From: Buxus sempervirens
Taxonomy: Eukaryota > Streptophyta > Magnoliopsida > Buxales > Buxaceae
NCBI GenBank assembly: GCA_947561395.2
Contig: OX387182.1
Coordinates: forward strand, 5,380,595 to 5,444,594
Reading direction: 5' to 3'
Length of the DNA stretch: 64,000 bases
Part shown: positions 1-64,000 of the stretch, piece after piece
How the letters are laid out: every line of letters begins with the position of its first letter
Numbering within the stretch: the first letter of the stretch is position 1
Made by a program: the position numbers and the translations under genes
The notes under the pieces: generated by a model
Told to the model about the DNA's origin: nothing
The model's input: only the letters and a program-made list of their open reading frames with translations
The model's database searches: none

Positions 1-1890
1 CGCTTTTTAATAAAATAATCGAAAAATTGAATAAAAATCTTGCAAAAAACCAAATTGAATAAAGGTTTGAAATCCAAACATTTTAAAAACGTGCTGGACC
101 GTATTTTAATTACAGGCAGGGCATGCCCGTATTTAAAATACGGGCAAGATTCTCTAAGCAGACACGCGTCGCTGTACGGCGGGACACGCGTCCCGTACGG
201 CCGAATCTGCGATAATTGCAAATATTCGTTTTTTGCCCGTACTTGAATTACGGGCAAGGCACGCCCGTACTTCAACTACGAGCACGGGATTTTTGCCTAT
301 AAATAGAGAGGCCACCCCCCTTCATTAAAAAAAAGTCAAGCTTCCAGGCCTCCACTCTCTCTCCCTCCTGATACACACCACGGCCAAACCATGCCAAATT
401 GCTGCCACCCTCAACCCCAAAACATCATAATACCCAAAGTACCCTTATAGGCCTAAAACTCCTCATCCTTTGCCTCCATGCATGAGCTACCCTCTCCACC
501 TCTTTCCACTTCATTCTCATAAAATTGGGAGGACGCGGAAGCGCTGCCGGAATCAATAGAGAAGCATTACATCACCAAATCCAAGGAGTACTAGTGGGGT
601 AACCTTTATATTAACTTATGTTTAATATATGGATCATTTCATTTAAGTGTTTTTTTTTTATTACTATGCTACTGACCCATTGGCTCCAATGTTTGTTGAA
701 GAACCATCCCATGCAAATAAGCATTGTCTTACGGAGTGAAAAGGAGATGGAATCATAAAACTAATAAAAGAAGAAAAAACCTTGGTTAATTGGTTGAGCT
801 TATAAGTGTAAGAGGTATTCGTCCTCTTTAATTTTTCTATGTAATCCCATATCCATTACCCTTTCTTTTACCCCATGATCAGAAGATGACATGGTCCAAG
901 AAATGGAATTTACTTCCATTATCAAGCACCAACAAAAGGGAATTTGAAGATGGTGAATGAGGCAAGTATGCTATGAACAGAAAGCACTGGAATCACTACA
1001 GAAGCCATTGGAGGTCCCAAGAAGGCCACGGAACAGATCCTGAAAAGAATCAGTTGCAAAAGTGCAAAAGAGGTTGCACCCGTAAACTCAGGCCGGTCCG
1101 GGCGGGACCGTATTTTCTTCACGGACAGAAGAGACCGTAGTCAATTCACGGTCAGGTTGGACCGTAGAAAAAACACGGGCAATTGTAAAATAATGTGAAA
1201 ATTGTAATTCCTTGGTTCGGTTGGACCTGATACGGTCTAAGCCGGTTTGAACCATTCCCTTAAACCATTTTGGGCTTTCTTAAGCCCATTTTTAGACTTT
1301 GGGCCTGGATAGGCCCATCAAGACCCCTTTTTGGCCCACTTGTGGGGCCCATCTCAGACCGGCCCATACCAGGCCTGTTTTCAGTAAACAGGCCCAGGCC
1401 CTTTGACCCTTGGCTAATGGGCCCATTCCAAGCCCACTAAGCCCAAACTAAATTGTAAATATATAAAACTTAATAAAATAACCAAACGGGTTACCCAATA
1501 ACCCAACTGGGCCCAAGGCCCAACCATGGCAACCCACGGGTCTTCCAACGGGACCCGGGTCTGACCCACTTCATATAAATAAGAAAGATAAAATCAAAGT
1601 AAAAGGGACCCACACCTTCAGAGGGCCCCGCCAGACTCAACAAGGTAGCATGCTGGTATAGGAAGGGTGAACTTGACTCAAAAAACCAGGGAGACCCGAG
1701 GGACCCGTCAAACCGACGGGGCAGGCCGGGGTGTCTTAGGGCTTCCCCGGACGTAACCGAGGACTTAGCTAGATCTCTAAATAAGCCGCAGACCAGACTT
1801 AGACCCGGATAGGGCAAAACCGTGTCTGCCTGCACTCTCAGGCAGTGGCGACTCCGAATGTCCCGAGGCACGCACCAAAGGTGCGCCCGG
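1..1890. repeat. LTR-retroelement-derived repeat, unclassified
   Basis: No host gene is seen here. The first 300 bases contain several short palindromes built on CCCGTA...TACGGGC, and related GACCGTA/CACGGTC words recur at about 1100-1185. A TATA-like box (CTATAAATAG) lies near 297, followed by a CT-rich leader, as in an LTR promoter. From 1200 to 1450 the sequence is rich in AGGCCCA/TGGGCC words. Near 1845 there is TGGCGACTCC, a word seen next to the primer-binding site of Tat-type Ty3/gypsy elements. I infer decayed Ty3/gypsy-type sequence, but no protein domain supports this within the segment. Confidence 0.4.
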
Positions 1891-1934
1891 TGTGCGATCT
1901 AGGCTAGGTTTAGGTGCGCACAGGTACCCCTGTG

Positions 1935-2925
1935 TTTACCTAAGGTATCCCCTTGCATTGCCTAAGGTACCTCACATGTATACCTAAAGTACCCCCTTAT
2001 ATTACCTAAGGCACCTCACTCATATTGGCTAAGGTACCCCCCTGTTTTATCTAAGGTACCCCATTTGAATACCTAAAGTACCCCCTAATTATACCTAAGA
2101 TACCTCATTGGTATTGCCTAAGGTACCTCTTTATTTTAACTAAGGTACCCTACTATCTTACTTGAAGTACCCCTTGTTTAGCTAAGGTACATTCCCTTAT
2201 ACAGCTAAAGGTACCCCATTTATATAACTAAAGTACCTCCAACATACCTAAGGTACATCCCCTATATTACCTAGGGTACACCCCTTGAATTTCCTAAAGG
2301 TACTCCACTCACATAAGTAAGGTACCCCCACTATTTTACCTAGGGTACACCCCCTATATAGCCAAAGTACCCCCTTTGTCTCACTAAAGTAACCCCTATA
2401 TAAGTAAGGTAACCCCCACTATTTTCCCTAAGGTATAGCCCCTTATATAGCTAAGGTACCCCCTCTTGTAGCTAAGGTACACCCATTCTATAACTTAGGT
2501 AACCCTCTTATATTATTAAGGTACACCCCTCATGTTACCAAGGGTACACCTCCTTGTATTTCCTAAAGGTACCCCCTGTATAACTAAAGTACACCCCTCA
2601 ATAATCAAGGTACCCCTCCTCAATATAACTGAGGTACACCCTCCTAAGCTTATTCAAAGTTTACCCCTTAGAATGACTAAGGTAAATCCCTTGAAACATC
2701 AAGGTACCTCCTCAAATAACTAAAGTACCCCTCATATAACTGAGGTACCCTTCTGTGTTAGCTGAGGTACACCTCCCACGCATCCCTAAAGCATACCTTT
2801 TGAAGTGGCTAAGGCAAACACCCCATTTAACACTAAGGTACCCCACTTAATACCAAGGTACCCCACTCGAATAACACTAAGGTACCCCTAATATGCCTTA
2901 GGTACACCCTAGGGTTTAGTTGAAT
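1935..2925. repeat. Degenerate GGTACC minisatellite (~1 kb)
   Basis: About forty degenerate units of roughly 22-27 bases carry the core CTAAGGTACCCC, with variable AT-rich spacers (TTATATTA-like). The units differ in length and sequence, so the array is old or evolves by short slippage. It has no consistent reading frame. Such tandem repeats are known in untranslated parts of large Ty3/gypsy (Tat/Ogre-type) elements, which fits the flanking LTR-like DNA. Confidence 0.8.
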
Positions 2926-2929
2926 AAAA

Positions 2930-5680
2930 GCTTTGCTTAGGGGTAGATTTGAAAGACCAAAAACTTGGGCATATAAAAGGATGCCCTAATTTCTAATTAA
3001 GGGTTTGAAAACCCATTTCTCTTGTCTTGGACGTATAGAACAAAAGAGAGAGTTGTGGGAGCTTGCTTCAAAGCTTCAAGGAGAAGGAGAAGAAGAGGAG
3101 AGCTAGGAGAGGAGGTTGCTTCTCCATTAACATGTAAGTAGCAAACCCTTCCAAACAAAATGAATTACCAAAATTCGTATTCTCTCTCTAGGGTTTGAGT
3201 TATTTGAAGAAATGATCTTGCATGTTGCTATTTGTTTCTAAAATTCGTAGGTTTTGAATGTATAATGCTTTTGCTTAGTTTCCTAATGATTTGCCATGGA
3301 TTTACAACTCTATTGATCCTATTTTATATTAGGGTTTGAGATTTGTGTCTTGAATGGGGTTTCATGCGTTTGACTTGTGCTCATGTAGATTTGAGATAAA
3401 TCTTTGTTTCAGAAGATGTTTTTAAGTGTGTTGGGATGTTTTGTGATCACCTACTTTGATGTTGGAAAGGTTGTAAAGGATTTACATGAGTTTTGTGTTG
3501 AAATTAGTCAAAATACTCAAAATCCCGACCCTGCGATTAATCCTGAAAGTTGGCGATTAATCCTGAGCCAAACCCCTAAAACAGGTCTCTGTTATCTTAA
3601 ATCGCGAAACAGGATTAATCGCCCAGGGCTAATCGCGACCTTAGCGCGCGAACGTCAAACTGTAGCGCGCGCGCGTCGACCCTGTTTTAAGCCTGAGCGC
3701 GCGAACCTTTAACCTGAACGCCCAAACTTTGAGCTAATCGCCCCTGGGCGATCAATCCAGGGGCTAATCGTGGACCCTGTTTCTTGAGTTGTTCATCCTG
3801 TTTCTCCTCAACCCTCTTCCAAACAACCTAAGCCTCTCGCATAGCACCCTTATTACATGAAAGACAAAGACATTTAAGTAAATGTCCTGTGTATTTATTG
3901 CTCCATTTACTTAAGTCTTTACATGTAAATAAGGTTTTACCCCCCATTTGGAACCAATAAAAATACTCTCAAGGCCCAATTCCCAACCAATAAAAAGTCA
4001 ACTTTTCAGTTTATGCCTAAATTTCTAGTTTTCCCGATTTTCAAATAAGACCACTTTTTGAGTTTGATATCCAAATGAGTGATTCAGAAGCCCAGAAAAT
4101 TCTAGATGATTTGTATACCCTCCAATAGACTACAACCAGAAAATGAGCCCCAAACTCCTTGTAGATTTGTCTAGAAAAATTCGACACCGAAAAGTCAACG
4201 TTTTCAACCAGATTTAGAATATTTTTGAGGTCTAAAACTTTTTGTCTCGGAATCCATTGAATTTTGGTATGGTGACTTATTTGGGATTTTTAAGATCAAC
4301 CCAATCATTAAAAATGTGTTTTGTGGATTTTATGACCTTCGTTTTGATTTGGCTTGGATTTATGAAAGCAATGTTGAAAAACCCTTATACGATTTGGCAA
4401 GGTTTTGGCCTATGGTTTTATTGGCAGTGGATGGGGAATTCCACTTGCCCTTGGTATGGACTGGTAGTGGATGGGGAATTCCACTTAGTCCCGGTTGATT
4501 CAATAGTGGATGGGGAATTCCACTTGGCCTTGGTTGATTTAATAGTGGATGGGGAATTCCACTTGGCTTTGGTTTAAGCACTGGTTTTACTCTTGGAATT
4601 GAATGGTTTGTTTTGATTGACGAGTCGTCTAATTGGACGTTGTTCTTGGTGTGGATCCACAGTGAGTCTAATTAGTGTGTTGGTATTGGCTTGTTAGCTT
4701 TAATTGCCTTATCCATATAGCATTCCACTGTGGGGAATCAGTGAGGCCTTCTCGGGGAACAGAGGGCTGCGGCAACCCCCCGTCGAGGGGAACCGGCGGG
4801 AGTCCTTGCGATTCATCGAGCAGTGGGTGGGGAATCCCACTTAGTCTGGATCCTTGGTTAGGTTGACTACTTGCCAGCCCATACATGGGTACTCCGCTTG
4901 CTGAGATGTCCCTAGCTAGGCTTCTCTCTGTAAGTCGTGTAGGTGGCAATGGATACTGGTCATTAATCTAATTTACAGACATGCTAACCACGAGTCCTAA
5001 CAAGACATGTTTACAGTATTTGATCGTATTTGTTGATTTGATTGAGATATTTGAATTGGAATTTCTTTTATATCCGATTGAACTGTTTTGGTTTGCATTT
5101 AGTACTATATAATTGTGAATATCATCATGATGTTATAAAAACTGCATAAACTGTTTCTCTACATGCATGTTTGCTGCTTACTGGGACTTTAAGTCTCACG
5201 CGTGTTTTGTTTTACCGGATTTGTTTTCAGATCCACTTGGTGAGCCGCGTACCGGGGCAGTTATTGAGGGTGAGCTTGAGTAAAGGCTAGAGGGCTACCA
5301 TTTCTACCCGTAGTAGGGTTCTTATTATGATGATGTATTTTGTCTTGGGAATTGTATATGGGATGTAAATATTATCTTTGGACCTATACTCTTGGAAGAA
5401 TCTTTTGTACTTATCTGTATATTTTGGGAAGATCATTGTGAATGGTTAGTTGCCTTAGTTGTATTTTGTATGCACAGATATTATGTTTTGGAGATTATAG
5501 TACAGATGATCTTTTGATTATATGGAAAATTTTTATTCCATGCTTCTTTAGTCATGCACTCTGATAATTACATTGTAATTGCCCAGGAAATTGTGTTTAT
5601 CAGGTTCTATTGGGCCCATAAGTAGGTCTCGGGTACGGGTTGGTGCTGTGATAGGGCAGACCCGGATCTGGGGTGCTACA
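2930..5680 (+). mobile_element. Long LTR-like segment, probable Ty3/gypsy fossil
   Basis: The segment has the layout of a long plant LTR. A TATA-like ATATAAAAGG lies near 2972, followed by a purine-rich leader (3040-3130). There is a GC-rich CGATTAATC/GCGCGC stretch at 3520-3790 and a short tandem repeat at 4427-4575. The end GGTGCTACA at about 5680 resembles a gypsy LTR terminus. No gag or pol of its own is visible. Copia gag sequence starts directly after that end, so two elements are juxtaposed. The left boundary is uncertain. It is broken; the age is not measurable here. Confidence 0.4.
4427..4575. repeat. Tandem repeat, ~39-40 bp x 4
   Basis: GTGGATGGGGAATTCCACTT starts at 4427, 4467, 4506 and 4545, giving a 39-40 base period. 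A diverged fifth copy (GTGGGTGGGGAATCCCACTT) lies near 4824. Each unit contains the palindrome GTGGAATTCCAC in interrupted form. It is embedded in the LTR-like segment. Confidence 0.85.
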
Positions 5681-8600
5681 GCCAGGATCTGTACACTTAT
5701 GTTGATGGTAGTCTTCCAGCTCCATCTCAGTTCATCCCTTCCACCTCCAATGGTCCTCCTATACCCAATCCAGAATACCATACATGGAGAAGAACAGATC
5801 AATTAGTTCTGAGCATATTGTTCTCATCACTCTCAGAATCCATCATTGGTCATGTTCTCTCGGCCACATCTTCTCACTCTCTATGGATCTCTCTTGAAGC
5901 TATGTTCACATCACATTCTCAAGCTAAGGAGTTTCAGATTCGTTTTCAACTTACCAACTTATCAAAGGCCGAGCAGTCTATATCAGATTTTTTTGGTAAG
6001 GTCAGAGCTCTAGCAGACACCTTGGCTGCCACAGGAAATCCATTGCCTGATAAGGAACTTGTGACCTACATTCTCAATGGATTGGGTTCCTCTTATGAAT
6101 CCTTTGTTACGTCAATTACCACTAGAACAGACCCCATCTCTTCCCATGAGTTGTACCGCTTGCTCCTTCTTCATGAGAGTAGAATCTCTCATATCTCACG
6201 CAACTCTACAGTTGCATATGAACCTTCTGCTAATCTTACTTCTAGAGGCTCTCATGATCAACGGGGTCGTGGTTACTATCGTGGTGGCCACCAAGGGCGA
6301 GGTAGAGGCCGATCTATTCAGTTCAACAGTGGTCGAGGTGGTGGACGTTTTTCTCAATTTGGTTCTTCTCAGCAGCAATACAATGCTTATCGTCCCACCT
6401 GTCAAGTTTGTGGCAAGACAGGTCGTGTTGCCTTGCAATGTCATCATCGTTTTGATCACTCATATCAATCTGAAGCTCCAAGGTCTTTCTCTGCCAATTA
6501 CACAGCACCCAGCTCCCATTCAAACTCTACTTGGTACCCTGATTCAGCAGCTACACATCATGTTACAAATGATCTCAGCAACTTGAACATTTCATCAGAA
6601 CAATATCATGGAGGTGAGAGTCTTCGGGTTGGTAATGGTTCTGGGCTACCCATACAAAACATTGGTGAATCTTCTCTTCCATCACACTCTACTTCATTTC
6701 GTCTTCGTAATCTTCTTCATGTTCCTACAATTACTAAAAACTTAGTTTCTGTCCTTCAATTCTGTATAGATAATCATTGTTTCTTTGAATTTCATGCAAC
6801 TCATTTCTCTGTGAAGGATTCAACGACGGGGAAACTCCTCCTCACTGGTCCAACTAGTGATGGTTTATATGTTTTTCCATCTACTCTGTTCTCATCCTTG
6901 CCTTCAGCTCATCTTGGTGAAAGAACTACTTCAGCTCAGTGGCATTACAGACTTCGGCATCCTTCTCTACAGCTTGTCTCTCGTGTGTTACGTGCCAACC
7001 GCTTGCTGGTTTCTACAAATGATCCTCCATTTTTCTGCTCATCTTGCCCTCTTGCAAAGAGTCGACAACTTCCATTTCCTAACAGCTCAACTAAGCCTAC
7101 TGGGCCTTTACATTTAGTTTGTACTGATGTCTGGGGACCATCCCCTTATGTTTCTAGAAATGGATTCCGGTATTATATTTCTTTTATGGATTATTATACC
7201 AGATTCACTTGGTTCTTCCCTTTGAGGCTCAAGTCTGATGCTGTTAATGCATTTAACATTTTTCTTCCCCTTGTGGAACGGTTGTTTAATTCCAAACTTA
7301 TTAACTTACAAACAGATGGTGGTGGTGAATTTCAACCCATCTCTAACATTTGCACTAAACTTGGGATTACTCACCGTCTCTCTTGTCCACACACTCATCA
7401 GCAAAATGGCCTTATTGAACGTAAACACAGACATATTGTTGAGACTGGCCTAGCTCTCCTTGCACATGCATCACTTCCTTTTAAATTTTGGGCTGATGCC
7501 TTTGAAACTGCAGTTTTTCTTATTAATCGTTTACCCACCCCTGTTCTTAAAAATCAATCACCCTATTCCCTTGTGTATCATCAACCTCCTGATTATTCCC
7601 TTTTAAAAGTCTTTGGCTGTGAATGTTGGCCCAATCTGCGTCCATATAATAATCATAAGATTGATTTTCGGTCCACTTCCTGTCTCTTTCTTGGTTATAG
7701 TAATAGTCACAAAGGTTACAAATGCTTAGATCTTCAAAATAACAAATTCTATATTTCTCGTAATGCAATTTTCAATGAGTTATCCTTCCCATTTGTTACT
7801 GCCAAGCCCAGATCCTCTTCTTCTAAGCTCACTCCAGACATAGCCTCTCTTCCAATCTTTCCCACATCCATCCTTGGGCCTGGCCCAGCCTCCACTCATG
7901 GTCCATTACCTTCTAACCCCAATCCATCTTCTTCTATCTCTCCTTCCAGTATCTCCCCAACGACTCAATCCTCTCCTGGCCAATCTTCTTCTGACCACAC
8001 TTCCTCTTCTTCCTCCTTGCCTTCACATATTTCTTCCACAGTCCCATCTTCTACTTCTCATCATTTGATTCCTCCTAGATCTCCAATCATCACTTGTGCT
8101 CAAACCAATTCCTCTCGTCCCAAAATCTTCACTGATGGAACCATTCCTTACCCCCTTCCTCATTGTCTCACTTCCACAATTACTTTTCCTGATGAACCTT
8201 CAAGTTTTACTATTGCGTCACGTTTTCCAGAGTGGTGTGCTGCTATGTCTCGCGAGTACTCAGCCTTGATTGATACCAATACCTGGTCTCTTGTTCCTGC
8301 ACCTCCATCCTCTAATATTGTTGGCTGTAGGTGGATTTTCAGGACCAAATTCAAGGCTGACGGTTCTATTGACAGGCGCAAGGCACGTCTTGTTGCGAAA
8401 GGCTTTCATCAACAATCAGGTGTTGATTATAATGAGACTTTTAGCCCTGTTGTTAAACCATCTACCATACGTCTTGTGCTTTCAATTGCTGTTGCACATC
8501 ATTGGCCTCTTAGACAGATTGACATTCAAAATGCCTTCCTCCATGGCTTCCTCAATGATACTGTATACATGCAGCAGCCACAGGGATTCATTGATTCTGC

Positions 8601-9589
8601 TCATCCTGATTATGTATGCAAGCTCCACAAAGCAATATATGGCCTAAAACAAGCCCCAAGAGCGTGGTTCTCTCAGCTAAGTACCTGGCTAATCAGCTAT
8701 GGTTTTAATGCATCAAAAACTGATCCTTCTCTATTCATTCTCAGTCAAGGATCTCTGCGTTTATATGTTTTGGTATATGTCGACGACATGGTTATCACAT
8801 CGTCTGATCCTGCTGCAGTGGACTCTCTCATTCATGACTTGGGCTCTGTTTTTCCAGTTTCTTATTTGGGCAAGTTAAACTTTTTCCTTGGCATTGAAGT
8901 TGATTATACTAAGGATGGCATTCTTTTGTCTCAGCGGAAATATATAAAGGATCTTCTTCAGCGTTCTAATATGTTACATGCTAATCCTATCTCTAGTCCT
9001 ATGTTTGCCTCATTGAAGTTATCAAAGTTTGACTCTCCTGATTTTGGTGATCCATCCTTATTTCGGAGCATTGTTGGAGGTCTTCAATATCTCTCTCTCA
9101 TAAGGCCTGATATATCCTTTGCTGTTAATAAAGCATGTCAGTTCATGCATTCTCCCAAATTGTCTCATTGGACTGCTGTGAAGCGTATACTCAGGTAACT
9201 CTCTTCGTATCTCTTTCTGCAGTGCCAAAGACCAACTTGCTGATCCATTCACTAAGCCCTTAGTTTCTGATTGCTTTGCTCTTCTTCGAACGAGTCTCAC
9301 TGTGCTTGACACCCCACTGGACTCGCGGGGGCGTATTCAGCTAAAGAAAGACACATCTCAGATAAAGAGCAAATCTGCCACATCAGATAAACAGGAGGAG
9401 ATTCTAGAAAGGGAATAATAATCAGTTACTCCGTGATGTAACAAACTCTGTGATGCAACAAACTCTGTGATGTAACAAACAGATGCTCTGTTCTGTTACA
9501 ACTTGTAGTATAAAATACTAGTCATTGTAATACAGTTCGATCAAGAGAGAAAGGGTTTTTCATTAAGAAACTCTCTGAGTTCTAACATA
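5681..9589 (+). mobile_element. Ty1/copia retrotransposon fossil (RE1-like)
   Basis: A long open frame at 5818-9198 encodes copia domains in the usual order. These are a UBN2-type gag with a zinc-knuckle-like region near 6390-6440, a protease (DSAATHHV near 6541), a GAG-pre-integrase and integrase core (6900-7600), a linker rich in Ser/Pro/Thr, and reverse transcriptase with the YVDDM box near 8778. Traces of the RNase H end precede a single 3' LTR. The order PR-INT-RT is diagnostic of Ty1/copia, and similarity is to RE1/Ale-type elements (family judged by eye). The element is broken, with roughly two or three breaks, and only one LTR is seen, so LTR dating is not possible. The mostly open coding region suggests moderate youth. 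Its left edge meets an unrelated LTR-like end, and its right edge meets the GNA1 leader. Confidence 0.93.
9333..9589 (+). repeat. 3' LTR of the copia fossil
   Basis: The LTR starts just after a purine-rich tract (GCGGGGGCG) and ends near GTTCTAACA. It has a TATA-like GTATAAAATA near 9509. Three copies of an ~18-base unit (CTCTGTGATGTAACAAA) lie at about 9436-9487. Exact borders are judged from the polypurine tract and the CA end; no second LTR is present for comparison. Confidence 0.65.
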
Positions 9590-9619
9590 GGAGATGTTTC
9601 ACTCACCGAGCCGACTCAC

Positions 9620-11572
9620 GAGTGAATGAGAACAAGAGAGAGATCACGAGTGAAGGAGAAGCTGATAGCTTTTACCCGACGCTTACGCGGGAATCTAGTG
9701 TGGTATTTGGACGGTGATTTTGAATTTTTCTTTTTAACCCGTTCGATTTCGATCCCAACGTCTCCTCGCTCTATTTCTCGCAAACACAAGGAGGAGATAG
9801 AAGCGAGGAAATCCACAGTTCGAACGTGTAAAACCGCTTTGGAAGACCTTCATCTCACCCGCCCTTCCGCTGCCGATCGTCGGCAAGATCAGACTTCCGC
9901 CAGGTATGGAATACCGCTGAGATTCCGAAATCTTCGTCGTTTGTTGTTGTTCTTCATTTTATTCGAGCAGTAATTTACTCTTTCTTTTTGTTTGAAGAAG
10001 CTGATATATTTATTGCTGATTCAGTTGGCTCCGCTTAGGGATATTTAATCAGAAGTTTTGATTGGTTTTATTTATTGCTTTGATTAGGTTTAAGCTTGAA
10101 TGAGTATTTTTTCGATTTCGGTTAGGGTCTCCGAATCTAAGATCTGGGTTGGGGTTGGTTTTAATGGTTTACTTCCCTTCGAGGTGGTGTTGGTGACGGT
10201 TGCGGTAGTGGGTCTCCAACTCCGGATTTCTGATTCGCTGAGTTAGGCTTCTTATCTCAGATCTTATAAAATTGCGATCAGGGCTTCCTTATTTATGCCG
10301 ATAACGGTGATTGACAGTTCTCATATTCTCGATGAATTTCTCAGACAAAGTCGAAGATAATGAATGACTCTCTTCAATTTATTGCCTAAATTGAATCTTT
10401 CCAGTCTTTTTCACATGGGACCTTCTTTTCTGTTATTAGCCTTTGAAAATCTTGATTTTCTTGTAAATTTATTAATAGTGCACTAAGGCTGAGAAATTCA
10501 TTCGGGAATTCCTGTTGCAATCTTGGAATATGTTCATCACTTTACTTTTCCTTTGCAACTGAGATGATAGAATTTGGATGTAGATGCAAATTGTGATGGG
10601 AAGGACTTGTATGTAAACCTGAAGCTGCTCTTGCCACTAGAAGAAGTTTATGTATCTCAAAGCATGAGTCTTTTGAACCTACTCTTTTTATTGCATACCC
10701 TGATCAAAGCCCAAAAAAGGAAAGGAGGATTTTGTGTTATAGCTGGTCCTCATTCGCAAGCTTGAAAAACTTTTAGAATAATGTAATTCCACAGAGGTAA
10801 TGAGTCTTGCAGAATCTTTGGATATGATGTGAATCTGTACAAAATAAGATGTTTGCTATGACTGCTAAAAATTTTAAGTCACTATTGTCCAATATATCTT
10901 TGCCTTCTTTTCATAAAATAAGTAAACAAGAGTTTTGTAGTCTTTGTTGACAAGGTTTGAGTCTGCACTTTTTACAGAGAAAGGTTAGTAGCTTCACTTT
11001 TCAGTGTCAGCAATCTAATGTCTATAGCAGAGCTACAATGATAATCTCATTGGAAAGGTAGGATGGGCCTGTGTTGAATGCCTTGCACCATCATCCTAGA
11101 TAGGTGTTGTCATCAAAATGGAGGTGGTATAGAAGATATGGGGCCATATTGTTTTCATTTTTGTTTAGAAGCACCCTCACTACCTCTCCGTTTTGCTGAT
11201 CATGTTTCCTTCGTTATTGTAGTCAATCATCTCTTACAACAATGTTTCCTCCTCTCTCTCTCTCTCTCTCTCTCTCTATATTCCCTTCTTTTCCTGATAT
11301 TGCTATCGTAAGGGTCAGTAGGGAAATTAGTTCTTGAACATTTTATGTCACTTCCTTCATGGCCCTATTCTTGTAACACTCCACTTTTCTGTGGGGTTGT
11401 GAGGAATGGTTGCCTCAAAGAGTGTATTGCTTCAGATGTTTCAAATAAGTCATGGTTTATTCTGTCTATTTATTTGACTTGTACTTTTGAAATTCTCATC
11501 CATCTTTTTATAAAGAGCTTTTAACAAGTTTATAACAGTTAAAAGCTTGAACTACTTTTGAAATTTTCACAG
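9620..11572 (+). other. GNA1: GNA1 leader exon and 5' UTR intron
   Basis: A purine-rich leader runs to a donor at 9904 (CAG/GTATGG). An acceptor at 11571-11572 (TTTTCACAG) lies 7 bases before the GNA1 start codon, giving a 5' UTR intron of about 1.67 kb. The intron holds a (CT)n microsatellite at about 11250-11278 and no convincing exon. The leader begins within tens of bases of the copia 3' LTR. The exact transcription start is not visible. Confidence 0.6.
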
Positions 11573-11579
11573 CTTCAAA

Positions 11580-12050
11580 ATGCAGAGTGAGATCATTAAA
11601 GAAGGGGAACAACATTTCCAAATTCGAAGACTGCAGATCTCTGACAAAAGCAAGGGCTTCATAGAACTGCTTCAGCAACTGAGTGTCTGTGATTCCGTTT
11701 CTGACGAGGAGTTTAGAGCACGGTTTCAGGAGCTGAGTTCATATGGTGACGACCATGTTATCTGTGTCATTGAAGATAATAAATCAGGAAAAATAGTTGC
11801 AACTGGTAGCATCTTTGTGGAGAAGAAATTCTTGCGGAATTGTGGGAAAGTAGGGCATGTCGAAGATGTTGTTGTTGATTCAAGCACTCGAGGGATGGGT
11901 TTTGGGCAAAAGATAGTAGACTACCTTACAAAGCATGCTCGATCTATGGGATGTTATAAGGTGATTCTTGACTGTGGTATTGAGAACAAAGGCTTCTATG
12001 AGAAATGTGGGTTTAAGCAGAAGGAGATTCAGATGGTTATGTATTTTTGA
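11580..12050 (+). CDS. GNA1: Glucosamine 6-phosphate N-acetyltransferase
   Basis: This 156-residue single-exon protein is a GNAT-fold acetyltransferase. It transfers acetyl from acetyl-CoA to glucosamine 6-phosphate, the second committed step towards UDP-GlcNAc, which feeds N-glycans, GPI anchors and protein O-GlcNAc. The acetyl-CoA pyrophosphate loop is RGMGFGQ at residues 104-110, following strand GHVEDVVVDSSTRG. The C-terminal GNA1 signature NKGFYEKCGF is at 136-145. The length matches plant and yeast GNA1 (about 150-160). The first ATG follows the leader-intron acceptor by 7 bases, so this start is firm. There is no targeting peptide, so a cytosolic or ER-face location is expected. No odd features are seen in the coding sequence. 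Confidence 0.93.
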   Translation: MQSEIIKEGEQHFQIRRLQISDKSKGFIELLQQLSVCDSVSDEEFRARFQELSSYGDDHVICVIEDNKSGKIVATGSIFVEKKFLRNCGKVGHVEDVVVDSSTRGMGFGQKIVDYLTKHARSMGCYKVILDCGIENKGFYEKCGFKQKEIQMVMYF

Positions 12051-12274
12051 TTCATGAGTAGAGCTTCAGAAAAAAGTACCATAACCTCTTGTAGGTCCTG
12101 CCCAAGTAGCACACCGATAGGGGCAGGTTTATGCAATTTTTATTCAAAGTGGTAGTGCTCAAACTCAAACTCATTTTCTCGTGCAGGGAGTCCCAAGCTT
12201 TTATCATGGCAAGAAGTTGTGGTATCTTCATTTTTTTCTATATCTATTTGCAGTCATAAATTTCATGATGCTTA

Positions 12275-12800
12275 GACTGTGTTTGGAGTCTTGGATTTGG
12301 GGAGAAAAGAAAAGAAAGCTAAAAAGGAAAAGAAAAGAAAAATACTGATTTTCTTTCCTTTTCTGATTTTTGGATGAGATGAAAAATGAGAAGAAAAGAA
12401 AAATATATTTTAGTAAGATGATGGATTGGGGTGGTGGTGTTGGCAGGCAATGGTGGCCTTGGCTAGTGGTGGTGTTGGGAGATGGAGGTGGCGGTGATGG
12501 GTGGTGGTGGCAGGTGATGGTGGGTGATGATGGTGGTGGGTGGTGAGTTGTGGTGATGGTGGATGGTACTAGTGGTGGGGTGGGTGGGTGGGGTGAATAG
12601 TGATAAATGATGGTGAATTTTTTTTTCTTTCAAAATTCCTATCTTTTTGAAGAAAATTTTTTACATTGGAGAGAAAGATGAAGAGAAAATTTGGAAAGAA
12701 AATATCATTTTCCTTCATTTAAACCAAACAAGAGAAAAGAAAATTTTAGCATTTTCTTTTCTTTTCTTTTCTCTCCAAATCCAAGGTTCCAAACACAGTC
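12275..12800. mobile_element. Tourist-like MITE (PIF/Harbinger), 526 bp
   Basis: Terminal inverted repeats of about 40 bases start GACTGTGTTTGGA...CTTGGATTTGG and end as the reverse complement. The flanking TTA at 12272-12274 and 12801-12803 is the 3-base target duplication typical of PIF/Harbinger. The interior (12430-12600) is GGTGGTGGT-rich, and the subterminal regions are GAAAAGAAAA-rich. No transposase is present. Confidence 0.85.
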
Positions 12801-12919
12801 TTAGAGAATTTTTTTAATCACTATCTTCCAAAGTAAGAAAAAGAAAAAAAAAAAAAAGGTTGTTTATCACTTTGAGGAAAAGCTCTTTGTTGTTAATGTT
12901 TGTGGTTCTCTTAATTTAC

Positions 12920-13115
12920 TTATACAGGCCTGGCCCATGGAAACCTCTAATGGACAATCCTAACTATTGACATGACCAGCCAGTTAGGGATACTTAATGT
13001 GCTCATGCCGGCCTACCTTCTTGACGGATCATGCCATGTCTTGCCCGTCAATAAAAACCTAGGCACAGCCCAGTTTGTGGCACAGTTAAGCCTGGGCCTT
13101 GCCGTGCCATATTGG
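12920..13115. repeat. GC-rich dispersed repeat, split by a hAT element
   Basis: This sequence is rich in GGCCTGGCCCA, CATGCC and GGCACAG words and is unlike the AT-rich surroundings. It seems to continue after the hAT-like element at 13892-13925 (GGCTTGGCAC...GGGCCACC). A related GC-rich block lies at about 15440-15570. Family not determined. Confidence 0.4.
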
Positions 13116-13883
13116 TAGGGGTGGTAATTTCTAGCCTTGCCCACCTAGCCCGACCTTCCCGACCCGGTTTTAATCGAGCTTGGACATGATTTTTAGGCCC
13201 ATCGGACTAACCCAGCTGGGATTTTAAGAGCCCGTAATATTTAGGGCCAGGTTTGGGTGAGTTTATTTTAGCGTGAATTGGTCCGGTCCTATTAATATTA
13301 TGTTTACTAAAAAATATAATTTTAGTCTCCCCTTATCATTTCTCCAACAAGACATCTTATTTAAAGTTGATTAGTTTAACATGTTTTACATGTTTTGATG
13401 TATTTGGATTATGGGATTTAATTTTCCTAGGCAATATAGAAACTTTCCAATAGTACATCTATCTTTTGTTTGATTCTGTTACTCTTATTTTTTAAGTTCA
13501 GTTAATATAAGGATTCATCTAGACATGTATTCAAGTCTTAAAAAAACATTTCTTATCAAATATATGTTGAACGTGCATCAAAATTTCTATGCTTCGGAAT
13601 GTTAAATAGAACAATTTGGTAGTGAATATTTGGCCTCACTGTCTTCTTTTGGGATTTAACTAAGCCTCAAAATGTCTTGTTTTTGATTTTATGATAATAA
13701 ATTTAATCATTTGTAAAAAAAAACTTGGCCAAATATGGCTAGGCTTTGACAACTCTACTTTGATTAGGATTAGGCTTGGGAATGATTTCCAAGCTTGAAA
13801 TTAGGGTTGGGTCGGGCTTGGGCAAGTCCTAAAGTACTTATATGTGTTCTTAAGCCCAGCTCGACAAATTGCTGCCACCCATA
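13116..13883. mobile_element. hAT-like non-autonomous element, old
   Basis: The ends are TAGGGGTGGTAATTT and ...GCTGCCACCCATA, which are imperfect inverted repeats. They are flanked by CATATTGG (13108-13115) and CATACCGG (13884-13891), an 8-base duplication with two differences. An 8-base target duplication and TAGGG-type ends are hAT features. The interior is AT-rich and non-coding. Confidence 0.6.
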
Positions 13884-14250
13884 CATACCGGGCTTGGCAC
13901 TTGATGGGCCACCTGCGGGCTTGGGTCCTTTTTAACAAAAAAAATTGAAGAAAATGGAAAAAATAGTAAAAAAAATAATTTTTTTGAAAAAGTATGTTTA
14001 TTATTCACAAAAACGTATTACACATACTGGGATATAATTTGCTCAAACAATTTAAATAAATTAATTATTACAAGTACAAGTGTATAATTTTGCAAATACA
14101 GCAATACTTATATGTAATACACTTGTATAAATAATACTGCATCATTATAGTATGAGCATATTCCAACTAGTTTGTCATCCACTCATCTATATATCATTTG
14201 CAATTTAAAAAAAAACAGAGAGAGTAAAGTTTCTAAACTTTGATTACAAA

Positions 14251-14785
14251 AATTTAACAATATAGAATGTTTCAAAAACAAGCATGAGATCATTAAAACC
14301 AGATGAGATCACCAACGTAATCAACATAACCATAACGATAAAGAAACCGACACGAGAAATCTACAGAGTGATTAACTATACCATGTTGACTGAAGATTGA
14401 GATGAGGAAGATTCAGACAAGGATTGCATCCGGGAAACATTACATTTCACCCCAAAAACATCAAATCAAGATCACGTAGAAGAGCGAATCATATGGATGG
14501 GGAGAGAGAACGGATCTCGAAATGTAGTTAAATCTGTCCCATCCATCTGATTCTCTCTTCTACGCAATCTTGATTTGATGTTTTTGGGGTGAAATGTGAT
14601 ATTTCCCAGATGCAATCCTTGTCTGAATCTTCCTCATCTGAATCTTCAGTCAACATGGTATGTTCATCACTCTGTAGATTTCTCATGTCAGTTTCTTTAT
14701 CGTTATGGTTATGTTGATTATGTTGGTTACATTTTGGTTTTAGTGATCTCATGCTTGCTTTTGAAACGTTCTACATTGTTAATTT
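14251..14785. repeat. Long foldback (inverted repeat), arms ~230-250 bp
   Basis: The left arm (about 14251-14503) and right arm (about 14538-14785) are reverse complements at high identity, with a loop of about 35 bases. The arms pair from the outer AATTTAACAAT to the inner CCATC(C/T). The arm sequence reads as an acidic peptide on the minus strand of the right arm (14752-14528, containing TEDSDEEDSDKDC). It may therefore be an inverted copy of a gene piece. No target duplication was identified. The transcript would form a long hairpin. Confidence 0.88.
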
Positions 14786-16567
14786 TTTTCTAATTGCTTG
14801 TTCTTCTAATAATAAATTTTTTGGTGATACACTGCCTATAGTAAAGTAAGGAATAATGTACGCAAAAATGCACTAGAAAAATTTCCAGGTAACTAGAGGG
14901 GTTACAAACGGTCCCGCTTAAAACTTAGTTTCCTTAGGCAATTATCTCATCTTTTGTGACAGAACTTTCCTAGAGATGTACTTAGTCGCACAGTATGTCA
15001 CCACTGTACTAAGCTTTCAAATAATAAGAAAGGTAGAAGAAGAGACTTATTTATATATATAATATTTATAATGATTTTAAAATTAGAAAATTAAATAGAA
15101 GAATACCTCTTCAGAATGAAGCTTGAATTTTGCAGTTGAAACCTTCAACCTTCAGAGTCCACTTCCCACTTTTGATGTTTGAGCAATTTAAAAAAAAATA
15201 ACTATTACTTGATAACTACAGAGATGAAGAGAGTAAGAGAGATTGTAGAAGAGGTGTGGTTTAGAGTGGGAAGGGTTAGGCTTATTTATAGAAAACCAAA
15301 AGTGGTTTTTTACCACCTCTTCCCTCAGATATAGTAGTTGGAAGGGTGGAAATGGTCATTTATAATCAATTACAAGTATACTCCTATAATATGGTTGTTG
15401 GGGGTAAAATTGTAAAAAAAAAAAGAAAAAAAAACACTTTTTGCTTGCTAGGCGGGCTGGCACGATGTGCCTGCTGTTGGGCGAACCGTGCCTTAACGAG
15501 CCATATGCCCAACCACCTGGGCATGGCACGACCCGCCAGGAGCCACGGGCCGGGCCAGGTCCGATAAGGGTTGATAAGCAACCCTACAGCCAGTACATAC
15601 ATTATTAGTGTGTCGTCTAGCGGGAAGGAGAGGCCGCCATAGCCTTTGAGAGTTCACTGGGGCCAACCCCAACCGAAAAGCCAACCCTTCATTATTGTCA
15701 ACATAAATAAGGACAAGTTGTAGCGAAATTGGGATTCTATGATGCTGATCCTTCTGTTATTGTCCTTTCAAACTTAGAAAATATTAACTCACCAAACCTC
15801 CTTTCATTTGCAGCCCAATTAGGATTTTTTGTTTTTTTTAATTAGAGTCTACATATTGGACGGTCACGGCCCATTCTCCACCCCACATGGCACGTTAAAA
15901 AGGAAAAAAATGTCAAAATATTTTAATGAAGCCGTGGGCATTATTCAGACCATTTGGGCCCCATCTTTCGTTCATGCATTGCGTCATTGTCGTTAAACAA
16001 TACGAAAATTTCCCTCTTGCACAAGAGAGATGAAACCAAACTTTGGTTTCTATCTTTCCCATCCTTCGTGAAAAGTCTTCGTGAAAAGAAGTTATGATAA
16101 ACAACCATTATGTCCCCAGCGATGCGTTTCGCTGGGGGAAATCGTCAATTTGCATCGTTGGTGAAACGGGCGGCGTGCCGAGCGAAACGGATCGAAATAG
16201 GCGAAATGGGCGGCGTGCCGTCGAAATTTCGCTGAAATCCAAAAAAACATAATTTTTTATTTTTTTTGCCCATTAAAAATTTTCTGGCGTTTCGGTGCCC
16301 TGGGCGGCACGCCCAACGGCACCGAAACTTAAAACCTTGCTGTAAGCTGATAGGTGAAGGCACAACTAGGTATAATATATAAGAGGGCCAAATATGATGT
16401 TTTAGTACTTTCCCGCACGTGCAACTTCGCATAGGAACATACCCAGGAGGACAAACACAAAATTTAAACATCTTGTATACAAATAAATGCAAAGGCAAAT
16501 ATGATCTTTTCCAATATAAATATTTTTTAGGAGACTTTAATAAAACAATTGAGGCTTATGAGAACAG
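14786..16567. other. Gene-free spacer with repeat fragments
   Basis: No gene is supported. A GC-rich block at about 15440-15570 (GGGCATGGCACGACCCGCC-type words) resembles the dispersed repeat at 12920. At 16110-16340 there are GGCGGCGTGCCG and GGGCGGCACGCCC words in opposite orientation around an AT-rich centre, suggesting a decayed foldback or MULE-like relic. Neither can be classified by eye. Confidence 0.4.
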
Positions 16568-16869
16568 TTAGAGGGGCAACTCAGTTTAGTTTTGGTCTGG
16601 GTTGACATCAATTCAAGACCAAACCAAGGTTTGTGACTATTAACTCAAAAACCGAATCAAATCAAAATGAAAACCAATCAATCCAATTCGAAAACCAAAC
16701 CAAACATATATATGTTTGGTTAGTTCCAGTTTGATTCAAGTTTAATGAAACGTATTTTCAAGTTAGGTTTCGGTTCAAAGATTAGTTTTGGTTAAAATAT
16801 CATCCAAACCAAACCAAACTAATTCGATTTACAAATTTTAAAACCAAAATGGAACCAAGTTGCATCCTT
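16568..16869. repeat. Degenerate hAT-like AACCAAACC repeat
   Basis: The segment opens with AGAGGGGCAACTCAG and closes with CCAAGTTGCATCC. Its interior is dense in AACCAAACC/GGTTTGGTT words, the same style as the better preserved hAT-like element at 35315-36073. No clean target duplication is visible, so it is an old copy. Confidence 0.5.
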
Positions 16870-17260
16870 GCAACAATACAAGCTAATTTCACATCAGAGT
16901 TTCATATAATGTCATGGTTTGTTCAACTCCTTTTCTCAAAAGTAATAAAGTAACAATGGGGAGGAATAAATGGAGAGGCTTAATTTAGATTAAAAGTGCA
17001 TAATCTACCAGTCCTAAGCAACATAAAGGGGGAGGGAGATATTGAAACCAAACTTAGGTTTAGCAGAGAAACTTTCCCAAAATTTCATTGGCATTAATGT
17101 AGTTAAGCTGTTTTTTTTAAATTACTCATTTCTAGGTCAAAATGGGTCGACAACAGGATTGCAGCCGCTGGTATCTTTGTCTTTCACGTCGTCGGCTGCA
17201 AATGGACGCCATAAGACACCAAAAAGCCATCTGTCTAACACCCTGACCCTCTCGTTTCTC

Positions 17261-17268
17261 TATAAAAG
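17261..17268 (+). promoter_or_regulatory. TATA box of the ferredoxin gene
   Basis: TATAAAAG lies about 30 bases ahead of the leader that starts near 17290-17300 and about 110 bases ahead of the leader-intron donor at 17378. Confidence 0.6.
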
Positions 17269-18148
17269 GCAAATTAGGGCAACGTCGCTCTTAGCTCTCA
17301 GTCCTTGTAGAGCGGAGAGATCGAAAGAAGAAATCTCTCTTTAATAAGTGTGTACGTTTCTGATCGTCTGACGCTCGGTAAGATCTTTTCTCTTGTTGAG
17401 AATGTTTGCTATGAATCTATGCTTTCTTTTTGGATCTGTTTAAGGCTTTGATCTGTTTAAGGTTTCTGTTTCTATTTGGATCATCTCTTTTTTCGTTTTG
17501 CTGATTCCCAAGCTCGGCCGTTATTATTGCTATTTTTTTTCTAATATCGAATCTGTTCATATGTTGTGTTAGTTTGTATAGTTGATGATTTGGGATTATT
17601 GTTTTGATTATTTTCGGTTTAGTTAATCGAAATGGTTTAGCCCTTCAGTGTCTGTATAACTATAGGGTTAGGGCTGTGTTCTGCTTCGCCACGAAAACGC
17701 TCTCCTAAGCAATATAACGATAGAATATAAAAGAATGAGAATTTTCATTGTCTCCGTCTACTGCCACCTTCACCATCTAGACCACTGAATTGCTATTGTA
17801 GATTAAAAGCTTTAATTTCTTAGGGGTGAGTAAATTTTCTATCACTGTGTTGTAGACATTAGTGGACTTTGTATTTTAGAATCTTTCTTTGCGACTTGGC
17901 GTTATATTGTTCTACCCCCCAAAGAGAAAATTGGTGTTATATAGTTGTTAAACCGTGCAACAGGACCACTTCTTGTACAAAAGAAGTGACCTGAAGTTTT
18001 TCACACTCAATGGTGACCTCTTCATGGCAGGAATTATGCGAAAGTAATTAATGTAAGCTCCTGGTAAAGAATTCTTCTTATTTTCTTTTTTAAAGTGAAT
18101 TTGTCTTCCTCACTTTTGTTCATTGGGTTATGGGAAGCTCAATACTTA

Positions 18149-18645
18149 GGCCTCATTTGCATTCATTCTGGATTGGGGATTCCTAAAATGTGTTTTCACA
18201 AGTGGAAGAAAGGTTAGGCTTGATGTTTGGTGAAGGACGATTGATTCTTTTTTTTTTTTTAATCAGTAATGATGCATGTGTTAGAGCACAATAAAGGACT
18301 ATTGATTCTTGTAAAGCTTATAATTATTACAAGTTCACCATTGTTTTCTATCGTTGTGTAGAAAAGGAAGGTTTTCTTTTGTCAATTTAAAAGAAGTTTT
18401 CATAAATGACAAATTTGTCTTTGTCGTGTCAAGGAGTCTTTAAAACAACTTAAAGGAGCATTTTTTTTTTCAAAACTCATTTTGAAATTCCAAAAAACAA
18501 AAATGGGTGTTGGGCCGATTCCTCTTTGTAGTGTATTTTTAAAACTCATTCCCTAAATGGAACCAAGCACCCGTTTAACCCCTCAAACTCATTCTAACCC
18601 CTGGAAGCTGTGGAATGAGTTCCCAAAATAATGCCAAACGATGCC
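18149..18645. mobile_element. MITE-like element in ferredoxin leader intron
   Basis: The ends GGCCTCATTTGCATTCATTCTGG and CCAAAATAATGCCAAACGATGCC are imperfect inverted repeats, a GGC(C)TCGTTTGG-type terminus common in plant MITEs. The target duplication is unclear, so the superfamily is open. Confidence 0.45.
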
Positions 18646-19994
18646 ATATTATGACTACAAGATCATTCAAGAAAATGGCCTAGTTCATGGCTTGAACTTT
18701 TTTGCTTTAGTATTGTCTCCATGCTGTCTACTACATGAGATGCAACTCACAGGGCACTGAAATGTCAACCACTCTGAGGAATTGGTTGCTGATCAGTGGC
18801 TAGTTTTGTTATGTTCTTCTGGCAAATGATATGATATAATTGTTTAGACTGAATATCGGGAAACATATACAATTGGATCATGTATTTTTTATGTTAGATA
18901 TCTTATTTGGTTGCAAAAATATAGTTTCTAGTTCAAGAGCATTTTTCATTAGAAGAGTGCATCTCTTAAACCTTGATATAAATGTAGAGCAATATAGAGC
19001 ATCTTCCCTAATAAATAGATTAAAGGAAAAGGCAAGAAGAAACAGTATTATGAAAATCCGCATCTGGGAGCATTGAGTTTAATTGTAAATAGATTTTAAT
19101 TTGCTTTTGATGTGCTGAACTTCATTTAGATTTTCCAGAATTTCAGTTGTATTGGTGCAGAGTTACTCATAAGTAACTTTAGTAAAATTCTCAATGATAT
19201 TATTGTAAGTACCTGAAAATGAGGTGGTGTTTTAGCCTAATCTCTGGAATTAGCCTATTTTATTAGTGATGTTGGACCCATGAAAGTCAAGTTTATGAAC
19301 TTTTTTCCAATCCTGGAGAATTTGGATATGTGTATATTTTGTTTGCATACTTGTCATTTTTATGTTATATGCAATTTCTGCTTAGCATTTGTATCACACT
19401 AGAACCAAATCCTATGTATTTAGTTTGATCCAGTATTTTCACGCTGTATTTGGTCCAATCAGGTATGATAGGAAAATGGTTTCATACTTTCATTCAATGG
19501 GAGCTTAGACTATCTGGTCAGAAACTGTTATTCTTAGTAAGGATTTGGGCAACTGTGGAATGTAGAAGTCTTTTCGATTGTGGAAACAGAACTCATGAAC
19601 TTAACTAGTTGGTTAAGATATGTTGTTGTTTTTTGACTGTTGAAACTTGTTTCATTAATGTTCATCAGGTTCTGCATTAGGTTTGGTTGATGTTTTTCCA
19701 ATTTTGATTGCTCAACTAGGAAGTCACTTACAGCTAAGGCATGCCTTGTGAAACATTGCCGTCCTGTTTTACTTAGCCACAGGCCTAGATTTTGATTGGG
19801 TTATATTATTCTGATTGTTGTATCATCAATACGAGATGGTTGAAACTTGAAAAACGGAGCCTCGAGTGAAGGGCAGACTGTCATATGCTTGCCTCTTCTC
19901 ATAAAGCTCCGAAGATTAACTGCCTTGTCTGTCAGAGTGAAATGCGTTCCATCATTCCATTTTGGTATGGAATAACATGGCATATATTACAATT

Positions 19995-20932
<938 letters not shown>

Positions 20933-21204
20933 GTTATGCGTTGGTTAGATATGTATGAGGAAGAATGAGTAGGTTGGGATTCCAGTTTTTGCTATAGAGG
21001 TTGTCGGGGTCTTGGTTCATTAGTTTTCATGTCATGTTTTATTGCATTCCGTTGCTTTGCTGCTTGTGATATTTGCATTGAAGATTTAACATTTGATTAG
21101 CACAAGATGTTTATGCTCCTTAAATCCTTGCATGTTGGTTCAGTATTTGTGTGGTATGGGGATGTGGGGAGTACTTAAATCATTGCAGAGTAGCGTAGAG
21201 AAAA

Positions 21205-21345
21205 AGATATCCTAAGCATGAAAGGCTTGTTCTCTCCAAAGTTCAAATGAGCAAGAAGGTTGTTCTTAAGCATGAAAGGTTGTTCATGAAAGGTTGTTTC
21301 TCCAAAGTTCAAAGATATCCTAAGCATGAAAGGTTGTTTCATTAC
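21205..21345. repeat. Short direct repeats (AAGCATGAAAGG)
   Basis: The word (A)TCCTAAGCATGAAAGG(C)TTGTT recurs near 21210, 21265 and 21310, with TCTCCAAAGTTCAAA between copies. These look like local slippage duplications downstream of the ferredoxin gene. Confidence 0.6.
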
Positions 21346-21631
21346 CAAAAAAAAAGCAAGAAGGTTGTTCTCTTGGGACTGTGGCCACCGCTAAATGTGC
21401 ACCTTTCTTAAAAAAACCCTTACAAATCAATCTTAAGATTGTTTCATGAAAGTGTATAATAGTCATAACACCTTAGTTCTTTTAAAACCGAACTTAGTGA
21501 TTTTACAACCATTCCCTCTACATACGTGTAGTATTGCATGTGCAATTTGCTAGTTTATATAATGCGAGACACTCCCTTAGGAATCGTGCCAACAGGATTT
21601 GCAACTTCCCCAAAAAGTTCCTACACATCAT

Positions 21632-21715
21632 ATTAAGATTCATTAAAAAAAGGGGTATAATATTCATAATTGCATTAAGATTCATTAAAAAAAGGGGTAT
21701 AATATTCATAATTGC
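21632..21715. repeat. Perfect 42 bp tandem duplication
   Basis: ATTAAGATTCATTAAAAAAA plus the following 22 bases occurs twice head to tail (21632-21673 and 21674-21715) without a difference, so the duplication is recent. Confidence 0.9.
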
Positions 21716-22051
21716 CTGAATTTTTTTAGAACTACATCGGTTGCAAAATGGCTCTCTTTAACCCCTTTCTATATAAGTGCAATAATTCAATCTAACTTTT
21801 GCGTTAGATCTATATACATGCAATAATGCGATCTAAATCATAAGAGATTGTGAGATTGTTTGATAGCTCACTTATGTAAGTTAAGAGGTTTCCATCTTCA
21901 CTAAATCAAAATCACAGAAGAGTGTGAGAGTGCTCGCTTGTGTAGGTGAGGAGGTTTCGTTTGCAAACGTTTGCATGAACATTGGCTACAAGCTTCCATA
22001 ACAATTGTATCCAAAAAAAGTTCACAGCAATTATATCAACAAAAAAAGAAG

Positions 22052-22467
22052 AAGGGCAAATTACACTTACCTCCCTTGAGGTATGACATAATTACACTTA
22101 CCTCCCTTGGGGTTTCTGATATAACACTGTCACCCTTTGACGTTTATGTGTGGGTCGCACTAACATCCCCTCACTACACTTTCCGTCAAAAAAATAAAGG
22201 CAGATCATTAAAAAATAAATAACTTTTGAATGTATGACTAAAAATTAATTTTCCAAAAATGTATGACTAAATTAATTTTTAGTCATACATTCAAAAGTTA
22301 TTTATTTTTTAATGATCTGCTGTTATTTTTTGATGGAAAGTGTAGTGAGGGGGTGTTAGTGTGACCCACACATAAACGTCAAGGGGTAATAGTGTTATAT
22401 CAGAAACCCCAAGGGAGGTAAGTGTAATTATGTCATACCTTCAGGGAGGTAAGTGTAATTTACCCTT
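22052..22467. mobile_element. Foldback MITE, Mutator-type style, 416 bp
   Basis: The arms are about 200 bases each (22052-22249 and 22267-22467), near-perfect inverted repeats that start AAGGGCAAATTACACTTACC. The spacer is under 20 bases. The CTTACCTCCCTTGAGG subterminal style is that of non-autonomous Mutator-like elements in plants and resembles the Pack-MULE arms at 58.2 kb. A clear 9-base target duplication is not readable because both flanks are A-rich. Confidence 0.75.
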
Positions 22468-22798
22468 AAAAAAATTCACAGGAAGAGTGTGAGAGTGCTC
22501 GATAGCTAGCCTAAGTTGTTGCTGTATGTAAGTCAAGAGGTTCCTTTGAAGACATTGGCATGAATATTGGCTACATGCTCTCATAACAATAGTACCCCAA
22601 AAAAAAAGTATTTTTTCAGTACTTAAAAAGGGGGAAAAAAGAAGAAGAAGAGAGAGTAATGTGTTGAAAAGGAAGGGAAAAAGGTAAGATTGAACATAAA
22701 TTGTAAGAAAGTAGTTATCCTGAAACTATTAGTATTTCTCATTCTCAAAATTATCTCAATCTATGCAGTGTTCTAAATTTCGGATCACATGGTCAGAA

Positions 22799-23190
22799 TA
22801 GGGCTCTAAATGGGTCGGATTCGAACAGGATCCATCCAAGATCTGAATTTGAATCCGATTAAGTTATAAGATATTCGAATCCGATTAAATATCCGATGGA
22901 TCCTTCATATTTGTTATTGAATTCGAATCCAAATATTGTTATAAAATCCAATTAAATTAGCTTTTCTTACAACTTACTATTTTCATATATATATGTTAGC
23001 TAATTTACTTATATAATATGTTAGATTATTTACTTAAATATCCTTATAAAATTCTAAAAATTTCAATCATATCTTAAATCTAATCGGATTCGGATTTTTG
23101 TGGGACAAATATACTAAAATCCGAATCCGATTATTAAACCGACTTAATCTTTAGATCCGTATTCGATCCGCTGGACATTTATTAGAATAA
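22799..23190. repeat. Diverged hAT-like repeat (TCGGATCCGAATCC type)
   Basis: It starts TAGGGCTCTAAATGGGTCGG and is dense in ATCCGATT/AATCGGAT words. This makes it a distant relative of the four hAT MITEs at 30-33 kb. The right terminus (…CCCTA) is not found, so it is decayed or cut short. Confidence 0.5.
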
Positions 23191-23893
23191 AGATCTGATT
23201 AAATTGCATAAATTTAATCAAAAACCGTGAACCGGTGAAGGTAGCTCGCTAAGAAAAATCTCATTATTCTCTAATCAAAAAATCATTCTGGGACCCCACA
23301 CCTTTTAGGTCGGTCGAGGAAAAAGGTCCCGTTTCTCTTGATGATCAAAAGTGAGATCGAGACAAAAAGTGAAAGAAGAAAAAAAATCCTTTTTTATTCT
23401 GAAGTTGCTGTCGCTGACACGTGTAGCTGACGTATATCTACGTGGCTCGTACATATTTTTCATTTATGCTGCCAACCCTTTTTGACGGTTAAGAGTCTTA
23501 ACACCCCGTTGTCCCTAAGTTAGGCACGGCGGCCATTAGCTGCCCACAAGGCCACAACACTTACTCGCATTCACACCTGCAAAAAAGAGTCCCATAATTG
23601 TCCAGGTGGCAAAACCGAACGGGTCATCTTCCACGTGGTAAAACTGTCAACGAGAGCCGTTATTTTCTGATGGCTGGTGAACCGTGAATCCCAAATCCAA
23701 CTAGTACTCCGCAAAATGACTCATGTTACCCCTGCACAAGCTTTGCCTTTGATGTTTTTTATTCTGGAAATCGAGTAGAAGCCGGAGGTTATTTACGTAA
23801 CGTAAAATATAAACATTTAACCGACACGTGCTCCTTATAAAACCTGAACCTGAACCGACTCGTTTTCGCTTCACAAGGATGACGAGATCGTTC

Positions 23894-23901
23894 TATAAAT
23901 A
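23894..23901 (+). promoter_or_regulatory. TATA box of the GH17 gene
   Basis: TATAAATA lies about 160 bases before the start codon. Upstream are ACACGTG (23823) and CACGTG/TACGTGG (23418-23445) ACGT-core elements of the G-box/ABRE type. Their function here is inferred only. Confidence 0.5.
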
Positions 23902-23991
23902 GCGGTTATGTATTGAAGACGTATCAGACTCTCAGTTTCGATTTTCCACCAAAAAAAAAAAAGACTCTCAGTTTCGATCCCTCGTAGCTCA

Positions 23992-24027
23992 GAGAGAAAG
24001 AGAGAAAGAGAAAGAGAGAGAGAGAGT
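23992..24027. repeat. (GA)n microsatellite in the GH17 leader
   Basis: Interrupted GAGAGAAAGAGA repeats lie in the 5' UTR just ahead of the start codon at 24054. GA/CT tracts are frequent in plant leaders. Confidence 0.8.
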
Positions 24028-24053
24028 GAGAGGAAAGGAGTTTGCAATTCGAG

Positions 24054-26271
24054 ATGCGGAGCTGCTTCCTCCATTTCCGCTCGCTTTCTCTTCTATTTCT
24101 TCTCCTTTCAGGTAATTCTCTTCAAGCTTCTTTAATAACTTGCTTTAGATTCAGTTTCATGGAGTTAAATTATATCTGAATACAGTGAAGATCTGATACG
24201 GTAAGAGTGGCGTTATAGTTTCTTGTTCGAAGTTCGGACGGTTTTTTTTGGTTTCTGTATTATGATGCGACAACTGTTTTTGCTGATTTTTTATGCGAGT
24301 ACTGTTTGTTCTTGACGCAACCGTTTGTTTTTGTGAGATTCATATGAAAATGAAGCATTGAGAAAGGTTTTAGAATACTCTGGTTAGTTTTTTTGACTTT
24401 TATGTTCATTCCTTCTGGTCAAAGGATTTGGAGGCTGATTTGTATAATCAGAAATGGAGGCTTTGGAGTTCAATTCCTTCTTGTTTATTTCCTCTTTCTT
24501 TGATGATCAATTCTAGTTCCCTGTTTTTTTACTGTAATTTGCTGAGTTTAATGTTATTTGAATCTGTAATTTTTTGAATTTAAACTCTAATTTTTGGTTT
24601 CAAAGCATAAGGTTTTGTTTAAGAGACTGAGAATTTTTTTTTCTTTTTTTAGCCATTTGGATCTGATATGCGATATTATCATATTTAGATTTAACAGAAG
24701 TTCTTAGAGGATGATGAAGAATCTAGTTCATGAAATTCGTATAAATTATTTCCTGGATTTCTATTTTATGTCAAGTTATTCAATTTATCTTAAACATTTT
24801 AGTTAAAGCTAGAATTGGACACTGAATTTAATAGGAACATAGAGTTTAAAACTAATAGTAATTAATTTATACATGCCCCTGAAATTTCTAGAAATTTTTT
24901 AGATGATCTCACCATTATACTAGCGACCATGACTTCATGAATTTGATTTCTGTTTTCAAAATCTTCCTTAATGGAGTTTCTATTTGAACTTGGCAATCCC
25001 ATTTTGTAGCAATTCTTAATTTCTATTTGTTGTGCTCGAATTTTTTTTCCAGGTTATTTTGTCCAAATCCTTGGACTTGGTGTTGGAATCAATTATGGTC
25101 AGATTGCAAACAATCTCCCATCTCCAGCTCAGGTCTCTTTGCTCCTTAGATCTCTCAGTATCAACAGAGTAAAACTCTATGATGCAGACCCGAACGTTCT
25201 ACGTGCCTTCTCCAATTCAAATGTCGACTTCATCGTTTCAGTTGGAAATGAGCAGCTCCAAAACATGGGTGACCCTAGCAAAGCTCAGGAATGGGTAAAA
25301 CAACATATTCAGCCCCACGTTCCCCAGACTAAGATCACTTCCGTCATCGTTGGAAATGAGGTCTTCTCAGGCAACGACACCCAATCAGTGTCTTATGTCG
25401 TCCCAGCAATGAAAAATATCTATGATGCTCTTGTTTCCCTTGGACTTGACAAGCAAATGAATGTCACTACTGCACATTCGCTTACAATCTTAGCAAGCTC
25501 CTTCCCTCCTTCATCTGGGGCTTTTCGGCAAGATCTTACTCAATACATGCAACAGCTTCTTGATTTTCATTCTCAGACTAGGTCACCCTTCCTCATTAAT
25601 GCATATCCTTACTTTGCCTACAAAGGCAGCCCAAATGAGGTGCCATTAGAGTATGTTCTGTTTCAGCCGAATCCAGGGATGACTGACCCAAATACAAATC
25701 TGAATTATGACAACATGTTGTATGCTCAAATTGATGCTGTTTATTCAGCTATTAAAGCAATGGGTCATACAGATGTTGAAGTTAGAATTTCCGAGACAGG
25801 TTGGCCATCTGGAGGAGACCCTGATGAGGCAGGGGCAACACCAGAGAATGCAGGGATTTATAATGGTAACTTGCTTCGCCGGATAGCGGAGAAGCAAGGT
25901 ACTCCGATGATGCCTTCCAATCCGATCAACATTTATGTTTTTGCGCTCTTTAACGAGAATCTTAAGACTGGACCGGCATCAGAAAGGAACTATGGACTAT
26001 ATTATCCGAATGGCAGTGCAGTTTATAACATTGGGTTACGGGGTGATCTTCCAGGGATAGCTTCAGCCTCTACAAAGATTAAGGTAAGAAACAGAGTACA
26101 TGTATTCTCCAAACATTTTCTTTCTTGACTACTGTTTTCATGGGAACTAATGGGTAGGTTAAGAAAATGAGACAATACATTTAATGTGATGCCTTTTCTC
26201 CTGTCATTTTTCAGGTGATGAGCATTCTGGGGTTTTTAATCTTCGCTACAACATTTTTAATCTGTGTTTGA
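24054..26271 (+). CDS. Glucan endo-1,3-beta-glucosidase, GH17, GPI type
   Basis: Three exons, 24054-24111, 25053-26083 and 26215-26271, join in frame to 381 residues. Exon 1 encodes a signal peptide (hydrophobic LSLLFLLLS), and the mature enzyme starts about GVGINYGQ (residues 29-35). GH17 enzymes hydrolyse 1,3-beta-glucan (callose) in walls and at plasmodesmata. The acid/base Glu is E122 in VIVGNEV, and the nucleophile is E267 in RISETGWPSGG. There is no C-terminal X8/CBM43 domain. The last exon gives a hydrophobic tail (SILGFLIFATTFLICV), which suggests a GPI-anchor signal. If the second intron were retained, the protein would end in KVRNRVHVFSKHFLS and lose the hydrophobic tail. The exon 1/exon 2 split within the signal-peptide region is typical of the family. 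The start has a good context (GAGATGC) and is the first ATG after the TATA box. Confidence 0.93.
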
Positions 26272-28595
26272 GAAGGGATTCTACATTCTACAATCTCCAA
26301 ATGAGCAAGGAAGAAATCAAGTTAACATAGACGGATTCTAATGGAGGAAATTCAAACTATCCTCATGGTTGCGAGTGAAGATGTTAGAGGTGAGAAACTC
26401 AAATCATTCACTCGACAATACTGCAACTCAGACGCAAGTCTTGAGCTGGTGGACTTAATAGAGTGGGTTGCACCAACCAACCTCTACCCGAGCTGCAACC
26501 ATCAAATCCCTGATTTTAAATGTTTTAGAAAAATTTTGAATAGCGTTTTAGAAGATTTAAAAGAATATAGATATTTCAGCTAGGAAGTTTAATGAAAAAC
26601 TATTTAGAGAAGATTATATATCTGGTTGAATATTGTGATCAATCAGCTGATAAATTTCTATTTCTTGCATGATTAATAGGTAGAATCTGATGTTAGAGGT
26701 GTGCCCTTGTATGTGAACATTTTGAATGAGTGATATCCAATCATGGTTATAATGTCCATCTCCCTTCAATTATTATTTTATTATGGAGTATGGCTATGGA
26801 TTCCCATACTTTATCTTATCTATCCTTGCAATCTTGAAGATGAATCTCCTTCTGAAAAAAATTATTCATGTCTGCAACCAGACAAACCTTCATTTTGATT
26901 CTATATGGCAAAAGAAGACATCACACTTCATCCTTTTGCTTGTCATCCTACCCATTCCTTTTCCAAGGCCGAAAGCTCAAATGTCGTTACTTACAGTTGT
27001 GGTGAAGAAAGCTCCTCACCCTATCTTTAAATACGAATACTTGTCTTCCTTATCTTTCTTCTCTTCATTCTTGGGTGGAGTAGAGTTATCCCTCAATATA
27101 TTCTAATTACATATCCATTTCATGATGTGTCTCCTATCCTATTCATATCTCAAGCCAGAGCACATATAGACAGCGGATGAAATATTCTTGCCTTTCCGAG
27201 TGACCAAAAGTTGAATAATTTGATAAACTAGTGTATTCATGAATCTTTTCTATCCTCAATGGTCTGGACCAGCGAATTGTTGTCTCCAGCTGTAGGACCT
27301 TAAGTTGTAAATAGTCCCTCTTGACTTTCAAACAGCTAATTTCATCACAGTCTTTTGATTTTGCCAAAAAACAGATTCTCAAAAGTTCTAAAGAATCAAT
27401 ATCAAATAAAGTTTTTTAAGTCACTTTCTTGTCTTGTGGCTTTCAATATGTGGGGTCAGCCAAATATAAAAGGAAAAGAAAATGTTGGAGCTTGCAATTG
27501 GATTGAAGTGCTATTACATGACATGGTCCCATTAGGATTAGATTGCCAGATAAGACTGAATCTGTTATACCATTGGACATGGTGGCTTGATAGCTACTCC
27601 AATGTCCGGCCTCAAGCTGTGAAAACATCAAAGTATCAAACACCTTGTGGGCAACTAAGACAACTAACTACTCGGTGAACATGGCCCTGGCCTTGAATGC
27701 TCTGAACACCATGGGACCTGCAATCCATGTTTAATTGAACCCTAACTACTTCCAGTAATCTCAAGATATGGTTAACCAGATTTGTGCCAGTGGTTACTCC
27801 AAACCATTTAATGTCTTGTTTTCTGACCTACCAGGATCCTCCTGTTGGGGAAACACTGGACTTATAACCTGCACCCTGCTAACATGAATTTTCTGCTGGG
27901 GTTGGTAAGCCATCCCTCCCATTAGTCTCTTTTGCGGTAGTTAAGAGTCAATTTACGTAGTTATGGCTTACCATGAATGTTCAAACTAATCAGGGCCCAT
28001 TATATTCATTTTCAAGTTGCTAATTAGTTGTTCAATGTTTGTTGTTGCAGGGAAACAAATAGAATCTTTTCAAATGTCATCTAAGCGGAGGTTTAATCTA
28101 CAAGCAAAAAACAAGAGCATTCAATTCCTCATTGCATCACAAGTTTCAACTTTCACTCCTACCATCCTCAAGACCCAAAAGAGAGTAATTAAGATACCCT
28201 GTCTATTATAAATGATGATCTAGTAATAAGATGTACCAGTACCCAATACATGTATACTACCATAAGGAAATAGAAACATTTTTTTCTTCACTAATTTCTA
28301 TCAAGGAGAGAATTAAACGTCCTAGAATCTAGCTTACTTCTTTATCTTTTTTCTTTTTTTCCTTTTGGTCAATGGCTTACCATTGTATTCCTCATGTTAA
28401 CGGGTCTCTTTTTAGTAGACACTACATGTAGCATTAACTCGTTTGAAGTATGTTTGGTTAGTGATTGTTTTTACTTATGTTTGGTTAGTGATTGCTTTTA
28501 TGTAAGTAAAAAGTTCACCCATACTATTACCACCTATCATCCCCATGAGCACAACCACCAGGCTAACTCCCAACACCACTACCAAAACCTATCTA
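26272..28595. other. Gene-free spacer after GH17
   Basis: The first few hundred bases are the GH17 3' UTR. Short open stretches such as 26341-26583 have no recognisable domain. The rest is AT-rich, unstructured sequence with no element I can name. Confidence 0.5.
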
Positions 28596-28920
28596 CGTGT
28601 TAAGGAATATATTAAATATATAAAGTTCACATATATTATTAGCTTAAGCTTTTAGTAGAAACCGAATTCTATATGGTATCAGAGCTTTAGGCAAATGCCA
28701 AGGTCTTGAGTTCAAACCTCTACTTTACCTGTTGAAAAAAAAAATATTCCACATATAAGGCTTCCCTAAAACAGGTTTGAGTTTGACCCACATGGGAGGG
28801 GGAGTATTAAGGAATGTATTAAATTTATAAAGTCCATCCCTACTAGGAATATATTAAAAATATAATGTTCACCCCTACCAAGCTAATAGTAGTGGTGAAC
28901 TTTATATATTGAATATGTTC
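28596..28920. mobile_element. TRIM-like miniature LTR-element fossil
   Basis: Two short AT-rich terminal repeats starting (T)GTTAAGGAATATATTAAAT and TATTAAGGAATGTATTAAAT flank a ~130-base interior. The interior starts with TGGTATCAGAGC, complementary to the 3' end of initiator tRNA-Met and used as an LTR-element primer site, and ends with a purine tract (GGGAGGGGGAG). No protein is encoded, as in TRIMs. The two repeats differ at several places, so it is not recent. Confidence 0.65.
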
Positions 28921-29829
28921 CTTAACACTACCCATCCACCACCACCATCATCATCACTATCGCTACAATTACCATTGTCTCCACCGCAATTATCATCCAC
29001 CCATTCACTCACCAACCATGAAATCTCCAGCCACCGCCGCCACCACCCTCACCATCAACCCACTTACCCATCACCATACCTTAACAACCATCACTACCTA
29101 TCTCCACCATAACAATGTATTCTGCCATTTTTATACTCTGTTACTTTTTTTTTAAGCAAAGCAAAGGTGAATCAAGTAGTTTTGTTTTACTTAAATTTTT
29201 GGATAAAAATAAAAATAATCTTCTTCTTTTTTCAACAGAAGCAATACCGAACGCGGTTTCTCTTACTTAATTCTTCATTTTCCACAGGATTTTGAGCAGA
29301 TTATTGAAAATCTGGATCGCATCATTTTCATAAGATATTGATGATAAGCACCTCCAATCCATGTCAATGTATTAAACATTATTTAAATTATCCAGAGGGT
29401 CAAGTGGCTCACTACCTGATGGTGTTAGCCTGTCGGGCTTTCACTTCATTGTCGCATATATGCTAAACATTCAAGTATTATCACAAACTACTTTCAAAAC
29501 CTGCAATTATAGCTCCTGCTGATGGTAACAACCGCTCAGAATCATGAAGAAACTACTGGCAAGAATTGTCCATATCTTCCCAATCTCATCAATGATAATA
29601 AAAAGAAATCTTTATTTCCTCAGTTATTGTCCCTGTGGAGCCGTTGAATTCCAAATGAACGATCAATTACCCCTAATAAAAGTCTCATTACAGCTGCCAA
29701 CTACAGCAACAAACCTTCCCCACTTTTTTTTTTTTTTTTTAATGAAACCTTCCCCACTTCATGCCTGTTGCGTGTGCAGTGGCGATAACCACATCGTCCA
29801 TTAAAAAAATGGCAAATCTCCTTCAAGAC
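28921..29829. other. Spacer with ACC-rich low-complexity stretch
   Basis: 28930-29110 is CACCACCATCATCACC-rich low-complexity DNA. The remainder, to 29829, shows no gene or named repeat. Confidence 0.5.
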
Positions 29830-30057
29830 GAAACCAGAACATACCGTCATGTGAGTGAGACAGCTAAAAGGGTACAAAAGATCTATAAGGGCTCGGATTG
29901 AATTGATGTAGCGCAGTGGGTAAACCCCGTTGGCCTAAGGAAAACAGTTTTTAACTAAGGGTGAAAAATATTCTGGATTTAAGCTCCTTGTTCAAGTGGG
30001 ATCCACCACTATCAATAGCTTCTTACTACTTAGGGTTTTACTCTTTTAACTGTCAAA

Positions 30058-30562
30058 TAGGGCTGTCAATGGGTCGGATAAAGATCCGAATTCGACCCGA
30101 TTATCCGAATATGGATCTTAGCTTTAGATCCGATTATATTTGGATTCGAATATGGTATTGCACATATTCGACCTGATAAAGATCCGACCATTTATTTTGT
30201 ATATATGTTATGTTTTTTAGGCCTTTTTAAGTCTTTTTATATATTAGTATTAGTATAGAAGGAATGAAGATTTCATATAATATTTATTGATATAAGGTCA
30301 TAATATAAGACAAATTTGAATTAACACATCCTTATTTGATCCACTAACTTAAGGTTTATAATATCTTAATTTTTTTTCATATATAATGTAATCGGATTCG
30401 GATATCGGATAAGGATAATCGGTCGTATTCGAATTCGGATCGAATTCGGTATTAAATGTGAAAGATCCGTCGGATAATCGGTTCGAATTCGTCGGATTTT
30501 CTTATCGGATCGAATTCGTATCTTATTAGACCCGTACCGTATTCGACCCGTTTACAACCCTA
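30058..30562. mobile_element. hAT MITE copy 1 in the array
   Basis: Starts TAGGGCTGTCAATGGGTCGG and ends GTTTACAACCCTA. The right flank is GTCAAAAC (30563-30570); the left flank is a shortened GTCAAA. The interior is ATCCGATT/TTCGGAT-rich. Non-coding, 505 bases. Confidence 0.88.
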
Positions 30563-31042
30563 GTCAAAACCCATTTAAACCAGACCATACCGTCCATGTG
30601 ACTGAGACAGCTAAAAGGGTACAAAAGATCTATAAGGGCTCGGATTGAATTGACGTAACGCAGTCGGTAAACCCCATTGGCCTAAGAAAAGCAGTTTTTA
30701 ACTAAGGGTGCAAAATATTTTGGATTTAAGCTCCTTATTCAAGTGGGATCCACCACTATCAATAGCTTCTTACTACATAGGGTTTTACTCTTTTAATTGT
30801 TAAAACCCATTGAAACCAGACCATACAGTCCATGTGAGTGAGACAACTAAAAGGGTACAAAAGATCTATAAGGGCTCGGATTGAATTGACGTAACACAGT
30901 CGATAGACCCCATTGGCCTAAGGAAAGTAGTTTTTAACTAAGGGTGCAAAATATTTTGGATTTAAGCTCCTTGTTCAAGTGGGATCCACCACTATCAATA
31001 GCTTCTTACTACTTAGGGTCTTACTCTTTTAACTGTCAAAAC

Positions 31043-31569
31043 TAGGGCTGTCAATGGGTCGGATAAAGATCCGAATCCAAGCCGAATTCGACTCGATTAT
31101 CCGAATATGGATCTTAGCTTTAAATCCGATTATCCGAATAAGATCCGATTATATTCGGATTCGAATATGGTATTGCACATATTCGACCCGATAAAATCCA
31201 ACCGTTTATTTTGTATATATGTTTTGTTTTTTTAGGCCTTTTTAAGTCTTTTTATATATTAGTATAGAAGGAATGAAGATTTCATATAATATTTATTGAT
31301 TTAAGGTCATAATATAAGACAAATTTGAATTAATACATCCTTATTTGATCCACTAACTTAAGGTTTATAATATCTTAATTTTTTTCCATATATAATGTAA
31401 TCGGATTCGGATATCGGATAATCGGTCGGATTCGAATTCGGATCGAATTCAGTATTAGATGTGAAAGATCCGTCGGATAATTGGTTCGAATTCGGATATC
31501 GGATTTTCTTCTCGGATCGAATTCGGATCTTAGCAGATCTGTACTGTATTCGACTCGTTTACAACCCTA
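31043..31569. mobile_element. hAT MITE copy 2 in the array
   Basis: The same element, 527 bases, has intact 8-base flanks GTCAAAAC on both sides (31035-31042 and 31570-31577). The left end is TAGGGCTGTCAATGGG and the right end TTTACAACCCTA. Confidence 0.92.
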
Positions 31570-32068
31570 GTCAAAACCCATTGAAACCAGACCATACTGT
31601 CATGTGAGTATGGAAAGCAGTTTTTAACTAAGGGCTCGGATTGAATTGACGTAAGGGCTCGGATTGAATTGACGTAACTCAGTCGGTAAACCCCATTGGC
31701 CTAAGGAAAGCAGTTTTTAACTAAGGGTGCAAAATATTTTGGATTTAAGCTCCTTGTTCAAGTGGGATCCACCACTATCAAGTATCAATAGCTTCTTATT
31801 ACTTAGGGTTTTACTTTTTTAATTGTCAAAACCCATTGAAACTAGACCATACCATCCATGTGAGTGAGACAGCTAAAATGGTACAAAAGATCTATAAGGG
31901 CTCGGATTGAATTGAAGTAACGCAGTCGGTAAACCCCATTGGCCTAAGAAAAGCAGTTTTTAACTAAGGGTGCAAAATATTTTGGATTTAAGCTCCTTGT
32001 TCAAGTGGGATCCACCACTATCAATAGCTTCTTACTACTTAGGGTTTTACACTTTTAACTGTCAAAAC

Positions 32069-32576
32069 TAGGGCTGTCAATGGGCGGATAAAAATCCGAA
32101 TCCGATCCGAATTCGACCCGTTTATCCGAATATGGATCTTAGCTTTAGATCCGATTATCCGAATAAGATCCGATTATTCTAATCCGATTATATTCGGATT
32201 CAAATATGGTATTGCACATATTCAACCCGATAAAGATCCGACCGTTTATTTTGTATATATGTTATGTTTTTTTAGGCCTTTTAAAGTCTTTTTATATATT
32301 AGTATAGAAGGAATGAAGATTTCATATAATATTTATTGATTTAAGGTCATAATATAAGACAAATTTGAATTAATACATCCTTATTTGATCCACTAACTTA
32401 AGGTTTATAATATGTTAATTTTTTCCATATATAATGTAATCGGATTTGGATATCGGATAATCGGTCAGATTTGAATTCGGATCGAATTCAGTATTAGATG
32501 TGAAAGATCTGTCGGATAATCGGTTCGAATCGGATCTTAGCAGATCTGTACCGTATTCGACCCGTTTACAACCCTA
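32069..32576. mobile_element. hAT MITE copy 3 in the array
   Basis: The same element, 508 bases, is flanked by GTCAAAAC at 32061-32068 and 32577-32584. It has small internal differences from the other copies, including a shortened right-hand subterminal region. Confidence 0.92.
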
Positions 32577-32820
32577 GTCAAAACCCATTGAAACTAGAGC
32601 ATACCGTCCATGTAAGTGAGATAGCTAAAAGGGTACAAAAGATCTATAAGGGCTTGAATTGAATTGACATAACGCAGTCGGTAAACCCCATTGGCTTAAG
32701 GAAAGCAGTTTTTAACTGAGGGTGCAAAATATTTTGGATTTAAGCTCCTTGTTCAAGTGGGATCCACCACTATCAATAGCTTCTTACTACTTAGGGTTTT
32801 ACTCTTTTAATTGTCAAAAC

Positions 32821-33343
32821 TAGGGCTGTCAATGGGTCAGATAAAGATCCGAATCCGATCAGAATTCGACCCGATTATCCGAATATGGATCTTAGCTTTA
32901 GATCCGATTATCCGAATAAGATCTGATTATTCGAATCCGATTATATTCGGATTCGAATATAGTATTGCACATATTAAACCTGATAAAGATCCGACCGTTT
33001 ATTTTGTATATATGTTATGTTTTTTTAGGCATTTTTAAAGTCTTTTTATATATTATTATAGAATGAATGAAGATTTCATATGATATTTATTGATTTAAGG
33101 TCATAATATAAGACAAATTTGAATTAATACATCCTTATTTGATCCACTAACTTAAGGTTTATAATATCTTAATTTTTTTCCATATATAATGTATTCGGAT
33201 TCGGATATCGGATAATCGGTCGGATTTGAATTTGGATCAAATTCGGTATTAGATGTGAAAGATAATCGGTTCGAATTTGAATATCGGATTTTCTTATTGG
33301 ATCTTAGCAGATCTGTACCGTATTCGACCCGTTTACAACCCTA
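32821..33343. mobile_element. hAT MITE copy 4 in the array
   Basis: The same element, 523 bases, is flanked by GTCAAAAC at 32813-32820 and 33344-33351. The left end is TAGGGCTGTCAATGGG and the right end TTTACAACCCTA. Confidence 0.92.
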
Positions 33344-33587
33344 GTCAAAACCCATTGAAACCAAACCATACCGTCCACGTGAGTGAGACAGCTAAAAGGG
33401 TACAAATGATCTATAAGGGCTCAGATTGAATTGACGTAACGCAGTCGGTAAGCCCCATTGGCCTAAGGAAAGCAATTTTTAACTAAGGGTGCAAAATATT
33501 TTGGATTTAAGCTCCTTGTTCAAGTGGGATCCACCACTGTCAATAGCTCCTTACTACTTAGGGCTTTACTCTTTTAACTGTCAAAAC

Positions 33588-35306
33588 CCATAAGAAATAG
33601 ATTGTGGGTTTTGGTCAAATTTTACCATCTGATTTGAAATACAACTTTCAAAAACCCTACCAAAAAGCTAAGTGGACTCTAGAACCAAAATCCAAAATCC
33701 AAAAACCTTACCAATATGTTCAGTTCATTTTTTGGTTTTTGGGTTGGAGTGGTCAATTCTCAATTCAAACCAAATGAAACCGAGTTGCACCCCCAATCTA
33801 TATCTATACCATATATAATAAGAATAGGCTTTTTGAATAAGCATGCCAGCAGCTATGCATCACTTCACAAAAAACCCTTACCGTTCGTTGTTAAAGCATA
33901 ATTAATATAGAATTAAAATAGTCAAAACTTTCCTATTTGTTTAAAATTTGGACAGGTGCAAAACTTTTTTTTTGCCGTACAAGTTAAATTAACTATAAAT
34001 CTATAACTAATAAAAAAAGATTAAAAAATTTTAAAAAAATAGAAAATTCTAAATAGGAGGGCAAAGTCAAGGGTGATAGGCCCCATCGGAGTCATCGCAC
34101 GCAAATTGAAAGCTAATATTGGTAAGAGAAAATGGGCGGATGGTGATGGAGGAGGAGAATGACTAGGTTTGGCGTAAGTGTCGTGTCATCGATGCCGCCT
34201 TTTGACCAATGTTGGATGCTGGTGACGGGCCATTGAGAAGGCCGTTGAAACTTTGAAAATGCCTTAACTTTCAATTTGATTGTTGATTGCGATGATTAAA
34301 ATGATAACTGCCGGCCAATATGTACTAGAACAACTTTCTTGATGTGAAATTTGTGGTTGTGGGTTAATATGAAATCTTTCTTTATTCTTTTCCTATCTTA
34401 CTTGCTAAAACAAATTTATTGGTGGTGAAAATGTTAATTTTTCTTTTTCTCTGGAAAATAATTAACTTCCAAAAAAATATAGAAGTGATTTTTCCTATAA
34501 TTAGAAAAATATTTTATCCCATTTAAATTTTCATTAAAACAAATATGAAGAAAGTTTCAAAGTTTTGAAAAATATTTCTTTTTTCCACCCTTCTGATGAA
34601 ACAAACATAATCTTCGGGTAAGAGAGAGCCTTGGTATTTCAATCTTTGAAGCATGAGAGGATTGGCTGTTATGAAAAATATCGGAATACCAGGTTTTCTA
34701 TGACCCCTTTTTTTTTTTTTCGTGAATGAGAAGGGAAGAAGGGGCTACCAGCATGGCCAAGCCCCCTTGATTTTGACCAAAGTGGCTTTTTCGTTGCCAC
34801 GGAGTGTTTGGATTGAGCCATAGCTACCAACCATCCTGGCTTTGTCGGGAGGATTGTACTGTCAACACAGCATCACAAAAGTGTAATGAACTTTGCAGAC
34901 AAAGGGTCTAATTCTTGGGACTAATGGAGCTTTGATCCTAAGACCTCCAAACCACATGTAATGGGAGTAGCGGCAAGACTATTGGGCCACCACTTCCGTG
35001 GTAGGTTTTTTGTGACTATGACAACTCGGATTTTGGCCTGTGTCAGTGTTCACAAATAGGTGATAGCTTTGTGGGCCTGGAGTGGAAAATGGGCTTTCGT
35101 ATTCCCTTGTGTTAGTTAACGATACAGGCAGCCAGACTTGAGGCCGTTACTTTTTTATTGGGTTTGTTTGTACATTTAGAAACCGTAGATTTTAAGCTTT
35201 AAGCAAACCAAAGAGATTGCGTTTAATGGTGAAAATCTGCACAAGACAAAACCCTGTTAGCAACCACTTACTGTGGTTTTAGCGAATTTAGGTTCATAAG
35301 TTTTCA
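33588..35306. other. Gene-free spacer between repeat blocks
   Basis: No gene is supported. TCTATACCATATATAATAAG near 33806 resembles a plant Helitron 5' end, but no matching CTRR end is visible. The rest is AT-rich with poly-T and poly-A tracts. Confidence 0.4.
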
Positions 35307-35314
35307 GTCACCAA

Positions 35315-36073
35315 TAGGGCTGCAATTCGGTGCGGTTCCATTCAGGTTGGCCTCAACCCAAGACCAAACCAAGGTTATTGATGGTCGGCCCAAAACCGAA
35401 CTGAACCGACCTCAGAAGTGAAATACCCAAACCGAAAACTGAACCGATTATTTAAATAAAACCCGTAACCCAACCCAACCCAAACCGAACCGAATTGCAA
35501 ATTTCAGTTTGGTTCGATTCAGTTTGGGTCATTTTCCCATTCTTAAAGCCTGTTATCAAGAGAGAGATTTCCACTTTTGCCCAAAAAAAAAAATTTTAAA
35601 GAATATATACAACAAATTTAAAGGATCATCACTTACATGCGGTCCAATCCCTTAAGTAGTTCACATGCATACATAAGATGGAGCAAAGAGCTTAGAATCC
35701 CAAGTCATATGTTAATTGTTTTGGATCGCACTTTTGAGCTCATGAATCAATTTAATAATTAACTACAAAGATTTATAAAATAATAATCTTTTTCATTATT
35801 TTATAACTTATAATTTATAAGTTATATTTTATTATTACAACTTTATCTATTATATATTTGATATATATTATTATATTGTGGTTCAATTCCGTTCAGGTGA
35901 ACACTTAGGAAATTCGGTTCGGTTTGGTTAACCCAAAACCGAACCAAACAAATTCAGTTCTCTATTTTTAGAACCAAAACCTACCCAAAGACTATATAAC
36001 CCAAACCAAACTGACCCAAAGTCGAGTTTGATCGATTCGGTTTCGGTTTTAACCGACCCAAGTTGCAGCCCTA
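35315..36073. mobile_element. hAT-like non-autonomous element, 759 bp
   Basis: The termini are TAGGGCTGCAATTCGG and ACCCAAGTTGCAGCCCTA (inverted repeats). They are flanked by GTCACCAA (35307-35314) and GTCACCAG (36074-36081), an 8-base target duplication with one difference. The subterminal regions are rich in CCAAACCGAACC and its complement; the centre is AT-rich. No transposase. Confidence 0.85.
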
Positions 36074-36284
36074 GTCACCAGAACCAACTTTTTTGGTTCT
36101 GAGAGCCATCCACTGGGTAGCAGTTACCATTAGGGGTTTAACACGGTATGGTTAAAACCGCACTCAAACTAACTTCGGTTTTGGTTAAAAATTCTCTAAC
36201 TTGATCTAATTTGGTTCAGTTTTGGGTTGGATGCTCAGTTAAACCGAACCAAATTCATATATTTCTCTAAACCGAATCAAATCG

Positions 36285-36288
<4 letters not shown>

Positions 36289-36349
<61 letters not shown>
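36289..36349. repeat. (TA)n microsatellite, ~30 repeats
   Basis: Uninterrupted TA dinucleotides lie in the centre of the hAT-related block. Length is likely polymorphic. Confidence 0.95.
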
Positions 36350-36352
<3 letters not shown>

Positions 36353-36630
36353 ACATAAAATGTTAAACTTTGAAATTTTACCTTTAAACTTTGAAGATAT
36401 TATGAATAATGCCCTCATTTAAGCATAAGCATTTGTTTGTTTAACCTGAATCGTGTAATTTAGTTTGGTTTGGGTTTTGGTTTTCTTATTTGTTTTCAGT
36501 TCAGTTTAGTTTTTGGTTTTATATTTTCGGGTTTCAATTTGGTTCAGTTTTGTTGGGTTGGCTACAAGTATTTTCGGTTTGGTCTTAGATTGACCTCAAC
36601 CCCAGTTGCACCCCTAATTTCAGTTGACCA

Positions 36631-36807
36631 TCTATACTATATATAAAGAGAAGTGGGGGGAATATTCCCTCCAGATTCTGGCCCTCCTTTTCTTTTTCCA
36701 AGCATTACCCTCCCCAAACAAAACAATCCCCCAGTATTGTAACTAACTTGATTGTTTATCAAAGTGGGCCCACGTTTTCTACGCGCGTAGCGTGTGCAGC
36801 CCTCTAG
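36631..36807 (+). mobile_element. Small non-autonomous Helitron, 177 bp
   Basis: The 5' end TCTATACTATATATAAAG and 3' end CTAG, the latter preceded by the perfect palindrome CTACGCGCGTAG (36779-36790) 13 bases upstream, are the standard plant Helitron signals (5' TC, 3' CTRR with a nearby hairpin). It sits between A and T (GACCA / TATGG). The neighbouring duplicate at about 37002-37022 reads AACCATATGGAT with no insertion, directly showing the empty site. No target duplication is present, as expected. Confidence 0.9.
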
Positions 36808-37249
36808 TATGGATGAAAGCAAAGAGTAGGGTGCTTATCGGGTAATTCAGTTGGGTTTGGGTTTGGGTTTTCTTATTTGTTTTTGGTTTCATAATTTTGG
36901 ATTTCAATTCGGTTCATTTTGGTTTGGGTTGGCCGCAAATATTTTCGGTTTGGTCTTGTTCAACCTGACCCGAACCAACACAAGTTGCACCCCTAGTTTC
37001 AGTTAACCATATGGATAAAAGCAAAGAGATTTGTGTTACCAGGTGACTCAAAGTCAAAGGTTATGGGAATGCCTCCGGGAAAAAGGGATCTCAGGGCCAG
37101 ATGACAGTAATTGCTAATGTTTTAAGGCTTAAACTTATAATTCAGCCCTCGCAAACAGGCCGGACAGGAGCCGTCAAGAAATAACTAAAAAGCCCACTGG
37201 ACCAGCTCGGCTGACCTAGACCGCTAGATGCTCACTCCCCTGGGTGTAG

Positions 37250-39120
37250 AAATTAGGGAAACAATGGGGTTTTGGGTTTTGATATTCGGCTTTTGAAAGC
37301 ATACCCGTCGGAGGAATGCAAGAACCAGTTCCCTCCATTGCAGCAAAAGGTTAGTATCTCTGTTTTAGGTTTTTGTTTCTTTTTTCTTTTTATAATATTC
37401 GAATTTTTTTTTCTCTTCCAATACTCGTGAGTTTAATCTATGGATTAATTCTATTGTGATCAGCCTTCCTCCTACCTTTACTATGATGATTAATTTGTGA
37501 TTAACGGTGTCTGGGAGCTTCTTGCATATGGGGTTGACGATCCATAGAGTAATTTGAAACCAAAGTATGAATTGAGAACGAATTTAAGGGGTTTGAAACC
37601 TGAAATGGCTTCTTGGATATGGGGTTAACGATCCGAGAATAACTGATTTGTCTTATTGTTTAAAAATGTGGAATATCACAGGAAATGGAGAAGAGTTGAT
37701 TTGATTTCTGTTCCAGTTCTTCACCTCCGTCTTAATTTAATAGCTAGGTTAAAAATTAAAGGAATTTATTTGTAATCTTGCAATTTTAAGTCTAAGTGAT
37801 GGTATAAGATGAAGATGGAAGCGAAATGAGTCTTCCAAAGCTCAGGAAAGCTTACAAACAAAAGGCGTTTCTATTTTGGTGTTTCACTAGCTTTAATTAC
37901 TGAGTTAATGCTCGTGTAACTGAACAGGGGAACATAAAGCCAGTTAAGCAGGTCGATTGCAGAGAAGTGCTAAAGCAATTTAAACCTACTTTATCAAATC
38001 AATCTGAATGTACCTTTCACCAAGTGACTTTTTTTTCCCATTTGCTCCATTTTGTTATCAGAAACATCATGTTGTATACAAGTCAGTGTACGTCTCTAAT
38101 TTTTAATATACTTTTTTATTTTAAATTTTTTTTTCAACAAATGCATTATATTAAAATTTTGATTCAGCAGATATCTTGTTTTGAGTAGTGCTAGGCTGTT
38201 TTTGAGGTAATCAATTTGCTTTGGAACAATCAACTTTGAGTTCTGAATTTCAGGCATACCATTTTAAATTTGAAATTTTCAGAGACTTTCAGTGGCTTGA
38301 TTCTCATGGTGGAACTATTGTTGTTGTCTTTTCAAAACTTTATTTTGTAGATTTTGTCCTGTATTCGTGAGTAATATTCATGGATTAGTCATTTTGCACT
38401 CTCATTTTGTATGGTTAAAGAACTTTGGTACTTAGAATCCTCTAATTACATGATATGGCTTTATTAGGCATATTATATTTGTTTTCCCTTTTTTCCTTTT
38501 TTGGGATCTTTTCTTTTTTCCTTTTCCAAATTTTTATTTCCTTTTGGGATATAGGTGGAGATAGGTTTATGGATCTAGAACATGTACCTTCTGTTTTGTT
38601 TTATTGAAGAGCTTTGATAGTTGGGATCATATAGTATATGATAAGCTTATAGTTTGGTTAATTTTTGGACTCAAATGTATCAGTAACTGTTTCTGTTTGA
38701 AGCTACAAGCAAATTTTATGTGTTTACATTCTAAAAATTCAGGTCTTTGGATATTGGTACGAAACTCAGTAGTAGGTTGGTAATTTCACCACTACGACCA
38801 TCTCAACAAGCTTGAATATTTTATCACCTCAAGAATTTTGATAATTTTATATGAAATTATGTTGATCAGATTTTTTTTTCCTTGTCATCATTATTATTAT
38901 CTTTATATTATATTATAGTTTACTGATAAGTTATTTTGTAAATGATTACTTGTGCAGAATTTAGCTTGGTTGCAAAGATGGCATGAAGTATAAACCCAAA
39001 GAAGAGAACTTTTATAGATTTCAATTTTAATTCAGCCCATATACCACACAATTCTGTAGCTAGTAATGTTGAAAAGGAACTTTGTCGAGCAAACAAGCGA
39101 AGGATTCACACTCTTGCAGA
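37250..39120 (+). other. Probable PPR-gene leader exon and 5' UTR intron
   Basis: A plausible leader runs to CAAAAG/GTTAGTATC (donor at 37350). An acceptor at 38956-38957 (TTGTGCAG) gives an intron of about 1.6 kb, T-rich and without a coding exon. A very short upstream reading frame (ATGGCATGA, near 38978) lies in the second leader exon. The leader structure is inferred from splice signals only. Confidence 0.4.
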
Positions 39121-40578
39121 ATGGCCTTCAGAAAAAATCTCCCAAAACCCATCATCCAACAATCTCCTTCAATGCTTTCCCCTCTGAGAAAAAGTCCTAA
39201 TAATCTTACTAAACTACCAGAGACCATTCTTGTTCCTCTCCCCACAGTCTCTCTTTCCATCACAACTCAAGGTCAGCTCTTACAGTTCCTGAAAGCTCAT
39301 CTCAAACCCCCTTTCACCCCTCAAGATCTCCTAACTTTTTTAAAGAAAAAGCTTCACCACCACCCCAAGTTCACTCAATTTGATCTCCACATCTTTCGGT
39401 GGGCCTCAGAGATTGACTCATTTCGTCACGATCACTCCACCTACGAATGGATAACAAGAACCCTAGCAATCACAAATCGGTTTGATGGTCTTCACCTTGT
39501 TCTTGAAGGTATGATCTCAAACCCTTGCCCTTGTTCGGATGGAATTTTCTCATGCCCTAAGACTGAGTCTATATTCAGATTTGCCATCAATTCATACTGT
39601 AAAGCTGGCCAACTGGATGAGGCATTGGTTGCCTTTGAAAATATGCGGAAGTCAATTGATGGGAAACCTAGCTTAGTTCTTTATAATATATTGATCAATG
39701 GGTTTGTTAAATTCAGGGAACATGAAAAAGCTTTGGATTTGTACAGAAAGATGCTGAAGGACAAGGTTAAACCTGATGTGTTTACTTTTAATATTCTGAT
39801 CAGTAGTTACTGCCGCAATTCACAGTTTGAATCAGCTCTTGAGTTGTTTAAAGAGATGAGGGTCAAGGGTTGTGATCCTAATGTGGTTAGTTTCAATACT
39901 CTGATTAAAGGGTTTTTCAGAGAGAGGAAGTTCAATGAGGGCATTGGGGTGGCTTATGAGATGCTTGATTTGGGGTGTGGCTTTTCCATTGCAACCTGTG
40001 AGATTCTTCTGGATGGAATTTGTAGAGAAGGTAGAGTTTTAGATGCTTGTAATCTCTTGATTGATTTCTTGAGAAAAGGAGCTGTGCCCGATGGGTTTGA
40101 TTATTTCTATCTTATTGAGAAACTTTCTCAGATAGGAAACATGGATAGAGCACTGGAGATAGTGAATGAGCTGTGGGGAAACAGAAAGTTTCCTAGTTCT
40201 GTTGCTTGTGCTACTCTATTAGAAGGTCTAAGGAAATCAGGAAGGATTGAAGAAGCTTTTAGATTGACGGAAAAGATGCTGAATGAGGGTATAGTACCAG
40301 ATGGTGCGACTTGTAATTATCTCCTTCAAGATCTTTGTAGCATGGGAAGGACAGTGGATGCAAATAGATTGAGGTTACTAGCTTCTAGAAAAGGTCTGGA
40401 TCCTGATGGTATGACATTTAAGATTTTGGTGTCTGGGTATTCAAGAGAGGGTAAAGAGTATGAGGGGGAGCGTGTGTTGGATGAGATGTTGGATAAGGGA
40501 TTTATACCTGATCTTGCTACCTATAACAGGCTGTTGGATGGATTGTGTAGAGGAAATAAGTCTGTTCTTCAGAAATGA
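39121..40578 (+). CDS. P-class pentatricopeptide repeat protein
   Basis: The 485-residue single-exon protein starts at the ATG of MAFRKNLPKPIIQQ. Upstream in-frame codons contain no ATG. Residues 1-50 are basic and Ser/Pro-rich with almost no acids, fitting an organellar (probably mitochondrial) targeting peptide. About nine and a half 35-residue PPR motifs run from residue ~149 to the end (e.g. LVLYNILINGFVK, DVFTFNILISSYCR, NVVSFNTLIKGFFR, DLATYNRLLDGLCR). All are P-type, with no E or DYW extension. P-class proteins bind organellar RNA to stabilise it or to promote its splicing or translation. The layout (an N-terminal conserved block around FLKAHLKPPFTPQDLL, then the PPR tract) recalls the Arabidopsis At2g36240 type from memory. 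The specific RNA target cannot be read with confidence. Confidence 0.92.
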   Translation: MAFRKNLPKPIIQQSPSMLSPLRKSPNNLTKLPETILVPLPTVSLSITTQGQLLQFLKAHLKPPFTPQDLLTFLKKKLHHHPKFTQFDLHIFRWASEIDSFRHDHSTYEWITRTLAITNRFDGLHLVLEGMISNPCPCSDGIFSCPKTESIFRFAINSYCKAGQLDEALVAFENMRKSIDGKPSLVLYNILINGFVKFREHEKALDLYRKMLKDKVKPDVFTFNILISSYCRNSQFESALELFKEMRVKGCDPNVVSFNTLIKGFFRERKFNEGIGVAYEMLDLGCGFSIATCEILLDGICREGRVLDACNLLIDFLRKGAVPDGFDYFYLIEKLSQIGNMDRALEIVNELWGNRKFPSSVACATLLEGLRKSGRIEEAFRLTEKMLNEGIVPDGATCNYLLQDLCSMGRTVDANRLRLLASRKGLDPDGMTFKILVSGYSREGKEYEGERVLDEMLDKGFIPDLATYNRLLDGLCRGNKSVLQK

Positions 40579-43088
40579 TATGTAATCATATGAATGGGTG
40601 AGAATACTCATGTTTAACATATTTCTATTAATTCCAGTGCCAAGAAATTTAGGGGCCAGTGACTTGTTACCAATGAAGATGTGTTCTATTTGAGGATGCT
40701 GATTAGCCAATCATATGCATTAACATTGTCACAAGGAAGATACATGGAAAATGAAGCACTTCGCAGTAGAGTAAATTTTTAAGACTAAGAGCCAAAAACA
40801 GAGGATATGGAAAGTGAAATTAGAAATTAGAGATTGACTGATTTTTTTCTGATCATTCAGATGATTAAGATGGTTTATGCCATCCTTGGGACTGTTGGAT
40901 CACAGGACTTGTCTTTGGATGGGGAGTCAGCACCTGACACAACAAGGAGCATGGTACAGATATCCATTGTTTTTGCTCAAGTTCTTCTGTTTTGTGAAAT
41001 GTGGGCATCCATATGCTTCTCTTCTTAATGTAGGGTTGTTTCAATTTTTTACATACCATTGGTTTGCTGAGGGAGGGAAATGTGTCTGCTATCAAGTTGT
41101 GCCAAGCATAGTTGATGATTTCAGCTAAGGGATGTTTGTCGGCATACCAATACGCTAGATGTCATACAATCTCAATTGTCAAGTTTCTGTTATATTCTCA
41201 ATGTTTTGGATTGTTCTACTAGATTTCATGGTGAATTATGTGCACTTCACAAGAAAATAAAGGAGCAAGAAATCCAACTTGCCTATCTGCTGGGAAGCTT
41301 GTCAGACATGATTTATTGTATTATATGGAGAGGTGTATAAAGTTTAATATTCTCTCATGTATTGATGTGGAAGCTCATCTGTTTTTTAGTTTCTAGTTTT
41401 CTCAGTTATTTTCCATGTTTGTTGATTTACTACAACTTACGATGAATCTAATAGGTATATTGCATGAGAAAATAGAAAATCAAAGACAATGCTTGTTAAC
41501 TTTTGCTAGTAAGATCTTACCATAAACTTCCTTTGATGTCTTTGGTGCTTCTTGATTTTAGATGACATTGATTTTACAAGTTAATCCCAATTTAGCTATG
41601 TAACCTACAGCTGTGTTTCCATTGAGTCACTTAGAAATTGACAGTAAATTGGCTCTGCTTATGCTTATGGTTCAATATTTCTGCACAAACAAAGCCCCAA
41701 TCCGCGTCAGGGTTGTTATGGGATGGAAGAGCACCTCAAAATAGGAGAGGGCTCAAAATTTTTTTTTGAAAACAGGGGAGTGAGTGTGATGATCTGAGCC
41801 CGGGAATGCAAAAAATGGCTTCTCAAATTCGATAGAGGCTTTTGCTTATTTGCTCACTCGTGGTGCTCTACTTTGCAACCACTGCTATATCAAATTATCA
41901 ATCCTATGATTGATCCATTCTTCTTGTACTTTGGTATCATATTGACTTGTATGAGCAAATTAACACTTCATCAACTAATTTTGTTTACTAATAAACAATT
42001 TAGAAAGAAACCCCCTTTGGGCTACCGTAAAGCCTTAGCTTAAAGAAATAAAATTCCAAACTATCAGTTAGTTTGGTGGTTGATGAGTATCAAAAGTAGG
42101 GACCAACATGTTGGAGTGTAACCCTGACTAAAAGCAATAAGCTAGGTGCCACATGACCCAACCATCCTTCTTAGGTTTTGCAAGCAAATCCTTAAAAAAC
42201 CATTAACCAGCAAAGCCAATTTACAGTAGTTGAGAGATGAGATGAAATCAGAGATGATGTGGCCTCTAAGTCTAAGACAAGATAGTGCCTACTGCCTAGT
42301 GGTTGGTGTTGCTAATGGTGAACATGGCGTCAGCTGTGCGTGACCCACCAATCAACCACCACTAAAGCTTAAATGGGCACTTTAGATTTAATGGAGCTTG
42401 AGCTTGATAATATGACCCCACTAAGTTCCTCTCAGCCCCATCTCCCATCTGTTCTGCTGCATCTTTTCTTGAGAATGTTGCCATATGAAGCTTCGCTACA
42501 CCTAACTTTCCCATAAACATAAAAGTAATATTCAGCTTTAGCTTTTAGCTAGCCGATCACAAATCTGCTTTGTACTTCTTTTAACCCAAATTAAAAAAAG
42601 TCTAAATTGGCAACATACTGTTCTCATTGATTCATTCACTCATCATCTTCTGTCTGATTCATTAAGCCTAAGTTTCGATCCAAATTAACAACGCGATTAA
42701 CTGGGTCAGATCATATACACTTCATGATCCATGTTTATGCATGCGTTTAATCCTGAAATATTACGGTACCACCACCTCAATCTCCATGATCATGAATGCC
42801 CAAGTAAAGAAATAAATTCACAAACATGGACGAGTTTGCATGATTATGTGCAGAACCAAAAAAACATTTCTATCACTCATGTCAGGGAAGAGAAAAAGGG
42901 GGACAAAAAATTTGTATTGACACCATATCTATCATGGATCATCTCGCTTTCCTCCTCTCTCTCATATTTTTTTTAAAATTTTTTTATTGACAAGGAAGAT
43001 AATACAAGAAAAAGCACTAGATTTTATGTATGTTAAACTAAGGCCTGGTATACATAAGCTCTTGTAAAGGATAAGCAAAGAAAAGTAT
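40579..43088. other. Gene-free spacer between PPR and PADRE genes
   Basis: It contains the 3' UTRs of the convergent PPR and PADRE genes. Short open stretches around 40834-41128 lack recognisable domains. No named mobile element was identified. Confidence 0.5.
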
Positions 43089-43571
43089 TTAGCTTAAATC
43101 ATTTCCTTCGGGTATGCTTTCTAACAATGGTCTCCACCCTTTGGAACTTCCATTAGCATCACCATCACAAGCATCAATACCATCTTTACTGTCTTTGTTT
43201 TGCAGGTGGGAAATCATCTCATCTACTGTGACTACTCCCTTAGATAACATCTGCTTGAGCTCCTGCTTAGTGATGACTAGCTTAATCCTCGAAACCTGTC
43301 CAGAATTCACATCCGAATTCGATAACATCAACATATTTTTGTCCATGCCGGTCGATGGCAGCGACAGAGGGAGAAGGTAGTACAATCTACCACTAAGCAA
43401 TTCTGTATTAGGAGGAAGATGCCGATGGACAGGAAGTGTGTCGGAGATTGCATGGCCGGCGAAGTTCGACAAAACTTGCTGAACTCTTAGAGGAGCTTGG
43501 TATTCAAGTACCTTTCCATCCATCTTCATGATCCTAATAACCTTGTCTTGAAGAGCTAAGCAGTTCCCCAT
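43089..43571 (-). CDS. PADRE (DUF4228) domain protein
   Basis: The 160-residue single-exon protein begins MGNCLALQDKVIRIMKMDGK. I prefer this ATG (43571, context GCCATGGG) over an in-frame ATG 18 bases upstream. The reason is that MGNC gives an N-myristoylation Gly2 and a palmitoylation Cys4, standard for this family and implying membrane attachment. The PADRE core covers residues ~15-70 (VLEYQAPLRVQQVLSNF...GRLYYLLPL). The middle segment VITKQELKQMLSKGVVTVDEMI is also family-typical. PADRE proteins are plant-specific, often induced by pathogens and stress; the biochemical role is unknown. A TATA-like TTTAAATA lies about 90 bases upstream on the minus strand. Confidence 0.9.
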   Translation of the reverse strand: MGNCLALQDKVIRIMKMDGKVLEYQAPLRVQQVLSNFAGHAISDTLPVHRHLPPNTELLSGRLYYLLPLSLPSTGMDKNMLMLSNSDVNSGQVSRIKLVITKQELKQMLSKGVVTVDEMISHLQNKDSKDGIDACDGDANGSSKGWRPLLESIPEGNDLS

Positions 43572-43589
43572 GGCCTCTATATTACGCAT

Positions 43590-46239
43590 CTAAGGAGAGG
43601 AAAATTATAAGGAGGCTTGTGTTATGAGTGAAGGGTGAAAGGAGGAGGAATGTGTTGTATTTAAAAGGATCTTTACTACCAAATTACCCTCTTAATAGAT
43701 CAAAAATTACAAAAAGGACCTACCCTCCATGACCCCACACCTAAGAAATATTGCTTCTCTTTTTTGGTTGGAAACTAGAACCTTAAATTCTGTTCTGACT
43801 TAAATGGCAAGCCCTAGACTCTGTTGCATCAAGACAAACATGCTGGAAGACTAAAAGGACAACATTGTAAGGTTTGGCAGTTGACATAGCTCTCTGCAAC
43901 ACTGACTACTTGCATACTTAGGAGGGAAAAAAGGCATTTAAGAGCATGTTTAATGGGTTCTTATGAACCTTTTAGCATATTAAACATACAAGGATCACTT
44001 GATTTGTGCCGTAACGACGATAAAAAACTGTTATCTGATCAGGGATAATGAATTTTCTTTCCTTGTATGTATTATACAGATGGAATTTAAACTTTCTTTT
44101 GCATTACTTTAAGAGCTAATGAAGAACATTTTCAATTGAAAGGTAACTTGCTTAGGAGTTAATGAGTTGGAAGAAATTTTGATGGGTATTTTGTAATTTG
44201 AGTTTTGAACATGGTCATTTTCAAGTGAAGGACAAAATTATTTCATTTAGAATATCACTAGAGAGAGAGACAGAGACAGAGAGAGAAAAGTATCAACAGT
44301 CTTTGCTTGATGTGGGTGGATATTTTAACAAGTGGAGTTACCAAATGATTAGTTTAATATGAGAAAAGCTAATCCATACCTAAATCTTGTAGTCCATAAG
44401 TACGGTCTATAGATGCTACAGTAGCTATGGAACATCCATTCTATTGATGACTCACGAGGAGTGATTGATCATAACCACCCAATTCATCAAGCTACTTCTT
44501 TGGACGGAGAGGATCAGTCAATGATGTTGGCTTTGACATAGAATGATGACCTTACTTACCACTCTTATATACCCTTCCTACTATCTATAAGAAAATGACA
44601 TTAGATCATCCCAACAATAAAAAGAAAAGGTGAATAGGCTTGCTTAACCAGTTGATGAGATGGTGAAAGGGCCACCTTTATTTATTTTTCAAATCAAAAC
44701 CCAATTTTTGTCTCATCAACGCGGCGAAAGCCAATTGATCAGCTGCATACCCATTGCTAAAAGGTTTCTTTGATATCTTGCTCAAAGAAACCATAAAGAA
44801 AGATGAAATCTGATCTTTCTTTGATATTTTTTGAAGTTCTAGAATGGTGGATTAGGATTAATTAACCATCACATCTTAAGTATCTAAATTCTGTCATCTC
44901 TGATGTATTAACATCCCCCAGAAATTAAGGTTGTATTAGCCCTTAATTGAGGTAAAGTGGTCAAACATACTCTAAACTGTTATAAGAGAAAGGTAGGGCA
45001 TGCTATTCTTTTTGCTGCTAAAGAATCTTTATAAGACTAGGCATGGAACATTTTTTCATGAGCACAAAATGGAAAAGCAAAACCACTTTCAAATCAGACA
45101 AGTATATTCATTCCTTTCACATTCTCTTTTCATCCTCTTTATCAGCTTTTGTTAAAGTCCCTTTAGCTTTCCTTAACATAGCCTCCATGAGTGACTTTTT
45201 TGGCTTCTAGATTGTAGGAAAGGGAGATCATTGTCGGCCGACGCGGGGCACAGTATTGCGACACTTGTCCACTTGACGGTTGGGCGGCACCGCAGTCATA
45301 ATGGAGAAGTTGAGTTGATCAATTGGCAGATTTTTTTAGACTTGTAATTTTTATTGCTTGGTGAAGTCATCCACAGTAAGGGTTTTGATTATTCAGAATC
45401 AGAAACAGAAAGTTCTTTAGTAATCATTCCTGAAGACAAATCAAATGACCCATGTTTGCAAAATAGTCTGCTTCTCTGAAACAAAATTTCTATGTTGATA
45501 AGCCAAGTAATTGATCAATCTGCCACTAAGAAGTGTCTTGAGATCAGAGTATGTTTCCAATTTTCCATCTCTGAATAACTAGAGTCCTTAACTAACAGTA
45601 AATTTCGATATCTCATTGACTGATTCCCTGTCCTAAAACATGAAAACATCAGGGTGTTGAGAAGGGCTTTAAGCAATTCAGTTATGTGTTCATACAGAAG
45701 GGATTTTCAATTTATCTCAGAATTACCATAGCTATAATGTTCTTAGCTAGAGATGTCTTTAAACCTAGAGAAGATTTCTTTTTAATTTCAGGGCCAGTTT
45801 CATTATCAAAGCAGTTCACATTCAGAAATTCATTTACAGAATTAATACTTGTGGGGTAATCTCCCAGTACTCTTTTCCATGTGAGGAAATACTGAAATCA
45901 AGTCTGAAATACACTCCCAGTAACAACACTTCATAGGCTCACACACACAGAACAAAGCCATCATGCAGAGAGATGGGTGAAACTCCATGCTCCCCAGAAC
46001 ATTATCTTGGCCATGAAAAATCTCCATTTCTGCTCAGATTACACCTAAATTCTCCAGCTCTCAATGTCTGCCAAGAATTATCCCAACTTCCAGGCCTCAA
46101 ACCAACATCAAGCTCACCTTCTCTAGGGAGGGATTGTCCTGTAACTGTAAAAGTAACATTGTCCTTCCTCATCCCCGAGATTGGGGCCTTACTGCCCAAA
46201 ACAGGACATTTAATCGCACAGTGCAGTCTTTCAAGCGCT
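43590..46239. other. Gene-free spacer, upstream of the PADRE gene
   Basis: The proximal part should hold the PADRE promoter. Beyond that the sequence is AT-rich. A minus-strand open stretch at 46304-46002 (with GMRKDNVTFTVTGQSLPREG and GLRPGSWDNSW) reads like a real protein C-terminus but I do not recognise it. It lies next to the CACTA end and could be captured host sequence. Confidence 0.4.
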
Positions 46240-46970
46240 GCCGGAAACAGTGGTATATCCCTGGCGGAAAAGATCTTTCTGGCGGCTAAGAAACTCGCCG
46301 GCAACTACCTGGGGCGGTTTCCGAACCGCCGGAATAACGACCTATCACCGGCAATTTCTGCAAAACGCCGGAAATGGATGTTTCATCTCGCCAGTACCAC
46401 ATCACGGGCGGTTCCTGGTAACTGCTAGTAAATCATGCCACTGCCGGCCTTCGTAAAACACCCAAAATGGATTTTTACTTGACTTTGGTATCGCTGGTCG
46501 AACATCAGGGGCGGCTCTGCATAACCGCCGGAAATGGGGCAGGAGCTCGCCGCTAAAACTCAGTGGCGGTTTTAAATAACCGCCGCAAATAGGTTATTCG
46601 TCGGCTCAGGAACTCGACGGTAAAAGATAGGGGCGGTTCTGTATAACCGCCGGAAAATAAAGAGCGTAAGAGTTCGCCGGTAAAACTTCTATGGCGGTTT
46701 CTGATAACCGCCGCAAATATGTTTTTCGTCGGCAATCACCAGTAAAAATAGGGGCGGTTCCATATAACCGCCGGAGAATGTACCTGCAGCTCGTCGGTAA
46801 AACATTAGTGATGAGTGGTGGTCAAAATAATCGCAGGAAATTTCCTGGGGGACAACTCGTAATTTATGGGGATGATTTACCCGCAGTGCGAGAAAGATGC
46901 CATCTCCAGTTAAACGGCCGGAAAAATCTAATCACTGGGGGAGGGGCTTTTTTTTTTTTTTTTGGTAGTG
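46240..46970. mobile_element. CACTA (En/Spm) element, one terminus with subterminal repeats
   Basis: The right end is TTTTTTTTTGGTAGTG at 46970, the inverse of a CACTACCAAAAA terminus. It is followed by ACT, a candidate 3-base target duplication. Inside lie about seven imperfect palindromes of the form GGGCGGTTnnnnATAACCGCCGG, near 46309, 46409, 46509, 46563, 46630, 46691 and 46751. They alternate with CTCGCCGGTAAAAC-type spacers. Such subterminal arrays bind CACTA transposase. The opposite CACTA terminus was not found, so the element is cut short or its left end is degenerate. Confidence 0.75.
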
Positions 46971-47026
46971 ACTTGGAGGAGGGGTTAACAACAGCGCCAG
47001 AACTACTATTTCAACGTCAGTAAGTA

Positions 47027-47280
47027 GCTGGTATCAGAGCGGCTTTTGTACCATCCGAACCAGGTGCCTTCTTCAACCGTTCTCCCCTGCCCTCTTCAAA
47101 CTTGAATGGCAATTATGATCTCGTGATCAAAGACCAGAAGTTAGGATTTTTCTCTCATTCGTCATTGTCAATCCAATATTTTCCATGATCGACCATAAAA
47201 GAATGGTTGCTTGAGATGTGTCATTCTAGTAGGAAACCTGGGCTCAAAGCCAGGTATGATCTGCACGCGTTCATGGTGTG
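47027..47280. mobile_element. LTR-element primer-site remnant (fossil)
   Basis: TGGTATCAGAGC, the initiator tRNA-Met primer site of many plant LTR elements, occurs near 47029 and is followed by sequence like the start of an internal region. No LTR pair or protein domain is visible. Broken fossil; borders uncertain. Confidence 0.3.
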
Positions 47281-48653
47281 TTCGCCGGAGTCAGTTATAT
47301 CCCCATGTTCCAGGTCTCTTCTTCTTCCTGTAACGTATTTGGTATATATGTTCTTTAAATTAAAAATTAAGAGATTTTCAATACAAAAATTGAAGAAGAA
47401 TGATCTTTCAGCATCAGATTGGGTTCACAGACAGCTGGTTAATTAGGCGGCCTGTGTACGTCTAAGAAGGTTGATTTAATGGGGGATATTTTAAGATTTT
47501 CATCAAATAGCAGCTAATTATCGATTTACCAAGACCCGGCAATTCTAAGAGGCCGCGTTGGATGATCAAGATTCGTTCTGTGCTTGATGTTTTTCAAAGA
47601 TCAGGAATTAGGATTTTCCCTAATCACAGCCATCTGGGTTTAATATAAGAACAATGAAGATGAGGGGTCCCTCAGCTGTATAGAAAAAACATCTCATAAC
47701 ATTCTTATTATGTTTAGGTCATCAAGCTCAAAGGTACCTCACTCTTAAATATTGCAGGTGATGTGTCGCCCAAGATGAGTTAATTGAGATTACTTAAGCA
47801 ACTTGAAGGCATACCACTCATGGTGTAAGGGTAGAGTTTGTGCAAATAAACATCTTCACTGAATAAAGCTACAGCTTAGTATGATACGCAAATGCAAAGA
47901 ATATGTGGTAAAACCAAGATAGTATACACATAATAAAGACCTAAATTCAGGTAAGAAAATGTAAAGAGAATTAGATTTGACACAAGAAACTAGAAGGAAT
48001 TCCATAAATATCACATAGCTATGTTGCATGATTTTGAAATGAATCACTAGTACTCACAAGGAATCTGCTAGCTCCCATACAGAAAAGGGAAGACAAAATG
48101 AGTATATATATATATCAGAAAAGGGAAGACAAATTGAGCACATAATAAAGAGAGAGAGAGAGAGATCTTAGGAGGAGAAGAATAAAAATCCTGATAAAAG
48201 GAGGCCATCATACAGCCCATGCAGTGCTTCTTGTGGCTTTTTTTAGCTGCCTGCAACACTAGTGCTTATCAGCATCCAGTAAAACAAGACAATTTGGATT
48301 ACTCAGCCAAACATCGTCAGGCCAACAATAGCATGTTTACAATATTTAATCTTTTACAATAATAGATTCTGATTTCCAATAAACTTCACTTTCAGACACT
48401 CGTGTTTCCCGGTAGGTTTCTCATAAAACAAATGTAAATATTATGTATCATGTAACCAAATCATAGTTAAGAAGATAAGACAGCAGTTAGTACAAATGAG
48501 TCTACAAAAAGATAACTTACTGTTATAATATAGAAAAGGAAATCACTTCTCCCATAAAACAGTATTCACAAGTCCCTCCTAAATCAAACAAAGAGATACA
48601 ACAAATAAAAAGAATCAAATGATAAAACAATGAGACAAAGTAATAGCTTTTAT
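47281..48653. other. Gene-free spacer downstream of the penta-EF-hand gene
   Basis: The right part holds the 3' UTR of the minus-strand calcium-binding gene. (TA)n at ~48103 and (GA)n at ~48151 are short simple repeats. No other feature is seen. Confidence 0.5.
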
Positions 48654-51024
48654 CTATGACGCGAGAAATGGAATGATCATGGTCATGAATGTGTCATAGG
48701 TAAGTGTTGCTGACCCAGTGTAGCGTGGGTCCTTCTCCTTGAACTTTTCGGTCAAACCCTGCAACAGAAAAACATAAGTAGATATGTAACAATGGAAAAA
48801 AAAAATTGTCCAAGAAGAATTCATTTATAGGAATCACCTTTAATCAGCCCCATATGTGTTCATGAATGAAAACATCTCTTTAAGAACACACATCCATACA
48901 GATATTTAATTACTGATAGAGATTAATGTGTATTTTGACCAGTATTGTTTTTAACCAACTGAACCTCATATTTCTTAATCTGCTATATTTCTTCCTATTC
49001 TTGAATTCCTCATTAATTTTTTTTAGTTTCAGGAATTTTATTAGGTTCATCAAACCCGTATATGTTGGTGATTACATGCTACTGGTAAGAGACAAACGGC
49101 GTAATAAACTCAGATAGAGAATGGTTCCACAACCCTTGGTCCAAACACCCAAGTCAACTTTTTCAGACTTTAGCTGTCATGGACAAAAAATTATTTCTGG
49201 GAAAATTTCCAGGAGAAGAAGAAAACCAGGTGACATCAGGATCAAATTAGACACACCAGGTTGATACGTAGCATTGGTGCAGGGTACACCCAAACTTATT
49301 CAGGGATGACCCCGGGTCAAGCTGTTTAATCAGATAGTCTGTTAGGGGTTTCAAAGCACCAGAGACAAGAGAAAACAGGCAATATAAGCCTGCAGATTCA
49401 AGAGAGCATAATTCATAAAACTTGGAGAATCACCTTTACTATCATTCCGCACCTGAAAATCCAACAACATACAATATCAGAAATACAGTCAAGTGCAGTT
49501 ACATGGATTACAATAATTCTTTCCTGAAGGGGAAAATATATTATATACTTACTCGACAAAGCTGTCAAAATTGAGTTCACCCCTCCGGCCACTTCCACCT
49601 TCATATTTAGAAATCAAAACTTGAAGAACTGATGGTGGGACTGCATATCCAAGACTGTAGAGAGCATCTCTTAGCTCCATTGAATCAATCTTCCCACTCC
49701 GATCTCCATCAAATCTTTCGAAAACGGTCTACAAGCACAAAAATAGAAATAGATTTCAAACACACTATGGACTCCTGACAGTTTACCTGTAGTTCTAAGA
49801 AGGGAGAACTACTTGATAAGAATCTGTTTAATGAACAAATAAAAAATCCCACATCCCCATAATGGTGCCTACCTAAAAAAGAACCAAGTGAAAATTTTCA
49901 TCATTCTTGAGCCAAATGAACTAATTTCCACAGGCCTCCAAATGTTTCCTCTTTCAAAACAATCAAATTAGTGAAGGACTTAATACCCAAATAAAATAGC
50001 ATTACACTTTTCTTCGTTTTTTTTTTTTTGCCAGCATTTCATGTATGTAGTTGCATGTGTAACGAAAAAAAGTTCAGAAAATGCTTATCACTTATGTCCA
50101 GAAATGTTACCATCAGAACACTTTGCCCTCAAAAATGCTTATCACTTATGTCCAAAAATGTTACAATCAGAACATTTTGGCATTATAATTTGTAAGAATC
50201 ACCAGGCCATCGATATTGCATTATATGAAACATCACTTACACGCCAATGTCCAATACAATTCCAAAGTGCAGCAAACTCATTAGGTCCTGTGACATGACA
50301 AGAGTAGACATCAATAGCTAGAAATAACGTCAAACACAAAGGAAAATAGCAGAACCGTTCAAAGAACCAAACAAACACAAAAAAATCAAGCCAACAGTCT
50401 ATATCAAACTGAGTGTTTATTTCCCCTTCTTTTTCATCAGATCCATATTAGCTGGAACTTAAAGGGAATTCAAGGCAAAATGCAATTAAAATAAATCCGG
50501 TTTATGGCATGACCCTCTTGTTTTTAATCAAATTCACGACAGGAAAAATCAGTTAAATCAAATTCATTTAAAATTCAAAATCCCCAAATGAAATTAAAGA
50601 AATTAAAAGTACAGGAAAACACACCAATCTTCAAAAAGCCACTAGGATTCCTGAAGAGAAACATGAGCAATCGAATAGTCCGAAGGCTAAACTTCTGATA
50701 GCTCGAAGAAAGAGCCTCCTGCAACTCCAATTCGTCTATAAACCCACTCCGATCCCTATCGACCATCTGAAAGCTTCGAATGATCTCCGGGTGCGTACCC
50801 GGCGGGAAATATCCACCATTGCTGGGAACCGAAGAGTGCCCATAAGAAGACGTCGACTGACCGTATTTGGTTCCCGGAGGAGGGTGCCCGCCGGCATGCT
50901 GTGAAGAGAAGAATCCCGGCCCCTGGTGTAGAGGATTAGATAGGGGTTTCTCCTGATCGTACGAATCGGGCAGAACAGGTGCAGAGGGCGCGTAAGATTG
51001 CGAGCTGTGCTTGTAGGAATCCAT
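48654..51024 (-). CDS. Penta-EF-hand calcium-binding protein (CML49/50-like)
   Basis: Five exons on the minus strand, 51024-50625, 50287-50241, 49728-49553, 49452-49434 and 48758-48654, join in frame to 248 residues. A 19-base micro-exon encodes part of ECGMIVK. The N-terminal ~75 residues are Gly/Pro/Ser/Tyr-rich and disordered, as in ALG-2 and peflin. EF-hand 1 loop is DRDRSGFIDELE (89-100). The second loop (around NPSGFLKIGPNE) is degenerate. EF-hand 3 loop is DGDRSGKIDSME (156-167). Two complete calcium-binding loops plus degenerate hands and the C-terminal TLTYDTFMTMIIPF fit the plant PEF proteins annotated as CML49/CML50. These are calcium sensors that associate with membranes or partners on calcium binding. 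All splice sites are GT-AG. The ATG is the first in frame with good downstream family match; a further upstream ATG (51120) lacks homologous sequence. Confidence 0.93.
50077..50182. repeat. ~54 bp tandem duplication in intron 2
   Basis: AAAATGCTTATCACTTATGT and the following ~34 bases occur twice (from about 50077 and 50131) with few differences. It lies inside intron 2 of the penta-EF-hand gene, 60 bases from exon 2. Confidence 0.8.
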
Positions 51025-51589
51025 TAATGGCAAAAGGATCGTTTTGCTTATAAAGAATTCATAACACCCGGAGACGACAACAAGAAAAAGGGTTTCTGAG
51101 AGCCCAAAAAACACGAACATTAAGTGAACAGTTATCGCTTTCGTTCACCTAATTAGCCGTAACTACTCTCCACAATGGCGAAGATCATCGCATTTTCAAC
51201 GCTCACAAGGAACCGTAGCTATCTGACGTAATGCACTTTCAATTAAATCAAGCACAGTTTCAAATAAAATGAGCGCTCAAGTAAGCTGAAAAATGGCACC
51301 TAAAAGTGACTGCATTTTGTTGGATTGTGCAGCTTTTATTTATAATATTATTTGCAGCATATATAGGATGCCGCTTACTTATTATTCATCCATTTTTGTA
51401 GGTTTTATTTTTTTTTATGTAAAACCCACATTGAACAACACTACTTTAAAGAAAATAAAAATGTAGATAAGGGCTCGCATTTTGTTACAAATCAAGGATT
51501 ACAGAGGGCTTTCATACAATAAGCCAAAAGATAAAAGAAACTTAGAGAAAAATACTTGTATTTAACTCTCTATCATCTATCATCTTTTA

Positions 51590-52050
51590 TTTGTAACAGT
51601 AGTATAGAGCCAAGTTTGGGGTTCCAGCCCCTGATGAACATGCTGTGCGGTTTTAGTACGTTTGTTCCTGGCTTACAGTGCACAAGTGTTATGTGTGTGT
51701 GTTTGGGGGTTGGAGGGGAGGCGTGTGGTTTAATCCTCATATTGCACAGTGCGATTGTAGTAGGTGTAACATTCGCATATAGTTCACAGGTGCAAAGAGG
51801 GACCTTGGAAAGGCTGTGGGTTTGAGTCCCGTAAAGCAGATTTAAGGCATGTTTTTGTTGACAAGCATTGGCCTGCAGTTTGCCCCTGGTTGACAAGTGT
51901 TTGCTTGCGATCGTAAGTGCTGGATGGGAGTATTGTTGGAGGTGTTGGGCTAATGTCCAACATCCTACTATGGCATAAGGAAATAAGTTGCGCTCTAATC
52001 AATAATTTAAGTTATTGGTCCAGTGAAAAGTGCTTGTTCCTAACACATTT
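51590..52050. mobile_element. Possible LTR-element remnant (fossil)
   Basis: A purine-rich GGATGGGAGTA at ~51922 is followed by TGTTGGAGGTGTTGGGC...GTTCCTAACA (to ~52044), which looks like a short LTR next to a polypurine tract. The preceding DNA is GT-rich and non-coding. No partner LTR is seen. Broken fossil. Confidence 0.3.
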
Positions 52051-52880
52051 TAGTAATATTTTTTGGCACATTCATTAAGGGACAGCTTCTTATTACGTAT
52101 ACTATGATAGGCAACTACATTAACGTAAGACTTTTTTACTGTTAGAGGTTTTTTTTATGGGATATATACCTAGGTAGTTATTTGATATCATAAAAGTTTT
52201 CCAATGGGTAGTTTTATCAGATCGATGGAGGAATTATTAGAGAAATTTCAAAGGATTATTTTTTTACTAACTAAAAAAGCTGGTCATGATATTGAAATAT
52301 TGGGCGCATGGAGTTCACTTGATAATAGTATATATGTGTGTATATCATGATGACCCATGCCAGCTGATTCTAATAGCTTTCTTAGTAGAGTCCCCAAAAG
52401 CATGCATGAGAAATCTCCTTGATAAAAATAGGTTTTCCCTGAGAAAAGTCCAAACTTAAAAATATTTATATACTTGTACACCCCAAAAAAACTAAAAAAA
52501 ATCCTAACCTATGGTTAATTAAATATAAATTTTCCTGTTTATTCACCTCTTTCAACTTTTCTTGTTTCTTGTCATGCTAAAATTGGTATTTGGATTTTGG
52601 AAGTTTCCCATTCCACTCCATCAATTCTGAAACCATTTTCCATACATAGACAGATAATTTTATAAACAGATAAGGTCAATTTGCTCCATGAGATTTTAAG
52701 GAAAAACAGTTAAATTTAGCTGAATCCTCTCTATGTTTAGCCCAAAGATGGTGAGCTCAACAAAATTCACCACAATTTAAGCCATACAATTTTCTTCCTG
52801 TAAATAAAAGCATTCCCATTTCACCAACGTCTCTTGTTGATACAAAGAAAGATCCGAAGGTTTCTTTCAAGATACCAGCA

Positions 52881-54465
52881 ATGGCTGCCAGAATTGCAGT
52901 TTTCTTCATTGGAATTGCTTTACTTCTGACCACCATTGCTGCCCATTATGGTAATATAAACCACATATTTCTTATTGCTTCTTCCTTTTTTCCTTATGGA
53001 ATCTGTTATCATGGTTTTTCTTTTTCTTTTTCCTTTCATCCTTCTCAGATAATGAAGTAATCCAATTCAGTTACAGTGGTGCAACCGGTCCCAACAAATG
53101 GGGCAGCCTGAATCCGCGTTTCGCCGCTTGCTCGAATGGGAAACTTCAATCTCCAGTAGACATTGTGAAGAAAGAAACAGTTTACAATTCAAAATTGAAA
53201 CCTTTAATCAGAGATTACTATCCTTCTAATGCTACATTGGTTAATACTGGGTTTAGTGTTGAGGTAAGCTCTCTTCTTCTTTGGACAAACACATCTATAA
53301 ATGTGTATATATACAACAGCACACCCAAATGTTTGTGTGCGCGTGTATATATATATGTGTGTGTACATATATGATACAAAAACATGAAAATTTTAAAAAA
53401 TAAAGGAACAAATAAATACAATGACTACAATATTTATAAGGATTTCTTCCTGTATCAGCTATTAATACGGCGTATTCAAAATCATTTAAGGGTTTAATGA
53501 TCATTTTTGCAGCTGAGATTTGAGAAAAGTGGTGGAGTTTTAGTTGCAGAAGGCAGGAATTACACCCTGAAACAAGTATATTGGCATATCCCATCTGAGC
53601 ACAGAATCAATGGAGAACAGTAAGTCCTCTTCATCACCCCAGTTCAAACTATTTCTCAAAATTAGTTAAACTGGTGATGATTTTTGAATTTTCAACTTAA
53701 GCACTTTAGAAAACATTTTTTTTCGCATTAATTTGATAATTACAGATATCCTGTGGAGCTTCAATTAGTCCACATGGCTAATGACCGTAGCATATCAGTG
53801 GTAGCAGTCCTCTACCAGTATGGCGATCCCAGCCCATTTGTATCTCAGGTACATAACCATACTTAAATTATAACTGATTTTGGCTGTGTTTGGTAATGCT
53901 TTTTTACTTTTGCTTTTTAAAACAATAAGCATGTTTGAACAATAAATGCTTTTGCTTCTCATGATGAACCAAAATGTAATATAACTGCTTTTCTTGAGAA
54001 GCAAAAGCACTTGCTGATGAAACATGCTTATTGCTACAAAAAGCTAGAAAAAAAAAAAGCAATGACAAACGCAGCCTGTGTCTCGCCCTCTACTTGTACT
54101 CATGAATCATATACACATATAAGGCTAATACACGAGATTATTTGCAGATAGAGGAACAGTTGCAGGAATTGGCGAAGGAGTCATGTGGGGAAGACGAAGA
54201 GGCTCAAATACCAGTCAAGATCTTGAAAACTAAGTACATAGAGCGTAAAACTCGCAAGTACTTCAGATACGTTGGCTCCATTACAACCCCTCCATGCAGT
54301 GAGAATGTCACCTGGAACATCCTTGGGAAGGTCAGAAGCATATCAAAGGAGCAGGTGGCTGCTCTAAAAGCTCCATTAGACTGGGCATATCAAAACAATT
54401 CCAGACCCTCACAGCCATTAAATGGGAGAAAAATTGAGTTATATGATGAGCTGTGGAATCACTAA
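52881..54465 (+). CDS. Alpha-carbonic-anhydrase-like protein, probably non-catalytic
   Basis: Five exons, 52881-52950, 53049-53263, 53513-53619, 53746-53848 and 54148-54465, join in frame to 270 residues. Residues 1-22 are a signal peptide (RIAVFFIGIALLLTTIA), so the protein is secreted or apoplastic. The alpha-CA fold is clear: KWGSLNPRFAAC, GKLQSPVDI, WHIPSEH, SITTPPCSENVTW. However, by alignment to human CA II, zinc ligand His94 is Tyr118 (QVYWH), His119 is Gln137 (VELQLVH) and the proton-shuttle His64 is Phe92 (NTGFSV). Only His96 (H120) is kept. Family knowledge says such proteins lack zinc hydrase activity, like vertebrate CARPs. Plant relatives include nectarin-3 and dioscorin. The reading frame and all splice sites are intact, so the gene appears maintained rather than dead. 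Its role is unknown. Confidence 0.92.
53882..54076. mobile_element. MITE, 195 bp, in intron 4 of the CA-like gene
   Basis: Inverted ends GGCTGTGTTTGGTAATGC and GCAATGACAAACGCAGCC enclose AGCAAAAGCA/TGCTTTTGCTT subterminal inverted words. The style is of hAT-type plant MITEs (GGCTGCGTTTGG). The 8-base target duplication is not clear. Confidence 0.7.
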
Positions 54466-55225
54466 ACTCATAACCATATATATAAGCTGTGAAGATCAGC
54501 CAGTTCATAGTTTCATTCCATCCCCAGAAGCATGATCTGGGAAGATCAATATGTAATATTAGTAGTAAATGGGGGAGAGAGAGTAGTTTGTTGTTTTGTG
54601 TTGCTTGGTAAATGAAAAGAGTGTGGATGACATGGACAATATGTACTATATAAGATACAGATGAAGAGTGAATTTAAGTGGGTTTTGCTCAAACTCTGAG
54701 TTTGTGAAGTCCATTGTAATGGATCTTACTACAGGAATAAAACAGCTAGCTGGGAAGTATTTGTTTGTTCATTAATGATGTAGAACAATGAGCCTAATTG
54801 AATAAAATAGCAGCAGCTAATCTATTATGTTTGCTTTTGTTTTATGGATACCTTATTATTTATAAAATGGTATTTTCTTAATGTTTTGCTATTAGCTAGG
54901 GTTAGATAACTTAGAGTTCATGGTGTACTTGCATACTACATGCATATAGAAATTAATTGTGAGTAATTATTTAAGGGAGAAGCATTAGTGCTTAAAATTT
55001 TTAACGAGGACATTAAAATCGATGTTTTAAACTTTCAAAGAGATATAGTAAGAAACTAAATATCGCGCCAAAATCTCCCAGCTTTGCGTTATAGTAATAG
55101 ATTTTGAAAAAATAATAAATTATTTTAAAGAATACCGATCGATTAGATTCTTCTCGATAAAAATTAAGTTCAATGAATACGTATAACAAAAAAGGGGGAT
55201 ATAAATAATAAATTATGGTATTTTA
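54466..55225. other. 3' flank of the CA-like gene, AT-rich
   Basis: The 3' UTR probably runs to about 54750. No other gene or clear element is seen in the rest. Confidence 0.5.
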
Positions 55226-55562
55226 TTGTGGTAGCCGAGATTCAAACCTAATTGGTAGTGAAATTAGGAAGCAAATCGTCTACAATTTTTTACTGATTTG
55301 TTTCCTGCGTTTTAAATTGGATGCTTCCACAATGAGCATCCCACGGTAGTTTGCTTTTCAAGTGGATCCCATGTAAAACATTTAGAAAAAAGTGAAAAAC
55401 GCCTACCGTAGGATGCTCCACGTGGAAGCATCGCACTTCAAAAGTAGGAAACAATTCAGTATAAAATTGTAGATGATTTCATTGCATGAAATTACAACAA
55501 TTTTACACAACTTCAAAGCAAAGTGGAATCGGACCAAATTACTTTCGAAGTCTCTACCACTC
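55226..55562. repeat. Diverged foldback repeat, ~337 bp
   Basis: Left (from GTGGTAGCCGAGATTCAAAC, 55229) and right (to GAAGTCTCTACCAC, 55560) arms of about 145 bases are imperfect inverted repeats. The best pairing is GATGCTTCCACnnnGAGCATCC(C/T)ACGGTAG. This suggests an old foldback MITE. It ends about 155 bases from the tRNA gene. Confidence 0.65.
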
Positions 55563-55716
55563 AAACCGTGAAATTTGAAACCATTTCAACATTGTGCAGT
55601 TGTTAAGAACGATCCTCGACCGCTTGATGGACAACAAGATCAACGCTGTAAATCAGTGCGCTCAAAAAAACAAATCCTTTACCTAATAAAGTTTTAGTCA
55701 AAACGCACAGGTTTTA

Positions 55717-55788
55717 AGGGCCCAACCGGGATCGAACCGGTGACCTCTTGATCTGCAGTCAAATGCTCTACCACTGAGCTATGGACCC
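55717..55788 (-). tRNA. tRNA-Cys(GCA): tRNA-Cys (anticodon GCA)
   Basis: The 72-base minus-strand sequence folds into a full cloverleaf. The acceptor stem is GGGTCCA/TGGGCCC with one G-U pair. The A box is TAGCTCAGTGGTAGAGC, the anticodon loop CTGCAGA has anticodon GCA, and the T arm is ACCGG-TTCGATC-CCGGT, ending in discriminator U. U73 and GCA are cysteine identity elements. CCA is not encoded, as in nuclear genes. No intron. Confidence 0.96.
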
Positions 55789-56422
55789 CTTTGATGACTG
55801 TTGTTATAAAGAAAATTTATTTGAAATAATATTTAGGCTCTGTTCGTTTCTTGGGCTGTTCCGGCTTTTTTTTTTTCCCAATTATAACCCTACTCAACTA
55901 AAACAATCCAAAACTAGAACCACCCTACCACTCTCTCCACATTCAAATTTAAACCTCTACTTATATACTACAATTAAAGGTGAAGACGTGCAGTATGTAC
56001 GTGCCACCACTAATTTCTTGAGAAAAGAAGAATTTGTCTATCTTCAATCAAACTTTTCGAAATAACAAGAATGAAGCTATTTTGGCCCTAAAAATTTTGA
56101 AAGACAAAGATTCTATGCATAGGATGCCACGGTTGCCACCCACAGTTCATGTTGTCACAAGAAAAAAAAAATGATAGATCATGGGACAAAAACAAAAGGG
56201 ATGCCCCATTTATCAAGAATGGGGCCCAAATCACAATCCCAAACCTAAAAGAAAACAAAAGCCAATAGATTTCCGACCGTTGGGGCCCTCAAGTGACCGT
56301 TGTAGACTGCTGTCCTTTAGACAGCACAACCGTTACAGATTCAAAAAAATCCAAACTGCCCTTCACTCCCCACTTTGAGAAGAAAGCGACCCAAGAAACT
56401 GAAGCGAAGACTCCACAGATCG
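55789..56422. other. Spacer between tRNA-Cys and glutaredoxin-domain gene
   Basis: GGCTCTGTTCGTTTCTTGGGC near 55837 resembles one end of a plant MITE, but the other end is not seen. The right part should hold the promoter and leader of the downstream gene. Confidence 0.4.
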
Positions 56423-57643
56423 ATGGGCTGCGTTTCATCCAAATTGTTCAGGAAGGACTATAATCAGGAGATCCTCTTTGGCAATGGAGATTACGCGAAC
56501 CACGTCGTCTCTCTCACTTCCAGCACTTATGGGGCTCTGAAACTCGACCAAGAACCGAAGAGGGATTCGGTCAGTGAAGGAAAGAGATCCCCTCTTTCGG
56601 CTAATGTTGTTCCCAAATTTAAGAGAAAGGTCTTAGAAGAACCAGAGATCATCAATGCGTGGGAACTCATGCAGGATCTTGAAGAGGAAATGCAAATACC
56701 CATTTCGGTTCAAGCCAAGAAGAGCCCCATATTTCATGTAATTCAACGTGGGGTTGCAGAGATGGAGTCAAGAAGTCCTTCGAAGTTCTTCAATCAGATC
56801 AACTCTCCGAAGAAGCAGAAGAAATTTGCAGGGAAGGAGAACAAGCAGCACAGATTGAGCAGCGGATCTGACGTCAATGAAAGAAGGATCGAGTCTAATC
56901 CGAAAGAGACATTGAAGCCTTTTAGTTCGTTGGAGAATATACAGAAGGAGAAAATCACACCCCATCTGAGAACACCGCTGAAAAACAGCAATCCAGTTCA
57001 TCTGAAAATCGATAGCTTCAGAAATAATTCCTGTAGGAGTAATTTCAGTCCCATTTTCGATCCGGAGCTTGTTGCGTTCTTTGAAAGAGAACTCTCTGAA
57101 GAGGGAGAACAGATCAAAAAGATGGTTTCTACCACACCCAGAATCCTTAATTCTTCAGAAACAATGCTTGATTTGTTCGAGATGAAGTGCCCACCGGGCG
57201 GCGAAAATGCGGTTGTTATCTACACAACCACATTGAGAGGGATCAGGAAGACCTTTGAAGACTGCAACAGGGTTCGGTCAGTCATAGAATCTCATCACAT
57301 TCAGATGTTTGAGAGAGACATTTCAATGGATTCTGGGTTTAGAGAGGAATTGAGGGTGCTAATGGGGACTAAAGATGTGAGAGTTCCTCTGGTGTTTGTG
57401 AAGGGGAGGTTGATTGGGGGAGCTGATGAAGTGATGAGGATGGAGGAAGAGGGAAAATTGGGGTTTCTTTTCGACAAAATTCCAAAAGCCGCCGCTGTCT
57501 GTGAGGGGTGCAGTGGAGTGAGGTTTGTGATGTGCATGGACTGCAATGGGAGTTGTAAGGTCTTGGACAAGGATCAGAAGAAGATGATGAGATGTGGAGA
57601 ATGCAATGAGAATGGTTTGATCCATTGCCCTATGTGTTGCTAA
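56423..57643 (+). CDS. Glutaredoxin-like domain protein with Cys-rich C-terminus
   Basis: The 406-residue single-exon protein starts MGCVSSKLFRKD, giving a likely N-myristoylated Gly2 and palmitoylated Cys3; no other in-frame ATG lies upstream. Residues 12-250 are polar and basic, mostly disordered, with a conserved INAWELMQDLEEE helix at ~77-89. A glutaredoxin fold covers ~262-355 (VVIYTTTLRGIRKTFEDC, RVPLVFVKGRLIGGADE with cis-Pro322). The CPYC/CxxS active site is replaced by TLRGIRKT, so classic redox activity is unlikely. The C-terminus has paired CxxC motifs (360/363, 371/374, 391/394, 402/405) resembling a DnaJ-type zinc finger. This architecture defines the plant At5g39865/At3g28850 family, whose role is poorly known. 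The membrane anchor suggests action at the plasma membrane. Confidence 0.93.
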   Translation: MGCVSSKLFRKDYNQEILFGNGDYANHVVSLTSSTYGALKLDQEPKRDSVSEGKRSPLSANVVPKFKRKVLEEPEIINAWELMQDLEEEMQIPISVQAKKSPIFHVIQRGVAEMESRSPSKFFNQINSPKKQKKFAGKENKQHRLSSGSDVNERRIESNPKETLKPFSSLENIQKEKITPHLRTPLKNSNPVHLKIDSFRNNSCRSNFSPIFDPELVAFFERELSEEGEQIKKMVSTTPRILNSSETMLDLFEMKCPPGGENAVVIYTTTLRGIRKTFEDCNRVRSVIESHHIQMFERDISMDSGFREELRVLMGTKDVRVPLVFVKGRLIGGADEVMRMEEEGKLGFLFDKIPKAAAVCEGCSGVRFVMCMDCNGSCKVLDKDQKKMMRCGECNENGLIHCPMCC

Positions 57644-58212
57644 TTGTGTACTTAAGATGAGTATCAATTATCTAATTCCCACAAAAGAAACTTGAAATTT
57701 TCTTTGCTGTGGTACTTGGATTTGATTTGGATTTTTTATTTTAGTTTTTCTGCCCCTCTTTGATGGAGATGAGAATAATCTTCTGTGTGATTATTATTAC
57801 TTTTCATCATTTTGTTTGGATTGAAGAACTGATAAAAATGCTCATTTAGAAGGTATTGAAACTTGTGGGGTTCTAAAGCAGGTTAGATCCTCCTGTTATG
57901 TTCAGAAGTTTAATCCATGTATTATTTTCATTACTTTTAACTAATGTTCATTTAACTCTGCTCTCTGTCAGTGACTTTTCAATTGACTGCAAAAATTGTT
58001 CTTCAGTGATAACTCCATGTATCATATCTAAATTGGGCTCTTAGAATCCTTGGTTGATTCATTTGATCACAACCCCTTTCATTGTTTGATGGCTCAAAAT
58101 TTTTTTCAAGCGCTTAACTGCAATTAAGCTTCACACTGGTTCCCTATGACATATACAGGTCCGTGGGTTTTGACCTTTTTCCTTTTTTCCTTTCCCCTGT
58201 TCCAGTACAAAA
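57644..58212. other. 3' flank of the glutaredoxin-domain gene
   Basis: The 3' UTR is probably within the first ~250 bases. The rest is AT-rich, with no other feature seen. Confidence 0.5.
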
Positions 58213-58221
58213 GAAATAAGG

Positions 58222-60012
58222 GACATTTACAGCTACACCCCCTGAGGTTTGGAAAGTTAGCACGGACACCCCGTGGTTCTAAACCGATCACTTACTACCC
58301 CTGAAGTCTTAAAAACTGTCACCACCATCCCTGCTGTTAGATTAGACCTAACACCATTAATCCACTTTTATAAATGTCCAAAGTACCCCTCTTTTTAAAT
58401 CAAAACTCTGGTCTTCTTCGTTCTTCCCCAAGGTAAAGAGCTTTCACGGAAAAAAAAACCATAATCCTCCCTCTTCCAAACCCATCCTCGGATTCTTCTT
58501 CTTCACCAAAATGCATCTAAGTTTCAAAAACAAGCAGCGGCAAAAGAGGCTAATCAGCATGTTTCACTTTCGGGAAGAGAGTTTAAAAAAGGAAGGCTCG
58601 GACGCATCTTTTCTTCTTCAACTTGAAGATCAAATACATGTTCTTTTCTGTGTTTGTAAGATCTTTTCCTGACAATGCAAGTCGCTTTACTTATGCATTG
58701 AAATAGCCTTGCCCTGTTGTACATATTAAGCTGATAAATTCTGTTCGGAGGCTGTTCCTGTGGTTTGCCGAGGAGCCGTCCCCGTTCCTGTTGTTGCCAC
58801 CACTGCCGTGACGCCCATCAGACCTGTCACATTGCATAGTTGGCTGTTATTGTCAAAAATTGGGGCGCTTGCGTTATGATCAAAATTGAGAAGTGGGAAT
58901 TCGATCATGTTAGAATTGGGACCATGTGGTGGTGGTTGATGATGCAACTGAAGTGGGAAGTGACAGTATCCCGGCAGAACCATAATGTTGTGACAAATAT
59001 GGGTATTGCGCCATTTGTGGGTACTGAATTCCGAAGCCCTGTGCTTGGCCACTTTGTGCATAATGGCCATAAAATGGATACAAATAATGGAAAAACCCAG
59101 ACGTTCCTGTTGTTGCCGTGTAAGGTGTAAAATGTTGTCCTCCATAGACATTGTAATAACTCTGCATCAACCCCATGACTATTGATGATAAATTAGCTTG
59201 TACGGAAACAAGAAGCCCAAAGAAAAAGACAGGTTAAAAAAATTTTGGGGAAACAAAGAAGCACTGACCAAAGGATACATGTTGTCTTGTGAATAACCAG
59301 AGTACCTGAACCATGAACAGTAAAAGATAAATTTAAAGTACAATGAAAGAAGACTTGAAATGCTTCAGAAATAAAGAGCATCTACTTTCTTCCCCCCTGT
59401 TTCTCTTAATTTGATGTATTGATACTTACCCGTAAGTTGAATAAGGGAATGCATATTGAGTGGCGGGTTGATTGAAATATGCAGAGGATGAGGCATGATA
59501 ATGGGGTCGAGCCATAGATCCTGATGCTGGCTTACAATTTTTTTTATCCAAAAATAAGAGCAGGAAAAACATAAATTAGTTATTTGATGCCATTTAACAG
59601 TTTTCTTCGATCGTCTGCAGTAGTAATGGAGGTAATATAAGTCTGAAGTAAAAACTGTTTTTTTCTTGAAGTACGGATTTTGATATAAGATATGCAAGGG
59701 TCGAGCACACATATTACAGTATCGAAGTATCAGAAAAAGAAACATCGAAAATAGAGATGGAAGAGGGAGGGTTAGGGTTTTTTTCTTGTGAAAGCTCTTT
59801 ACTTGAGAAGAACAAAGAAGTCCAGTGTTTTGATTTACAAGGAAGGGTATTTCAGGCATTTACAAAAGTGGACTAACGGTGTTGGGATCTGATCTAACAG
59901 CCAGAGTGGTCGGTGACAGTTTTTTAGACTTCAGGAGTAGTACGTGATCGGTTTTGAACCACAAGGGGTGTCCATGCCACTTTCCCAAACCTCAGGGAGT
60001 GTAGCTGTAAAT
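58222..60012 (-). mobile_element. Pack-MULE (Mutator-like) with captured gene fragment, 1.79 kb
   Basis: Long terminal inverted repeats of about 255 bases (58222-~58483 and ~59755-60012) are roughly 80% identical by eye and begin (GAC)ATTTACAGCTACAC. They are flanked by GAAATAAGG (58213-58221) and GAAATAAAG (60013-60021), a 9-base target duplication with one difference. TIRs of more than 100 bases and a 9-base duplication are Mutator hallmarks. Between the TIRs there is no transposase; instead there are exons and introns of a host RNA-binding-protein gene on the minus strand. TIR divergence suggests an insertion that is not recent. Confidence 0.88.
58850..59519 (-). pseudogene. Captured fragment of an ARP1-like RRM protein gene
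   Basis: On the minus strand, a putative exon at about 59519-59426 (SMARPHYHASSSAYFNQPA...QYAFPYSTYG) ends at a good donor, GG/GTAAGTATC. A 37-base exon at about 59304-59268 (YSGYSQDNMYPL) follows the acceptor TTCATGGTTCAG. A third segment, 59176-58910, encodes MGLMQSYYNVYGGQHF...SGFFHYLYPFYGHYAQSGQ...YPQMAQYPYLSQHYGSAGI. This Tyr/Gln-rich C-terminal region is typical of plant single-RRM proteins of the ARP1/RBP38 type. The RRM itself is absent, and the reading frame does not continue cleanly from the second to the third exon or at the 3' end, so no normal product is expected. The source gene is not in this window. Confidence 0.75.
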
Positions 60013-60021
60013 GAAATAAAG

Positions 60022-60480
60022 CACTTGTCGATAGTCAAAAGGGGGGTTAAAATGCATTTTATATAATTCTTTGTGATCTTTGTGAGGTCAGTTGTAACGT
60101 CCTTAGTTCATTAGTGGCTCTCTTTCGATTCATGGCTTAAATTCTCTATAAAATTCGCACCCATATTGACCTGTTTCTCTAATGACTTTCATGCTAGAAA
60201 ATGTATAAGTGCGTTTAGACAAACAAGGCAACCATCTTCCAAAAGATGAGAAATGAACAATAGGAATAACTTATAAATTTCAACCAAATAGGATCGCAAA
60301 TAGAAGCAGCTGCTTCCAGTGTTAGTTGTCTAAGATCTTACAATCAGCCTGTGCAACTACTCAAGGCCCCAGAATACAACAAAACCATTTGAGGGAAACA
60401 TTGATTAAGCCTCACAGTTGCAAAATCGGAACAAAGGAGAACAATCACTTCCCGATTCTGATTACAGCAAGCCGTGGAAA
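60022..60480. other. Spacer holding the 3' UTR of the hnRNP Q-like gene
   Basis: AT-rich sequence downstream of the minus-strand stop codon; no other feature is seen. Confidence 0.5.
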
Positions 60481-63400
60481 TCAGTATGGGTGATACCTGC
60501 GCCCTCCACCACTGTCATTTCTCTGTTTTCCCCTGCCTGAGCTGCCACCACTCCTGCCGCCACTTCTCTCCTGTGATTGAGTATGTAGCTGTGCCCCGGG
60601 TTGTTGCCTGCAACAGATGGTGAAGAAATTTAAGCAGGATTTAACTCAGATACATAGAGTTCGGATGTTTGACATGCTCCATCAGCTGAAAAAAGGTGTA
60701 TTCCAGCATGGAAAATTGGTAATAAGTTGCAACTCAACAGTTCATCAGCTGTATCTCACTAGATCTGCTAATCTGAATAACCAAACCCATGTTGAAACAA
60801 CTGCTAATGCATTTAGGTTAGCAGATTCAATCCCATTAGAACAAAGAATGGAAAGGTATTTGAAACAGCAAACCACCCATTGTTCAATGTTAAATCATGG
60901 GCTCAAGTTCAGGGGGACAAACAATAGGAAATGTTAAATGTGTCTTTACAGCCAACTGAAGAGAAAAAATAGTTTTTTAACTAGCCAGGGTAAAAGCAAA
61001 ATAATGTTGTGCTTACAGGACATATCCAATTCGTCCATCAGGCAAGAGCATTGGCATCATTGCCATGCCAGCAGGAGTCGGCCCCCTACCGTAGATCAGT
61101 GGCTGCATTACACACACATTTCAATTATCAGAACTGCAAGGATACAAAATGGCAAATGAAGCTGAGCAACAAAACATGCTAAAAGATTAGTCTCACTAAC
61201 AATCTTGAGTAATCAGAATATCATGCAGGAATTTGGCAACCCATGTGCAACTAATTGACCAAAACACTCACACTTTGTATTGGAAATATTTAATTCAAAT
61301 GAAGCTGCACATGAAAACAAACTTTGAACAGGTCTCTGTTTTGAGGCTCTTGGTGTGGCTGAGAATTTTTACTGACAAATATTGATAGTGTCCCCAATCC
61401 CAATCTACCACACATCTCCCAAAGTCACTTCTTGTTACTGTCCAATTGGTGGCTTAACTCCTGTTTGGGAGCTAGGACATAACCGAAGACATGGTTCATC
61501 CTTCTTCACAAAGAATAAACAGACCTCATAAAAGCCACAGTCCATCAAAGTGGTTAACAGGGCAAATAATCATACAATTCCAGTGCAAGAGAGCTTCATG
61601 GCTGTGTGAACAAGGATAAAGGCAAAACTTAGATAACGAGCCCTAAAGGGAAAATAGATAGATAGATACTTTTTACCAACTGTCAAAAAAATTCTTTGAA
61701 CTCATCTAACTAGAGTCATTTGAACATAGAGATTTTATTGACAGAGGCCTCTTTAGTATGGGTCATGATCCTTCTTATACCAACGTGTATGATGTTGTCC
61801 TTGAGCCCAAACGGTAGGTGATACCACAATTAAGATAACATACTAAGAGTCTAAGATCACAAAAGGTATAATATTAGAAATTAAAGCAGGTGACCCCATC
61901 AAGTGCCTGGCACCTTGCTGCTTGGAAATCATAGAGGGGTACCCACACAACCACCTCACTAGACACTCTTAAGGAAAGAAAATAGTATTACGAGTACAAC
62001 AGAGAAGCATCCCACCTGCACAACGCCTGCAGCACCATATCCACCACCTAGAGCACCATAAGGACGCCCAACTAAACCATGACCAACATGAGGTGGATAT
62101 CTTGGGAGCAAACCTGACTTCTGTGAATTCAGTCCTCCAGCAGACTTCTGATCTGCCTGTGGCTTTGCAAGGGAACACTCCAAAACTTGGCCTGCAAAAC
62201 CAAAATAAACTCACCTACGATCTCCACCATTACAAATTAGGAAAAAAAACACAAAAAAATATGAAAGTAAAAATCACCATCTATTTCATATTTCTCAGTG
62301 TTCTTCAATGCCTTCATGGCACTAGACCTCTCCTCAAAATGAATGAAACCAAATCTATTCTCCTGTCCAGATTTAGCAGGAGGAATAACTACTTTTGTAA
62401 TCTTCCCATGATGTTCAAATAAATCCTTCAACTGATCTTGAGTTATACTTTTCGGCAAATTCTTCACATACAATGCCTTCACCTGGAAGGAACAAAATTT
62501 TGTCATTCATAAAATGATTACAATCAGAATATTCCAAATGCAAGGACTTCAGCAATTAATTGGAGAGCATACACGTCTCCCGGTCTCCCAAGTGGCATTG
62601 GATGTAAAATGGAAAATTCAAACATCACTGCCAACTTAAATACTGGAAGGACTCTGTAAAAGCCATGGCATTATGTGAACGTCAACATAGATCTAGCAAT
62701 GGATTGAGTTTGGCTGGGTTTAGGCAGGGTATTAATGGGTTGATGCCCAACAAGATCTACCCCATTTAACAAATGGGTTGAGATATCTAAATCCAACCAA
62801 CCTAAAATGATTACTACCCCTTCTAATAATAATTAATATATAAAAACTAAAATAAATATAATGCATTTGTTCTTTTCACAAATAGTGCCCAATGACCCGA
62901 CAGGTTAACTGAAACCAACCCATTTATCAATGGGTAACGGGTTAAATACAGGCTGACTCACAACTGATCCCTTAATTAAAACCTCAACCCAAACCAATGC
63001 AAATATGTATGGGTTGAAGGGTTGTATCACAAATTGCCATCTCTGTAACTGATCATATGATCAAAGGAGTTTATGTCATTCCATAGAAACACCTCAGACA
63101 ATTAATACCAATCATCAGATCATTTATATCATTTTGTACATTTTGAATGATACTAAGTGAAACCCACTGATTAGATACTGATAATCACCCAGGATCGGAT
63201 GAATTACAAGATTCTAAAATGTAGGATCATTGAACAATCAATCCTCCACTCATGCTATTAAGGAGATAGCTAAAAGAAGTAAAAGCCAAGTAAACATAGA
63301 AGACCTGTGAAGCAGAAGAAGAATCAGCATTTTTGGGGTCAGCCCAGCTCACGGTTGGAGCATTATTGTCCAAATTGAATTTTGGGTTCGACATTTTCTG

Positions 63401-63760
63401 CCTTGAATGTTCTGCACAAGCATGGTTATAATACTCAATGAAAGCAAAACCCCGGTTACGGCTCGAATTTTGTGGATCCTGTCAGAACCAATAACGATGT
63501 GCATCCAGTGAGTAAAATAACCTAAAGCCAAATACAACAAGAACCAGAACCACTGGCATTAACAGCAAAGAGTACCTAGAGAACTCACAAGGTTAACAAT
63601 ACATCAATGAGAAACCAACCTTTAACAATTCTATAACATTAACTCCTGGTCCAACCTCTGTAACCACTTTCTTCAGATCTTCCTCTCCCCAGCTTTTGGG
63701 AATATTACCAATAAATAATCGATGCTTTGCTTGAGATTTTGAACATCTAATCTTTCTTCC
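60481..63760 (-). CDS. hnRNP Q/LIF2-like RNA-binding protein, 3' part
   Basis: Six minus-strand exons are visible, all with GT-AG sites in phase: 63760-63620, 63478-63305, 62482-62278, 62191-62016, 61102-61017 and 60607-60481. The gene continues beyond the window, so the N-terminus and first RRM are missing. The first two exons give RRM2 (RLFIGNIPKSWGEEDLKK... RNP1 RGFAFIEY, then CAEHSRQKM). The third gives RRM3 (RNP2 LYVKNL, RNP1 RFGFIHF). Then comes a Gly/Tyr-rich linker (YGALGGGYGAAG), the conserved block PLIYGRGPTPAGMAMMPMLL, and an RG/GS-rich tail ending RRYHPY. This is the plant hnRNP R/Q family that includes LIF2, a Polycomb-linked regulator of flowering and stress genes. It acts in nuclear RNA binding and chromatin-linked transcription control. 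Confidence 0.93.
62690..63045. repeat. hAT-like AT-rich repeat in an hnRNP Q-like intron
   Basis: TAGCAATGGATTGAGTTTGG near 62693 and CACAAATTGCCATCTCTG near 63030 are weakly inverted. GGGTTGA/CAACCC words recur between them, as in the other hAT-like repeats here. It lies in the intron between the RRM2 and RRM3 exons. The target duplication is unclear. Confidence 0.35.
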
Positions 63761-64000
63761 CTGCAAAATAAAGGATGAACAAATAGGAAATCCACAAGTA
63801 AGATAAGTCGAGAATTTCATGTTTTTAAAAATTGAAGTGGTAAATAAGTAAATTATATTGAGAATCATATACTTCACATTAAAAACAGAGAATAACCTAT
63901 TTATTAATATAGAGAATAATCTAATATAATCTATCCTTACTACCGATCAAAATAAAAATAGAGAATAACCTAATAGATCCAAATCATGTCAACTAATCAT

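Follow-up and report, generated by a model that had tools for sequence, protein, structure and literature searches.

A tandem array in Buxus sempervirens with occupied and empty copies of one hAT-type MITE site

In a 64,000-nucleotide stretch of the Buxus sempervirens genome (contig OX387182.1 of assembly GCA_947561395.2, positions 5,380,595 to 5,444,594 of the forward strand; referred to here as the window, whose own coordinates are used throughout), seven head-to-tail units at 29830-33587 carry four copies of a MITE that appears to be of the hAT type, together with three empty copies of its insertion site. The best explanation is very probably a single insertion of the MITE into a small tandem array, followed by unequal exchange among the units. 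We prefer a single insertion because the copies share the same base and the same orientation, the empty slots are free of footprints, and the units and the MITEs have diverged to similar degrees.

Array layout and MITE copies

Judged by its genes, the window resembles plant nuclear DNA. The array sits between a glycosyl hydrolase 17 gene on its left (25010-26128) and a gene for a PPR protein on its right (39073-40578). Elsewhere in the window are a 2Fe-2S ferredoxin-type domain (20159-20932), a long open frame of 1190 aa at 5626-9198 that by eye resembles a Copia-type polyprotein, irregular tandem repeats of ~22 and ~89 bases of the CTAAGGTACCCCC type at 1922-2643, and a 128-base tandem repeat in 2.3 copies, rich in GGCGGTT...AACCGCC motifs, at 46507-46780.

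The initial annotation described seven head-to-tail units of ~235 bases. Seven units were confirmed, with alike junctions and a period of 236, and comparison of unit 3 (U3) with the remaining six gives E values of 4.7e-71 to 4.4e-103, so that chance is not at issue; the description has to be amended for U1, which is shortened (222 nt), and for U4, which is rearranged and 255 nt long, while U2, U3, U5, U6, and U7 are 236 nt each. Each unit closes in an 8-bp slot, GTCAAAAC or a near-copy of it, and along the array the slots read M,0,M,0,M,M,0, where M is a MITE after the unit and 0 is an empty slot. All units and MITEs lie on the plus strand. U1, at the left edge of the array, is missing the unit's initial 13 bases and occupies 29830-30051, or 29830-30057 with its slot, GTCAAA at 30052-30057, which is two bases short. 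U2 (30563-30798) begins with the right target-site duplication of M1 (GTCAAAAC, 30563-30570) and is followed by an empty slot, GTTAAAAC at 30799-30806, with which U3 (30799-31042) starts; the left duplication of M2 (31035-31042) stands at the end of U3. U4 (31570-31824) carries 7 inserted nucleotides near 31780 as well as a scar at ~31610-31677, and is likewise followed by an empty slot, GTCAAAAC at 31825-31832, which opens U5 (31825-32068), at whose end is the left duplication of M3 (32061-32068). U6 (32577-32820) carries the left duplication of M4 (32813-32820), and the last unit, U7 (33344-33587), has the third empty slot, GTCAAAAC at 33580-33587, at the right end of the array.

The four MITEs, M1 (30058-30562, 505 nt), M2 (31043-31569, 527 nt), M3 (32069-32576, 508 nt), and M4 (32821-33343, 523 nt), follow units 1, 3, 5, and 6 at the same base, in one orientation throughout and with ends TAGGGCTGTCAA...CAACCCTA, in agreement with the earlier description of four occupied slots at the same position. 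That three of them have perfect duplications also held, as GTCAAAAC flanks M2, M3, and M4 on both sides; at M1 the right duplication is complete and the left one is the shortened GTCAAA. Each empty slot consists of one 8-mer and shows no footprint of excision, so that it appears either never to have held a MITE or to have regained its sequence by exchange; two are exact and one has a C-to-T change (GTTAAAAC). An uninterrupted target had previously been placed at two junctions, of which that at 31825-31832 is exact and that at 30799-30806 bears the substitution, and the slot at 33580-33587 had been missed.

The MITEs have short terminal inverted repeats of the hAT type, TAGGGCTGTCAATGGGTC at the left end and, read on the opposite strand, TAGGGTTGTAAACGGGTC at the right end; in M3 the left string is shorter by its final T, and M2 has an A in place of a G in the right string. 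By these ends and the 8-bp duplication, rather than by a database match, M1-M4 are assigned to hAT as a putative MITE family. Their G+C is 0.31-0.33, no stop-to-stop open reading frame of at least 110 aa occurs within the array, M2 matches the other three copies at a reported E = 0.0, and mutual identity is 94.1-96.1% over ungapped columns. The nearest other relative within the window is a diverged element end at 22799-22934 (TAGGGCTCTAAATGGGTCGGAT), ~72% identical over 138 columns, whose opposite end was not located. Exact-pattern scans of viral and of bacterial/archaeal contigs, non-plant collections that provide no evidence of absence, returned 0 relatives, and a literature search with the MITE end sequences returned, by title, 10 papers on Huntington's disease, 1 on mRNA localisation to myelin, and nothing on transposons. 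The slot GTCAAAAC fits the target consensus nTnnnnAn, which an excerpt of PMC2803484 reports for the hAT element Hermes. The window also contains a 759-bp hAT-like element at 35315-36073, with ends TAGGGCTGCAA...TTGCAGCCCTA and flanks GTCACCAA/GTCACCAG (7/8 alike); its flank fits nTnnnnAn as well, and its ends and interior are unlike those of M1-M4.

The unit was further considered as a tRNA-derived SINE. ARAGORN and Rfam at gathering score detect no tRNA in the array, and this candidate was rejected; relaxed Rfam on 29700-33700 gave three matches, all far under the family cut-offs. At 29909-29920, U1 has an A-box-like string, TAGCGCAGTGGG, with no exact match in units 2-7.

Divergence among units and MITE copies

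Every unit and every MITE has private differences. With gaps counted, private alignment columns number 2-8 in U2, U3, U5, U6, and U7 and 8-53 in the MITEs; U1 has 16, counting those at its edge, and U4 has 39, counting those of its scar. Sequence falsely repeated by the assembly would be near-identical, and the probability that the array is an assembly artefact therefore seems close to negligible.

For the comparison of all seven units, alignment columns 1-15 (the non-homologous start of U1) and 41-90 (the U4 scar) were masked. Pairwise unit divergence is then 4.0-8.1%, with a mean of 6.3% (95% bootstrap 4.6-8.1), a range overlapped by that of the MITEs (mean pairwise divergence 4.9%, bootstrap 3.7-6.3). 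The units have three parsimony-informative substitution columns, compared with means of 3.2 (kappa 2) and 4.5 (kappa 6) in star-tree simulations (unmasked, six informative columns, two of them within the U4 scar and one a gap), and their relationships fit a star. The best-supported branch joins U2, U4, and U6 (SH-aLRT 81.4, bootstrap 57), and the remaining branches have SH-aLRT 0. Divergence so close to a star suggests that the array grew in a short burst. The array had also been called a frozen record of its own growth, which is overstated, since the tree of units is star-like and gives no resolution at all among those on the right; the order of growth is not readable from the window alone.

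Five informative substitutions are found in the MITEs, above the usual star (P 0.010 with kappa 2; 0.061 with kappa 6), with 3 informative sites for M1M2|M3M4 vs. 2 for M1M4|M2M3. The AU test on the quartet gives P 0.835 for M1M2|M3M4, 0.253 for M1M4|M2M3, and 0.033 for M1M3|M2M4, and the SH test rejects no grouping. Two gapped stretches split M3 and M4 from M1 and M2, and one overlapping gap is common to M1 and M3, in a repetitive part of the alignment. The MITEs thus weakly favour M1 with M2 against M3 with M4. The quartet of left-flank units prefers the first two vs. the last two, as the MITEs do, by only 0.4 log units, and the right-flank quartet shows no preference among groupings. The check suggested by the initial annotation, i.e., concordance of unit and MITE trees, accordingly does not decide the matter: left units and MITEs weakly show the same grouping, right units are uninformative, and the units are star-like, so that the two trees do not disagree, yet cannot be said to agree.

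Four matrices (distance in bp, rank, parity, and occupancy) were compared with unit divergence in Mantel tests, whose P values are uncorrected. Divergence increases with distance along the array (exact test, 126/5040, P 0.025 by bp; 276/5040, P 0.055 by rank), a mild likeness of near units such as local duplication would give. Occupied units are no closer to one another than to empty ones (P 0.63). A unit-MITE-unit dimer as the amplified block was hinted at by the alternation of C and T with unit number 4 nt left of the slot and by the U2+U4+U6 branch. Over the whole unit, those of the same parity are not closer (exact Mantel P 0.43), and beyond that one site the dimer finds no support.

Number of insertions and growth of the array

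Under a simple model, the chance that three further independent insertions match the same site and orientation is 9.5e-9 with uniform targeting, and 1.8e-5 if, of the 236 phases of U3, only the 19 that fit nTnnnnAn are open to insertion. We also searched for minimal histories, with arrays of up to 8 units, events equally weighted, and one path printed per case. Four insertions take 8 events, three take 7, and two with gains only take 6; one insertion takes 6 events with one conversion or 7 with a unit loss, and within arrays of up to 8 units the pattern was not reached from one insertion with gains only. Event counts alone cannot separate one insertion from two; it is the coincidence argument that does so. 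Four independent insertions into a hotspot of the repeated unit would draw on the fit of GTCAAAAC to the Hermes consensus (excerpt of PMC2803484), but they would have to meet the same base and orientation four times, leave without insertion the 18 other unit phases that fit the consensus, and spend the most events (8), and we find them scarcely credible. One insertion followed by amplification, which the initial annotation had favoured over four independent ones, is upheld as the best account by the coincidence of base and orientation, and with its 6 or 7 events it is also shorter than the history with four.

M4 probably needs an extra step beyond simple gains, namely a conversion, a unit loss, or a second insertion. 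The step is assigned to M4 because making the second of two adjacent occupied slots is the costly step in the printed paths for one and two insertions. Several observations count against a single insertion: the star-like unit tree, the uninformative right-flank quartet, the lack of closeness among occupied units, and the 6 events of two insertions with gains only, as few as with one insertion and a conversion. A further one is the base 4 nt left of the slot, where all four combinations occur: C with a MITE in U1, U3, and U5, T with a MITE in U6, T with an empty slot in U2 and U4, and C with an empty slot in U7. Recurrent mutation, a very close exchange, or a second insertion is therefore needed. 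In a two-insertion reading, only M1-M3 stem from one insertion, multiplied as unit-MITE-unit blocks, and M4 comes from another element of that family entering at the identical site. In its favour are the T of U6, otherwise seen only beside the empty slots of U2 and U4, and a shortest gains-only history of 2 insertions and 6 events. However, the T rests on a single C/T site, the gaps common to M3 and M4 and, weakly, the MITE quartet put M4 beside M3, and a second match to the same base and orientation is improbable; altogether we regard a second insertion as unlikely.

It is also conceivable, though we give it very little credence, that the slot is a true hotspot made by the duplication junction, at which the MITE entered repeatedly at one base, M4 at least having arrived on its own. 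The slot is 5-13 bp away from the presumed unit breakpoint and falls within an arm of a short GGGTTTT...AAAACCC inverted repeat. A hairpin at the slot finds no support in DNA folding, where two slots and one MITE end gave ordinary values (z -1.0, -1.7, -1.2). Were this reading true, tandem junctions would be preferred targets of hAT MITEs.

Alternatively, the seven-unit array may have come first, with the MITE spreading from one slot by non-reciprocal copying and no further growth. Among histories with a single insertion, the one with a conversion is shortest (6 events), and U4 shows copying from elsewhere in a unit, but such a spread would require three conversions of a ~520-bp insert, and no conversion tract stands out: shared runs extend over at most 7 of the 42 ungapped variable columns in the MITEs (P 0.55) and 10 of 36 in five units with U1 and U4 left out (P 0.37). 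We consider gene conversion as the sole route improbable.

For the preferred history, i.e., one insertion with subsequent unequal exchange, the following course may be proposed. A stretch of ~236 bp was probably duplicated in tandem at the imperfect repeat GAAACYAGA/GAAATAGA of the two array edges. The right flank past the last slot reads CCATAAGAAATAGA, and units start with CCATTGAAACYAGA; at the left edge of the array, the match to the units begins at GAAACCAGA. The right-edge microhomology of CCATAAGAAATAGA to the unit start CCATTGAAACTAGA (33588-33601, plus strand) is thus a possible breakpoint of the founding duplication, and a shuffle test of the edge microhomology gave P 0.016 for a comparison picked after inspection of the sequence. 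These edges suggest that the first duplication arose across a short imperfect repeat. The hAT-type MITE would then have inserted once into GTCAAAAC, 5-13 bp left of the presumed breakpoint, when the array had perhaps three units, and unequal exchange among units, a mechanism that would fit the observed pattern, may have multiplied occupied and empty slots together. M4 may reflect one more exchange with loss, or gene conversion. The array would have grown within a short span, and its units and MITEs appear to have diverged largely independently since then, with no homogenisation detected.

In the U4 scar (31610-31677), 21 bases that match a part of the unit lying further downstream precede a 21-base TAAGGGCTCGG... 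stretch present in two copies; the first join falls within a shared TAAGGG, and an exact 23-bp tandem repeat is present. In these features the scar resembles the product of template-switching repair.

The array would illustrate, in nature and on a small scale, how tandem duplication can turn one transposon insertion into several "insertions" with perfect target duplications, and counting copies flanked by target-site duplications as separate transpositions would overcount here.

Comparison with known systems

The array is ordinary transposon and tandem-repeat biology and leaves general views unchanged. M1-M4 are like other MITEs of the hAT superfamily (non-autonomous Class II elements) in their 8-bp duplication, TAGGG...CCCTA ends, length of ~0.5 kb, low G+C, and lack of a long open frame; only their copy-along history is unusual. 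Searches of the literature for MITEs that lie within tandem arrays or share an insertion site did not find this configuration by title and start of abstract; most subscription papers lay outside their scope, and we claim no priority.

Tandem arrays related to transposable elements, and their growth by unequal exchange or non-allelic recombination, are reviewed in PMC9659126. As far as an excerpt of that review describes them, they are similar to the present array in growing by exchange between units and in their mixed unit composition, but here there are only seven units at one locus within the window, and the MITE rides along and did not spawn the unit. The nearest described case, judged from the start of the abstract of PMC4912750, is Pokey of Daphnia, which is described as inserting at a specific rDNA site and at other locations. 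With Pokey and mPok, too, a DNA transposon and its MITEs are found at one fixed site of tandemly arrayed units; in the Buxus array, by contrast, one insertion has seemingly been copied passively.
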